Both the position numbers and the translations under genes were made by a program. Of a stretch of 47,525 nt of DNA, positions 1 through 47,525 are shown piece after piece. The first letter of the stretch is position 1. Each line of letters starts with the position of its first letter. The notes under the pieces are model-generated. The model saw nothing but the letters and a program-made list of their open reading frames with translations, was not told the origin of the DNA and searched no databases. The stretch is from Anaerolineae bacterium (GTDB lineage Bacteria > Chloroflexota > Anaerolineae > Aggregatilineales > Phototrophicaceae): positions 1 to 47,525 of the forward strand of contig JAPKMU010000002.1 of NCBI GenBank assembly GCA_026645745.1, written 5' to 3'.

Positions 1-389
1 GGCTTGCGGCGGCGGCGGCAGTGGGCTTGCTTGTGTTCGTGCGTGCCCGCCGCTTTGATGATCGCGGCTTGGTCGCGTTTGTCGGGATCACGCTGCTCAT
101 TTTCTTCTTGCAAGCTCAAGGGTGGAGTCCGCAGTGGTTGGCGCAGATCATCCCGTTGATGCTGCTCTGCTTCCCAACGCGTGACGGTGTGATGGGACTG
201 ATCCTGTTGATGGTGGTCACATTTGCCGAATATCCGTTTTTATGGATTCGCACAGGTGACACGGGCGGGGTGATGTCCGGTGCGCTGTTAGCACCTTTCA
301 CCGTGCTTGTGATTTTCCGCACCCTCATCCTAATCGCATTCGCGTTTGCCTTGTACCGGCGGCTGCGCCAAGAACCTATTGCATTATGA
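1..389 (+). CDS. GT-C-like polytopic membrane protein, C-terminal part (5' truncated)
   Basis: The reading frame is open at the window edge (phase starts at base 3), so only the last roughly 129 residues are seen. They contain about three hydrophobic helices, and the segment around GWSPQWLAQIIPLML resembles the C-terminal membrane part of GT-C family glycosyltransferases, which use polyprenyl-phosphate sugars outside the membrane. The chain ends in a short basic tail (YRRLRQE). Its TGA overlaps the ATG of the next gene in an ATGA, so the three membrane proteins at the window start are probably translated together. GT-C assignment is inference from this neighbourhood; the catalytic N terminus lies outside the window. 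Confidence 0.6.
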   Translation, partial: LAAAAAVGLLVFVRARRFDDRGLVAFVGITLLIFFLQAQGWSPQWLAQIIPLMLLCFPTRDGVMGLILLMVVTFAEYPFLWIRTGDTGGVMSGALLAPFTVLVIFRTLILIAFAFALYRRLRQEPIAL

Positions 390-1921
390 GCGCTTTTCTT
401 CGCTTCGCTCTGATCAGCTTAATCGTTTCTTTCCTATTCGTGCGCTTGATCAACGCGCCGGGGTATACCGACGCATTTTATCACTACAATGCGGCAGCTC
501 GGCTGGCGAATGGCGATGGCTTGACCGAACCCTATTTGTGGACGTACATCGGCGCAACGGAATCGCTGCCAGAAAGCGGTATTTTTCCGTCGCATCTTTA
601 TTGGATGCCGTTCACATCGATTGCGGCGGGAATCTCGATGCGTGTGTTCGGGGTTACGTATGCCGCCGCGCAAATTCCCCTGTGGTTGATGTTCTGGCTG
701 ACGACGCTGATCGGATGGGGCGTCGGGCGTCGGATTGGCGGGACGCGCCGCCATGCGTGGATCGCCGGATTTCTTACCTTGTTCAGCGGTTTTTTTACAC
801 GCTATTGGGGTGCGACGGATACATTCGCGGCGTATGCGCTGGCGGGTTCGGCGTGTCTGGGTTTGCTCGGCTTGCTGAGTCAATCCAAGTCCGCGCGTTT
901 GGCTTTGGCGGCGGGTGTTTTCGCCGGAATAGGTCACTTGACGCGGGCGGATGGTCTGCTTCTGTTGATCGTCGGCGCGGCGGTCGTGATTTTTTGGGGT
1001 CACACAAAGATCACAAAGAAAGTCCTCTTGTTCATCATGCTCATGATCGGCTATCTCGCCGTCATGGGATTCTGGTTTGCCCGCAACCTGAACGAAATTG
1101 GCGCGCCGCTCCCTGTGGGCGGGATACAGGCGGCGTGGTTTCGCGGCTATGACGATTTGTTCAGTTTTCCGCCGGATGCGTCGCCGTCCACATTGTTCGC
1201 AGACGGGATTGGCGTGTTTCTTCAATCCCGTTGGGAAGCATTCACGAACAATCTAGGGACTTTCATCGCCGTTGAAGGCGTGATCGTTCTCGCGCCGTTG
1301 ATGCTGATCGGATTGTGGGTGCGGCGCGGCGATCGCTTTGTACAGCCGTTTGCGCTCTACGTCATCGGGCTGCATTTCGCATTTACGCTGGTTTTCCCGT
1401 TTCCCGGTTATCGCGGTGGACTGCTCCATTCGGCGGCAGCGCTGATTCCGTTTTGGGCGGCGTTAAGCGTCGTCGGACTCGATGCGGTGATCGCGTGGTG
1501 GGGGAAGCGGCGGCGCTGGCGTGTTGAGTCGGCGCGGCGGGTGTTTTCGGCAGCGCTGGTGGTATACGCGGTCGGAATCAGCGTGTGGATCGGCGGGCGC
1601 GGTCAGGTGAATGCCGGAGAACCGCCAGAAATGTATCAATGGTTGAGCGATCAACTTCCCGACGATGCGCGCGTGATGATTAATGATCCGGCGATGCTGT
1701 ATACCTTCACCGGATTGGGCGGTGTGGTGATCCCGAATGAAGCGCCGGACGTGATCGCGGAGATTGCCGAGCGCTATCAAATCGATTACGTCGTGATCGA
1801 ACCCTATGGAGTGCCTGCGCCGCTGCGAGCGATCCTTGATGTGCCGCCGGACTTCTTACACGAACTCATGCGCGAAGGCGATGTAATCCTCTATCAAGTG
1901 GTGGACACTCCCTCATCATGA
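386..1921 (+). CDS. GT-C (family 39/ArnT-like) membrane glycosyltransferase
   Basis: A 511-residue protein with a run of hydrophobic helices across most of its length and a soluble C-terminal part. Near the N terminus, after the first helix, lies an acidic loop with YTDAFYHYNAAARLANGDG, typical of GT-C enzymes that place an Asp in the first extracytoplasmic loop. The C-terminal 100 residues (from about GEPPEMYQWLSDQLPDDARV) form a small globular domain often seen after the membrane region in Chloroflexota GT39-like proteins. Expected role: transfer of a sugar from a lipid-phosphate donor to a surface glycan, lipid or protein. The acceptor cannot be told. ATGA overlaps at both ends tie it to its neighbours. 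Confidence 0.75.
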   Translation: MSAFLRFALISLIVSFLFVRLINAPGYTDAFYHYNAAARLANGDGLTEPYLWTYIGATESLPESGIFPSHLYWMPFTSIAAGISMRVFGVTYAAAQIPLWLMFWLTTLIGWGVGRRIGGTRRHAWIAGFLTLFSGFFTRYWGATDTFAAYALAGSACLGLLGLLSQSKSARLALAAGVFAGIGHLTRADGLLLLIVGAAVVIFWGHTKITKKVLLFIMLMIGYLAVMGFWFARNLNEIGAPLPVGGIQAAWFRGYDDLFSFPPDASPSTLFADGIGVFLQSRWEAFTNNLGTFIAVEGVIVLAPLMLIGLWVRRGDRFVQPFALYVIGLHFAFTLVFPFPGYRGGLLHSAAALIPFWAALSVVGLDAVIAWWGKRRRWRVESARRVFSAALVVYAVGISVWIGGRGQVNAGEPPEMYQWLSDQLPDDARVMINDPAMLYTFTGLGGVVIPNEAPDVIAEIAERYQIDYVVIEPYGVPAPLRAILDVPPDFLHELMREGDVILYQVVDTPSS

Positions 1922-3414
1922 AAAATCGCTGGCTCGTTTTCGTGTTGATTGCCGCTCTTGCCGCGCTCTTGACGGCTGTATACGTGGGTTCAGGTGGGGG
2001 AAACTTCCCGCTGGATGACAGTTGGATTCATCAGACCTATGGGCGCAATCTTGGCACGCTTGGCGAGTGGTCATTCCTGCCCGGTCAGCCGAGCGCCGCG
2101 AGTACATCCCCGTTATATACGGTGATATTGGCAGTTGGCTATTGGCTTGGTATCGATTTTCGCTTATGGACTCACGCGCTTGGTGGTGCGGCGTTAGCGC
2201 TGACAGGGATTCTCGGCGTTCTTCTTGCAAAAAGGTTGATGCCAGAAAACCGGCGTGCGTGGTTGATAGGATTGGCATTAGTCAGCGCATGGCATTTGAT
2301 TTGGGCGGCGGCGAGTGGTATGGAAACGGCGCTGTTTTCACTGCTCACGCTTGTGATGATCGCATTTATCAGCCAATTGGAAACGCTGACGATACGCGGC
2401 GGTGTGGTTTTTGGCGCGATTGCCGGACTGCTGATGCTGACGCGCCCCGAAGGGGTGATGCTCGCAGGGCTGGCAGGGATCGCGCTGGTTATCGGATTTG
2501 TTAGAAAAGCCGGAATTTTGCGCGTGCTGGTGTTCTTCGCGGCGGCGGCGGCGATCTTCGCAGTTATGACCGCACCCTATTTTGTGTATAACCTGAACTT
2601 GACGGGTGGACTGCTCCCGAATACGGCAGCGGCGAAGCGTTCTCAAGCGGCGGCACTGTTCGAGTTGGGCTATGGGGAGCGTCTGATCCGAATGATCGTG
2701 CCGCTGCTGGCGGGCGGTCAGATGCTTCTGATTCCGGGTTGGTTCGTGTTTGTTGTCAATTCACTTCGGCGGGGCGAGACGAAGCATCGCGCGGTGCGCT
2801 GGCTGTTGATTGCGTGGGGGATCGGTTTGATCGCGTTATACGCGGCATGGCTGCCTCTGGATATGCAGCACGGACGCTATGTCATTCCTGCGCTTCCAGC
2901 GCTGATCACGGCGGGCGTGGTCGGAACATTGGAATGGGTGCGCGCCTCTCGTCGCTCACTGATGGGGCGGGTCAGCAGCGGTGGTGTGAGCATGTCTGCC
3001 GTGTTGGTTTTCGCGGTATTTGCTCTGTTTTTGGGGCGCGAAACCTATGTGCGCGATGTCGCGATCATCGACGGCGATATGGTGACAGTGGCAGCATGGG
3101 TGGCGGAGAATATCCCTGAGGGAACGAGGATCGCCATTCACGATATTGGCGCGGTAGGATATTTCGCGCCGCGCCCAATGCTCGACATTGGCGGGCTAAT
3201 CAGCCCGGAGGTGATCCCGATCATCCGTGATGCTGATGCTTTGTGGAGACTGATCGAATCCAGCGGCGCGGAGTATTTGATCGCCTATCCGTATCAAACG
3301 CCGGGAGAAAACCCTCACGATCCTCGCTTACATTCTGTTTTTCAGACAAACAATGTGGTAACAGAATTAGCGGGTGGTGTCCCGATGCTGGTATTTCGGA
3401 TTACAATAGGGTAG
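1918..3414 (+). CDS. GT-C membrane glycosyltransferase
   Basis: A 498-residue polytopic protein starting with a membrane helix followed by a loop containing PLDDSWIHQTYGRNL, where the DD pair fits the catalytic first-loop Asp of GT-C enzymes. About ten hydrophobic helices follow, then a soluble C-terminal segment (roughly 390-498) with VAAWVAENIPEGTRIAIHD. This is the same architecture as the preceding gene but with little close sequence identity, so the two look like old paralogues rather than a recent duplication. The ATG overlaps the preceding TGA. The gene ends a three-gene membrane glycosyltransferase unit; a promoter-like sequence follows before the next gene. Confidence 0.75.
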   Translation: MKNRWLVFVLIAALAALLTAVYVGSGGGNFPLDDSWIHQTYGRNLGTLGEWSFLPGQPSAASTSPLYTVILAVGYWLGIDFRLWTHALGGAALALTGILGVLLAKRLMPENRRAWLIGLALVSAWHLIWAAASGMETALFSLLTLVMIAFISQLETLTIRGGVVFGAIAGLLMLTRPEGVMLAGLAGIALVIGFVRKAGILRVLVFFAAAAAIFAVMTAPYFVYNLNLTGGLLPNTAAAKRSQAAALFELGYGERLIRMIVPLLAGGQMLLIPGWFVFVVNSLRRGETKHRAVRWLLIAWGIGLIALYAAWLPLDMQHGRYVIPALPALITAGVVGTLEWVRASRRSLMGRVSSGGVSMSAVLVFAVFALFLGRETYVRDVAIIDGDMVTVAAWVAENIPEGTRIAIHDIGAVGYFAPRPMLDIGGLISPEVIPIIRDADALWRLIESSGAEYLIAYPYQTPGENPHDPRLHSVFQTNNVVTELAGGVPMLVFRITIG

Positions 3415-3426
3415 TGAGTACACAAT

Positions 3427-3455
3427 TTCACGGTAAATTCACGATGGGTTATCAT
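3427..3455 (+). promoter_or_regulatory. Candidate sigma-70 promoter upstream of the PspA-like gene
   Basis: TTCACG (3427-3432) and TATCAT (3450-3455) are separated by exactly 17 bases in the 69-base gap between the glycosyltransferase gene and the PspA-like gene. Four of six -35 positions and five of six -10 positions match consensus. Inferred by eye only. Confidence 0.35.
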
Positions 3456-3483
3456 AAGATGTAAGGCGCGTTGTGCGGAAAGG

Positions 3484-4113
3484 ATGCAAGCGTTGGCGGA
3501 CTTACTGAAAAAGCTGAATACGCTGATGAAAGCCGGACTGCATGATTTCCCCGGAAGTGTATCCGTGACACCGGGGCGGTTAGGGAAAAACATCGACAGC
3601 GAGATCAAAGCGATGCACGAACGCATCCGTGATGCCGCTGCATACGAAGAGAATATGCGTCAAAAGATCGCAGCGCTAGAAGCCGAAATTACGCGATTGG
3701 ACGAAATTGCGGATGCTGCGGTCGAGCGCGGCGACGATGTTGCCGCACGTTCGTTGATTGCTGAACTGCGACGATCTGAACAGCGTTTAGCGATGCTGCA
3801 AGGTGATTTATACCAACATCAAGCGGCGGCGAGTGAATTGGTGGAACGTGTAGAACAGCTTGAAGCGATGATTGATGCGGCGAAGCGCTCTCAAGCGGAT
3901 GTTCCACCCGCCGAAGGTGCTGCGGGACTTCCGAGCTTGTCGGATGTGTTGCGCCGCGCGCGTGAAACCATTACTGGAATAGGTGAGCAGATACAGGCGG
4001 CGGACGAAGTCCGGTCACAGCCGGAACAGACCTCTGATCCGGCAGCGCAGACTCACGCTTCCGACGAAGATGATCTTGAACGCCGCCGTCAGCGCTTAGC
4101 GAAAAAGGATTAG
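3484..4113 (+). CDS. PspA/IM30-like coiled-coil protein
   Basis: A 209-residue, charged, almost wholly helical protein. An N-terminal amphipathic stretch (LADLLKKLNTLMKAGL) is followed by long heptad-like coiled coil from about residue 40 to 140, including VERGDDVAARSLIAELRRSE, which resembles the PspA/Vipp1 pattern of damaged-membrane-binding scaffold proteins. The last 60 residues are low complexity and acidic. Expected role is peripheral binding to the cytoplasmic membrane under envelope stress. The Shine-Dalgarno-like GGAAAGG directly abuts the ATG, so a start further downstream (for example 3526) is possible. The nearby sensor kinase gene, ten bases on, suggests joint expression. The family call is moderate: coiled coils attract false matches. 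Confidence 0.55.
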   Translation: MQALADLLKKLNTLMKAGLHDFPGSVSVTPGRLGKNIDSEIKAMHERIRDAAAYEENMRQKIAALEAEITRLDEIADAAVERGDDVAARSLIAELRRSEQRLAMLQGDLYQHQAAASELVERVEQLEAMIDAAKRSQADVPPAEGAAGLPSLSDVLRRARETITGIGEQIQAADEVRSQPEQTSDPAAQTHASDEDDLERRRQRLAKKD

Positions 4114-4122
4114 TTAGAAAGC

Positions 4123-6720
4123 ATGACGAGACTGCTGGTCGCGGCGGGAAATTACGATATCACCCAGACAGTAAAAACGGCATTGAGCGGAACTTACTAT
4201 GAATTGATCAGTGCGTTTTCGCATCGTGACGCGCTGTTTATGTTCCGCACACAAACCCCCGATGCAGTCCTCGTTGATGCTGCGATGTTTGACCGAAACA
4301 CAGGGGAACGCACCCTAGCAGTTTTGAGCAGGGAATTACACCCTGTAGCGCTCATTGGGTATACATCGACCCCGGCTGTGCTGCATTCAGCACAAAATGC
4401 TGTTGATCATTCGCGTGTGATGTTTATCGATCAGCTTGACCGTGCTCCGTTGATGAAAGCACTTAGCGAAGCGCTGCGCATCCCACTTCCCACAATTGAA
4501 GGATTGGATGATGAGCGCGATCAAGACACAGCACCCAAGAGCCTATCGATTTGGCGCGATGACGAAATCCAAATGTTGTTTACCTTGTCGCGGTCACTTT
4601 TAGAAGTGCTCGACCTGAGTGAGGTTCTTCACCGTGTTGTACAGGCTGCGCGTCATATCGCTGACGCCGAAGAAGCCGTTCTGTTTATGCCTCAGGGAGA
4701 CAGCGGACAGCTTACCATTCAGGCAGAAGTAGGGGCGGCGGACGGTGGCAGCGTGTCACGGGGAAGACAGACCGATCCATCTGCAAGTCATGTGTATCAA
4801 ACAGGGGAATCCATTTTAATCGCGGCTGGTTTTCCGGGTAAATACAAGCAAACCGCAAACACCAATGCGCTGTTGTATGTTCCCGTATCAGTCAAAGATA
4901 GGCGGATCGCAGTGCTCGGTGTGATTAATCGTCAAAAAAAGACGATTTTCAACCGTCGCCATCAAGACCTTTTGGAACAACTCGCCGCCGACGCAGGAAT
5001 CGCCATCGAGAATGCGCGCGTTCATGGGATGAATCTCCAGCGCACAAATGATCTCTCCGCGTTGGTGAATGCCAGTCAGCAGATAAATTCATCACTTTCA
5101 CTCGAAACCGCGATGATCAACATCTGTGATCAGGTCAATTTGCTGTTGAACTGCGGGCGTGTCGATGTGTTTCATTGGAATTCTTCACAGGATCTGCCGG
5201 TTGTGTGGGCGCGTTCACAGCGCGCTGTGTGGCGGGTTGGCTATGCGCCTGAACTGTCGCTCAAATCCCATCCGGGTTTGGCTGCTGGACTGCGGAACAA
5301 AGTGCAGTTGATTTCGGCTTTTCGACCGGAAAACCCCGAAGAAAAAGAATATCTCCAAAGCCTTGGTGCCGCATCCCTCGTGACGATTTCGGTTGTGTTC
5401 GATGGACAGCCGCTTGGGCTTGTGCTTGCGTACTACGTCAAAGCGCAAGAGACCCCGCCCTCTTTAGATGTGATTCATCGCGCACAAGCGATCGGTGTTG
5501 AACTGCTTTCGCAGCAGTTGCATTCTGGCGATGCCTATCATCGTGCCGAGTTCCGCGCGGCTGATGAAGTCAATCAACTCCTTAAGTCGGATTGGGTGGA
5601 ATTTGCGCTGCTGGGGCAGGATCGACGATCCCTTCTTCGATTGATCAGCAGTGGTACAGCAACATGGCTTGAAGAAACCTACAGCGACTCCGCGCTGAAC
5701 ACGTTTGGCGGCTCACTTCAAGCGCTGCGTGAACATAAATTCATCCGCGCGTCCGCTAATGGCGATACAAGTACGCTTGGTGCACAAGCAATGTTGGACG
5801 CAGTCAACGGACGCTCGATGCTAGGCGTCCCCATGACCTTGCAAGGCGAGACAATTGGCTTTATTTTGATCGTCGATACAGAGCGCACGCGCGCCTTTAA
5901 TGAGCGTGAGACACAGCTCGCTATGGGTGTGGCTGCTCAAGCGGCGACGGCGATCAAGAATGCGGAACTGATTCGCCAACTAAAAGTAAGCTACCAAGAA
6001 TTACAAACGGCTCAAGAGCGGCTGGTGGGCGCGGCGCGGCTTTCGGCAATGGGCGAACTCGCTGGCGCTGTTGCGCATCAAGTGAACAACCCGCTGACCA
6101 CGATTGTATTGGACGCGGAACTTCTGCTGCTGAAAACGACGTTTGACGAGAAATCGCGTGAAGCGTTGGAGGCAATCCTTCGCAGTGGCAAACGTGCGGC
6201 GGCAGTCGTGCGGCGCTTGCTGACGACAGTGCATAAGGAACGCACGTCGAGCGTTCAGCGTGTCAATGTGGTAGAAACAATCGAGGAAACGCTTTTCTTG
6301 ATCCGTGCGCATGTCCAGCGGGAAGGAATCGAGGTACGTTCTGAGGTTGAGGTGCATGGCATACCACTCATGATCGCAGTACGTGAAGATTTGAATGATT
6401 TGTGGTTGAATTTGTTACTAAACGCGCATGATGCTTTACGCGGTCGCAAACGGGGTGCAATGGGTGTTGTCGTCCACGACCGACATGCGGATGATCATGT
6501 TGAGGTTGTGGTCTGGGATAACGGGATTGGAATCCCGCCTGAGAACCTTGATTTGATTTTTGAGCCGTTCTTTACGACAAAACCCGCTGGCGAAGGCACA
6601 GGCTTGGGGTTGCACATTTGTCGACAAATTCTCGATCGGCTGGGCGGGAGCGTGCGCGTAGAAAGTCGTGTGGGTACGGGAAGCCGCTTTATTGTTCGCC
6701 TCCCGCTAGTCAAGGAGTAG
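4123..6720 (+). CDS. Multi-GAF sensor histidine kinase with N-terminal pseudo-receiver
   Basis: An 865-residue soluble kinase with no membrane helix. Residues 1-120 have a receiver fold pattern, but the usual acidic pair is replaced (LLVAAGNYD) while the central Asp in VLVDAAM remains, so it is probably a pseudo-receiver. About three GAF-type regions follow (roughly 150-300, 310-480, 500-630). The HisKA helix carries the phospho-acceptor H652 in GAVAHQVNNPL. The ATPase domain shows the N box (NLLLNAHDAL), G1 (VWDNGIGIP), an F box (FEPFFTTKP) and G2 (GTGLGLHI). It should autophosphorylate in response to a cytoplasmic ligand and pass phosphate to the response regulator five bases downstream. 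The ligand cannot be predicted. Confidence 0.9.
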   Translation: MTRLLVAAGNYDITQTVKTALSGTYYELISAFSHRDALFMFRTQTPDAVLVDAAMFDRNTGERTLAVLSRELHPVALIGYTSTPAVLHSAQNAVDHSRVMFIDQLDRAPLMKALSEALRIPLPTIEGLDDERDQDTAPKSLSIWRDDEIQMLFTLSRSLLEVLDLSEVLHRVVQAARHIADAEEAVLFMPQGDSGQLTIQAEVGAADGGSVSRGRQTDPSASHVYQTGESILIAAGFPGKYKQTANTNALLYVPVSVKDRRIAVLGVINRQKKTIFNRRHQDLLEQLAADAGIAIENARVHGMNLQRTNDLSALVNASQQINSSLSLETAMINICDQVNLLLNCGRVDVFHWNSSQDLPVVWARSQRAVWRVGYAPELSLKSHPGLAAGLRNKVQLISAFRPENPEEKEYLQSLGAASLVTISVVFDGQPLGLVLAYYVKAQETPPSLDVIHRAQAIGVELLSQQLHSGDAYHRAEFRAADEVNQLLKSDWVEFALLGQDRRSLLRLISSGTATWLEETYSDSALNTFGGSLQALREHKFIRASANGDTSTLGAQAMLDAVNGRSMLGVPMTLQGETIGFILIVDTERTRAFNERETQLAMGVAAQAATAIKNAELIRQLKVSYQELQTAQERLVGAARLSAMGELAGAVAHQVNNPLTTIVLDAELLLLKTTFDEKSREALEAILRSGKRAAAVVRRLLTTVHKERTSSVQRVNVVETIEETLFLIRAHVQREGIEVRSEVEVHGIPLMIAVREDLNDLWLNLLLNAHDALRGRKRGAMGVVVHDRHADDHVEVVVWDNGIGIPPENLDLIFEPFFTTKPAGEGTGLGLHICRQILDRLGGSVRVESRVGTGSRFIVRLPLVKE

Positions 6721-6725
6721 GTATC

Positions 6726-7415
6726 GTGGCACACATCTTTGCAGTTGATGATGAGAATGAAGTGCTGCAAACAGTGGGACGCGTTTTGGAACATGAACAG
6801 TATGAGATGACACTGATCAATTCCAGCATTAAGGCGCTCCAACTGCTCGAAAAACAAAAGCCTGACCTTCTGATTCTCGACATCATTATGCCGGAAATGG
6901 ATGGCGTTACGCTTTGTCGTCGGCTGCGGCGCGATCCGCGTTTTATTACACTCCCGATTCTGTTTTTGACGGCAAAAGGGAATGTGGATGACATTGTAAC
7001 TGGACTCGATGCAGGCGCAGACGATTACGTAGTGAAGCCGTTCGAACTTCCAGAACTTCGGGCGCGAATCAGTGCGCTCCTCCGGCGCGGCAACCGGGAG
7101 AAAAACGGTAAGGCAAGTCTTGAAATTGGCGATCTTCGTCTCGATTCAGAGACGTTTCAGGCATGTGCCGCCGATGAAACTGTTCAATTGACGATGACGG
7201 AACACAAGCTGCTTCGGTATTTGATGGAGCATCCTGATCAAGCCCTGTCCCCCGGTCACCTGCTTCAGGCGGTGTGGGAATACCCGCAAGGCACGGGCGA
7301 TCCTGATTTGGTGCGTGCGCATATTCGCAATCTGCGCGCCAAACTGGAGAAGAAGAGCCGCCGCCGCTATATCCGCACCATTCACGGCGTCGGCTACATG
7401 ATTTCTACTCCGTAA
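6726..7415 (+). CDS. OmpR-family response regulator
   Basis: A 229-residue regulator starting at a GTG that follows AAGGAG (6712-6717) with an 8-base gap; a longer open frame upstream overlaps the kinase and lacks a comparable ribosome site. The receiver domain (1-120) has the acidic pair D8/D9, phospho-acceptor D52 in LLILDIIMPEMDG and the conserved Lys in YVVKPFE. A winged-helix DNA-binding domain (about 130-229) ends in the typical RRYIRTIHGVGYM strand. It is the expected partner of the upstream kinase. A strong terminator lies about 35 bases after the stop. Confidence 0.93.
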   Translation: MAHIFAVDDENEVLQTVGRVLEHEQYEMTLINSSIKALQLLEKQKPDLLILDIIMPEMDGVTLCRRLRRDPRFITLPILFLTAKGNVDDIVTGLDAGADDYVVKPFELPELRARISALLRRGNREKNGKASLEIGDLRLDSETFQACAADETVQLTMTEHKLLRYLMEHPDQALSPGHLLQAVWEYPQGTGDPDLVRAHIRNLRAKLEKKSRRRYIRTIHGVGYMISTP

Positions 7416-7450
7416 AATCCGCTTGCAGCATCAACCTTAGCTGTAGATTT

Positions 7451-7487
7451 CATCCCCTTCTCAGACGCGAGAAGGGGATGATTTTGT
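7451..7487 (+). terminator. Rho-independent terminator after the kinase-regulator unit
   Basis: A perfect 12-bp inverted repeat, CATCCCCTTCTC (7451-7462) and its complement (7469-7480), encloses a 6-base loop and is followed by ATTTTGTTGT. This ends the 3484-7415 transcription unit. Confidence 0.8.
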
Positions 7488-7642
7488 TGTGCGTCGAAAT
7501 GAGTTTTGAAGTACGTAAAATTTATCAAATGTGTAGTAGTGCATACGTGCAGATGGTTCAACATTCATTACAAATAGTTGGGTGACATTGTCATATTCAT
7601 GAAAAATTCACGATTTGGGCACGAACAACGCTATATTTCTCG

Positions 7643-7650
7643 CTATACTG
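7643..7650 (+). promoter_or_regulatory. Candidate -10 element (CTATACTG) upstream of the second regulator
   Basis: CTATACTG holds TATACT (7644-7649), about 55 bases before the next start codon. No convincing -35 hexamer sits at 16-18 bases. The same 8-mer occurs upstream of two other genes in the window, which is why it is listed. The rest of the 289-base gap 7416-7704 holds only the terminator; I see no RNA gene. Confidence 0.3.
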
Positions 7651-7704
7651 AATTGTAGGCAAAGCGCTTCAGTAGTTAGCAGATTAGTATAGGTTGGTGT
7701 CCAA

Positions 7705-8415
7705 ATGACAACCATTCTTATTGTAGACGACGATCCCGGTATTCTCGATATGGTAGAGCTTACGCTCCGACGCGAAGGCTATCTCGTACAGCGTGCTGCG
7801 AACAGCACCGAAGCATTACGTTCAATCGAGGTTCAGACGCCACATCTGATTGTGGTTGATGCAACGCTCCCGGATATTGACGGATTTACGTTAACGCGTA
7901 TGCTGCGTGAACTCCCCCCCACACGGAATATTCCAATTTTATTCTTGAGTGCAACCCGGGACACGCAAACTGCCGTAGACGCCCTGAATTCCGGTGGTGA
8001 TGATTTTCTACGTAAGCCAATATATCCGCGTGAACTTGCGGCGCGGGTGCGCGCACATATTCGCCGGAGTGTCCAAATCTCAGGCGACGAAAATCCGACA
8101 ATTCGTATTCAGCCGAGAAGCTACCGTGTTTTCGTCAATGATCGAGAAATTTCGCTCACACGGGTGGAGTTTGATCTGCTGCTGCATTTGTGCCGCGTTC
8201 CGGGTGAAGCCTATTCAACGGAAGATTTGCTCCTGAACGTGTGGAAGTACCCGGATGGGGTCGGTGATGCAGCGTTGGTGCGCAACCATATTCACAATCT
8301 GCGCCGCAAAGTTGAAGAAGACCCGGAACGCCCGATGATCATTCAATCACGGCATGGGCGCGGATACGTTGTAAAAGCTGCAATCATGATAGATGAAGAA
8401 GCCGTTGTCCATTAA
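7705..8415 (+). CDS. OmpR-family response regulator (orphan)
   Basis: A 236-residue response regulator. The receiver has D8/D9/D10 in the acidic pocket, phospho-acceptor D52 in LIVVDATLPDIDG and the Lys in DDFLRKPIYP. The C-terminal half is a winged helix ending in IIQSRHGRGYVVKA. It has no kinase of its own: the gene is bounded by terminators on both sides (7451-7487 and 8436-8466), so it is monocistronic. It resembles the regulator at 6726 in layout and may be an old duplicate. It directly precedes the TadE/TadG cluster, and control of that cluster is an attractive but untested idea. Confidence 0.92.
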   Translation: MTTILIVDDDPGILDMVELTLRREGYLVQRAANSTEALRSIEVQTPHLIVVDATLPDIDGFTLTRMLRELPPTRNIPILFLSATRDTQTAVDALNSGGDDFLRKPIYPRELAARVRAHIRRSVQISGDENPTIRIQPRSYRVFVNDREISLTRVEFDLLLHLCRVPGEAYSTEDLLLNVWKYPDGVGDAALVRNHIHNLRRKVEEDPERPMIIQSRHGRGYVVKAAIMIDEEAVVH

Positions 8416-8435
8416 GGTAAACAGAAATAAAACCG

Positions 8436-8466
8436 AAAGGCGACCTCCCCCAAAGGTCGCCTTTTT
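8436..8466 (+). terminator. Rho-independent terminator after the orphan regulator
   Basis: A perfect 10-bp stem, AAAGGCGACC (8436-8445) with GGTCGCCTTT (8455-8464), has a 9-base loop and runs into a T tract. It separates the regulator from the TadE cluster and argues that TadE translation does not begin at the far-upstream in-frame start at 8469. Confidence 0.88.
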
Positions 8467-8603
8467 ATTTGCAGGTTGACTCCCATATGATCGGGGAAAC
8501 TTCGGACAATTCTCTATCAACTTCTGGACACTTATCGAACTCCGAACCAGAATACGCTATGGTACACTCAGTTATGGGGAGAGAAAGGGATCATGCAAGG
8601 GTC

Positions 8604-9809
8604 ATGGGCAAAAGCGTCTGGAAAAAGCTAATCGAGATCCTCGACGGTGCACCCGCTGTGAATGTCTCTCAAACGGGTGAACAGGGGCAGCGTCGTCCAC
8701 GTGGGCAAACATTGGTCGAAATGACACTGCTTACCCCGCTGCTGCTGATTTTGTTTGCAGGTCTGGTCGAGATCGGCTGGTTGGCGAACACCTATCTAAA
8801 TCTGCTGGACATCACCCGCATGGGAGCGCGTTATGCAACGACGCTTCAAGATGACCGATCTCCACTGGAGTGGGATAACCGTTCCAGCCCAGTACCAAAT
8901 GACAACGTTGCGCTAAATTATGAGATACCGTACACGGTGGGACAGGAAGCGGCAGAAGCTTCCGCACGTTTACGCGTGCGTGAAACTTGGCCCCTTCCCA
9001 TTCAGGGCGGTCCGCCCGATCCACCGGCTGCGGAGGCTTTGTTCTCTGGATGCAGCAACTTGGAACTTACCTTCTATGACGATGTCATCTGCCGTATGCT
9101 GGTTTCGCTCCCTAACATGCGGAACCGTCTGCCGACACGCTTAGACCCCTATAACCATGTCGACGACATCATCATTTCGGCATTTTCGTTGGAATTGGTG
9201 GAAGCAAACTACACTGATCCAGCCGCTCGTCCGATAGTAGACGACGTTCCTCAGCTTCTGGTCGTGGGGCGGTATCCCACCAACGTTAACGAATGTCACT
9301 TAGCTCCGGACTTCACGTTGGATGTGCTGGCTTTCGACTTGCGCGATCCGTTCGACCTCAATCGGAGTGCTTCGGTCGATACGCGTGACGCTGAACTCGC
9401 CGCCTCAAATCCGGCGCTGTATGACTTGAATGCCCACTTCTCCGAAATCGCCGGGTATGATCCTGCTCCTTCGGATGTTGCAGGCGCCGAGCGGCAGGTG
9501 GGATTCCAGTGGTACGGAAATCACGAAATTCCTGACACCGGCTGCATTGGCAGTGAGTGGGACATTGAGCGGGTCGAAGAAATTCTCAACCTACCCAACT
9601 ACAATCTGACTGATCCCGCTGAACGGCGCATGATCCCCAGCCAAGGGCTTGTCTTGGTGGAAGTGTACTGGGAACACGAAATGCTTCTTGAGATTCCGGT
9701 TCTGTCGCCTGTGTTTGAAGCCTTTGAACGGGACGGAAAGCCTGACCTGTATTTGTGGGCGATGTTCCCGCTTCCGACAACTGACCCCTTTATTGAATTT
9801 GTGGATTAG
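8604..9809 (+). CDS. TadE-like pseudopilin-type surface protein
   Basis: A protein of about 401 residues. After a basic N-terminal stretch comes a TadE helix with the prepilin-peptidase style junction RGQTLVEMTLLTPLLLILF (predicted cleavage between Gly and Gln, Glu at +5), then DITRMGARYATTLQ and an extracellular domain of about 330 residues with a few Cys. Such proteins are minor pilins or anchors of Flp/Tad systems, held in the membrane by the hydrophobic helix. The start is uncertain: in-frame ATGs exist at 8559, 8574 and 8604, and a start at 8469 would leave almost no leader after the terminator. The stop is followed by TadG 17 bases later. No Tad ATPase or secretin lies in the window. 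Confidence 0.8.
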   Translation: MGKSVWKKLIEILDGAPAVNVSQTGEQGQRRPRGQTLVEMTLLTPLLLILFAGLVEIGWLANTYLNLLDITRMGARYATTLQDDRSPLEWDNRSSPVPNDNVALNYEIPYTVGQEAAEASARLRVRETWPLPIQGGPPDPPAAEALFSGCSNLELTFYDDVICRMLVSLPNMRNRLPTRLDPYNHVDDIIISAFSLELVEANYTDPAARPIVDDVPQLLVVGRYPTNVNECHLAPDFTLDVLAFDLRDPFDLNRSASVDTRDAELAASNPALYDLNAHFSEIAGYDPAPSDVAGAERQVGFQWYGNHEIPDTGCIGSEWDIERVEEILNLPNYNLTDPAERRMIPSQGLVLVEVYWEHEMLLEIPVLSPVFEAFERDGKPDLYLWAMFPLPTTDPFIEFVD

Positions 9810-9826
9810 CGGAGTGAGGGTGCTGG

Positions 9827-12748
9827 ATGGCACGTTTACGACGACTCTTTAGAAAGAACGGGCGAGGACGCCTCCAAAGCGGTCAATCAATCATTTTGCT
9901 GGCGATGGCGATGATTGCGCTGCTTGGTTTTGTCGGCATCGTCACCGATATTTCACTGCTTTTTGTTCGGTACAGCAGCCTCAGCCGTGCAGTTGACGCG
10001 GCAGCGGTCGCAGCGGCGGGGCAGATGCGCCGCGTGCCGGACGACGAAGGCGATCCGTTCGATGTGTCGGATGATGTGATTGGCGAAGCGGCAAGCGTCG
10101 CGCAGTTGAATCTTGCGGCACGTCAGTTCATCGAAGTTTACGGGATTGATCCAACTACGGTGCTGGTCGAAACCTGCCGAGTTCAGCGCTACCGCGATGA
10201 CACCGGTACTCCGGTTGACCGTGACGGGACGGATTTGTTCTTGTCAGATGGCAGCGTCAATACCGCCGCCAATCCGGTGGACTTGATGCGTTACGAACAG
10301 CTTTGCACGGATGACGAATTGAAACTCGTTCGTGTGACGGCACAGATTGACGCGCCAACCGCGTTCTTACACCTGCTTGGTTACACCACAGTTACGCTGA
10401 CGGTCGAAGCGATCTCGCAGACCGCCGTGTTGGACGTTGTGCTGGTGTTTGACGTGTCGGAAGCGATGCTCAACGAAACGCAGTACGCCGACTGGCAAGC
10501 CGCTGGTTATGGCTACCGTTATCTGCCGCCGCATCAGAACCATATTCGTCTGTATGCCGACCAAACGTACTCACCACCCATTCCGATTGAAGCGTGTTGG
10601 GACTGGACGTTTGTGGTTTCTCAGACACAGACGCAAGTCATGGGCGGGATTGACGTCGTAACGCCGGATTATCATCCTGATGTTGCAACGATGCCCAGCT
10701 ATCACTGTCCTTCTTCGCTGTACCAACCGACGGCATGGCTGCCAACGGGTCTTGTCGCTGAAGTAACGCCCGACAGCGATCTCAATACGCATCGTGAACC
10801 ACCGAGCGTGACGTGCCGCGTTCGCGTTTGGCCCGCGAGCGATATTTCGCGCGCACGTATTCGCCGCCAATGGTTGGTTGATGAATACATCAAGGATGAC
10901 GGGTCTGATCCCGCGCCTTTTGCGACAGAAGACGATATGCAGCGCTGGTTCTTGGAGCATGACACAAGTACAGGCGATATCTTCTCTCCTGTAGCATCTG
11001 ATGAACTGGTCGATTTGGCATATATCGGGTTTGTTCCGTCATTCGATTATTTCGCGTGCTGCAATGACCCGAATTCCGACTGGAACTTCAGCGATCTTGT
11101 CTGCCAACCCTTTGGTGAAGCGCGCGAAGCGGCTCAAGGCTTCCTTGATCGTCTTGACTTCTTACGCGGCGACCGTGTTGCATTCGTCACGTATGACCGC
11201 ACGGCGACGATCATCGACCCCGATGGAGGCGGTGATCAGTCACCTATGATCGAAACACAGACGAACCTCTTGGACCCGGTTACGAGTGTGCAGGTGCGGC
11301 GCGGCGCAGACGAAGTCCTTAATACAGTGATGGGCGTGCGCGCAGAAACCACTTTCTATCAAGACACCAATCTTGATGGCAACTGGGACTGTGTGGTGAA
11401 TGGTGCAAGCTGTTTCACCAGCCTCGACCAATTCATGGGGCAAGCGATCTATAACACCGTCGATCAACCGGTGAACACCGCTTGCCCGATGGATGCGGCG
11501 GTGCTCGCTCCGCGCTTCGGTGGAGATTACGCGACATATAAATACACAGGTAATCCGCTCGACCCCCTTGCGCCGCGCAGCAACAGCTATGCTGACCGCG
11601 ATACACTGATTGACGACGTCTCAACCAATGACCCGCTCTCGATGCCGAACTGGGTGTTGAGCTATGTGGCGGGTCGCCCGCGCAACTATGCCTACGAATT
11701 CCGCGCATCGTGCGCAGGCAGTAACATCGGTGCGGCGCTTCGTCAGGCGAACAACCTACTCAATGACTTTGGTCGTCGTGAAGGTGCGGTTTGGCTGATG
11801 GTTATGTTGAGTTCCGGCGCGGCGGGCGCGAGTGACCCGATTGGGCGCTTCAATGTGCGCGGCGCTGCCCCCGCTACTGAACCGCAGCTCGGCAACGAAG
11901 CGAACCCGTTCCATATTGGCAATACGTACACGAGCGCAACGCATGGAACTCACCAAGTTTATGAGCCAACTCCCGGTGACTACGGCGCATTCGGTCTTTG
12001 CCCCTACGGCGCTGATCCGACATCGGGTGGCACACCGGGTGAACTCGTGCGTGACGTGTACTATCCCTTCTGCCTCGATATCTATCCGGAGACACGGCAC
12101 TTCTGCGGTTTGGAAAATCAAGCGACAGTTCCTCTGCTTGTGGCGCTGGATAACACGCTCAACACGGAGTGCGAAGAATACTACGACGTTGACGATTACG
12201 CGCGCGACTGGGCAGACTACCTCGCCGTTCGCAACTTGCAGACAGGTGAATCGCGCCAAGACCTGATCTTCCCAACTGTCTTTACGATCGGTTTCGGTTT
12301 GAACTACGACGCGATTTACGATGTTGATGGCAATATCGCAGGCTACGCGTGCGGCGCAACCGATTACAACTGCCAGCGCGGATATGACGGGGACCCACAG
12401 GACTTTGAAAGCCAAGTGCGTGTCGTCGACTTCCTCGCGGAAGAACTGCTGCGCTATATCGCGGATGTGGGTGATAACCAGCGCATTGACAATGACTATT
12501 GGCAGGCGTTCATGCCAACCCGCATTGGCAATGGCGTTGTAAATCCATTGGCGGCTGACGCGCCTTGGGGACCGCGCGGTGCGTGCGAAGTCCCGCTCGA
12601 TGAATTGGGCGCTTCTACACGCGAGGATTTCCGACCCCTGCCTCCTCGTGTTAGCTGCGGGAACTACTTTGCGGCAGCAACCGCCAGCGAACTCACGCTG
12701 GTGTTCAATGAAATCGCATCGCGCATGTTCACGCGCCTTGCACAGTAG
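9827..12748 (+). CDS. TadG-like protein with von Willebrand A-type domain
   Basis: A 973-residue protein. The N terminus has a basic patch and a TadG-type membrane helix (SGQSIILLAMAMIALLGF) followed by SRAVDAAAVAAAGQMRR, the usual TadE/G junction. The bulk is extracellular. VLDVVLVFDVSEAML near residue 205 begins a VWA-like fold; its metal site is degenerate (DVSEA rather than DxSxS). Later blocks such as RVAFVTYDRTATI and VWLMVMLSSGAAG fit the central strands of a VWA domain interrupted by long Cys-containing insertions. It likely acts in surface adhesion or as a pilus-associated anchor. GGAG precedes the ATG. It sits between two TadE genes in one unit. Confidence 0.8.
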   Translation: MARLRRLFRKNGRGRLQSGQSIILLAMAMIALLGFVGIVTDISLLFVRYSSLSRAVDAAAVAAAGQMRRVPDDEGDPFDVSDDVIGEAASVAQLNLAARQFIEVYGIDPTTVLVETCRVQRYRDDTGTPVDRDGTDLFLSDGSVNTAANPVDLMRYEQLCTDDELKLVRVTAQIDAPTAFLHLLGYTTVTLTVEAISQTAVLDVVLVFDVSEAMLNETQYADWQAAGYGYRYLPPHQNHIRLYADQTYSPPIPIEACWDWTFVVSQTQTQVMGGIDVVTPDYHPDVATMPSYHCPSSLYQPTAWLPTGLVAEVTPDSDLNTHREPPSVTCRVRVWPASDISRARIRRQWLVDEYIKDDGSDPAPFATEDDMQRWFLEHDTSTGDIFSPVASDELVDLAYIGFVPSFDYFACCNDPNSDWNFSDLVCQPFGEAREAAQGFLDRLDFLRGDRVAFVTYDRTATIIDPDGGGDQSPMIETQTNLLDPVTSVQVRRGADEVLNTVMGVRAETTFYQDTNLDGNWDCVVNGASCFTSLDQFMGQAIYNTVDQPVNTACPMDAAVLAPRFGGDYATYKYTGNPLDPLAPRSNSYADRDTLIDDVSTNDPLSMPNWVLSYVAGRPRNYAYEFRASCAGSNIGAALRQANNLLNDFGRREGAVWLMVMLSSGAAGASDPIGRFNVRGAAPATEPQLGNEANPFHIGNTYTSATHGTHQVYEPTPGDYGAFGLCPYGADPTSGGTPGELVRDVYYPFCLDIYPETRHFCGLENQATVPLLVALDNTLNTECEEYYDVDDYARDWADYLAVRNLQTGESRQDLIFPTVFTIGFGLNYDAIYDVDGNIAGYACGATDYNCQRGYDGDPQDFESQVRVVDFLAEELLRYIADVGDNQRIDNDYWQAFMPTRIGNGVVNPLAADAPWGPRGACEVPLDELGASTREDFRPLPPRVSCGNYFAAATASELTLVFNEIASRMFTRLAQ

Positions 12749-12783
12749 CTCGACGGCGGATGTTATACGGTAAGGACGAACGA

Positions 12784-15700
12784 ATGGAACCGATGCACGA
12801 AGAACAGGAACGCTATAGAAGACGTCGACAAGGGCAAACCCTTGTTGAGTTCTCGCTATCGCTCCCGGTGCTGCTGTTACTAGTTTTCGGCATCATCGAG
12901 TATGGGCGCATTTTTCAAGCAGTGCTGACGCTCGAAAACGCGGCGCGTACTGCGGCGCGTTATGCGACGACAGGTCAGTATGATGAAGATCTGTACGATG
13001 CGACGCTGAGCTACATTGGAGCGAACCCGGCAGCAAACGATCCTGAATCGATGGTTCCATGTTTGATCGACGATGGTGACACTGACGCCGAGATGTTGCA
13101 GACTCGTTTGGAGCAAATCGCGGGTGATCCGGGCGCACCGGTTTCCACGATTGAGGTCAGCGGTCGAGAGATTACAGTTTTCTGGGGCGCGCCGGAAAGT
13201 ATCTATGCGACATGGTACGGCGACGGTGATGTTTCTGACCTCGCAGCTTCGGAAGACGAGGACTGCGATCCGTTTGATCCGGGCGATCAGAACCGCCGCC
13301 GCGACCTCCTGCGCATCCTCTCCATCTTCAATGAGGCGCGGCAAGGCGCTGCCGGATTGGCGTTGGGTGGTCCTTCGGCTGCCGATTCAACCTTTAACCT
13401 GAGCAATATGCTCATTCCGAAGCAGTACACCACATCGGACACAAACCCGTATGGCGCACTGACACTGGCGAACCTTGACGACGTGCCTTGGTATTACGTC
13501 TGGTTCCGTCCATTCGATGCGACTGTAGGCGGATCGACCACGCAGTTTGCCCAGCTTCGCGGCTCCAACGAGCCCGGTTGGTTCGACTTAATGGTCTGTT
13601 CTTCGCGCCGTGAAAATGCGGTGTCTGATCCGCGCTTCAGCACACGCTTTGATCTAGGTGTTGACGATGATGACGCCAGAACAAGCCCGCTCGCGCCGGC
13701 ATGCTTAATGGATGATCCGTCTACGCCAAACAACGGTGTGCCTTGGCTCGATGCAGGTGGTCCCGGTGACGTTGTTAACTTGGTGATCACGTTCAACCAT
13801 CCGCTCATCACGCCGATTGTTGGCTGGCTCGGTCTTGGACCGTATCTGCGTCTGGAAGCGCGTCGTACTGCCATTAACGAGACTTTCCGCACTGCTGATG
13901 GTCCGTTCCTGACGGTTGATCTGCCGCCCGCTCCGCCGACCCCGATCACGCCGTCGCCAACCAACACGAATACGCTCACGGCGACGAATACCAATACGTT
14001 CACGGCGACTTCGACGTTTACTTCGGAGTTCACACCGACACCTTCGAACACGGCGACCATTACCTCGACGGCTTCGCGTACTTTCACGCCGACGAGAACA
14101 GGTTCGCCCACCGCGACGGCGACGGTTATCTTCACATGCGAGTCGATTACGGTGGTTGGCAATCCGATCTTCTTGTCAACCAGTCAAATTGACATCAACA
14201 TCAATTACACGTATGTCAACCCGACCGATCTCTTGCGTGCACAGGTGACATGGGCGCGTAACGATGTCGTTTACCCTGATTCGGCGCTGACCAACATGCT
14301 GATGACGGCAGGCGGCACGACAGGTGAGATTTGGTCAGGCGCAGATATCCCGCCGACGACCGATGTTGGAACGGGCGGCGCGGATGGTGGATTTAATGGG
14401 ACGGGCGATGTTGCGTTGATCCCCGGATCGAACAAAGTATCGTTCCTGTTCTCGGACAGCCCGTTGGATATGGAGCCGTTCGTAAGCAACATCACCCTCA
14501 CGTTCGATAACCCGCTTAGCACTGACGACTGCGTGATCGAAATTGAGATTGATCCGATTCCGACACCGACGTTGGACTGCTATGCAGAACCGGGTATCGA
14601 AATTTCGCTCTCAGGAACGGGTGGTAATGCGACACGGTCATGGGCGCGTCTCTTGATCACCAACCTGCGCACGATCCCGGCATATGTCGAGCGCTTCAAC
14701 ATCGTTTGGGCGACTGATACCGGACGGCTGCTTGAAGAAGTCTGGTTTGGCGGTTCAGGTCCATCTGTCGGTCAGGGCAGCACGCAGTTCTGGGACGCTG
14801 CCAGCGGTGAATCCGATATTTCGCCTGTCGACAGCCAGAATGCCGCGCTTGGTACGCAGTTGGAAGCCGATTACGCCATCAACTCCGGCGTGTCAATCTT
14901 CGCGTATGTGGTGTTCAGCGGTTGGGCACCTGCTGCTGGTGGTCCCGCGATCATCGTTGGCACTGGTCAGTCGACGTTCACGGTCGCTGCTCCGGCGTGC
15001 ACGATTGATCCGACCGACGAACCGGTGAATACGTCGATGCCGACCTTCACCGCGACGTTCACGTCAACCACAACCAATACGGCGACATCAACGTTCACGG
15101 CGACATCGACGTTCACGTCGACGTTTACGCGTACCGCGACATTTACCGCGACGGCGACATCGACGTCTACATCGACGTTTACACCGACGCGGACATCAAC
15201 ATACACGGCAACCGCGACGTTTACACAGTCCAACACGCCAACCCGTACATACACAGCGTCGAATACGCCGACACGCACACAGACGTTCACGCGCACCGCG
15301 ACATTCACGCGGACAGCAACTCGTACACGGACGCCAACCCGCACGGCGACGTTTACACGGACGCCAACAAATACACGGACGCCAACCCGTACGTACACGG
15401 CATCGCGCACGCCGACGATCACGCAGACTGCGACGATCACGCTGACGCCGTCGATTACGCCAACGTTTACGGCGACGTTTACCGCGTCGAATACGTTCAC
15501 GGCGACGCGCACGTTTACCGCGTCCAGCACTTCGACGAATACACGGACGTTCACGCCGACGAGCACGTTCACGCGGACGTTTACGCCGTCGATCACGCCG
15601 ACGTTCACACGGACGTTCACCGCGTCGAGCACGTTCACGCGCACGCCAACGTTCACCGCAACAGCTACGCGGACGTTCACAGCCACGTTTACGCCATCGA

Positions 15701-16074
15701 ACACGGCAACGAACACGCGGACATTCACACCGACGTTCACGGCGACACGCACGTTTACGCCGTCGAATACACCGACGTTCACACCGACGTTCACGCGGAC
15801 GTTCACGCGGACGTTCACGCCGACATTCACGCCGTCAAATACGCCGTCGAACACCGCGACGTTTACACGGACATTCACACCGTCGAGCACGGCAACGTTC
15901 ACGAGCACATTCACTGCGACGGCGACACGGACATTTACGTCCACGTTCACGCCCGTTATCCCAACGGCAACAGCGACATTCACGCCGCTCACGCCGACCG
16001 CGACGAACTCGCGCACACCCACCTTCACGCGCACGCCCACTGAAGACGGCGGCTGCGGAACGGGTGGTTGCTAG
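12784..16074 (+). CDS. TadE-like protein with very long threonine-rich repeat tail
   Basis: A protein of about 1096 residues. I chose the ATG at 12784 because AAGGA (12772-12776) lies 7 bases before it; an in-frame ATG at 12760 lacks such a site. A run of arginines precedes the TadE junction RQGQTLVEFSLSLPVLLLLVF (cleavage G/Q, Glu at +5). Two alternating threonine regions follow, one of about 60 residues (388-450) and one of about 330 (753-1086), where nearly every second residue is Thr in patterns like TFTATFT, TPTRT and TPSNT. Between them is a globular region of roughly 300 residues. The chain ends in a Cys/Gly tail (GGCGTGGC). The Thr regions are probably extended, O-glycosylated stalks on the cell surface. 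Confidence 0.82.
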   Translation: MEPMHEEQERYRRRRQGQTLVEFSLSLPVLLLLVFGIIEYGRIFQAVLTLENAARTAARYATTGQYDEDLYDATLSYIGANPAANDPESMVPCLIDDGDTDAEMLQTRLEQIAGDPGAPVSTIEVSGREITVFWGAPESIYATWYGDGDVSDLAASEDEDCDPFDPGDQNRRRDLLRILSIFNEARQGAAGLALGGPSAADSTFNLSNMLIPKQYTTSDTNPYGALTLANLDDVPWYYVWFRPFDATVGGSTTQFAQLRGSNEPGWFDLMVCSSRRENAVSDPRFSTRFDLGVDDDDARTSPLAPACLMDDPSTPNNGVPWLDAGGPGDVVNLVITFNHPLITPIVGWLGLGPYLRLEARRTAINETFRTADGPFLTVDLPPAPPTPITPSPTNTNTLTATNTNTFTATSTFTSEFTPTPSNTATITSTASRTFTPTRTGSPTATATVIFTCESITVVGNPIFLSTSQIDININYTYVNPTDLLRAQVTWARNDVVYPDSALTNMLMTAGGTTGEIWSGADIPPTTDVGTGGADGGFNGTGDVALIPGSNKVSFLFSDSPLDMEPFVSNITLTFDNPLSTDDCVIEIEIDPIPTPTLDCYAEPGIEISLSGTGGNATRSWARLLITNLRTIPAYVERFNIVWATDTGRLLEEVWFGGSGPSVGQGSTQFWDAASGESDISPVDSQNAALGTQLEADYAINSGVSIFAYVVFSGWAPAAGGPAIIVGTGQSTFTVAAPACTIDPTDEPVNTSMPTFTATFTSTTTNTATSTFTATSTFTSTFTRTATFTATATSTSTSTFTPTRTSTYTATATFTQSNTPTRTYTASNTPTRTQTFTRTATFTRTATRTRTPTRTATFTRTPTNTRTPTRTYTASRTPTITQTATITLTPSITPTFTATFTASNTFTATRTFTASSTSTNTRTFTPTSTFTRTFTPSITPTFTRTFTASSTFTRTPTFTATATRTFTATFTPSNTATNTRTFTPTFTATRTFTPSNTPTFTPTFTRTFTRTFTPTFTPSNTPSNTATFTRTFTPSSTATFTSTFTATATRTFTSTFTPVIPTATATFTPLTPTATNSRTPTFTRTPTEDGGCGTGGC
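13946..14130 (+). repeat. Short T-x-T-x coding repeat
   Basis: Imperfect coding repeat with ACN at nearly every second codon, giving patterns such as TNTNTFTAT. It links the N-terminal and central extracellular domains of the TadE-like protein. Confidence 0.8.
15034..16045 (+). repeat. Long T-x-T-x coding repeat, about 1 kb
   Basis: About 1 kb in which ACN occurs at nearly every second codon, with Phe, Ala, Pro, Arg or Ser between. There is a basic 6-base period plus irregular longer units (TFTPS-NT, TRTPT). The units are degenerate in the third base, so the repeat is held at protein level and is not a recent DNA tandem array. The complementary strand reads as a long V-N-V-R open frame, an artefact of this composition. 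Confidence 0.88.
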
Positions 16075-16094
16075 CCCGGAGTTCTTGTATCCAC

Positions 16095-16135
16095 ACAAGA
16101 AAACACCCGCTCGGTTTGAGCGGGTGTTTTCTTGT
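16095..16135. terminator. Perfect bidirectional terminator between convergent genes
   Basis: ACAAGAAAACACCCGCTC (16095-16112) and its exact complement (16118-16135) form an 18-bp stem with a 5-base loop. TTTT lies in the 3' arm on plus and TTTT on minus. It sits between the TadE-like gene and the convergent DUF2085 gene and can serve both. Confidence 0.9.
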
Positions 16136-16159
16136 CTATGGTCTGTACGTCAAGAGCGT

Positions 16160-16990
16160 TCAGCGCAGCGGTACGCCTGCACGCAAGAACTTATCCTCGA
16201 TTTGTTGTGCTGTTTCGCGCATGGCAATATCAAAATGTGGGAACATCAGCCAAGCCGTCGAAAAGCCGAAGACAATCCCCGTGACGATGCGAAAGATCGG
16301 GGTTGTCTCGCGCGGTGCCCAAAGACTGAACGGCGGATAGCCAAGCAGTTGACTCATCCCGTCGATCCCAATAGGCGCAAGCCCAAGAACCAGATACACA
16401 AGTGCTGGTATTGGGCGCAGACGGCGGCGGATCGTCGGAATACTGTAGATCAGCGCACCGGCAAACATAGCGAGATAAATCCCGACATCACGCGCGCACA
16501 GCGCAGTTTTATAGCCCATCTGCTCATTACCAACGAACTCGCGGGATGCGAACTGAAGCCAAGGCGTAAAAACGTACAGATCGCGGATAGATGCGCCGTT
16601 TTCGAGCGGTGCAAGTCCCATGCGATCACGGTATAGCTCGAACCAACTGGCATAGGCACGTTGAAAATTTGGGTCAGCCACCGCGTAAGGTTCAAATGGT
16701 GTCAGCGTGTTCTCTTGGCTGACTTCGCGCGGGTAGGCGGGCTGTTCTCCAAACAGGAACAACGAGCGAAACGCGAATTGATGACAAAATGGGCTGTAGA
16801 CCGTGTAAAGCACTTGGGCAGGTGCGGTCAAGCCGAGTTTCATCAGCACAGGCGTCAAAATGGGCAGCGTCGAATACAAGCCGAAGAACACAATCGCAAT
16901 TTTGAGCCAATTACGCGCTATCTGCCACGTCAAGCGGTTGAGGCTGCGCGCAAATTGGCGGTCGCGGTTAGGCGAAGGAGCAGTATTCAT
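16160..16990 (-). CDS. DUF2085 family membrane protein
   Basis: A 276-residue protein with four or five predicted helices. The pattern YSPFCHQFAFRSLFLFGEQPAYP, followed later by KTALCARDVGIYLAMFAGAL, matches the conserved CHQ...RS and CARD signatures of DUF2085, a family of unknown function. The conserved Cys and His suggest metal or thiol chemistry at the membrane, but no reaction is established. It lies 7 bases after the TlpA gene and is last in a minus-strand unit CcdA-TlpA-DUF2085, so a link to extracytoplasmic thiol redox or haem/copper handling is plausible. It ends at the shared terminator. Confidence 0.8.
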   Translation of the reverse strand: MNTAPSPNRDRQFARSLNRLTWQIARNWLKIAIVFFGLYSTLPILTPVLMKLGLTAPAQVLYTVYSPFCHQFAFRSLFLFGEQPAYPREVSQENTLTPFEPYAVADPNFQRAYASWFELYRDRMGLAPLENGASIRDLYVFTPWLQFASREFVGNEQMGYKTALCARDVGIYLAMFAGALIYSIPTIRRRLRPIPALVYLVLGLAPIGIDGMSQLLGYPPFSLWAPRETTPIFRIVTGIVFGFSTAWLMFPHFDIAMRETAQQIEDKFLRAGVPLR

Positions 16991-16997
16991 CAGGTGT

Positions 16998-17552
16998 TTA
17001 ATCCAAGTAAGGCGCTAAGACAGATTCAAGGGCGGCGCGTGTGGTTGCGCCGTAAACGATGTTCAAAACAATGCCGTTGGGGGAAAGGATAACCGTCGTC
17101 GGCTGCCCTCGCAAGGCATACAGGCGGGCGACTGCACCGGACAGATCGAGTACGGTGGGGTAGGTGAAGCCTCCGTTCTGCATCCACCGGGCGACATGCT
17201 CGGCGGATTCACCAAGATTAACGCCGATCATGTGTATGTTCGGATGGGCTTCGTGAAAAGTTTGCAGTTCCGGCATTTCGAGAATGCACGGCGCGCACCA
17301 TGTCGCCCAAAAATTGACAACGACGGGCACTCCGCGCAATGCCACCAGTTCTAAAGTGTCGCCCGATGGTGTGATCCCGGTGAACCGAGGGGCAAGCGCT
17401 CCGACTTCCGGGGCAGTAGGCGGCTGACCGGGGGTGATCACGCCCGTATAAGCGGCGCGATTGGGAAGTCCGGCGGCGATCACGATCAAGATCGCCGCCG
17501 ATAGAAAGATCACACTGACGAGACGTACCGTACTGCGCGAAAGCCGGAACAC
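16998..17552 (-). CDS. TlpA/ResA-like thiol-disulfide oxidoreductase
   Basis: A 184-residue protein with an N-terminal membrane anchor or signal (VRLVSVIFLSAAILIVIAAG) and an extracytoplasmic thioredoxin fold from about residue 45. The active site is FWATWCAPCILEMPEL (CxxC), and the cis-Pro loop is seen as GQPTTVIL. TlpA/ResA proteins reduce disulfides outside the membrane, for example in apocytochrome c, using electrons delivered by CcdA. The start is GTG, one base after the CcdA stop, so translation is coupled to CcdA, its likely electron donor. Confidence 0.92.
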   Translation of the reverse strand: MFRLSRSTVRLVSVIFLSAAILIVIAAGLPNRAAYTGVITPGQPPTAPEVGALAPRFTGITPSGDTLELVALRGVPVVVNFWATWCAPCILEMPELQTFHEAHPNIHMIGVNLGESAEHVARWMQNGGFTYPTVLDLSGAVARLYALRGQPTTVILSPNGIVLNIVYGATTRAALESVLAPYLD

Positions 17553-17553
17553 G

Positions 17554-18660
17554 CTAGAGCGGAGGTTGAATATACAGCGTGGTTGGCGCGTCGGATGCGC
17601 TCATACAGCCGCCAAAATCCCCGAATCCGATTTCGCCTGATCCAAGTTGGGTCGCGCATTCTTCCAAGCGATATGAAAAATCAGCGAACTGCGTATTTAG
17701 GCTTTGGCTGAGGACTTGAAGCTGTTCACTCGCGATTAGCACGCCGACGATGATCAACAGCACACCCGCGACGAGTTCGATTTTGTGGACATGCTTTCCG
17801 AGGCGGCGCAAAACGGATGTCGCGCGGTCGAGCAAAAGGGCGGCAAGCAGGAACGGAATACCCAAACCAAGCGAATACGCCACAAGGAGGATACCCGCTG
17901 TCCCGATGCTCCCCGTATCACCCCCCAATCCTTGACCGGCTGCCATCATCAAGATGCTGCCGTAAATTGGTCCGATGCACGGCGTCCAGCCTGCCGAAAA
18001 GACAACGCCCATCAGCGCGGAAGTCGCGTAACTTTGATGACCGGCGGCGGTCATCTGGCGGCGCGTATCCGAGTACAGCGCCAATTGCAGCCCGTTGATG
18101 ATTTTCGTCCAAAACGGCTCAGGGGCGATCAGTGCGTTGTTGATGATCAGATACAGCCAAAATACAGCGAGAACGGGCAGCGCGATGATCAGATCGACAA
18201 ACGCCCACAAGATCAAAAGCGAAACGAGAACCGCAAAAACAAGCGTAAACAATGGGTTTTTAAGCACATTGGGGCGGTTTTGCAGGAAGACGAAAAAGCG
18301 CTGAAGCAGTCCTGAGAAATGCAGCCCGAAAAAGACAATCAGGACTCCGCCCGCCCGTGAGATGATCGTCTTGGCGAGATCGATATTGCTGCCGCCAATC
18401 ACCTGTACAAACGCGGTGGTAAGCAAGCCGAAAACGGTAAACGTAAAGGTGAAGCCGCCGACGAACGCCAGTCCATGCGTGAGTGTGGTCACACGTTGGC
18501 GGAGCGTCGGTTTAAACTGGTAATCACTTTGAGCGGCGGCGGTGTAGGTAGCACGTCCGCCCATATAACTAATGTACGCCGGGACGAGCGGCAAAACGCA
18601 TGGCGAAAGAAAACTCGCCAGTCCAGCGATCAATGCGATCCAAATGGTCGTTTGTTCCAT
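17554..18660 (-). CDS. ccdA: CcdA-type cytochrome c biogenesis transmembrane protein
   Basis: A 368-residue polytopic protein. The N-terminal helix SFLSPCVLPLVPAYISYMGG and the later GWTPCIGPIYGSILMM carry the two redox Cys-Pro motifs of CcdA/DsbD membrane domains, which move electrons from cytoplasmic thioredoxin to extracytoplasmic thiol proteins. It is longer than the usual 220-250 residues. The extra part, about 130-210 between the two halves, holds two added hydrophobic segments and a polar linker (EPFWTKIINGLQLALYSDTRRQ). About 60 polar residues follow the last helix. TlpA follows with a one-base gap. Confidence 0.9.
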   Translation of the reverse strand: MEQTTIWIALIAGLASFLSPCVLPLVPAYISYMGGRATYTAAAQSDYQFKPTLRQRVTTLTHGLAFVGGFTFTFTVFGLLTTAFVQVIGGSNIDLAKTIISRAGGVLIVFFGLHFSGLLQRFFVFLQNRPNVLKNPLFTLVFAVLVSLLILWAFVDLIIALPVLAVFWLYLIINNALIAPEPFWTKIINGLQLALYSDTRRQMTAAGHQSYATSALMGVVFSAGWTPCIGPIYGSILMMAAGQGLGGDTGSIGTAGILLVAYSLGLGIPFLLAALLLDRATSVLRRLGKHVHKIELVAGVLLIIVGVLIASEQLQVLSQSLNTQFADFSYRLEECATQLGSGEIGFGDFGGCMSASDAPTTLYIQPPL

Positions 18661-18751
18661 GAGCGTCGTTCTGTGCCTACTGAATGAATATCAATGTGGA
18701 CGTTTACAAATACGGACGATCCTAAAGACCCGGAACATACGCGATCAACCG

Positions 18752-19288
18752 CTAAATGACATGGATTTCCGCGCCATCCGGCAGAAATTGATACAGGGCA
18801 CGGGCGGCGTAAATGGGAAGCGCTGTTCCATAGCCGTGACGATAGTTGTTCGCGCCAAACATACACCGGAGCGCACTCCCCAACAGCAGAAGACGCTCAT
18901 AATGATTCGCGGTCAGCGGCTGTGATACGAGCGAAAAGTTATTCATTTTTCGCTCGCTTAAGCGGTATTTTCCGGTTGGTTGTTCGTACCCTAACAGCAC
19001 GGGTACAGAAAAAGCAAGCTGATCGCCATCATAGGCGTAAAGCGTACTGGTTTCTCGGTCGATCACGGCAGAGCGCGTTACGGACGGCGGTGGTTCGGTC
19101 AACTGGATAGCATGCCAAAACTGAGCCTGTGACCATACAACACATTCATAGCCTTCGTTCAAATCATAGTGCAGTTCCAGCCATGTTACGTCGCCCGGGT
19201 TGGCAGGAAGAAGTATGTCTGTCACACGAATCGTTTCGCCCCAATACAGGGGACGAATTTCGGCTAGCACATTTGGCTTTTCATACAA
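18752..19288 (-). CDS. L,D-transpeptidase-like protein, 3' fragment of a frameshifted gene
   Basis: A 178-residue frame opening at TTG; the frame stays open upstream to about 19339. AVIDRETSTLYAYDGDQLAF and PTGKYRLSERK fit the YkuD (L,D-transpeptidase) pattern of a strand-rich fold with TP-G-Y/F. Towards the C terminus, ALRCMFGANNY and ARALYQFLPDGAEIHV align with the region that normally holds the catalytic HGT...SHGC block, yet the SHGCxN motif is absent (RHGYGT here), so the active Cys appears lost. Adding one G near 19316-19318 joins it to the Tat-signal fragment upstream. Either a decayed gene, an inactive homologue, or a gene with a sequence error; the family call is moderate. Confidence 0.55.
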   Translation of the reverse strand: MYEKPNVLAEIRPLYWGETIRVTDILLPANPGDVTWLELHYDLNEGYECVVWSQAQFWHAIQLTEPPPSVTRSAVIDRETSTLYAYDGDQLAFSVPVLLGYEQPTGKYRLSERKMNNFSLVSQPLTANHYERLLLLGSALRCMFGANNYRHGYGTALPIYAARALYQFLPDGAEIHVI

Positions 19289-19311
19289 TGGCGCAGCGGG
19301 AACAGATGCGC

Positions 19312-19629
19312 TTACCCATTTGCCGGGGAGATGCGTGCATCAGCCGTGATTGATGTTGGCGGTAAATACTCAGCGGCAGGGATTGGCTGGGCTTGTGTTT
19401 TCCTAATCCAGCCAAACGGTAGACGATAGTCCGTCTCTGTTGCTTCTAGGATTGGATGAACCGAATCCGCCAAATGGCTGTCTATTGAGTCAAATAAGCG
19501 CGCCAGCAGAGCAGGTGAGTCACCTGATGCGTCATTACTCGACAGGACTAAACGCGAAACCGGCTCGACAAACGGCACGGCGGCGGCAATGCCCAACACA
19601 GACAGAAACTCGCGGCGGGTTAAGCTCAT
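19312..19629 (-). CDS. Tat signal peptide fragment, 5' part of the frameshifted L,D-transpeptidase-like gene
   Basis: A 105-residue fragment. LTRREFLSVLGIAAAVPFV is a textbook twin-arginine export signal (RRxFL) with a hydrophobic core. The rest shows no complete domain and stops at TAA just where the downstream frame begins. One extra G in the GGG before this TAA would give NGVSASVPAAPLYEKPN and merge the two frames into a protein of about 290 residues. The ATG overlaps the TGA of the sulfite-oxidase-fold gene (ATGA), so the two are translationally coupled and may act together outside the membrane. Confidence 0.6.
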   Translation of the reverse strand: MSLTRREFLSVLGIAAAVPFVEPVSRLVLSSNDASGDSPALLARLFDSIDSHLADSVHPILEATETDYRLPFGWIRKTQAQPIPAAEYLPPTSITADARISPANG

Positions 19630-20408
19630 CGGATTCGCACCACTTTATGAATTTGCGTGTCACCTGTCGAAACGTAGATCAGGAAATCGCCGGGAATGTC
19701 GGGCGTCCATGTGACCTGCCATTCCCGGAGCACTCCCATCGCGCTCGTCTGCATGGCTACAGGCAATGCATGATGGCTCACCGGGCGATGCAGGTGCGCT
19801 CGGATCGGCTGTTCGGTGAGCGCCTTCCCGGAGAGCGTGAGCGGTTGACCGAGCGGGTAATCTTTGTCCACACGCGGATCGTCAAACGCGAGCGTCGGAC
19901 GAAGGTTGGAAGCAGTCCAGCCGCGCGATTCCCATACACCGGGTGCAGGATCGGCGGCGAGATGCACCCGCTCGATCCACTTGGGCGATTTATATCCGTA
20001 CAACTCCGGCACGATGATCCGAGCCGGATAGCCGTGTTCTTGTGGGAGCGGCAGCCCATCAATGGCGTAAATCAAATACGCAGCGCGCAGTTGCTCCAAC
20101 GTGAGGTTCGAACTGTAACCGTCAGCGGCATACAGGGTCGCGCCAGTGACCGCCGGATCGATCTCGATTTCGTCAAGCAGGGCAGCGAGTCGAACACCGC
20201 GCCAAACGGCATCGAACATCAGTGCAGGATCAGGCGGTGCGGTCGGTTGGTGGGCGCAGATGAGGGCGGCGGCGCGTTCAACAGGCGAGTACGCTTGAAT
20301 GTCATCCCAATTCCAAATCAGGGGATGACGTATCGCGCCTGTGATGCTGAACGACCAAAGGTGAGGGCTAAGATGGGGCTGGCGTCGAAAATGCTGTGTG
20401 TATCGCAT
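19626..20408 (-). CDS. Sulfite oxidase-fold (molybdopterin-binding domain) protein
   Basis: A 260-residue protein. WRGVRLAALLDE, TLYAADGYSSNLTLEQL, IDGLPLPQEHGYPARIIVP and YGYKSPKWIERV are the recurring blocks of the oxidoreductase molybdopterin-binding (SUOX/MsrP) fold. C51 in AALICAHQP lies where the molybdenum-ligating Cys is expected, although the flanking residues differ from the usual CxGN/ CVEGW patterns. A C-terminal Ig-like dimerisation part (about 165-260) is suggested by WTASNLRP...PLTLSGKAL and EWQVTWTPDIPGDF. There is no signal peptide of its own, which is unusual since relatives are exported by Tat. It may be cytoplasmic or may rely on its coupled Tat-signal neighbour. Confidence 0.75.
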   Translation of the reverse strand: MRYTQHFRRQPHLSPHLWSFSITGAIRHPLIWNWDDIQAYSPVERAAALICAHQPTAPPDPALMFDAVWRGVRLAALLDEIEIDPAVTGATLYAADGYSSNLTLEQLRAAYLIYAIDGLPLPQEHGYPARIIVPELYGYKSPKWIERVHLAADPAPGVWESRGWTASNLRPTLAFDDPRVDKDYPLGQPLTLSGKALTEQPIRAHLHRPVSHHALPVAMQTSAMGVLREWQVTWTPDIPGDFLIYVSTGDTQIHKVVRIR

Positions 20409-20427
20409 TTAGCGCGCGGACAGGACG

Positions 20428-20760
20428 CTAAACGCGACCGAGCGCTGCTTCGACGCATTTTGCGCCGCTGCTGCCCACAATCGCGCCATGCCGGACTCCG
20501 GTCGGAATTTCAATCCGATCGCCAGCACGCAGGCGGACACGGGCATTGGTATCCGGGAAGGACAATTCGATTGTGCCTTCGACCACATACATCACTTTGG
20601 TGTAGTTGTGGCTGCGAATACCGTAGCGGTAATTGGGAGCGTTTTCCCAGAAGTACGGGCGCATCGCCTCGCGCTGCATCTGGCGGGTAATCGCAGAAAG
20701 AGTAGGATGCTGACCGCCGCTCCAGCGCGTAACGCGCACTGCACTCTGTTCAATCGCCAT
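20428..20760 (-). CDS. Cupin domain protein
   Basis: A 110-residue single-domain protein. NYRYGIRSHNYTKVMYVVEGTIEL followed by RVRLRAGDRIEIPTGVRHGAI gives the two cupin motifs: H/E-type residues in motif 1 and the G-D-x-I-x-I-P-x-G-x-x-H pattern in motif 2. Such small cupins bind a metal or small ligand; no substrate can be inferred. It lies 19 bases upstream of the sulfite-oxidase-fold gene on the same strand, so joint expression is likely. Confidence 0.83.
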   Translation of the reverse strand: MAIEQSAVRVTRWSGGQHPTLSAITRQMQREAMRPYFWENAPNYRYGIRSHNYTKVMYVVEGTIELSFPDTNARVRLRAGDRIEIPTGVRHGAIVGSSGAKCVEAALGRV

Positions 20761-20832
20761 AAAGTAATTCCTTTGACTTATTTGAGCATCCCGATACAGC
20801 TTGTATAGGGTGTAGAAACATGGCGGCGAATT

Positions 20833-21369
20833 TTAGCGCAGGAGCAGGGTTTTTTCCAATACCCAACACGGTTCGTGAACGTGACGACTTTTGCCTTCAT
20901 GATCAACGTAACTCCAACGCCCTGAATCTTCTCCTATTAATAAAAATCCGCGCCGCTCGTATAACTGGCGTGCACGCGGGTTATCTTTGGCAGCGGCGAT
21001 ATTTGCGCTCATATATCCATAGGCGACGGCGATGTTTTCGGCTTCGTCCAGCAAGCGAGAACCGATTCCGTGACCACGAAACATATCCATCACGCGCAGC
21101 GAATAGAAATACGTTTTGTGCCGCGCTTCGCCGCCTGTCTGCATGAAAATTTGCCCGATTGGAAACCCGCCGCAGTCCGCGACGAGCATTAAGCGCCGCC
21201 CTTGAAGCTGTTCTTTGTACGTTTTACGGAACACATTCCGAAAGTGTGTGTACTGCCCATACCATTCGAGTTTGGGTAAATCCTCCAAGCGCGCGGTGCG
21301 GAATGTGATCGCTAACCCGATCTCCATTTGTGCGGGGCGATCGCTTGAGGGTAAATCAATTGTAGTCAC
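20833..21369 (-). CDS. GNAT family N-acetyltransferase
   Basis: A 178-residue protein. ITFRTARLEDLPKLEW opens the fold; motif A is FRGHGIGSRLLDEAENIA (the acetyl-CoA pyrophosphate loop), and motif B is AKDNPRARQLYERRGFLLIGE. The GTG start lies inside the last codons of the tRNA nucleotidyltransferase fusion (14-base overlap), so it is probably translated after it. An internal Met before IGLAITFR is a possible alternative start. The substrate is unknown. Confidence 0.85.
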   Translation of the reverse strand: MTTIDLPSSDRPAQMEIGLAITFRTARLEDLPKLEWYGQYTHFRNVFRKTYKEQLQGRRLMLVADCGGFPIGQIFMQTGGEARHKTYFYSLRVMDMFRGHGIGSRLLDEAENIAVAYGYMSANIAAAKDNPRARQLYERRGFLLIGEDSGRWSYVDHEGKSRHVHEPCWVLEKTLLLR

Positions 21370-24073
21370 GACAAATTCCTTTCCCCATCAACTCATCGAG
21401 CAGCACATTTTCGGCGCTGTCGGTCGTGATCTCTTGATCCAATCGGGCAGCGCGCAGGCGATTCAAGAGGATGCTGAAGCATTTACTCGGCTTCAACCCT
21501 TTTGCTTTCAAGGTTTCCCCTGTTGTGACCGGGCGTACGTGTCGCCATTCGGTGCGATATCGCTCAAGATTGCGGCGTGCGATTTCGTCATCCATACAAA
21601 ACCTTGCGGCGAGGAGCGCCATATCGCCGCGCACATCTAAAATCTTATTTTCCAAATAGGCTGTAATCTGGCTTGGGGGGGCATGCGTATCATGCAGGAC
21701 GCCGGGAGTTTGGACGATCTGCGCGGCATCTGTCAGCGAGTCGGTCATGGTTTTGCCAAAGAACAGCCGCTCGAGCCATTCAGAAAGGACGGCTAACGGG
21801 ATAAACGCGGCGATCACATGCCACGCCAACTCAACGCGGTCTATGGAAAGGACATCAGGCGGCAGTTCTCCTTGCAGCGCTGTCTCAACAGCTTGGGCGG
21901 CGGGGGCAGGAACGACAAACGCTGGGTGAATGGCTTTGAGTACGCCGCGCTCATGCAGCGAAATCAGGGCTTTTTCGGCGCGATGTTCCTTCAAAATGAG
22001 CGTGATTTCGTTGCGCACGCGCTCGCCTGTGATTCGACGCAGCATTGGGAACGCATCATGCATGAGTTCAGCGGTGCGCGGCTCAATCGTAAATCCAAAG
22101 CGGTGCTCAAAGCGCGCGGCGCGTAGAATGCGCGTCGGATCGTCGATAAAACTTAAGCTGTGCAGTACACGGATCAAACCATCGTTAAGGTCGCGCACGC
22201 CGCCGAATTCGTCAATCAATGGATAACCGCTGCTGATCGCAGAAGTCTGCGAGGGTATTTCACTGGATGAACTAAGCTGCACCGCCAACGTGTTCATGCT
22301 GAAATCGCGGCGGGCAAGATCGAGTTTGATTCCGCCGGAATAGGTCGTTGGCAGGGCGGTTGGATACTCGTAGAACTCACTGCGGGCGGCTGCAAAATCA
22401 ACGTGATCAGGAAGTTCAGCCAGCGGTACACCGAGCGCCTCCGCGACTGTTTGATCGAGTTTCCATTTCGCTGTACCAAACGGTTTGAAGCTCGTGACTT
22501 TGCCGCCGTAGCGCGCCTTCAATGTGTCCGCCATGCGGATCGCAGCGCCTTCATGCGATGATTCGACCACAAAATCGATGTCCAGATTGCGGCGCTCCAG
22601 CAGAATATCGCGGACAACGCCACCGACCATATAGACGGTTTCGCCTTTATCCACCGCATGAGCGGCGATCCGTTCGATGAGTACGGCTGGTGTGCCCAAA
22701 ACGCGCGCGATCTGCTCCCGCGAAATCGACTGCGGGAGGAGCGCATCGGAGGGAGCGCCGGAAACACCCGGATGAACCTCTGCCCAATGCTTGAGCAAAT
22801 CAGTGCGCGTGACGATGCCGATCAGATGCCCACTTTCATCGACAACGGGGACTTGACCCCAACCGCTTTCGACCATGCACTTTTCGAGCAGTGCGGCAGG
22901 CGATTCTGGGGTGACGGTCACATCGCCAGCGGTCATGATGGCGCGCACAGTCAAATCGCCCATCTGATGATCAAGGGCGCGGTCAACCTGCCGCCGGGTA
23001 AGCAGCCCGACGACGATTCCGTTTTCCACGACGGGAAAACCTTCATGACCGAGCCGCCGAAGTTTTCCCGCGACATCACGGACAGGCGTATTGGCTTCGA
23101 CAGTTTGCACGCCGTAAGACATCAGACTTGCTACGCGAATCGCCGGGCGGACACGCAAGCTGACCAATTCCCATATTTGAGTTGTCAGCGATTCCAGCGC
23201 TGGCGGATTTGGGATCGGTGCTGAGGCGGCACGCGAATGCCCACCACCCCCAAAAATACGCGCGATCTCCCCGGCGTCAATTGCATCATCGGTTGAGCGG
23301 CAGATCAAATGGGTGATCATGCGTTCGTTCTGCGGCATCTGCACGAACAAAAACAGCGCCGCCGGATCGAGCGTGTCGCGCAACCGATGAGCGATTGCGC
23401 TCAGTTCAGCCATGTAGGTATCGAGCGCGATTGCTGCAACCGTGATTGGATAGCCTTGGATCGAGCGTGTTTCGGCACGGTTGACGAGCGCCTCAAGCAC
23501 TGCCTGTTGATCGTCGTTCAGGGGCGGCTCAAGATAGCGGCGGACGGTATCCAGTGCCGCACCTTGTTCGAGCAGCCAAGCAGCGGCACGCATATCGCGC
23601 GGGGTTGTGCCGCGATACGACAGTGAGCCGGTATCCTCGTAAATGCCGAGCATCAGCAGCGTCGCTTCAAGTGTTGTCAGCGTGACCTGTTTGGGGATCA
23701 TGCGCTCCACGAGCAGCGTCACGTTTGCGCCGATGATTTCGCCTTCAAACGTCTCGTTAGGAGCAAATGCACCATCATTCGGGTGATGATCGATGATCGT
23801 CAACGGTGTGCTTGGCTTGATGCCTTTCGCCGACGGCGGTCGGCGTGTATCGACCACCGTGACGCGCGATATGCGCGGCGGGCGCTTTTCGCTGAACAGA
23901 TCAGCACGTGTGACGAACGGAAATGCGCTCCGGTAGAGCGTCAAAAAGGCGGACACGTTGCGGTTCAAACGATCCGGCAAGAGAGCAACCGCACGCGGGT
24001 TCAAACGATATGCGCCGAGGAGGGAAGCAGCCGCATCAAAATCGGCGTTTTCGTGGGTGACGATCAGGTGCAT
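21356..24073 (-). CDS. DHH phosphoesterase-CBS-tRNA nucleotidyltransferase fusion
   Basis: A 905-residue protein starting at ATG 24073, chosen for the GAGG six bases upstream (a GTG at 24085 is also in frame). The N terminus is a DHH/DHHA1 phosphoesterase: THENADFDA, DTRRPP, DHH at 95-97, and FGGGGHSRAA near 280. A CBS pair follows (about 308-430; VASLMSYGVQTVEANTPVRD, AIMTAGDVTVTPES). The rest is a class II poly(A)/CCA-adding head: MVGGVVRDILLERRNLDIDF with the catalytic DxD, then DDPTRILRAARFEHRFGF. Family members add A or CCA to tRNA 3' ends. The DHH part may hydrolyse short oligonucleotides or cyclic dinucleotides, and the CBS pair may sense adenylates. Large bacterial fusions of this order are known. 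Confidence 0.9.
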   Translation of the reverse strand: MHLIVTHENADFDAAASLLGAYRLNPRAVALLPDRLNRNVSAFLTLYRSAFPFVTRADLFSEKRPPRISRVTVVDTRRPPSAKGIKPSTPLTIIDHHPNDGAFAPNETFEGEIIGANVTLLVERMIPKQVTLTTLEATLLMLGIYEDTGSLSYRGTTPRDMRAAAWLLEQGAALDTVRRYLEPPLNDDQQAVLEALVNRAETRSIQGYPITVAAIALDTYMAELSAIAHRLRDTLDPAALFLFVQMPQNERMITHLICRSTDDAIDAGEIARIFGGGGHSRAASAPIPNPPALESLTTQIWELVSLRVRPAIRVASLMSYGVQTVEANTPVRDVAGKLRRLGHEGFPVVENGIVVGLLTRRQVDRALDHQMGDLTVRAIMTAGDVTVTPESPAALLEKCMVESGWGQVPVVDESGHLIGIVTRTDLLKHWAEVHPGVSGAPSDALLPQSISREQIARVLGTPAVLIERIAAHAVDKGETVYMVGGVVRDILLERRNLDIDFVVESSHEGAAIRMADTLKARYGGKVTSFKPFGTAKWKLDQTVAEALGVPLAELPDHVDFAAARSEFYEYPTALPTTYSGGIKLDLARRDFSMNTLAVQLSSSSEIPSQTSAISSGYPLIDEFGGVRDLNDGLIRVLHSLSFIDDPTRILRAARFEHRFGFTIEPRTAELMHDAFPMLRRITGERVRNEITLILKEHRAEKALISLHERGVLKAIHPAFVVPAPAAQAVETALQGELPPDVLSIDRVELAWHVIAAFIPLAVLSEWLERLFFGKTMTDSLTDAAQIVQTPGVLHDTHAPPSQITAYLENKILDVRGDMALLAARFCMDDEIARRNLERYRTEWRHVRPVTTGETLKAKGLKPSKCFSILLNRLRAARLDQEITTDSAENVLLDELMGKGICRDYN

Positions 24074-24134
24074 AAGTGACCTCACGATCGATGAGGTCTA
24101 TTTTTATCGCAAAGCTAAAAAGACGCAAAGGTGA

Positions 24135-24950
24135 TTATGGATTTCGACGCGGAATTGGAAAACCGCCGGGTGTAAATTCTGTCACAGTGACGCCGCTTCC
24201 GAGTTGATACAGTATAGTGAGCGCAGGCAAGTCGACGACGTTTTCCGCGCCCACAATCGTGATCCATTCGTCGCGCACGCTAGAGTCGCCCCACGAGAAA
24301 ATCGCTAGATGATAGGTGCTGCCCTGAAAGCGGCGCTGCGCTTCAGTTTGCGAGTATGAGTCGATGCTCACGGGGGCGTTCAAAAATCGCCCGAACAATA
24401 CCTGCAAATCGTAGCCGACCCGATCGAAGCCATTCACCGCCAGCACATTTAGATCAAAGCCGTCGGGATAACCCGCTTGTGCCAGCACCGTACGCGGATC
24501 ATTCGCTGAAACGCTGAAACTTTCCCGGAACACTGGCAAGACCGCCGCTTGATCGAACGGCAGTGCGGCGGGATTGAATGCTACCGAACGATTTAACACA
24601 CCGGGAGAGACGAAGAACCGCGCATTATCCAGATTAGGGTCAGTAAATCGCACAAAAACTTCGGATGGGGCGAGATCGACGATTGCACCGTCGAGGAGTC
24701 GCTGGGACGGGGCGTTTTCGAGGATGATTCCCTCTGCATCTAAAATTGTGCGGTCAGCGTCGGGGACAGCGGTATCAACATGTTCAGCAAACAGGAGACG
24801 CACAGCAGTTGGCGGCTGCGGCACATCTCCAGATTCAGGCGTTGGTGTGGCGGTCGGTGGCAGATCGATTGGGAGCGGAGTCGGCGAATCGCTGCATCCC
24901 GCAATCAGCAGCAGAACGAGAACGATCGCTGCCGAAATGTGCAAATTCAT
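24135..24950 (-). CDS. Predicted lipoprotein with a partial solute-binding-protein-like segment
   Basis: A 271-residue protein. The chosen ATG (24950) overlaps the upstream TGA and gives a classic lipoprotein signal, MNLHISAAIVLVLLLIAGC, with the lipobox LIAGC. A Pro/Thr linker (LPPTATPTPESG) follows. The segment RTVLAQAGYPDGFDLNVLAV resembles the AGYPDGF motif of family 5 peptide-binding proteins, but the protein is about half the usual length and lacks their N-terminal lobe. It should sit on the outer face of the cytoplasmic membrane. No transporter genes are adjacent. The function is unknown. Confidence 0.65.
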   Translation of the reverse strand: MNLHISAAIVLVLLLIAGCSDSPTPLPIDLPPTATPTPESGDVPQPPTAVRLLFAEHVDTAVPDADRTILDAEGIILENAPSQRLLDGAIVDLAPSEVFVRFTDPNLDNARFFVSPGVLNRSVAFNPAALPFDQAAVLPVFRESFSVSANDPRTVLAQAGYPDGFDLNVLAVNGFDRVGYDLQVLFGRFLNAPVSIDSYSQTEAQRRFQGSTYHLAIFSWGDSSVRDEWITIVGAENVVDLPALTILYQLGSGVTVTEFTPGGFPIPRRNP

Positions 24951-25357
24951 GACGGCAGCACCCAAGGTCCAATGATATTGCGTTGGAACATGCTCACGCT
25001 GGTGGCGGCATTGAAGAAGCATAAAATCGAAAACGCAATCGCGGCATTCCGGTCATCGCGTCCGCGAAGCAGACTGAACAACCCCGGCATGATCACGATC
25101 AGCCAGCTCATGTACAAAAGGTAGGTGGTCAGGCGTTCCGGTCGTAATCCTTGCAGCATCATGATGATTCCGACGAGCAGCACAACCGCTGCCATAATCG
25201 CACTGGTGAACACCGCACCCCAAAAATTGCCGCTGATCGATTGGTTGCGTATGGCGACCGACGCGCTCCAGAAGCCAAGAACGATTGAAGCGAGAATATG
25301 CGCATTGAACAGAATGCTGTGGATGTCATTCAGATTGAGAGGAGCAGGAGGATTCAT
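24947..25357 (-). CDS. Small four-helix membrane protein
   Basis: A protein of about 136 residues if it starts at ATG 25357; an in-frame GTG at 25408 would add 17 polar residues, and neither start has a good ribosome site. About four helices are visible (HILASIVLGFWSASVAI, AVFTSAIMAAVVLLVGIIMMLQGL, YLLYMSWLIVIMPGLFSLL, AAIAFSILCFFNAATSVSMF). I do not recognise a family. It lies between UbiA upstream and the lipoprotein downstream, overlapping the latter by ATGA. Confidence 0.65.
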   Translation of the reverse strand: MNPPAPLNLNDIHSILFNAHILASIVLGFWSASVAIRNQSISGNFWGAVFTSAIMAAVVLLVGIIMMLQGLRPERLTTYLLYMSWLIVIMPGLFSLLRGRDDRNAAIAFSILCFFNAATSVSMFQRNIIGPWVLPS

Positions 25358-25451
25358 GAGTTTCGGGTTTTGATCCGGCTGATGGGGAGCGTCATCAGGC
25401 GCTCCCACTTCACAAATGTGCCGTATTGTACCCGAAAATGCGGGGCTGAGC

Positions 25452-26366
25452 TTAGAGTACGATCAACTGACTGGCAATCTGTTCCGCCAGCCAAATCAGG
25501 ATGACGATGTTGATCGCCATAATGAACTGAATCTGAATCGATCCGCTGATTTCGACTGCCTCACCGCCGCGCATATCGGTACGCGGACGATAAATCGCCG
25601 CAACGCCGACAGCCGCCGCCAGCGGAATTGCCAGCCATGTCGGGAACGCCCCTTGAAAAATTGCGAAGAGGAAACAGACCACGCCCAGCGCAATCGCACT
25701 GTACATCAACAGCCGCGTATTGCCCGCGCCGACCATGATCGCGGTATTTTTCAACCCAGCAGCTTTATCCATGTCGTAATCACGAAGCTGGTTATAAAGC
25801 TGACCGTAAGCAGAGATCAGCGATGCACCAATGGCGATCAACCAGACGTTTCCCGGTGAAGCGTCATATACGAAATAGCCCGCAAGCAGGAGCAGACCGC
25901 TCAACATGAGCGAGTGGGAGAGAATGTCCGTCACAGGGTACGCTTTTAAACGCACCGGACGCCATGAGTAGAGATGAGAAAGGAGCAGGGTCGCCCCACC
26001 GATCAAAAAGACATGCAGACCACACACCGCATAGGCGATCAACGTGACGACAGCGACTAGGCGGCACGCAGCATAACCAAAGCGTGAACCGATTTCGCCC
26101 GTTGAAATTGGGTTGCGAGCGGCGCGATCTGGATCGCGTGCATCGTCCGGCGCATCTTCAATATCGTTGATCATGAAAGCGTAAGCGACGGCAAGAATGT
26201 TGGCGATGGTCACAGCGATCATCCGCCAATCGAGTGACACATTGTTTGGGTGCGCGGCAAGAAGTGATCCCAGTACCGTAAGCGGCAAGACAAATGGGAT
26301 ATATTCCTTCCAACGGGTTAGACGGATCAACCCGCGAATCTGTGTGCGAAGGGGTGTTTGGGTCAA
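25452..26366 (-). CDS. UbiA-family prenyltransferase
   Basis: A 304-residue membrane protein with about eight helices. The first Asp-rich motif is FMINDIEDAPDDARD (NDxxDxxxD) and the second is QLRDYDMDKAAGLKN, the two magnesium-diphosphate sites of UbiA enzymes. Members attach prenyl chains to aromatic acceptors in quinone, chlorophyll or haem synthesis, or make ether lipids; the acceptor here cannot be told, and no pathway genes are adjacent. The start is TTG, supported by a strong AGGAGG (26374-26379, minus strand) seven bases upstream. Confidence 0.88.
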   Translation of the reverse strand: MTQTPLRTQIRGLIRLTRWKEYIPFVLPLTVLGSLLAAHPNNVSLDWRMIAVTIANILAVAYAFMINDIEDAPDDARDPDRAARNPISTGEIGSRFGYAACRLVAVVTLIAYAVCGLHVFLIGGATLLLSHLYSWRPVRLKAYPVTDILSHSLMLSGLLLLAGYFVYDASPGNVWLIAIGASLISAYGQLYNQLRDYDMDKAAGLKNTAIMVGAGNTRLLMYSAIALGVVCFLFAIFQGAFPTWLAIPLAAAVGVAAIYRPRTDMRGGEAVEISGSIQIQFIMAINIVILIWLAEQIASQLIVL

Positions 26367-26457
26367 GCTCCGACCTCCTCAATCCTAAAAAGAACCTGAG
26401 AATCACGTGAGTCAAATACGAGAATGCTAAAAAGATAACACAGGATTGTAAAGATCG

Positions 26458-26486
26458 TTGCGCATTGGGGCTAGGAACAGGATACT
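26458..26486 (+). promoter_or_regulatory. Candidate promoter for the M1-type peptidase gene
   Basis: TTGCGC (26458-26463), a 17-base spacer and GATACT (26481-26486) lie in the divergent region between UbiA and the peptidase gene. The -10 is near consensus; the -35 is weak. Confidence 0.33.
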
Positions 26487-26519
26487 TAAACCGTTTGGAC
26501 TTACGAGGATGTGCCGCTG

Positions 26520-28130
26520 GTGACAACCGTTCTTCTGCTACTCACGCTTTTGATCATTCCACTTTCCGGGTGCAATTTCCGGGCGGTTGAACCTGCACCG
26601 CTCACCCCAACCACTGTGCGCGTCACGATTGATCACGGGTCACCTGTGCCGACCTTGAATGTGCCAGCAAGCCGCGTGTTACAAATCATTCCCACTCCAT
26701 CCATGCAAATCGACATTCCGCCGACCAATACGCCGGACGGCGCGTGCCCCGGTTCTGGCGCGTATAGCCGATCTGAGCATACGGTTGCGGCTGAAATTGA
26801 TTACGCCGCCAAGATTGTCCAAGTGCAGCACCAAGTTCAATGGACGAATCACTCCGGTGATGCTGTGGATACATTCGTTTTGAACCTTGAGCCAAACCGT
26901 TTTTCAGGTGTAGTGACGATGAACGGCGTGACAGTCGAGGCGCTGACAGGTGAGGAAATCATCCAAGCAACAGCATTTGAACTCACCGGACGGCGTTTAA
27001 CCGTTGAACTCTCTGCGCCGCTGGCAATCGGTTGTGCGCTGCAAGCAGAGCTTTCCTATCGTCTCGCAGTGCCGCCCGTTGGCACAGGCTTGAACGCGCT
27101 GAACGGCTATTTTGGATACACCGTGCGCCAGATGAATCTCGGTCACTGGCTGGCAACGGTTGCGGTGAATCGCGGCGGGGAATGGATTTCACATGATGCA
27201 GTACAGATTGGCGAGCAAATCGTCGCAGAATCGGCGGATTGGGATGTGACGCTGATCGTGAATAATGCACCATCCGACCTCACAATCGCCGCACCCGGTC
27301 AGCTTGACCGCCCGGAAAATGCTGTGTGGCATTACCAGCTTGAGCGATCGCGCGAGTTTGCAGCAAGTATGAGTGATGAATTTAATGTCACGCTGCAAGA
27401 TGCACCTGATGGCACGATGGTTGAGCTGTATTCGTTCACTGAAGCCTCAACCGGGAGCACAAGCGGCGCAGTAGACGGCGCGGGGCATGCGCTTCTGGTC
27501 GCAGTAAATTCGCTGGGCATGTACTCAGATTTGTTTGGTGCATTCCCATATCCTCGCTTCGTCGTGGTCGAAGGGGATTTTGCCGATGGGATGGAGTTCA
27601 GCGGTTTGGTTTTTGTCGGGCGCGATTGGTTTCGCGGCTATACCGGTGAACCGGGTGGCTACCTGACGATCATCACCGTGCATGAGGTCGCGCATCAATG
27701 GTGGTATGCGCGCGTCGGTAATGATCAAGCGATCACGCCTTGGCTCGATGAAGCGCTGGCGACTTACAGCGAATATATCTTCTTCGAGGAGTTCTATCCT
27801 GATTTGCGCGATTGGTGGTGGGATTTCCGCGTAAACTCGTTTGTGCGTTCGCAGTCAGACTATATCGCGGCGTCCGTAGACAGCCCGGTCTACACGTTCA
27901 CGACGGTGCGGCAGTATATCAACGCGGTGTATTTGCGCGGCGCTCGCATGCTCCATGCCCTGCGCGAGGATTTGGGGACAGATCCATTCTTTGATTGGCT
28001 GCGCCGGTATTCGGAGGCGGGCGCGAACCGGGTGGTCACGCCCGATATTTTCTGGTCGCTGCTTACGCCAGAACAGCTTGAGCAGACGCGCGAAACCCGC
28101 GCCGAATACCTGACCGATTCGGATTATTGA
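26520..28130 (+). CDS. M1-family metallopeptidase lipoprotein
   Basis: A protein of about 536 residues. GAGGA at 26505-26509 best supports GTG 26520; GTG 26511 is an alternative three codons upstream. The N terminus is a lipoprotein signal ending in PLSGC. The middle is a beta-rich domain as in aminopeptidase N. DGMEFSGLVF stands in the GAMEN exopeptidase position. The zinc site is H388-E-V-A-H392 followed by 18 residues and E411 in WLDEALATY, the exact M1 spacing. It should be a surface or periplasmic metallopeptidase. Its 3' end overlaps convergent rarA by 7 bases. Confidence 0.9.
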   Translation: MTTVLLLLTLLIIPLSGCNFRAVEPAPLTPTTVRVTIDHGSPVPTLNVPASRVLQIIPTPSMQIDIPPTNTPDGACPGSGAYSRSEHTVAAEIDYAAKIVQVQHQVQWTNHSGDAVDTFVLNLEPNRFSGVVTMNGVTVEALTGEEIIQATAFELTGRRLTVELSAPLAIGCALQAELSYRLAVPPVGTGLNALNGYFGYTVRQMNLGHWLATVAVNRGGEWISHDAVQIGEQIVAESADWDVTLIVNNAPSDLTIAAPGQLDRPENAVWHYQLERSREFAASMSDEFNVTLQDAPDGTMVELYSFTEASTGSTSGAVDGAGHALLVAVNSLGMYSDLFGAFPYPRFVVVEGDFADGMEFSGLVFVGRDWFRGYTGEPGGYLTIITVHEVAHQWWYARVGNDQAITPWLDEALATYSEYIFFEEFYPDLRDWWWDFRVNSFVRSQSDYIAASVDSPVYTFTTVRQYINAVYLRGARMLHALREDLGTDPFFDWLRRYSEAGANRVVTPDIFWSLLTPEQLEQTRETRAEYLTDSDY

Positions 28131-29365
28131 CTTTTGGGCGGGTAGTAGCGGCGCTTGGAGAGTTCTTCCGGCAGGAAGGACTCAGAACCGTCACTTTTGC
28201 CATAGCCGAGGTCTTTCATCAAGCGGGTAGGGGCGTTGCGGAGCTGCATTGGGATCGGCAGATTACCCGTCCGTTGAACATCTTCGAGCGCGGCATAAAT
28301 TGCCTCGGTTGAGCGTGATTTCGGCGCACTCGCTAGATAGATCGCACCGTGCGAAAGTGCCCATGTGCATTCTGGGTAGCCGATCGTTTCAACCGCGCGA
28401 AAAACGTTGTTCGCAGTCACCAGCGCGTTTGAATCCGCAAGCCCCACGTCTTCACTGGCGAAAATGACCATGCGCCGGGCGATGAATATCGGATCTTCGC
28501 CCGCGTCGATCATACGCGCCAAGTAGTAGAGTGCAGCATCGACGTTTGAGGCGCGCATCGATTTTATGAAGGCGCTGATCGTGTTGTAGTGTTCTTCTCC
28601 GGCGCGGTCGTAACGCATATGCTTCGACTGGAGCGCGCTTTTCAGATGTTCTAACGTGAGCCGTCGATCTTTGTCCGTCGTATACAAAGCGGCAGCATTT
28701 TCGATCAGATTGAGCGAAAGGCGCGCATCCCCGTTCGCGTAGTTAGCGAGAAAATCTAACCCGTCTTCGTCCAGCGACACTGTGAGCACCTGTGCGCCGT
28801 GCGTGATGATCCGCTTGATCTCGTCAACCGTGAGCGCATTCAGCACATAAACTTGACTGCGGGAAAGCAGCGCCGAGATGACTTCAAAACTTGGATTCTC
28901 GGTTGTTGCGCCGATCAAGATAATCGTGCCATCCTCGACATACGGGAGCAGAAAATCCTGCTGCGCCTTGTTGAAGCGGTGAATTTCATCGAGAAACAGA
29001 ATCGGCGCGGGTGTGCTGCGCTGCTCATCTTGCGGCATCAAGCTGAATAAGTCCGGCGCGGCATTCGGATCACGGTAGCCGCGTTCACGCCGTGCCCGCT
29101 CGACAATCTGTCGCAGATCATCCTTGCCCGCGCTCACAGCGGAAAGCTCGAAGAAACCGCGTCCGGTTGACGCAGCGATAATGCGCGCGAGCGTCGTTTT
29201 GCCAACCCCCGGCGGTCCCCAGAAGATCATTGAGCGCACTTTGTCGCCCTGAATCATCTGGTAGATCGGCTTGCCTTTGCCGACGAGATGCGCTTGCCCA
29301 ACGAACTCCTCTAACGTGGTTGGACGGATGCGGTCTGCTAGTGGTTGAGAAGCAGATTTCGCCAT
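28124..29365 (-). CDS. rarA: Replication-associated recombination protein RarA (MgsA)
   Basis: A 413-residue AAA+ ATPase of the clamp-loader group. Walker A is GPPGVGKT (50-57), Walker B is [16 protein letters not shown], and sensor 1 is [11 protein letters not shown]. The C-terminal half carries the RarA tetramerisation region with [18 protein letters not shown] and the closing ...KRRYYPP. RarA acts at stalled replication forks. I chose ATG 29365, immediately after the upstream stop; a longer frame to 29386 overlaps that gene and lacks a ribosome site. The length is normal for the family. Confidence 0.95.
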
Positions 29366-29366
29366 C

Positions 29367-29759
29367 TTATACAACCTTGATGACACGGGTCGGTTTGAGC
29401 CGGATGATGATCATGTCAAACTTGAGCCAAGTTTCGATGTCTTTTTCAGCTTGTTCCGGCGCTTCGTAATAGCGGGTCATTCTTTTCATCCACGCATAAT
29501 CCGGGTCTTCTTCGACGATCATCTCACCTTTGATCAGATACGAAGACTCGCCGGATTCGCCGCCGATGGATACCGAGCCTTTCGGGTTGGCGCGGATGTT
29601 CTTCACCTTTTTCGTCCTGCGCTCCGCGATGAAAATGATCTCATCGCCTTCAAGCATGAACCAGACCGGGACAGTATGCGGATAGCCATCACTATCTAGG
29701 GTCGAAATGCGAGCGATCAACGGCTTGCGGAGAAATTCGCGCGCGGCGTCGTCAAACAT
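29367..29759 (-). CDS. PNPOx-fold (pyridoxamine 5'-phosphate oxidase-like) protein
   Basis: A 130-residue protein starting at ATG 29759 (GAGGAG ten bases upstream). FLRKPLIARISTLDSDGYPHTVPVWF and TKKVKNIRANPKGSVSIGGE are the first strands and the flavin-binding helix pattern of the split-barrel FMN/F420-binding family. The C terminus (EKDIETWLKFDMIIIRLKPTRV) closes the barrel. The cofactor may be F420 or FMN, and the substrate is unknown. Its TAA lies one base before the rarA start, so the two are co-expressed. Confidence 0.83.
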   Translation of the reverse strand: MFDDAAREFLRKPLIARISTLDSDGYPHTVPVWFMLEGDEIIFIAERRTKKVKNIRANPKGSVSIGGESGESSYLIKGEMIVEEDPDYAWMKRMTRYYEAPEQAEKDIETWLKFDMIIIRLKPTRVIKVV

Positions 29760-29833
29760 GGGGCTGCTGCTCCTCTTTCCAAAGTCCGCGTATTGTACCT
29801 GATCTATATGTCGAATTGACGGCAAAACATGCG

Positions 29834-29864
29834 AAAAAGGCGCTGCATGATTCGCAGCGCCTTT
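29834..29864 (-). terminator. Terminator of the TspO-family gene
   Basis: AAAGGCGCTGC (29836-29846) pairs with GCAGCGCCTTT (29854-29864), an 11-bp stem with a 7-base loop. On the minus strand it is followed by further T residues, fitting the gene that ends at 29889. Confidence 0.82.
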
Positions 29865-29888
29865 CTCTCAGCTAGAACTTCAGAAATG

Positions 29889-30695
29889 TTATGCGACTGC
29901 TGCTGGTTGAGGGCGACGCACAAACAGGCGTACTGCTGCTCCAACCGCGATTGCGATTGCGATGGCGAGCGCAGTGGTATCAACTAACCCGCTGTTGAGT
30001 GATGACAGCACCGCAAATGTGGGCGTATCAAACGGGCGAACATAGATGCCGACGAGCGCCCATACGACGACAAGCGCATAGGCAATGTCGCGCCGGATGA
30101 TCAGCATCAGTGCGGCAAGCACCGCCGCTACTGCCATCATAATTACTGCCCACACATCGGCTGTGATGCCCAATAACGCGGTAACGTTTCCCGACGTGTA
30201 CAGCGCCGCCGCGAAGTTGGCTACCGTTGCAACCGTAATCCATCCCAAGTAAATGCTGAAAGGGATATGCACTGCCCACTTTTCGAGTGTTGTCACGCGG
30301 GCGCGACCAATGTTGAGGCGGGTATAGATTGCAAGGAGCGATGCCAATAACACAAGCATCGCAACCGTGCTTTCCCAGATAAGATTGTTGAGGAAGAGGA
30401 TCAGCCAAGTGACGTTCGCAATGCCGCTCACGATGAAGAAAATGCTGATCTGTTCATGAATAGGGCTGTCATAATTGGCGGGGCGCAGTTGATAGGTGAT
30501 ATACGCGCCCAGCCCTAAGTAAATCACACCCCAGATGGCGAATACATAGCCCGCTGGAAGAAAAAAGATCGCGCGGGATTCGCCAAGTTCGGTTGTGGTA
30601 TATGGGAAAATATCCGCTGATTGAGCAAGGAAGTTCATGGCGAGAATCGCCACAAACGCAAGCGCATTAACTATTGCCAGAGTACGAAATCGCAT
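29889..30695 (-). CDS. TspO/MBR-related tryptophan-rich membrane protein (long form)
   Basis: A 268-residue membrane protein, longer than canonical TspO (about 160 residues). The TspO-like part includes IFFLPAGYVFAIWGVIYLGLG (the PxGYVFxxWxxxY block), ANVTWLILFL and HIPFSIYLGWITVATVANF (WxxVATxxN). Extra C-terminal helices follow (AVIMMAVAAVLAALMLI, YALVVVWALVGIYV, ALAIAIAIAVGAAVRLFV). TspO proteins bind porphyrins or other hydrophobic ligands and affect tetrapyrrole or stress responses; the role of this long form is unclear. ATG 30695 is chosen because AAAAGG lies ten bases upstream; a longer open frame extends to 30782. Confidence 0.75.
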   Translation of the reverse strand: MRFRTLAIVNALAFVAILAMNFLAQSADIFPYTTTELGESRAIFFLPAGYVFAIWGVIYLGLGAYITYQLRPANYDSPIHEQISIFFIVSGIANVTWLILFLNNLIWESTVAMLVLLASLLAIYTRLNIGRARVTTLEKWAVHIPFSIYLGWITVATVANFAAALYTSGNVTALLGITADVWAVIMMAVAAVLAALMLIIRRDIAYALVVVWALVGIYVRPFDTPTFAVLSSLNSGLVDTTALAIAIAIAVGAAVRLFVRRPQPAAVA

Positions 30696-30742
30696 GTGAA
30701 CGATGCCTTTTCTGTTGGTGAGCACAATAAATCCTTGATGAT

Positions 30743-30750
30743 CAGTATAG
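30743..30750 (-). promoter_or_regulatory. Candidate -10 element (CTATACTG) for the TspO-family gene
   Basis: The minus strand reads CTATACTG about 48 bases upstream of the chosen start. No clear -35 is seen. The same 8-mer lies upstream of the genes at 7705 and 47065. Confidence 0.3.
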
Positions 30751-30861
30751 TCTCCAAATCTGCACAAGACGTGCTTCTTCATTACAAGTTAAGCGCTTGA
30801 TTCGTTTCTCTTAATGCGCAGGTTCAGATGCGTATAGATCGTTCAAACGTTTCGGTGACGC

Positions 30862-30867
30862 TATAAT
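30862..30867 (+). promoter_or_regulatory. Consensus -10 element upstream of the ComM-like gene
   Basis: A perfect TATAAT lies 28 bases before the ATG at 30896. The -35 is weak (nearest candidates GTTCAA or TTCAAA with short spacers). Confidence 0.4.
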
Positions 30868-30895
30868 CTTGCACGTGCCGCCGAAGGGGAAAAAT

Positions 30896-32449
30896 ATGCT
30901 TTCGACTGTTCGCGCTTGTGCATTGGTGGGCTTAGATGGATTCATCATTGAAGTTCAGACTGATTTCAACCCGCGTGCGAGTATTCCCCAGTTTGTCATC
31001 GTTGGTCAGGCGGATAACGCGATCAAAGAAAGCCGCGAACGTGTTAAATCAGCGATTCGTAATTCAGGGATGCAGTTTCCAAATAAGGCGTATGTCGTCA
31101 ACTTGAGTCCGGCGTCGCTGCCCAAACACAGCACCGCCTATGACCTTGCGATTGCGATGGGCGTGCTTGCGGCGACCGATCAAGCCCCACTCCCTGAGCT
31201 TGAGAATGCGCTGTTTATTGGTGAGCTTTCGCTCAATGGCGAGGTTTGCCATGTGAATGGCATTCTTTCAATGGTTTATGCGGCAGCGCAGACGGGAATT
31301 CGGCGCGTGTATCTCCCTGCGGCAGATGCACCGCAAGCCGCGCTGGTGAGCGATGTTGACATCTACCCGGTGAAATCTCTCGGTCAGTTGATTGAGCATC
31401 TGTACGGGCTTGATCCGATTCCCGTCTTTCGCAGTGATCCCTCACAACTCCAAACACCGCCTGATAACTTTGGCGCAATCACCGATTTTTCAGCCGTTAA
31501 AGGACAAGAGCAGGTCAAGCGCGCGTTGGAAATCGCCGCCGCCGGAAATCACAATTTGCTCATGATCGGGTCGCCCGGGACGGGAAAAACACTTCTTGCC
31601 CGCGCAATGCCCGGTATCCTGCCCGCACTGACATTTGTGGAAGCGCTCGAAATCACGCGCATCTATTCGGTTGCCGACTTGCTTGAAGCTGATCATCCGT
31701 TGATCGCGTCACGTCCTTTCCGCGCGCCGCATCACACAATTTCACAGGCGGGGTTGGTTGGCGGCGGCAGTACACCACGCCCCGGCGAGACAACGCTTGC
31801 GCATCGCGGCGTGTTGTTCCTCGACGAAGCGGTTGAGTTTGCGCCCAGAGCGCTCGAAGCTTTGCGACAGCCCATTGAAGATAGAATTGTGACCATCAGC
31901 AGAGCTGGCGGAAGCATGACGTTTCCTGCCAGTTTTTTGCTGGTCTTGGCGATGAATCCTTGCCCCTGCGGGTATCACGGCGATCCCGTTCATGCTTGCT
32001 CCTGCTCACCGACGGCAATCGCCAAGTACCAAGCGAGGTTGTCAGGTCCACTGCTAGATCGGATCGATATTCATATTCATGTGCCGCAGGTAGACTACGA
32101 TAAACTCATGGGTACGGAACGCGGCGAAACTTCGGCGGTTGTTCGGGAACGCGTGGAGCAGGCGCGGGTACGCCAGCGTGAACGATATACGGCATTGACA
32201 GGCGTATACGCCAACAGCGATATTGGCGTGAACGACATCGAGACCTATTGTTCGATGACCCCCACCGCAAAATCACTGTTTGAGACGACTATTCGGCGGT
32301 TGAATTTTAGTGCGCGAAGCTATCATCGAATGCTCAAGTTGGCGCGCACAATTGCTGATCTTGGCGACAGCGCGTTGATTGATGTGCCGCATGCGGCTGA
32401 AGCAATTCAGTACCGCGCACGTTTGATGATGTCTGAAGGACGCTCATGA
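30896..32449 (+). CDS. comM: YifB/ComM-family Mg-chelatase-like AAA ATPase
   Basis: A 517-residue protein. The N-terminal 180 residues (TVRACALVGLDGFIIEVQTDF ... AYDLAIAMGVLAA) form the ChlI/S5-like domain of YifB/ComM. The AAA+ core has Walker A GSPGTGKT, Walker B VLFLDEAVEF and the family-specific Cys cluster MNPCPCGYHGDPVHACSCS. The C-terminal helical domain holds RSYHRMLKLARTIADL. ComM is a helicase aiding branch migration during natural transformation. ATG 30896 follows AAGGGGA with a six-base gap. The stop overlaps the next gene start (ATGA). The first translated part of the call is firm; the transformation role is from family knowledge. Confidence 0.93.
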   Translation: MLSTVRACALVGLDGFIIEVQTDFNPRASIPQFVIVGQADNAIKESRERVKSAIRNSGMQFPNKAYVVNLSPASLPKHSTAYDLAIAMGVLAATDQAPLPELENALFIGELSLNGEVCHVNGILSMVYAAAQTGIRRVYLPAADAPQAALVSDVDIYPVKSLGQLIEHLYGLDPIPVFRSDPSQLQTPPDNFGAITDFSAVKGQEQVKRALEIAAAGNHNLLMIGSPGTGKTLLARAMPGILPALTFVEALEITRIYSVADLLEADHPLIASRPFRAPHHTISQAGLVGGGSTPRPGETTLAHRGVLFLDEAVEFAPRALEALRQPIEDRIVTISRAGGSMTFPASFLLVLAMNPCPCGYHGDPVHACSCSPTAIAKYQARLSGPLLDRIDIHIHVPQVDYDKLMGTERGETSAVVRERVEQARVRQRERYTALTGVYANSDIGVNDIETYCSMTPTAKSLFETTIRRLNFSARSYHRMLKLARTIADLGDSALIDVPHAAEAIQYRARLMMSEGRS

Positions 32450-33570
32450 TCGAAACAAAGCCGACGGGTAAGCCCGGTTGGTTGAGACGTGTTGTGGGGT
32501 TGTTGATTTTTGGCTCTTTCGCAGTTGCCTTCACATTGGCGGTCATCGAGCTTATCGTTCGAGTGGTTCCGCTCTATCCTGATCGGTTTGTGGTTTACGA
32601 TGCGGCAACAGGCTGGCGACACATTCCCAATTTCACAGGGACGTATCTGTTTCCACCATGTTTAGGGGAATACCATCAAACCGTCACGATCAATAGTCAC
32701 GGGCTGCGGGATGTTGAACACAGTTATGAGCGCACAGAAGATGATCCTTATCGTGTGCTGCTGCTGGGTGATTCGCTGACGACGGGTTTTGAAGTTCCTT
32801 TTGATGTGACGGCATTTCGTGAAGCCAATGTCCTGTTAAATCAGGGAAGCGCATTCCCGGTAGAGATAATCAACGGAGGACATCAGGGCTACAACACGGT
32901 GCAGTCGCTCGCCTTCTATATGGTGGAAGGCAGACGCTACCAGCCTGATCTTGTGATTCTGCTGTTTGAACCTTCAAACGACATTAGCGATAACAACCAT
33001 TTCTTACGCACAGGCGGTTCGACGTACTTGCCGTATGCTGCGCTTGACGAACAAGGTGTGCTGACGATTCACGAAGGTGATGTGTCGCAGCCTGATCCTT
33101 TCAAAGCTGCATTGAATCCGCTTCATGATGCGCTCTACAGTGCTTCAAACTTGTATCGTTTGCTCTATGATCGCGCAACAGTGGGGCGAGGTTTCACACT
33201 GACTCTGACTCATGAACAGTACGCGGCAGAACTCGACCGCGCCTCTCAGATCACTGCCGCGCTGCTCGATGAACTCCGAAGCGTTGTTGAAGCAGATGGC
33301 GCAGCTTTCGGGGTGATCATTGCTCCGTTGAATTGGAATCGCATTAACCCAAGCTTGGAAGCGTGGCAGTGGATTACGCAGACTCTAGAGGAGCAGGGTA
33401 TCGTATACCGGTATCCTCAAGAGGTGTTTGACAATTCATCTACTGGTCAGAACCTGTTTTACACCTGTGATGCCTATCATTGGACGCCGTCCGGACATGC
33501 GCTCATGGGTACTGTGATGACAGAGTTTATCACTGCAATGCACCTAGCCCGTTCAGACGACACTCGGTAA
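32446..33570 (+). CDS. Membrane-anchored SGNH/GDSL hydrolase (copy 1)
   Basis: A 374-residue protein with an N-terminal membrane helix (LLIFGSFAVAFTLAVIELIV). The SGNH blocks are LLLGDSLTTGFEV (nucleophile Ser), NGGHQGYNTVQSLAFY (Gly), FEPSNDISDNN (Asn) and the C-terminal DAYHWTPSGHALM (catalytic Asp/His). Such proteins are extracytoplasmic esterases or acyl-transferases acting on acylated glycans. It is translationally coupled to comM and followed 20 bases later by a paralogue of identical length. Confidence 0.85.
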   Translation: MIETKPTGKPGWLRRVVGLLIFGSFAVAFTLAVIELIVRVVPLYPDRFVVYDAATGWRHIPNFTGTYLFPPCLGEYHQTVTINSHGLRDVEHSYERTEDDPYRVLLLGDSLTTGFEVPFDVTAFREANVLLNQGSAFPVEIINGGHQGYNTVQSLAFYMVEGRRYQPDLVILLFEPSNDISDNNHFLRTGGSTYLPYAALDEQGVLTIHEGDVSQPDPFKAALNPLHDALYSASNLYRLLYDRATVGRGFTLTLTHEQYAAELDRASQITAALLDELRSVVEADGAAFGVIIAPLNWNRINPSLEAWQWITQTLEEQGIVYRYPQEVFDNSSTGQNLFYTCDAYHWTPSGHALMGTVMTEFITAMHLARSDDTR

Positions 33571-33589
33571 CCTTTGACGAAAGCCAAAA

Positions 33590-34714
33590 ATGAACGCCGC
33601 TCCCTCATTGAATCCAAAGCCCGGCAGTCGAAATCTTAGGCGAACTGCGCTTCGGCTGCTGCTGATCAGCATCGTTACCATCACATTAACACTTGGGATG
33701 ATCGAAATTGTTGTCCGGGTTGCGCCGCTGTACCCGCACATCTTCTACAAATATGATCCGGTCTTCGGTTGGCGGCATGTTCCGAACATGAGCGGGACTT
33801 ACCTCTATGTGACGTGTTTGGGGGAATACAGCCAAACCGTACCGATCAACGGCTTAGGCTTGCGCGATGTTGAGCACACCTATGATGATTTTGGGGTCGC
33901 AAGCCGTGTGTGGATTGCGGGTGACTCGCTTGCTGCTGGCTTTGAAGTTTCGCTTGAGCAAACTTTTTTTCGACAGGCGGAGACACGCTTGAATGATAAT
34001 CCGGTTTCTGGATCGGTGTCGTTCGAAGTGATTAATGGCGGACACCAAGGATATAACACAGCCCAGTCGGTGATCCTGTATGAGCGAGAAGGGATTCGGT
34101 ACGCGCCAGACGTGGTGATCCTGATGTTTGAAACCGCGAATGATGTGACCGAAAACAGCCACCTGCTGCGTTATAACGGCTCGACGTACTATCCATATTT
34201 TGAGCTGGATGACGAAGCGGAGCTGGTTTTTCATGAAGGCGATCCCTCACAGATCGATCCTCGTAAGCCGCCAGTGAACATCATTCATGACAATTTGTAC
34301 AATCTGTCTTTCTTGTACAGGTTGCTCTACGACCGCTTGAGTCTGATTCGCGGCGTTATGCGCTTCAACGAGGCGACCGGTCAACAATCCCTTGTAAGTC
34401 AATCGTATGAGATAACGGCGGCTTTAATTCGCCGCTTTCGTCAGGCGGTTGAGGCGAATGGCGCGCGGTTTGGCGTGATCATCGCTCCGCTTAACTGGGA
34501 GCGACCGGGAAGCAATACGGCAATTTGGGAATGGTTGGCACAGTTTCTTACAGATGAAGGTATCCCTTTTCGCAATCCGCAGCCCCTGTTTGATTCGGTT
34601 ACATCTGAAGAACCCCTGTTTTATTCATGCGATAAGTATCATTGGCGTCCTGCCGGACACGCTCTTATGGCAGACGTACTTGCCGATTTGATCGTCGAAA
34701 TCGCAACAGGTTAG
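33590..34714 (+). CDS. Membrane-anchored SGNH/GDSL hydrolase (copy 2)
   Basis: A 374-residue paralogue of the preceding gene, with the same architecture: an N-terminal helix (LLLISIVTITLTLGMIEIVV), IAGDSLAAGFEV (nucleophile Ser), NGGHQGYNTAQSVILY, FETANDVTENSHLLRY and DKYHWRPAGHALM. Shared blocks such as GWRHVPNMSGTYL and LRDVEHTY versus LRDVEHSY show descent by tandem duplication, with enough divergence that it is old. It may act on a different acyl ester. The gene stops just before the promoter and operator of the next unit. Confidence 0.85.
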   Translation: MNAAPSLNPKPGSRNLRRTALRLLLISIVTITLTLGMIEIVVRVAPLYPHIFYKYDPVFGWRHVPNMSGTYLYVTCLGEYSQTVPINGLGLRDVEHTYDDFGVASRVWIAGDSLAAGFEVSLEQTFFRQAETRLNDNPVSGSVSFEVINGGHQGYNTAQSVILYEREGIRYAPDVVILMFETANDVTENSHLLRYNGSTYYPYFELDDEAELVFHEGDPSQIDPRKPPVNIIHDNLYNLSFLYRLLYDRLSLIRGVMRFNEATGQQSLVSQSYEITAALIRRFRQAVEANGARFGVIIAPLNWERPGSNTAIWEWLAQFLTDEGIPFRNPQPLFDSVTSEEPLFYSCDKYHWRPAGHALMADVLADLIVEIATG

Positions 34715-34725
34715 AAAAATGTAAG

Positions 34726-34754
34726 TTGACACGCACCGTGAAGGCTAATAGCAT
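34726..34754 (+). promoter_or_regulatory. Sigma-70 promoter of the DUF4260-tetR unit
   Basis: Perfect -35 TTGACA (34726-34731), a 17-base spacer and a -10 TAGCAT (34749-34754). The -10 lies inside the first operator palindrome, which fits repression by promoter occlusion. Confidence 0.6.
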
Positions 34755-34774
34755 TAGTCTTGTGAAGGCTAATG
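34741..34774. promoter_or_regulatory. Three-half-site palindromic operator, likely TetR-bound
   Basis: AAGGCTAAT (34741-34749), ATTAGTCTT (34753-34761) and AAGGCTAAT (34765-34773) alternate in orientation with 3-base spacers. They form two overlapping 21-bp inverted repeats, each with one mismatch. It overlaps the -10 of the promoter and precedes a two-gene unit that ends in a TetR regulator, so autoregulation is the natural reading. Confidence 0.6.
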
Positions 34775-34795
34775 ACAATAGGTTTGAGGTGCGCG

Positions 34796-35197
34796 ATGAT
34801 CCTGAATCCGACCCAAGTGAAAACGGCTGACCATAAACCAAACGTCAGTCTGCCGAACGCGCTGCTGCGAGTAGAAGCGTTGGCACTGCTCATCGGAGGT
34901 ATTTTGCTGTTTGCCCGAACGGGTGGGGCATGGTGGGTTTTTCTGGTATTTTTGTTCGTGCCCGATTTATCCGCAATTCCCTATGTGATCAACCTGCGTG
35001 TGGGTGCGATTTCCTACAATCTCGTTCACACCTATACAATCCCGTGTGTGATACTGATTGCTGCCTTGAGTAGCGAAAACACGGTATTCATTCAAATCGC
35101 CGCGATTTGGTTGGCGCACATCGGTATGGATCGGGCGATTGGCTATGGACTAAAATACGCCTCAGGATTCAAAGATACACACATGCAGCGAGTGTAG
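34796..35197 (+). CDS. DUF4260 family membrane protein
   Basis: A 133-residue protein from ATG 34796, six bases after GAGG. The DUF4260 signature is clear: FLFVPDLSAIPYVINLRVGAISYN, VHTYTIP, and WLAHIGMDRAIGYGLKYASGF followed by KDTH. About four helices are predicted. The family has no known function; it often sits next to TetR-type regulators. Its stop is three bases from the TetR start, so the regulator likely controls it through the operator upstream. Confidence 0.88.
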   Translation: MILNPTQVKTADHKPNVSLPNALLRVEALALLIGGILLFARTGGAWWVFLVFLFVPDLSAIPYVINLRVGAISYNLVHTYTIPCVILIAALSSENTVFIQIAAIWLAHIGMDRAIGYGLKYASGFKDTHMQRV

Positions 35198-35200
35198 CCG

Positions 35201-35782
35201 ATGCCTTACCCGTCACAAGTGCAGCGTGCAGACTTAATCGACAAAGCGCGTGAGCTGATCGAGTCTGAAGGGCTTGATCGGCTCACACTTCAATCCCTTG
35301 CGGCGGCGTTTGGGATAGCAGCCCCGTCGTTGTATCACCATTTCAAAAACAAAACGGCGCTGCTGGCTGCGGTCAACGCGGCGACCGCGAGCGCGTTGGT
35401 TGAAGCGATGCTTGCTGCTGCAAGTCAAGCAAGCGCTGAAGATCAAGCTGATCCCACATCCGCATTGATCCATATGCTGCACGGCTATCGAATGTTCGCG
35501 CACGCGCATCCGGTCACGTACAGCATGGTATTCGCAAACACCATGTCTGCACTGAAACCTGATCCCAAGACGGCTGAAGCGCTCGTGCTGCCGCTTCAAG
35601 AAATCATGGCACGTGTGGTTGGTGCGGCGAAGTCGCTGCCGGCACTGCGCGGCGGGTGGGCATTGGTACATGGTTTTGTGATGCTCGAACTTGCGGGGCA
35701 GTTTCAGCGCGGCGGCGATCTTGACAATGCATTTGAAACCGCAGTCCGTACTTACATGGACGGACTGCGGCAGCCTGAGTGA
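35201..35782 (+). CDS. TetR/AcrR family regulator with WHG-type C-terminal domain
   Basis: A 193-residue regulator. The N-terminal helix-turn-helix is RLTLQSLAAAFGIAAPSLYHHFKNK, and the C-terminal ligand domain contains GGWALVHGFVMLELAGQF, the WHG pattern of a TetR subgroup. It should repress the promoter at 34726-34754 by binding the palindromes at 34741-34774 and release on binding a small molecule. The gene converges with a histidine kinase gene seven bases away. Confidence 0.9.
   Translation: MPYPSQVQRADLIDKARELIESEGLDRLTLQSLAAAFGIAAPSLYHHFKNKTALLAAVNAATASALVEAMLAAASQASAEDQADPTSALIHMLHGYRMFAHAHPVTYSMVFANTMSALKPDPKTAEALVLPLQEIMARVVGAAKSLPALRGGWALVHGFVMLELAGQFQRGGDLDNAFETAVRTYMDGLRQPE
35739..35770. 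terminator. Perfect hairpin at the 3' end of tetR
   Basis: CCGCAGTCCGT (35739-35749) and its exact complement (35760-35770) form an 11-bp stem with a 10-base loop inside the last codons of tetR. No T tract follows on either strand, so classic termination is doubtful, but it sits at a convergent junction with no other terminator. Confidence 0.4.
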
Positions 35783-35789
35783 TTATCGA

Positions 35790-36947
35790 TTAAGCAGAGG
35801 GGGTCGGGTCGATGCCGTTCAGCGGCAGGTATACTGTGAACGTTGATCCCTTGCCGACTTCACTGGTAATTTCTAGCACGCCATCAAAACCATCGATCAA
35901 TGCTTTGACCGTTGCCAATCCCAAACCCGTCCCTATGATTCCGGAGGACTGCGCATTTGAGGCACGAAAGAAGGTCTCGCCAATACGCTCCAGCGCTTCT
36001 TTAGGGATGCCAATGCCTGAATCGCTGATTTGGATTACGGCTTGATCGCCCTTGCGTGTAATTTCTACGATGACGTTTCCACCGTTTGGCGTGTATTTGA
36101 CGGCATTTCCGACAAGATTATCAAGGATTCGCCGCAGCCCTTGATGGGTGGCGCGGACGGGTACATGGTGCTCTACCCCTTGAATATTGAGCGCGACCGC
36201 TTTTTCTTTTGCGTCGTACACAAACGTGTCAGCACTTTCGCGCGCAACCGTTGTTAAATCAAGCCGCTCAAGTGGTTGATCTGCGCGAGTTCGCGCTGCT
36301 GCAAGTGCTAACAAATCATTGATAAGTGCCAGCAGTGAGTCCATACGCTGCGAAAGCCGGTTTAGAATGTCCTGCTGCTGCGGTGTGAGTTCGCCGATTA
36401 AGCCCTGAAGCAGAACCCGCAGAAGACTCTGCGCGCCAACCACAGGTGAGCGCAGCTCGTGTGTCACGACGTGAACAAATTCGGTGCGCTGTTGATCCGA
36501 CTTTTGCAGAGCCTCATAGTGGAGCGCATGGCTGAGTGCCGAAGCTGCTTGATCCGCAAATTCACGCAGCCGCCATTCATCCGTGCCCGCAACTGCTTCC
36601 TGCGGGCAGATGCACAGCATCCCGATGAAGTTATCGGCTGCGAGCGGCGCGCAAGCCAGCGAGTGATCGCCTTTGATGCGCACGAATTCGCCGCTCAATA
36701 CCGCACGGTTGACATCATCGAGCGGTGTGATCGCAGTGCTGCATGCTCCTAACGTCGCAGCACACACCAATGTTCTTCCATCGGGATCGAGACGATAGAC
36801 GGCAGCGCCATCGGCGTTAAACGCCCGAAGCGCATGCTCAACAATGGTTTCCAGCACCTTTGCGGAAACTAAGGTGCTGTGAAACGCAGCGGAGGCATGA
36901 TAAAGCGCACTCCACGCTTCGGGCGGGATAGGATGCGAATCAGGCAT
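35790..36947 (-). CDS. GAF-domain sensor histidine kinase
   Basis: A 385-residue soluble kinase. ATG 36947 is chosen; it overlaps the response regulator stop by 8 bases. A GAF domain (about 25-150; VLETIVEHALRAFNADGAAVY) precedes the HisKA helix with phospho-acceptor H163 in HVVTHELRSPVVGAQ. The ATPase domain shows LDNLVGNAVKYTP (N box), ISDSGIGIPKEAL (G1), FFRAS (F box) and GTGLGLATVK (G2). It is the last gene of the hydrogenase operon and follows its probable partner receiver. No transmembrane segment is seen, so it senses an internal signal, possibly redox or H2-linked, by inference from context. Confidence 0.9.
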   Translation of the reverse strand: MPDSHPIPPEAWSALYHASAAFHSTLVSAKVLETIVEHALRAFNADGAAVYRLDPDGRTLVCAATLGACSTAITPLDDVNRAVLSGEFVRIKGDHSLACAPLAADNFIGMLCICPQEAVAGTDEWRLREFADQAASALSHALHYEALQKSDQQRTEFVHVVTHELRSPVVGAQSLLRVLLQGLIGELTPQQQDILNRLSQRMDSLLALINDLLALAAARTRADQPLERLDLTTVARESADTFVYDAKEKAVALNIQGVEHHVPVRATHQGLRRILDNLVGNAVKYTPNGGNVIVEITRKGDQAVIQISDSGIGIPKEALERIGETFFRASNAQSSGIIGTGLGLATVKALIDGFDGVLEITSEVGKGSTFTVYLPLNGIDPTPSA

Positions 36948-37347
36948 GCTGTTGAGTAAGCAGTTTTTCAACTGCCGGGAGCAGTTTGACCGCATCGACG
37001 GGTTTATCGAGGAACACGTCAACGGGCAGGTAATTCTCATCGGGCGCGAAACGATAGGGCATGGTCTCATGCACAGCGGTGAGCATGATGATCGGAACTG
37101 TCTTGTAGTCTTTATATTCCGAGTCTTCTTCAGGGCTGCGAAGAACCAGCGCCGTCTGGAAACCAGCAGTCGCAGTTTCCATCATCACGTCTAAGACGAT
37201 CAAGTTTGGCTTTTCGCGCTTCACCGCTTCTAACCCTTCAGTGCTGGAGCGAGCTTCAACGACCTGATAGCCCGCGCTTTCAAGGATCAAGCGTGCCGCT
37301 AGCGCAATATCGGGATCGTCGTCAATAATCAGAATCTTGTATGCCAT
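36940..37347 (-). CDS. Single-domain response regulator
   Basis: A 135-residue receiver without an output domain. The acidic pocket is D9/D10/D11, the phospho-acceptor is D53 in LIVLDVMMETATAGF, and the Lys is in FLDKPVDAVKLL. An insertion (LRSPEEDSEYKDYKT) before IIMLTAVHET lengthens the central loop. ATG 37347 is supported by GGAG seven bases upstream. It lies between the hydrogenase protease (1-base gap) and the kinase (8-base overlap), so all are on one transcript. Without a DNA-binding domain it must signal through protein contact or a phosphorelay. Confidence 0.9.
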   Translation of the reverse strand: MAYKILIIDDDPDIALAARLILESAGYQVVEARSSTEGLEAVKREKPNLIVLDVMMETATAGFQTALVLRSPEEDSEYKDYKTVPIIMLTAVHETMPYRFAPDENYLPVDVFLDKPVDAVKLLPAVEKLLTQQHA

Positions 37348-37348
37348 G

Positions 37349-37819
37349 TTACATCTCCAATTGGAGTCGCAAAGTTTCTTCAATGGCGGCGCAAACCGCT
37401 GGAACCGCTGACGTGACCGCCTCGCTGAGTCCAATTTCCCAACCGATTTCTTCCGGCTGAATGCCAAAGATAAATATCTGCGGTGGGAGCATGTTCATCG
37501 CTTCACCGAGCGCGAGTGCCTCGGACAATCCGGCATAGTGCATTGTGCCGCGCAAGTGCATATCGCGCGCTTCCAACCGCACTTGATCGGGCGAGAAGCG
37601 CCGCCAAGTCCCCGGCGCTTCTCCCATTTCAGCCGCATCAATAATTATTGCACAGTCTCTGCCTTCTAGCAGCAGCACCGTTTCTAAGCCGGCTGTGCCG
37701 CCGTCGATCAGCGTTACATCCGGTAGTGGTTTATCCTGAAGCGCCTGAAGAACCGCCGCGCCGACTCCATCGTCGCCGCGCAGTGGATTCCCAAGCGCTA
37801 GGATGAGCGTATTTGTCAC
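37349..37819 (-). CDS. [NiFe] hydrogenase maturation protease
   Basis: A 156-residue protein of the HyaD/HybD/HycI family. The N-terminal LILALGNPLRGDDGVGAAVLQAL is the family signature, with the conserved Asp that contacts nickel. LIDGGTAGLETVLLLEGRDCAIIIDA supplies the second acidic ligand, and RGTMHYAGLSEALAL the His region. It cleaves the short C-terminal peptide of the large subunit after nickel insertion; the large-subunit gene upstream (13-base gap) has a matching C-terminal extension. Confidence 0.93.
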   Translation of the reverse strand: MTNTLILALGNPLRGDDGVGAAVLQALQDKPLPDVTLIDGGTAGLETVLLLEGRDCAIIIDAAEMGEAPGTWRRFSPDQVRLEARDMHLRGTMHYAGLSEALALGEAMNMLPPQIFIFGIQPEEIGWEIGLSEAVTSAVPAVCAAIEETLRLQLEM

Positions 37820-37832
37820 CGTCGCTCGACCC

Positions 37833-39119
37833 TTACTCGAACTTCACATCAAGCAGGTGCGTCGAACATGAGATGCACGGATCATAAGCGCGCACGAGCA
37901 TTTCCAGCGCCAGCGTTATATCCTGCTGTGAGCGATCCAAAATCGTAGGGACAAGTCCGCGCATATCCGCTTCGATGTTGGCGAGGTTTTGTCCGGTCGG
38001 GATGATGCAGTTCGCGCCGACAACCTTTCCATCTTCAATGGTGTATTCGTGGAACAGCGTCCCGCGCGGCACGTCCGCTGCACCTGCGCCTGTTCCTGAC
38101 ATGCGGGTTGGCGGGGCAGGCGGCTCTGGCTTGATCCCACGCACCAGCAGTTGATCGATGATCCCAATTGCATCTTCGATGCAGTGGACGATCTCGACAA
38201 CCTGTGCCGCTGTATTCATATACGGATTCACGGTGATCGGCTGCAAACCGAGCGCTGCCGCTGCATCTTTCGCTTTCGGATGCAGTTGATTGTAGTTGAC
38301 GTTGAAGCGTGCCAGCGCGCCCACCATATACGATTGACGCTGATTCTTTGTGTGTTTGGCGGACGAATGTGGGACGATCTGCTCGTTTGTGACTTGGCGA
38401 TATTCAGAAATATCCCATGTTCCGCCGTCCGTGCTGGCGATCACGCCGTCGATGAAGCAGTATTCATCGTCTTTGTGGAGCGCGATGTATTCGGTGTCGC
38501 GCTCGAATGCCGGGAATTTGAGCGTCGAGAACAATTCGACAGTCGCTTCATAGTCGGGGCGCATGGCAATCAGCCGTTCACGGATTTCGCGCAGTTCTGC
38601 GAGTTTCGGGAATGCGGTGAAACCTCCAACCGTCATCGCGATTGGGTGGGTGTGACGTCCGCAGATTGCCTTACACAGGTCGCCCGCTACTTTCTTCATG
38701 CGGAGTGCCCGCAGTACGACATCCGGCGCGCTTTTCGCCAACGGGATCACACTGCCCACGCCGAGGAAGTCCGGTGCGATCAGCATATAAGCGTGTAGGA
38801 TATGGCTGTCCAAGATTTCGCCGTGGAAGTTCAGCTTACGCAGCATCACGGTTTGCGGGCTGGGTGTGATTGCCAGCGCGCGTTCGGTGGCACGCAGCGA
38901 TGCCGTCGCATGACCCACCGCACAAATGCCGCAGATGCGGGAGGTGATGTGGGAGGACTCATCGTATGGGCGACCACGCAGCATCGCTTCAAAAAAGCGC
39001 GGAGTTTCGACGATTTGCAGCTCACACTGCTTGAGTTCGCCGTTCTGCACGTCCACGACGATATTCCCATGCCCTTCTACGCGGGTGAGGTGATGAACGT
39101 CTACTTTCACCGTAGTCAT
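37833..39119 (-). CDS. hydA: Group 3b [NiFe] hydrogenase large (alpha) subunit
   Basis: A 428-residue catalytic subunit. The N-terminal nickel ligands are in SRICGICAVGHATAS (RxCGxCxxxH), and the C-terminal ligands are in YDPCISCSTH. After H421 come seven residues (LLDVKFE), the peptide removed by the maturation protease. Subunit order and partner sequences (HydB-HydG-HydD) place it in the soluble NAD(P)-linked sulfhydrogenase group, which interconverts H2 and NADPH and can reduce sulfur. Its ATG overlaps the small-subunit TGA. Confidence 0.94.
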   Translation of the reverse strand: MTTVKVDVHHLTRVEGHGNIVVDVQNGELKQCELQIVETPRFFEAMLRGRPYDESSHITSRICGICAVGHATASLRATERALAITPSPQTVMLRKLNFHGEILDSHILHAYMLIAPDFLGVGSVIPLAKSAPDVVLRALRMKKVAGDLCKAICGRHTHPIAMTVGGFTAFPKLAELREIRERLIAMRPDYEATVELFSTLKFPAFERDTEYIALHKDDEYCFIDGVIASTDGGTWDISEYRQVTNEQIVPHSSAKHTKNQRQSYMVGALARFNVNYNQLHPKAKDAAAALGLQPITVNPYMNTAAQVVEIVHCIEDAIGIIDQLLVRGIKPEPPAPPTRMSGTGAGAADVPRGTLFHEYTIEDGKVVGANCIIPTGQNLANIEADMRGLVPTILDRSQQDITLALEMLVRAYDPCISCSTHLLDVKFE

Positions 39120-39868
39120 TGGGCCGCCCCTTCTTTTTCCATTTGCTGGTAGGTCAGGAACATTGTCATCTTCGCATCAATTTGATCTTCCGTCATGCCG
39201 CGTTCGCGCAGGGCATTTTTCAATGATGCCACATTACCATGGGGAACGAGACCGCGGCAGCCTTCGCAGCCGTCGCCATAAGTTGGGCAGATTGCGTCGC
39301 AGCCCGCACGGGTGATCGGACCCAGACATGTCTTGCCGCGCAAGAACATGCACACATTTTCTTTGAGCTTACATTCGATGCACAGCGGGTAGTCAGGGAT
39401 GTACGGCATGCGCCCTTGTAGTAGATGGGTCACGGCGGTGACGAATTCTTTTTTGTCAATTGGACAACCGGGGATTTCTGCATCTACTTTGACGACCGCG
39501 CCGATCGGACGCGCAGGATAAGTGTCAAACCAGTCTTTCTTTTCACCGTACACGTATTCGCGCACACTTTCGAGTTCCTGACGATTGCGAATCGCGTTGA
39601 TGCCTCCCAGATGTGCGCAAGCGCCAAGGGTTACAACATAGGTCGCGCGTTCACGGATTTCGCGAATGCGTGCCTCATCAGATGGGCGGGTACATGAGCC
39701 TTCGATAAAGGCAATGGCGTAATCTTCGCCCTTTTCGGACATGGCTTCGCGGAACTGTACGATTTCGACCACATCGAGAAGCTCAGGATGATCCTGAAGC
39801 GAGTCGACGACGGTTAGCTGGCAGCCTTCACAGCTTGTGAATTCAAAAAATGCAATTTTAGGCTTCAT
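39116..39868 (-). CDS. hydD: Hydrogenase small (delta) subunit
   Basis: A 250-residue electron-transfer subunit with no Tat signal, as expected for a cytoplasmic group 3 enzyme. The proximal cluster ligands are FTSCEGCQLTV, LGACAHLGG and EIPGCPIDK. The C-terminal Cys array LCIECKLKENVC, KTCLGPITRAGCDAICP and CEGCRG holds further Fe-S clusters. ATG 39868 is chosen: it has GGAGG upstream and overlaps the hydG stop (ATGA). It passes electrons between the NiFe site and the HydG/HydB diaphorase pair. Confidence 0.94.
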   Translation of the reverse strand: MKPKIAFFEFTSCEGCQLTVVDSLQDHPELLDVVEIVQFREAMSEKGEDYAIAFIEGSCTRPSDEARIREIRERATYVVTLGACAHLGGINAIRNRQELESVREYVYGEKKDWFDTYPARPIGAVVKVDAEIPGCPIDKKEFVTAVTHLLQGRMPYIPDYPLCIECKLKENVCMFLRGKTCLGPITRAGCDAICPTYGDGCEGCRGLVPHGNVASLKNALRERGMTEDQIDAKMTMFLTYQQMEKEGAAQ

Positions 39869-40719
39869 GCGAAAGCCTCCTCTAAGTGTTTCACTTCCGC
39901 ATACGAGAATGCGGGACCCTTTTGACAGGTGTAGATGTGATGCATCTGGCAGTGTCCGCATTTGCCGACGCCGCATTTCATCTGGCGTTCAAAGCTCATC
40001 CAAATGTTGCCTTCCGCAATACCCTTTGCCAAAAGCTCGATCAGCACAAAGCGATACATGACAGGCGGACCGACAACAGCGGCGATGGTATTGCGCGGGT
40101 GGAAGTTAATACGCGGGATCAGTGTGGTAATCACGCCGACATTTCCATTCCAGTCAGGCGCAGGGCGATCAATTGTAACGTGAAATTCGATGTCGCCGCG
40201 TTCCTGCCACTGACGCATATCGTCTTGGAATAGGAACTCCTGCGGGCTGCGCGTCCCGTAGAGGATGGCAATGCGCCCATATTTACCGCGTTGATCCAGC
40301 ACTTCATTAATCAACGAACGGAGCGGCGCAAGTCCAAGACCGCCCGCCACAAAGATAATGTCTTTCCCACGAAAACGTTCAATTGGGAAGCCGCGACCGA
40401 ACGGACCGCGAACGCCGATCATGCTGCCCGGTGCGAGGCTGTGGAGAGCATTGGTCAGCTTACCAACGCGGCGCACGCACAATTCAAACGTGCCATCGCT
40501 ACGCGCGGGGCTAGAGCAAACACTGATTGGCGCTTCGCCGACGCCGAGGATTGAGACTTCAAGGAATTGACCGGGACGATGCGCAATTGAGTAGCCGCTC
40601 GGCAGTTCGATCTTGAACCATTTTTCCAGCCTTGTGAACTGCTTGGTTTCGATCACGCGTGCCGGAGTGGGTATGTAGATCGAGCTGTTCTCTAGGGTTT
40701 CTTTTAGTAGTGTTGTCAT
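39865..40719 (-). CDS. hydG: Hydrogenase gamma subunit (FAD/NAD(P)-binding)
   Basis: A 284-residue ferredoxin-NADP reductase-like protein. RPGQFLEVSILGVGEAPISV is the flavin-binding strand, and VAGGLGLAPLRSLINEVL the NAD(P) loop. The C-terminal CGVGKCGHCQ with a later Cys (YTC) binds a [2Fe-2S] cluster, as in dihydroorotate dehydrogenase electron-transfer subunits. It exchanges electrons with NAD(P)H in the group 3b complex. ATG 40719 has GAGG eight bases upstream; a longer open frame runs into hydB and is not needed. Confidence 0.93.
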   Translation of the reverse strand: MTTLLKETLENSSIYIPTPARVIETKQFTRLEKWFKIELPSGYSIAHRPGQFLEVSILGVGEAPISVCSSPARSDGTFELCVRRVGKLTNALHSLAPGSMIGVRGPFGRGFPIERFRGKDIIFVAGGLGLAPLRSLINEVLDQRGKYGRIAILYGTRSPQEFLFQDDMRQWQERGDIEFHVTIDRPAPDWNGNVGVITTLIPRINFHPRNTIAAVVGPPVMYRFVLIELLAKGIAEGNIWMSFERQMKCGVGKCGHCQMHHIYTCQKGPAFSYAEVKHLEEAFA

Positions 40720-40729
40720 CGCTTTATCC

Positions 40730-41389
40730 TCAGCCCGGCACCTGCGCGGCAATTTCGGCTTTGATCCGCTGCGCGTGCAGACGGTTGAATGTATCGACCG
40801 GAGTAATGTGAACCGGACAAGATTGCGCACAGCGTCCACAGCCGACACAACCCATTAAGCCATAGGCTTCGTACTGATATTTACCTTTACGCATGAAGCG
40901 GTGACGCAGCCGGCGAGCGCGTGAACTCCGGAAGTTATGACCTCCTGCCACAACCGCGAACTTCTCGATTAGGCAGCTATCCCATGCGCGGACACGTTTC
41001 CCGTTTGTGAGTGTAAGATCAACTTCATCCGTCACATCAAAACAATAGCAGGTGGGGCAGACTTTTGTGCATTGCCCGCACGCGAGACAAATGTCTCCGA
41101 GTTCGTCCCACACCGTGGTTTTTGCCGTAGCGGCAAGCAGGTCAGGCAGTTCTGTAACATCGAAGTTCAGGCGATATTCAAAGTGCTTCCACTTTTCCGC
41201 CATCACCTCGTTAATTCTTTGGTAGTCGGCGTCCCGAGGTTCCCAGAATCCGGTGAATCCGCCGATGAGCGCTTCACCACGCTCCGACCCGATATCGACG
41301 GCGTAGCGGTCGCCGAGATCGGTCAGGTGAATATCGAACTGCTCAGGAACCGAAAGCGTTCCCATGCTCTTGCAAAACGCATGCTCCAT
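40730..41389 (-). CDS. hydB: Hydrogenase beta subunit, 3' fragment of frameshifted hydB
   Basis: A 219-residue frame that begins at an internal ATG and carries the ferredoxin part of HydB: HAFCKSMGTL, CLACGQCTKVCPTCYC and CVGCGRCAQSCPVH, the ligands for two [4Fe-4S] clusters. HydB bridges the HydG flavoprotein and the small subunit. It lacks the N-terminal half, which is in another frame just upstream and overlaps by 67 bases. Adding one G near 41386-41387 gives VEWEHAFCKSMG and a full HydB of about 348 residues. No ribosome site precedes the internal ATG, so independent translation is unlikely. Confidence 0.85.
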   Translation of the reverse strand: MEHAFCKSMGTLSVPEQFDIHLTDLGDRYAVDIGSERGEALIGGFTGFWEPRDADYQRINEVMAEKWKHFEYRLNFDVTELPDLLAATAKTTVWDELGDICLACGQCTKVCPTCYCFDVTDEVDLTLTNGKRVRAWDSCLIEKFAVVAGGHNFRSSRARRLRHRFMRKGKYQYEAYGLMGCVGCGRCAQSCPVHITPVDTFNRLHAQRIKAEIAAQVPG

Positions 41390-41775
41390 TCGACGCTAAC
41401 CCATACCGTTTTGTCTCGCCGTGCCTGATAATGCTGGTCGGCGTAGCCAGTGTTATGAATCTTGTCAAGGAGCATCAACGAATGCATGTCACAGGTGTGG
41501 ACGGCGAAGATAATGGTAGGTGGAATGTCCTCGATGATGGGATTCATTTCCATCGTCTTGGCATTGAAACTGAACAGCTCTTCGCGCGGCGGAAGGAGAT
41601 ATTTCTTCGGGGGTAAAACACTGGTTGGATACTGGAGCGTTATTACTTCTCCAGCCTCAACCGCGCCGTAAATATACTGACCGTACTCTTCTTTGGGGGC
41701 TACAATGCGGTGCGTGGTATGTAATCGATCCACCCACGCCTGAAATAAGTGCTTCGGAAGAATCTTTAGGCTCAC
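41323..41775 (-). CDS. hydB: Hydrogenase beta subunit, 5' fragment of frameshifted hydB
   Basis: A 150-residue frame holding the N-terminal domain of HydB (LPPREELFSFNAKTMEMNP, IIFAVHTCDMHSLMLLDKI). It has a real ribosome site, GGAGG five bases before a GTG start, so it is the true start of the hydrogenase operon. Sensible homology ends near WVSVEW; the last 20 residues (SMRFARAWERF...) are out-of-frame sequence overlapping the 3' fragment. Either a single-base sequence error or a real mutation that would cost the enzyme its diaphorase coupling. Confidence 0.8.
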   Translation of the reverse strand: MSLKILPKHLFQAWVDRLHTTHRIVAPKEEYGQYIYGAVEAGEVITLQYPTSVLPPKKYLLPPREELFSFNAKTMEMNPIIEDIPPTIIFAVHTCDMHSLMLLDKIHNTGYADQHYQARRDKTVWVSVEWSMRFARAWERFRFLSSSIFT

Positions 41776-41933
41776 TAGAACCTCCGGACAACATTTAACC
41801 TAACTTTAAATGAAGCATACTAACGGTAAAATCTGGGATGCAGTGATATTTGCAATCGAGTTTTACGCGGTTGTCACCTTTTTTTGTGATTAACCCCTGT
41901 GTAATCTCTGCTAGGGTCTGAAGGGAAAAAATA

Positions 41934-42326
41934 ATGCACGAGCTGTCGATTGCGCACAGCTTGGTCGAAGTCGCAAGCAAGGCAGCGCTGAACGCAGATG
42001 CGGGGCATGTTGCACGCGTGCATTTGCGCCTTGGGCTGTTAGCGGGAGTGGAGAAGGACGCGCTCCTATTCTGTTATGATATTGCCGCAGAAGGAACTGT
42101 TCTCGAAGGATCGACCCTCGAAATCGAAGAACTCCCTGTGATTGTTCACTGTGCAGCGTGTGGTGTGGATACAACGCTTGACACGATCCAGCGGTTCGCT
42201 TGTGGGAACTGCGGAGCACTGACAGGGGATATTCGGCAGGGAAAAGAATTGTCCATCGATTATCTGGAATTGGAGACAGAGGATGCAGCCGAGAATATTG
42301 CAGATTCAGCAGAGCGTGCTGAGTAA
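41934..42326 (+). CDS. hypA: Hydrogenase nickel incorporation protein HypA
   Basis: A 130-residue protein. The N-terminal MHELSIAHSLV contains the nickel-binding His2-Glu3. The zinc site is two CxxC pairs, HCAACG and ACGNCG, about 20 residues apart. HypA delivers nickel to the large subunit with HypB. AAGGG eight bases upstream supports the start. It diverges from hydB across a 158-base region, and overlaps hypB by 44 bases. The 158-base gap shows no clear promoter that I would assign. Confidence 0.94.
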   Translation: MHELSIAHSLVEVASKAALNADAGHVARVHLRLGLLAGVEKDALLFCYDIAAEGTVLEGSTLEIEELPVIVHCAACGVDTTLDTIQRFACGNCGALTGDIRQGKELSIDYLELETEDAAENIADSAERAE

Positions 42327-42945
42327 GAATGATGAACTTGCACGCGGACTGCGTGATCGATTTACTGCTGCTGGCGTAACGACAATCAACGTTGTCAGCA
42401 GCCCCGGCAGCGGCAAAACCTTGCTGCTGACCAAGACGATTGAGCGTTTGGTTGCACGCGGGTATCGGGTGGCAACATTGGTTGGCGACTTGGCAACGGA
42501 CAATGACGCACGCCGTCTTGCCGAAGCAGGTGCGCCTGTGCGCCAAATTGTGACAGGGGGGAATTGTCACCTTGAAGCGCATATGATTGAGGAATACCTC
42601 GGTGATTGGGATTTGAAGGATTATGATTTCCTGTTCATCGAAAATGTCGGCAACCTCGTCTGCCCATCAAGTTATGATCTGGGCGAAGATTTCCGGATTG
42701 TTATTCTCTCTGTGACTGAAGGGGAAGACAAACCGCTCAAGTATCCGCCGATGTTCAATTCGGCTGATCTGGCGGTGATCACAAAGATCGACATTGCTGA
42801 AGCGGTCGAGTTTAATCGTGATGCGGCGCATGCCAGCATTCAATCGGTGCGTCCCGGAATGACAATCCTTGAAGTGTCGGCAAAGACGGGCGAAGGCGTG
42901 GATGTTTGGGTTGATACGCTGATTAAGCGCCATGAAGGAACATAG
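42283..42945 (+). CDS. hypB: Hydrogenase/urease nickel incorporation GTPase HypB
   Basis: A 220-residue SIMIBI GTPase. The P-loop is VSSPGSGKTLLL; switch and metal region VGDLATDNDARRL; the family block GGNCHLEAHMIEEYL; FIENVGNLVCPSSYDLGE; and the base-recognition TKID in VITKIDIAEAV. It lacks the His-rich or CxxCGC nickel-storage N terminus found in some HypB proteins. It powers nickel transfer by GTP hydrolysis. The ATG lies 44 bases inside hypA; the N-terminal RILQIQQSVLSKNDELA resembles family N termini, so the long overlap appears genuine. A terminator follows. Confidence 0.95.
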   Translation: MQPRILQIQQSVLSKNDELARGLRDRFTAAGVTTINVVSSPGSGKTLLLTKTIERLVARGYRVATLVGDLATDNDARRLAEAGAPVRQIVTGGNCHLEAHMIEEYLGDWDLKDYDFLFIENVGNLVCPSSYDLGEDFRIVILSVTEGEDKPLKYPPMFNSADLAVITKIDIAEAVEFNRDAAHASIQSVRPGMTILEVSAKTGEGVDVWVDTLIKRHEGT

Positions 42946-42964
42946 ACAGTCTGGTTGAACCATC

Positions 42965-42996
42965 AAAGGATGCTCACAATGGGCATCCTTTTTAAT
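42965..42996 (+). terminator. Terminator after hypAB
   Basis: AAAGGATGC (42965-42973) pairs with GCATCCTTT (42983-42991), a 9-bp stem with a 9-base loop and a short T run after it. Confidence 0.85.
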
Positions 42997-43037
42997 TGAT
43001 TTTTCGCTCGAACCGCTCAAACCGATGCAGTTCTTCC

Positions 43038-43066
43038 TTGCCATTCGCGTCAGCAATCGTTATGAT
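43038..43066 (+). promoter_or_regulatory. Sigma-70 promoter of glmS
   Basis: TTGCCA (43038-43043), a 17-base spacer and TATGAT (43061-43066). It is the best promoter match in the window. Transcription would begin near 43073, about 25 bases before the ribozyme cleavage site, and the leader to the glmS ATG would be about 275 bases. Confidence 0.7.
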
Positions 43067-43090
43067 GTGCGAGCACAATGCGAATAGGGG

Positions 43091-43310
43091 ATCAGCGAGC
43101 GCACGGACTCGGCATACGCCGAGTTGACGAGGTGGCGGTTGTCCTTCCCAAGAAGGACTTAAGCGCGGAAAAACGCGCGAAAATCGACAGATCAGCGGAT
43201 GCCGCCGGGGTGAATCCACCATCCCATCTGAATATTCCCCTCCGAATGGATGCCAACTGTGAAAACCACCGGGTAACTGGTGCGACAAGCGGACGGCAGC
43301 GTGGAACGTC
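43091..43310 (+). ncRNA. glmS ribozyme-riboswitch (glucosamine-6-phosphate responsive)
   Basis: The leader has the ordered core of the glmS ribozyme. A|GCGC at 43098/43099 fits the cleavage site and the 5' P1 strand. A P2 hairpin pairs ACTCGGC (43107-43113) with GCCGAGT (43118-43124), running directly into GTTGACGAGG (43123-43132), a near-invariant core element. GGCGG (43134-43138) can pair with CCGCC (43202-43206) in GCGGATGCCGCC (43195-43206), matching the conserved GGCGGAUGCC block. A P4-type hairpin, CACCGG/CTGGTG (43267-43282), is capped by a GTAA tetraloop after GTGAAAACC. Two added hairpins (43141-43158 and 43163-43179) enlarge the insert. Known ribozymes cleave on binding glucosamine-6-phosphate and lower glmS mRNA. 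The 3' boundary is approximate. Confidence 0.85.
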
Positions 43311-43348
43311 TTTCAAAAACCTGATAACAGATCTAGGGAGACTCTGCC

Positions 43349-45196
<1,848 letters not shown>

Positions 45197-45211
45197 TCGG
45201 AAGCGACTGCG

Positions 45212-45246
45212 AAAGGGGACAGGCTGTAAGGCTTGTCCCCTTTTTT
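45212..45246 (+). terminator. Terminator after glmS
   Basis: AAAGGGGACAGGC (45212-45224) pairs with GCTTGTCCCCTTT (45231-45243), a 13-bp stem with one G-U pair and a 6-base loop, then TTT. It lies at a convergent junction and may also act on the minus strand. Confidence 0.88.
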
Positions 45247-45248
45247 GA

Positions 45249-46883
45249 TCAACCGACTGGAACCACGATGTCGCAGATCACGGTATAGGTTAGGCGGTCG
45301 CCTGTGATGCGGAATGTGCCGCTTTCAGCCGTCCATGTCGTCGAGAATGTGCGAATATAGCGTCCACTGCCAATCGCAACCGGCGCTGAAACTGTCGGGC
45401 GGATGCGCCGGTTTTCAATGAAGATGCGACCGGGATCAATCCGTGTCGCGTTATTCGCGTCATTGATGTTGTCATAAGCGGGGGGCACAAACTCAATCGT
45501 CACGCTTTGCCCGGCGCGGATCGGTCCGTTTGTGCTTTCGCATGTCTCCAAAATCAGCCCGTTAAAGCTCGGGGCATCGGCGCGCCCGGTGACAGGGAGC
45601 GGATCACAGTTTCCGCTTTCTTCAACATATGCCACGCTGATCCAACTGCTGCTCGGCAGTTGATACCACAGATCGCCGTTGAGGTCAGGCGCGGCGATAA
45701 CCGGATAAATGATCGCACCAGCGGCAAGGCTGTTGACGATTTCGTAATTGGTTCCAGCTCCGGCGCGTAGATCGGTATTGAAGCGCACAGTGCGGCGGCA
45801 TGCGGCTTCGATGGTTGGATTGGGCGGCGGTGGTGTCGGCGTGACGAAACGAGCTTGATACGCGATCAGCGCGGCATCATAACTTTCTTCGGTGATCGGC
45901 GCGGGCAGGCGGAAGCGCGCCGGTAGGTTGTTGATCGGCAGCGCAGCGAGGCTGGCTGCATCAAAGGGTTCAAACCTGGCTGATGCGCCGACGCGAAACA
46001 GCGACCCTGCCGGAAAATATGCGCCGTCCTCAAGCACGATCTCGCCTGCAAGAACGCTGATCTCAAGCGCGGCGGAGTTGGATGCTTGTACAAATACGGT
46101 TCCAGCGATATGTATCACTATCCCGTTTATCGTGAAGGTCACTTGATCGGTCACATTCGGCGTTTGCAGCAGAATTCCGCTTTCCGGTGTACCTGTACAT
46201 GGCGCATCGTCCGCTCCCGTGCTGATCTCGATGACCTCAAACGGATGCAAATAGCGCTCGGTTTCAGGATCGCGGATCACGGTAAGTGTGTTCACATCCC
46301 CCGTCACGTTAATTACATCCTGAGTCACCCAACCGATGAGATCGGGTTCTCCGCGCTGAGGAACGATCACACGCAGCCATGAATTATCGCTGAGTCGCCC
46401 GTTTGCCGTGAGCGAATCGCGCACGCCCACTTGAGTCAAGATCGGCGCGGTCGCGTTCGGTTGTGCGCGCACGTTGAGCGTACCGGTTGCACTGATCAGG
46501 ATTTCATTCGTGGGCGGCGCAAGGTTGGTGATCTGCGCTGTTCCGAAAGCGAAGATCACAACACTTTGCTGATCAGCCGCAGGAAGCGTTCCTTGGATAT
46601 GGACGGTTGCCGCGCTGTATTCGCTGCCGCCGCCGATCTGAAGCGTGTTGATCTGCTCTGCCTCGACAATATTCCCCGGCTGCGTAAAGAGCACATCGCC
46701 CTCAAACCCGTTCGCGCTCACCGAGCCATTCCCGAAACACGCTTGATCGCGCCCGGTATTCAAACATGCCGAGCCAGCACGTGCTAGCGCGAGGATCACG
46801 TCGGCTGGGCAGGACTGCTGTGCCGTCAACGGCGCGACAGTAATCATGATGAATGAAAAGAGGATCAAAATCAGCTTTTTCAT
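45249..46883 (-). CDS. Secreted protein with bacterial SH3-like domains
   Basis: A 544-residue protein with a Sec signal peptide (KKLILILFSFIMITVAPLTAQQ). SH3b-type segments are seen near residues 130-190 (ATGTLNVRAQPNATAPILTQVG, WLRVIVPQRGEPDLIGWV) and 365-425 (DLRAGAGTNYEIVNSLAAG, LWYQLPSSSWISVAYVE). Between them is a FecR-like stretch (FVQASNSAALEISVLAGEIVL with an upstream GIVIHIAGTVF). The N-terminal part has several Cys and may be a separate module. GGAGG lies eight bases before the ATG. SH3b domains bind peptidoglycan or proteins; the overall role is unknown. Confidence 0.75.
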   Translation of the reverse strand: MKKLILILFSFIMITVAPLTAQQSCPADVILALARAGSACLNTGRDQACFGNGSVSANGFEGDVLFTQPGNIVEAEQINTLQIGGGSEYSAATVHIQGTLPAADQQSVVIFAFGTAQITNLAPPTNEILISATGTLNVRAQPNATAPILTQVGVRDSLTANGRLSDNSWLRVIVPQRGEPDLIGWVTQDVINVTGDVNTLTVIRDPETERYLHPFEVIEISTGADDAPCTGTPESGILLQTPNVTDQVTFTINGIVIHIAGTVFVQASNSAALEISVLAGEIVLEDGAYFPAGSLFRVGASARFEPFDAASLAALPINNLPARFRLPAPITEESYDAALIAYQARFVTPTPPPPNPTIEAACRRTVRFNTDLRAGAGTNYEIVNSLAAGAIIYPVIAAPDLNGDLWYQLPSSSWISVAYVEESGNCDPLPVTGRADAPSFNGLILETCESTNGPIRAGQSVTIEFVPPAYDNINDANNATRIDPGRIFIENRRIRPTVSAPVAIGSGRYIRTFSTTWTAESGTFRITGDRLTYTVICDIVVPVG

Positions 46884-47013
46884 GGGCAGTGCCCTCCGGT
46901 GGAAAGTGCGCTTTTTTCAAGCATACTGTAAACGCGCAACCCCGTAGGGGACGCGGCGGGATTCCGTTTGTATGACGTTAAACAACGGCGTGGGCGCAAT
47001 TTTTCGTTCCCTT

Positions 47014-47021
47014 CTATACTG
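47014..47021 (+). promoter_or_regulatory. Candidate -10 element (CTATACTG) for the last gene
   Basis: TATACT (47015-47020) lies 44 bases before the ATG at 47065 in the 181-base divergent region. No good -35 is seen. The rest of 46884-47064 shows nothing else I can assign. Confidence 0.33.
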
Positions 47022-47064
47022 CAAAGTAGAACTTGCGGATTAAGCCCGGACGGACAGTGATTGT

Positions 47065-47525
47065 ATGAAACGACTATTGCCCCTGTTGATCGTCCTTTTC
47101 GCGTTTTCGATAGGCATCTTTGCCCTTTCGGGAGCGGCATTCGGGCAGACCGGTACAGATGAAATTCTGCGTCCGTACCGGGAAATCGGGCGAGAGCGCC
47201 CGACAGGTATTCTCTACGATCCCAATTTTGATCGGTTCGCTTGGACAACGCCTGACGGTGAGCTTGTCTTGGTGGATGCCCGCACTTTTCAACCCATCCG
47301 TACCTTATATGAAACCTTCGATTATGCCCGTCATTATGCTTTCAGCCATGACGGGAATTGGCTCGCCGCTGCGAATGGTCGCGTGGTCGATTTGATCAGC
47401 ACCGAGACGGGCGAGGTTGTCGCGTCTATAGAGCCGAATGGTTCACGCGGGATTGAATCGCCGCTGATCTTCAGCGACGATGACACCTATCTGTTGATGA
47501 TCGTTGTCGTGCCGGAACGTCCTGA
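47065..47525 (+). CDS. Secreted beta-propeller (WD40-like) protein, 3' truncated
   Basis: The frame is open from ATG 47065 to the window end, so 153 residues are seen. A Sec signal peptide (KRLLPLLIVLFAFSIGIFAL, then SGAAFG) is followed by repeats of the WD40-like propeller type: FDRFAWTTPDGELVLVDART, HYAFSHDGNWLAAANGRVV and SPLIFSDDDTYLLMIV. Such proteins are extracytoplasmic scaffolds; no enzymatic motif is visible. The gene diverges from the SH3b protein across a 181-base gap. Confidence 0.75.
   Translation, partial: MKRLLPLLIVLFAFSIGIFALSGAAFGQTGTDEILRPYREIGRERPTGILYDPNFDRFAWTTPDGELVLVDARTFQPIRTLYETFDYARHYAFSHDGNWLAAANGRVVDLISTETGEVVASIEPNGSRGIESPLIFSDDDTYLLMIVVVPERP

Follow-up and report, generated by a model that had tools for sequence, protein, structure and literature searches.

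Background

The glmS ribozyme is the textbook example of a ribozyme that takes a metabolite as cofactor, and in Bacillus the 5'-OH product of its cleavage is degraded by RNase J. Variants from Deinococcus-Thermus, described by McCown, Roth and Breaker in 2011, are said to carry extra stems inside the catalytic core. Throughout the family a preformed pocket binds glucosamine-6-phosphate (GlcN6P), which joins in the acid-base catalysis, and cleavage leads to mRNA turnover (PMC11602151, PMC2258182). In the numbering of the Thermoanaerobacter tengcongensis (Tte) core, helix P2.1 is formed by residues 28-30 with 43-45 and P2.2 extends from 2:56 to 5:53; the last of these pairs is C5-G53 in Tte and is poorly conserved, yet single mutation of either base costs about 1000-fold (PMC7125110). 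The P4 loop is typically a GNRA tetraloop with a pyrimidine at its second base (PMC2258182).

Here we analysed a 47,525-nucleotide stretch of an Anaerolineae genome (hereafter the window), focusing on the leader of its glmS gene. The leader RNA resembles the crystallised glmS ribozymes (T. tengcongensis, Bacillus anthracis; Rfam family RF00234) in its cleavage-site strand, in the core strands GACGAGG, AUCGA and GCGGAUGCC, in the P1-P2-P2.1-P2.2 layout, in the GNRA-looped P4 and in its site before glmS. It differs from them by about 42 additional nucleotides that fold into two hairpins in the P2-P2.1 joining strand, and by an A.A in place of the C-G at P2.2 position 5:53. With the canonical glmS ribozymes of Chloroflexota it shares the phylum, the target gene and the occurrence of A.A or C-G at 5:53; unlike it, these have a core spacing of mostly 20-23 nt and are devoid of both hairpins.

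Results and discussion

A glmS ribozyme in the glmS leader

The glmS gene of the window (43349..45196, + strand) encodes a 615-aa glutamine-fructose-6-phosphate aminotransferase with SIS and GATase domains (TIGR01135 glmS equivalog, 776.9 bits for a cut-off of 418), whose nearest GlmS proteins, at no more than 78% identity, belong to Anaerolineae (Anaerolinea-type) MAGs. Upstream, RF00234 spans 43087..43307 (+) end to end, from model position 1 to 167, with 34.8 bits and an E-value of 1.2e-6 (cmscan of 461 bases against 4227 families). The match ends 41 nt ahead of the glmS start, locating the ribozyme in the 5' leader of the gene. Since its score lies 2.2 bits under the curated Rfam gathering score of 37 bits, a default-threshold scan of the glmS leader reported nothing, and a lower threshold was needed. 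We nonetheless retained it as a covariance match because of its E-value, its completeness and its genomic position. In a profile search of the 5.66-Mb assembly (655 contigs, 87% complete), 43087-43307 was the sole match with E < 1 (E 3.6e-6), and is the only credible one in the genome. The minimum free energy (MFE) fold of the isolated ribozyme strand was also more stable than all 200 of 200 shuffles (z = -3.1).

The first-pass annotation of this locus had proposed an ordered glmS ribozyme core, and its elements lie where it had placed them. The AGCGC cleavage-site strand is present upstream of P1 and, aligned to the AGCGC of RF00234, puts the predicted cleavage site (A-1/G1) between A43098 and G43099 (43098..43099), as had been suggested; AGCGC is found in nearly all relatives. 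The P1 hairpin, GGACTCGGC ... GCCGAGTT, occupies 43105..43125 according to both the RF00234 alignment and the MFE fold. It is followed by the strand GTTGACGAGG (43123-43132, read from the sequence), containing the near-invariant GACGAGG (43126..43132), which the numbering of PMC7125110 assigns to the 5' strand of P2.1. The 5' strand of P2, GGCGG (43134..43138), pairs back with CCGCC (43202-43206) as anticipated, and the P2 helix covaries across relatives. Further on, AUCGA (43183..43187) includes UCG, which corresponds to residues 43-45 of PMC7125110 and, by this homology, forms the 3' strand of P2.1 and a part of the GlcN6P pocket. The segment UCAGCGGAUGCC (43192..43203) provides the 3' strand of P2.2 and the beginning of the 3' strand of P2, with A53 opposite A5, as read from the RF00234 alignment and from concerted changes at 5:53; within it lies the strand GCGGATGCC (43195-43203, read from the sequence). 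All strands of the P2/P2.1/P2.2 double pseudoknot, GACGAGG, AUCGA and GCGGAUGCC, are thus found in the sequence and, together with AGCGC, are conserved across 123 distinct expanded cores. P2.1 itself hardly varies, so that covariation speaks neither for nor against its pairing. The Rfam secondary structure draws UCGA-N4-UCRG (43184-43195) as a small hairpin; we dropped this element, PMC7125110 placing UCG in P2.1. The P3/P4 support domain is present in the RF00234 alignment, with an AAA / GACA-AG internal loop and a P4 end hairpin (43267..43282) capped, as the first-pass annotation had recognised, by a GNRA tetraloop, GUAA (43273-43276).

A putative sigma-70-type promoter, TTGCCA-17-TATGAT (43038..43066, +), precedes the ribozyme. 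It matches the consensus at 10 of 12 positions and its location ahead of the ribozyme fits, although the consensus scan, which detected 2 sites where shuffled sequence would give 0.5, is weak evidence alone. The near-consensus promoter previously described here thus exists, with weak conservation in relatives: -10-like boxes close to their cleavage sites are mildly enriched (29/107, 20 expected). Upstream of the promoter lie genes resembling, by eye, the hydrogenase maturation genes hypA and hypB (41934-42995). They are followed by an inverted repeat and a T run (~42968-42995) that look like their terminator, a region for which Rfam offers just a weak STnc390 match.

A two-hairpin insert beside the ligand strand

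GACGAGG and GCGGATGCC are separated by 62 nt in the source RNA, compared with mostly 20-23 nt in canonical members of the class, which agrees with the roughly 60 against 20 nt noted earlier. The RF00234 alignment leaves 51 nt unmodelled at this place, where the model has 6 positions; the curated Rfam model therefore has no positions for the stems of the insert. From the places that the Tte-core numbering gives to GACGAGG, UCG and UCAGCG, the insert can be placed after the 5' strand of P2 and ahead of the second P2.1 strand, which belongs to the GlcN6P pocket. The first-pass annotation was thus right about an enlargement, which it had ascribed to the P2 side; the additional RNA lies in the P2-P2.1 joining strand and does not lengthen the P2 helix itself. 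In place of the short joining strand of the crystallised architecture, the source RNA has the two-hairpin insert 43141-43182. A short strand at this place characterises the known architecture but does not enter into the catalytic definition of the family.

Among relatives the insert follows the layout GGUU-hairpin1-YUAA-hairpin2-GAAA-AUCGA. In the window it reads, on the + strand, GGUU (43137-43140), hairpin 1 (43141..43158; 7 bp and a 4-nt loop, here CCAA), the conserved YUAA linker, here UUAA (43159..43162; CTAA or TTAA at the DNA level in 73 of the 118 inserts that are 32 nt or longer), hairpin 2 (43163..43178) and a conserved GAAA (43179..43182). Both of the extra hairpins previously reported are therefore present, the second ending at 43178 and not at 43179. 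Across 123 distinct inserts the median length is 42 nt (range 16-120). Hairpin 1 measures 18 nt in 92 of the 123, with a GNRA loop in 57 of these 92 (chiefly GCGA and GCAA), while hairpin 2 varies in length and four members have a single-hairpin insert.

Both hairpins covary strongly. Since an initial choice of boundaries favours pairing, maximised pairing counts were replaced by tests with fixed geometry. With the first 18 nt of each insert read at fixed positions as a 7-bp hairpin, 84.7% of hairpin 1 cells are paired; exchanging 3' arms among relatives lowers this to 60.0% (maximum 64.4% in 2000 shuffles), and shifting the register by 1-3 lowers it to 33-52%. The arm-exchange nulls ignore shared ancestry and the shifted-register nulls retain it. 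For the outer four pairs of hairpin 2, the same exchange test gave 96.5% paired cells, against 52.7% under the null.

The constancy of hairpin 1 in length and loop class, the conserved YUAA and GAAA linkers, and the position of the insert next to the ligand-pocket strand might also be expected of a second sensor or a protein-binding platform by which cleavage is tuned or gated, for instance through an RNA-binding protein or in response to a further metabolite, rather than of a passive scaffold. We consider this improbable, as hairpin 2 is unconstrained in both length and sequence, four members manage with a single hairpin, one family places canonical and expanded forms before the same gene, and no conserved single-stranded pocket is evident apart from the two linkers.

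Alternation of C-G and A.A at P2.2 position 5:53

In the source RNA, P2.2 position 5:53 is A5.A53 (43103 and 43194). Among expanded cores whose cleavage strand can be recognised, this A.A, accompanied by an intact 4:54 pair, occurs in 72, C-G in 28, A-U in 3 and U-A in 2. C.A occurs in another 6 expanded cores, of which five have the AGCG[A/G]C strand seen in glnA-linked copies (see below). Canonical cores likewise comprise 15 with C-G, 5 with A.A and 2 with U-A, and the C-G / A.A alternation is also seen in canonical cores outside the class. Such a concerted change would reconcile the poor conservation of 5:53 with the harmful effect of single mutations. It also suggests that A.A works at this position, the concerted change being all that points there.

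Distribution across Chloroflexota

A glmS ribozyme had been thought noteworthy in a Chloroflexota-like lineage. This expectation was not borne out, as RF00234 was found at E <= 0.01 in 199 of the 396 genomes sampled from the class Anaerolineae (116 above the cut-off) and many other Chloroflexota have one; in a sample of the phylum that includes class members, 45 of 151 genomes do. The out-of-class glmS ribozymes that we read were mostly canonical. The signature of the expanded form, GAAAATCGAN{2,7}TCNGCGGRWGCC, of which the terminal GAAA is part, occurs in 162 of 396 class genomes, and the reversed-pattern control gave none in class genomes among the matches listed. Of 301 sampled Chloroflexota genomes, 263 fall outside the class, and just 2 of these have the signature, before glmS in one (G584) and before a DegT-type aminotransferase gene in the other (G405). 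The same leader recurs upstream of glmS in related genomes, 110 of the 123 distinct expanded cores preceding this gene.

The two-hairpin insert is consequently a conserved Anaerolineae architecture, not a peculiarity of one genome. With a source assembly in 655 contigs, one might suspect mere length drift or an assembly artefact; the covariation and the signature counts refute this idea, which deserves practically no credence given 123 distinct inserts, from many genera, that share one layout and have covarying stems. Other enlargements were observed elsewhere: at L249:1545-1627, from a member of the Chloroflexota outside the class, an insert lies between AUCGA and UCAGCGG, corresponding to the P2.1/P2.2 loop, and in some canonical class members (L008, L016 and L028) P1 is enlarged to about 100-140 nt.

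The presence of the trait is patchy across the lineage. Within the family of the source genome, seven genomes have the expanded form (G019, G163, G201, G252, G326, G350 and G366) and four the canonical one (G146, G356, G381 and G386). In two genomes of the same genus (G055 and G083; GlmS 73% identical), a ribozyme before glmS was not detectable, and the ribozyme is therefore not indispensable. These two cases imply that loss occurs within the genus, and with an RF00234 score under the cut-off they would suit a reading of the source RNA as a decayed, inactive remnant in which the low score, A5.A53 and the insert all reflect loss of function. We judge this very improbable: no core strand is damaged, pairing is perfect or almost so in P2, P4 and the two insert hairpins, the A5.A53 state is common to 71 relatives, and relatives bearing the same insert can score 60 bits or more.

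Expanded ribozymes before other genes

Besides the 110 before glmS, the 123 distinct expanded cores include 6 before glnA, 6 before neither gene and 1 too near a contig end. The glnA-linked cores are those of L067, L138, L142, L145, L151 and L239. The downstream genes of L067, L138, L145 and L151 encode glutamine synthetases according to Pfam, that of L138 also being type I according to NCBIfam, while glnA was identified in L142 and L239 solely by similarity to the L067 protein. The ribozymes lie at L067:227-434, L138:1410-1620 (approximately), L145:1415-1618 and L151:1410-1650 (approximately). In L183 an expanded ribozyme before glnA occupies L183:395-602; both L067 and L183 have one ribozyme before glnA and a second between glnA and glmS. 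A 6S RNA gene (RF00013, 47 and 66 bits) was observed directly 5' of the glnA-linked ribozyme at L145:1208-1383 and L151:1217-1392.

Five of the six glnA copies have the cleavage strand AGCG[A/G]CUG, as against the usual AGCGC[A/C]NG; the copy of L239 retains AGCGC. By exact search, the AGCG[A/G]CUG form was found in 4 of 396 class genomes. Were its purine bulged, C-G54 and U-A53 pairs could form and P2.2 would be kept in a shifted register. The glnA copies with this changed strand may act as a slow-cleaving or non-cleaving GlcN6P switch.

Further expanded cores precede a gene for a fusion of a CofD/YvcK-like protein and a phosphohexomutase (L179), a glutamate-synthase-like gene (L178, whose product the L177 product resembles by eye), an FAD-linked oxidase gene (L182) and a DegT-type aminotransferase gene (L185). 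It is conceivable, at slightly less than an even chance in our estimate, that Anaerolineae evolved a distinct glmS-ribozyme architecture, with its two hairpins on the pocket side, and carried it from glmS to further genes, forming a small GlcN6P regulon that couples amino-sugar supply to nitrogen assimilation through glnA, the glutamate-synthase-like gene and the YvcK-like/phosphohexomutase fusion.

Proposed mechanism

Judging from homology, position, conservation and covariation, the glmS leader of the source genome is very probably a glmS ribozyme-riboswitch carrying the Anaerolineae insert, and we infer that its cleavage depends on the ligand. The leader transcript would fold into the P2/P2.1/P2.2 double pseudoknot plus P1, P3 and P4, and GlcN6P, bound beside P2.1, would serve as catalytic cofactor for a self-cut between A43098 and G43099. 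Degradation of the 5'-OH product would then lower GlmS synthesis when GlcN6P is plentiful; a full-length RNase J homologue is encoded in the source genome (583.9 bits, cut-off 400). The insert most likely acts as a scaffold that leaves the chemistry unchanged. Hairpin 1, with its constant length and frequent GNRA loops, probably docks on another helix and would thereby stiffen the pocket, this docking being less certain for the source RNA, whose loop is CCAA and not GNRA. Hairpin 2 is probably a tolerant outlet, its free length suggesting that it does not dock.

Conclusions

We found no published account of the enlarged variant in the literature; the architecture would be less new if the extra stems of the Deinococcus-Thermus variants occupy the same place. 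A large covarying insert beside the ligand strand, in about two fifths of the sampled class genomes, indicates that the catalytic core can accommodate a new support domain there and apparently makes use of it. As both forms precede the same gene in one family, swapping the insert offers a direct test of the contribution of peripheral RNA to catalysis. The C-G / A.A alternation, for its part, offers a reason why 5:53 seemed unconserved despite harmful single mutations. Finally, the glnA-linked copies would bring nitrogen assimilation under GlcN6P control as well.
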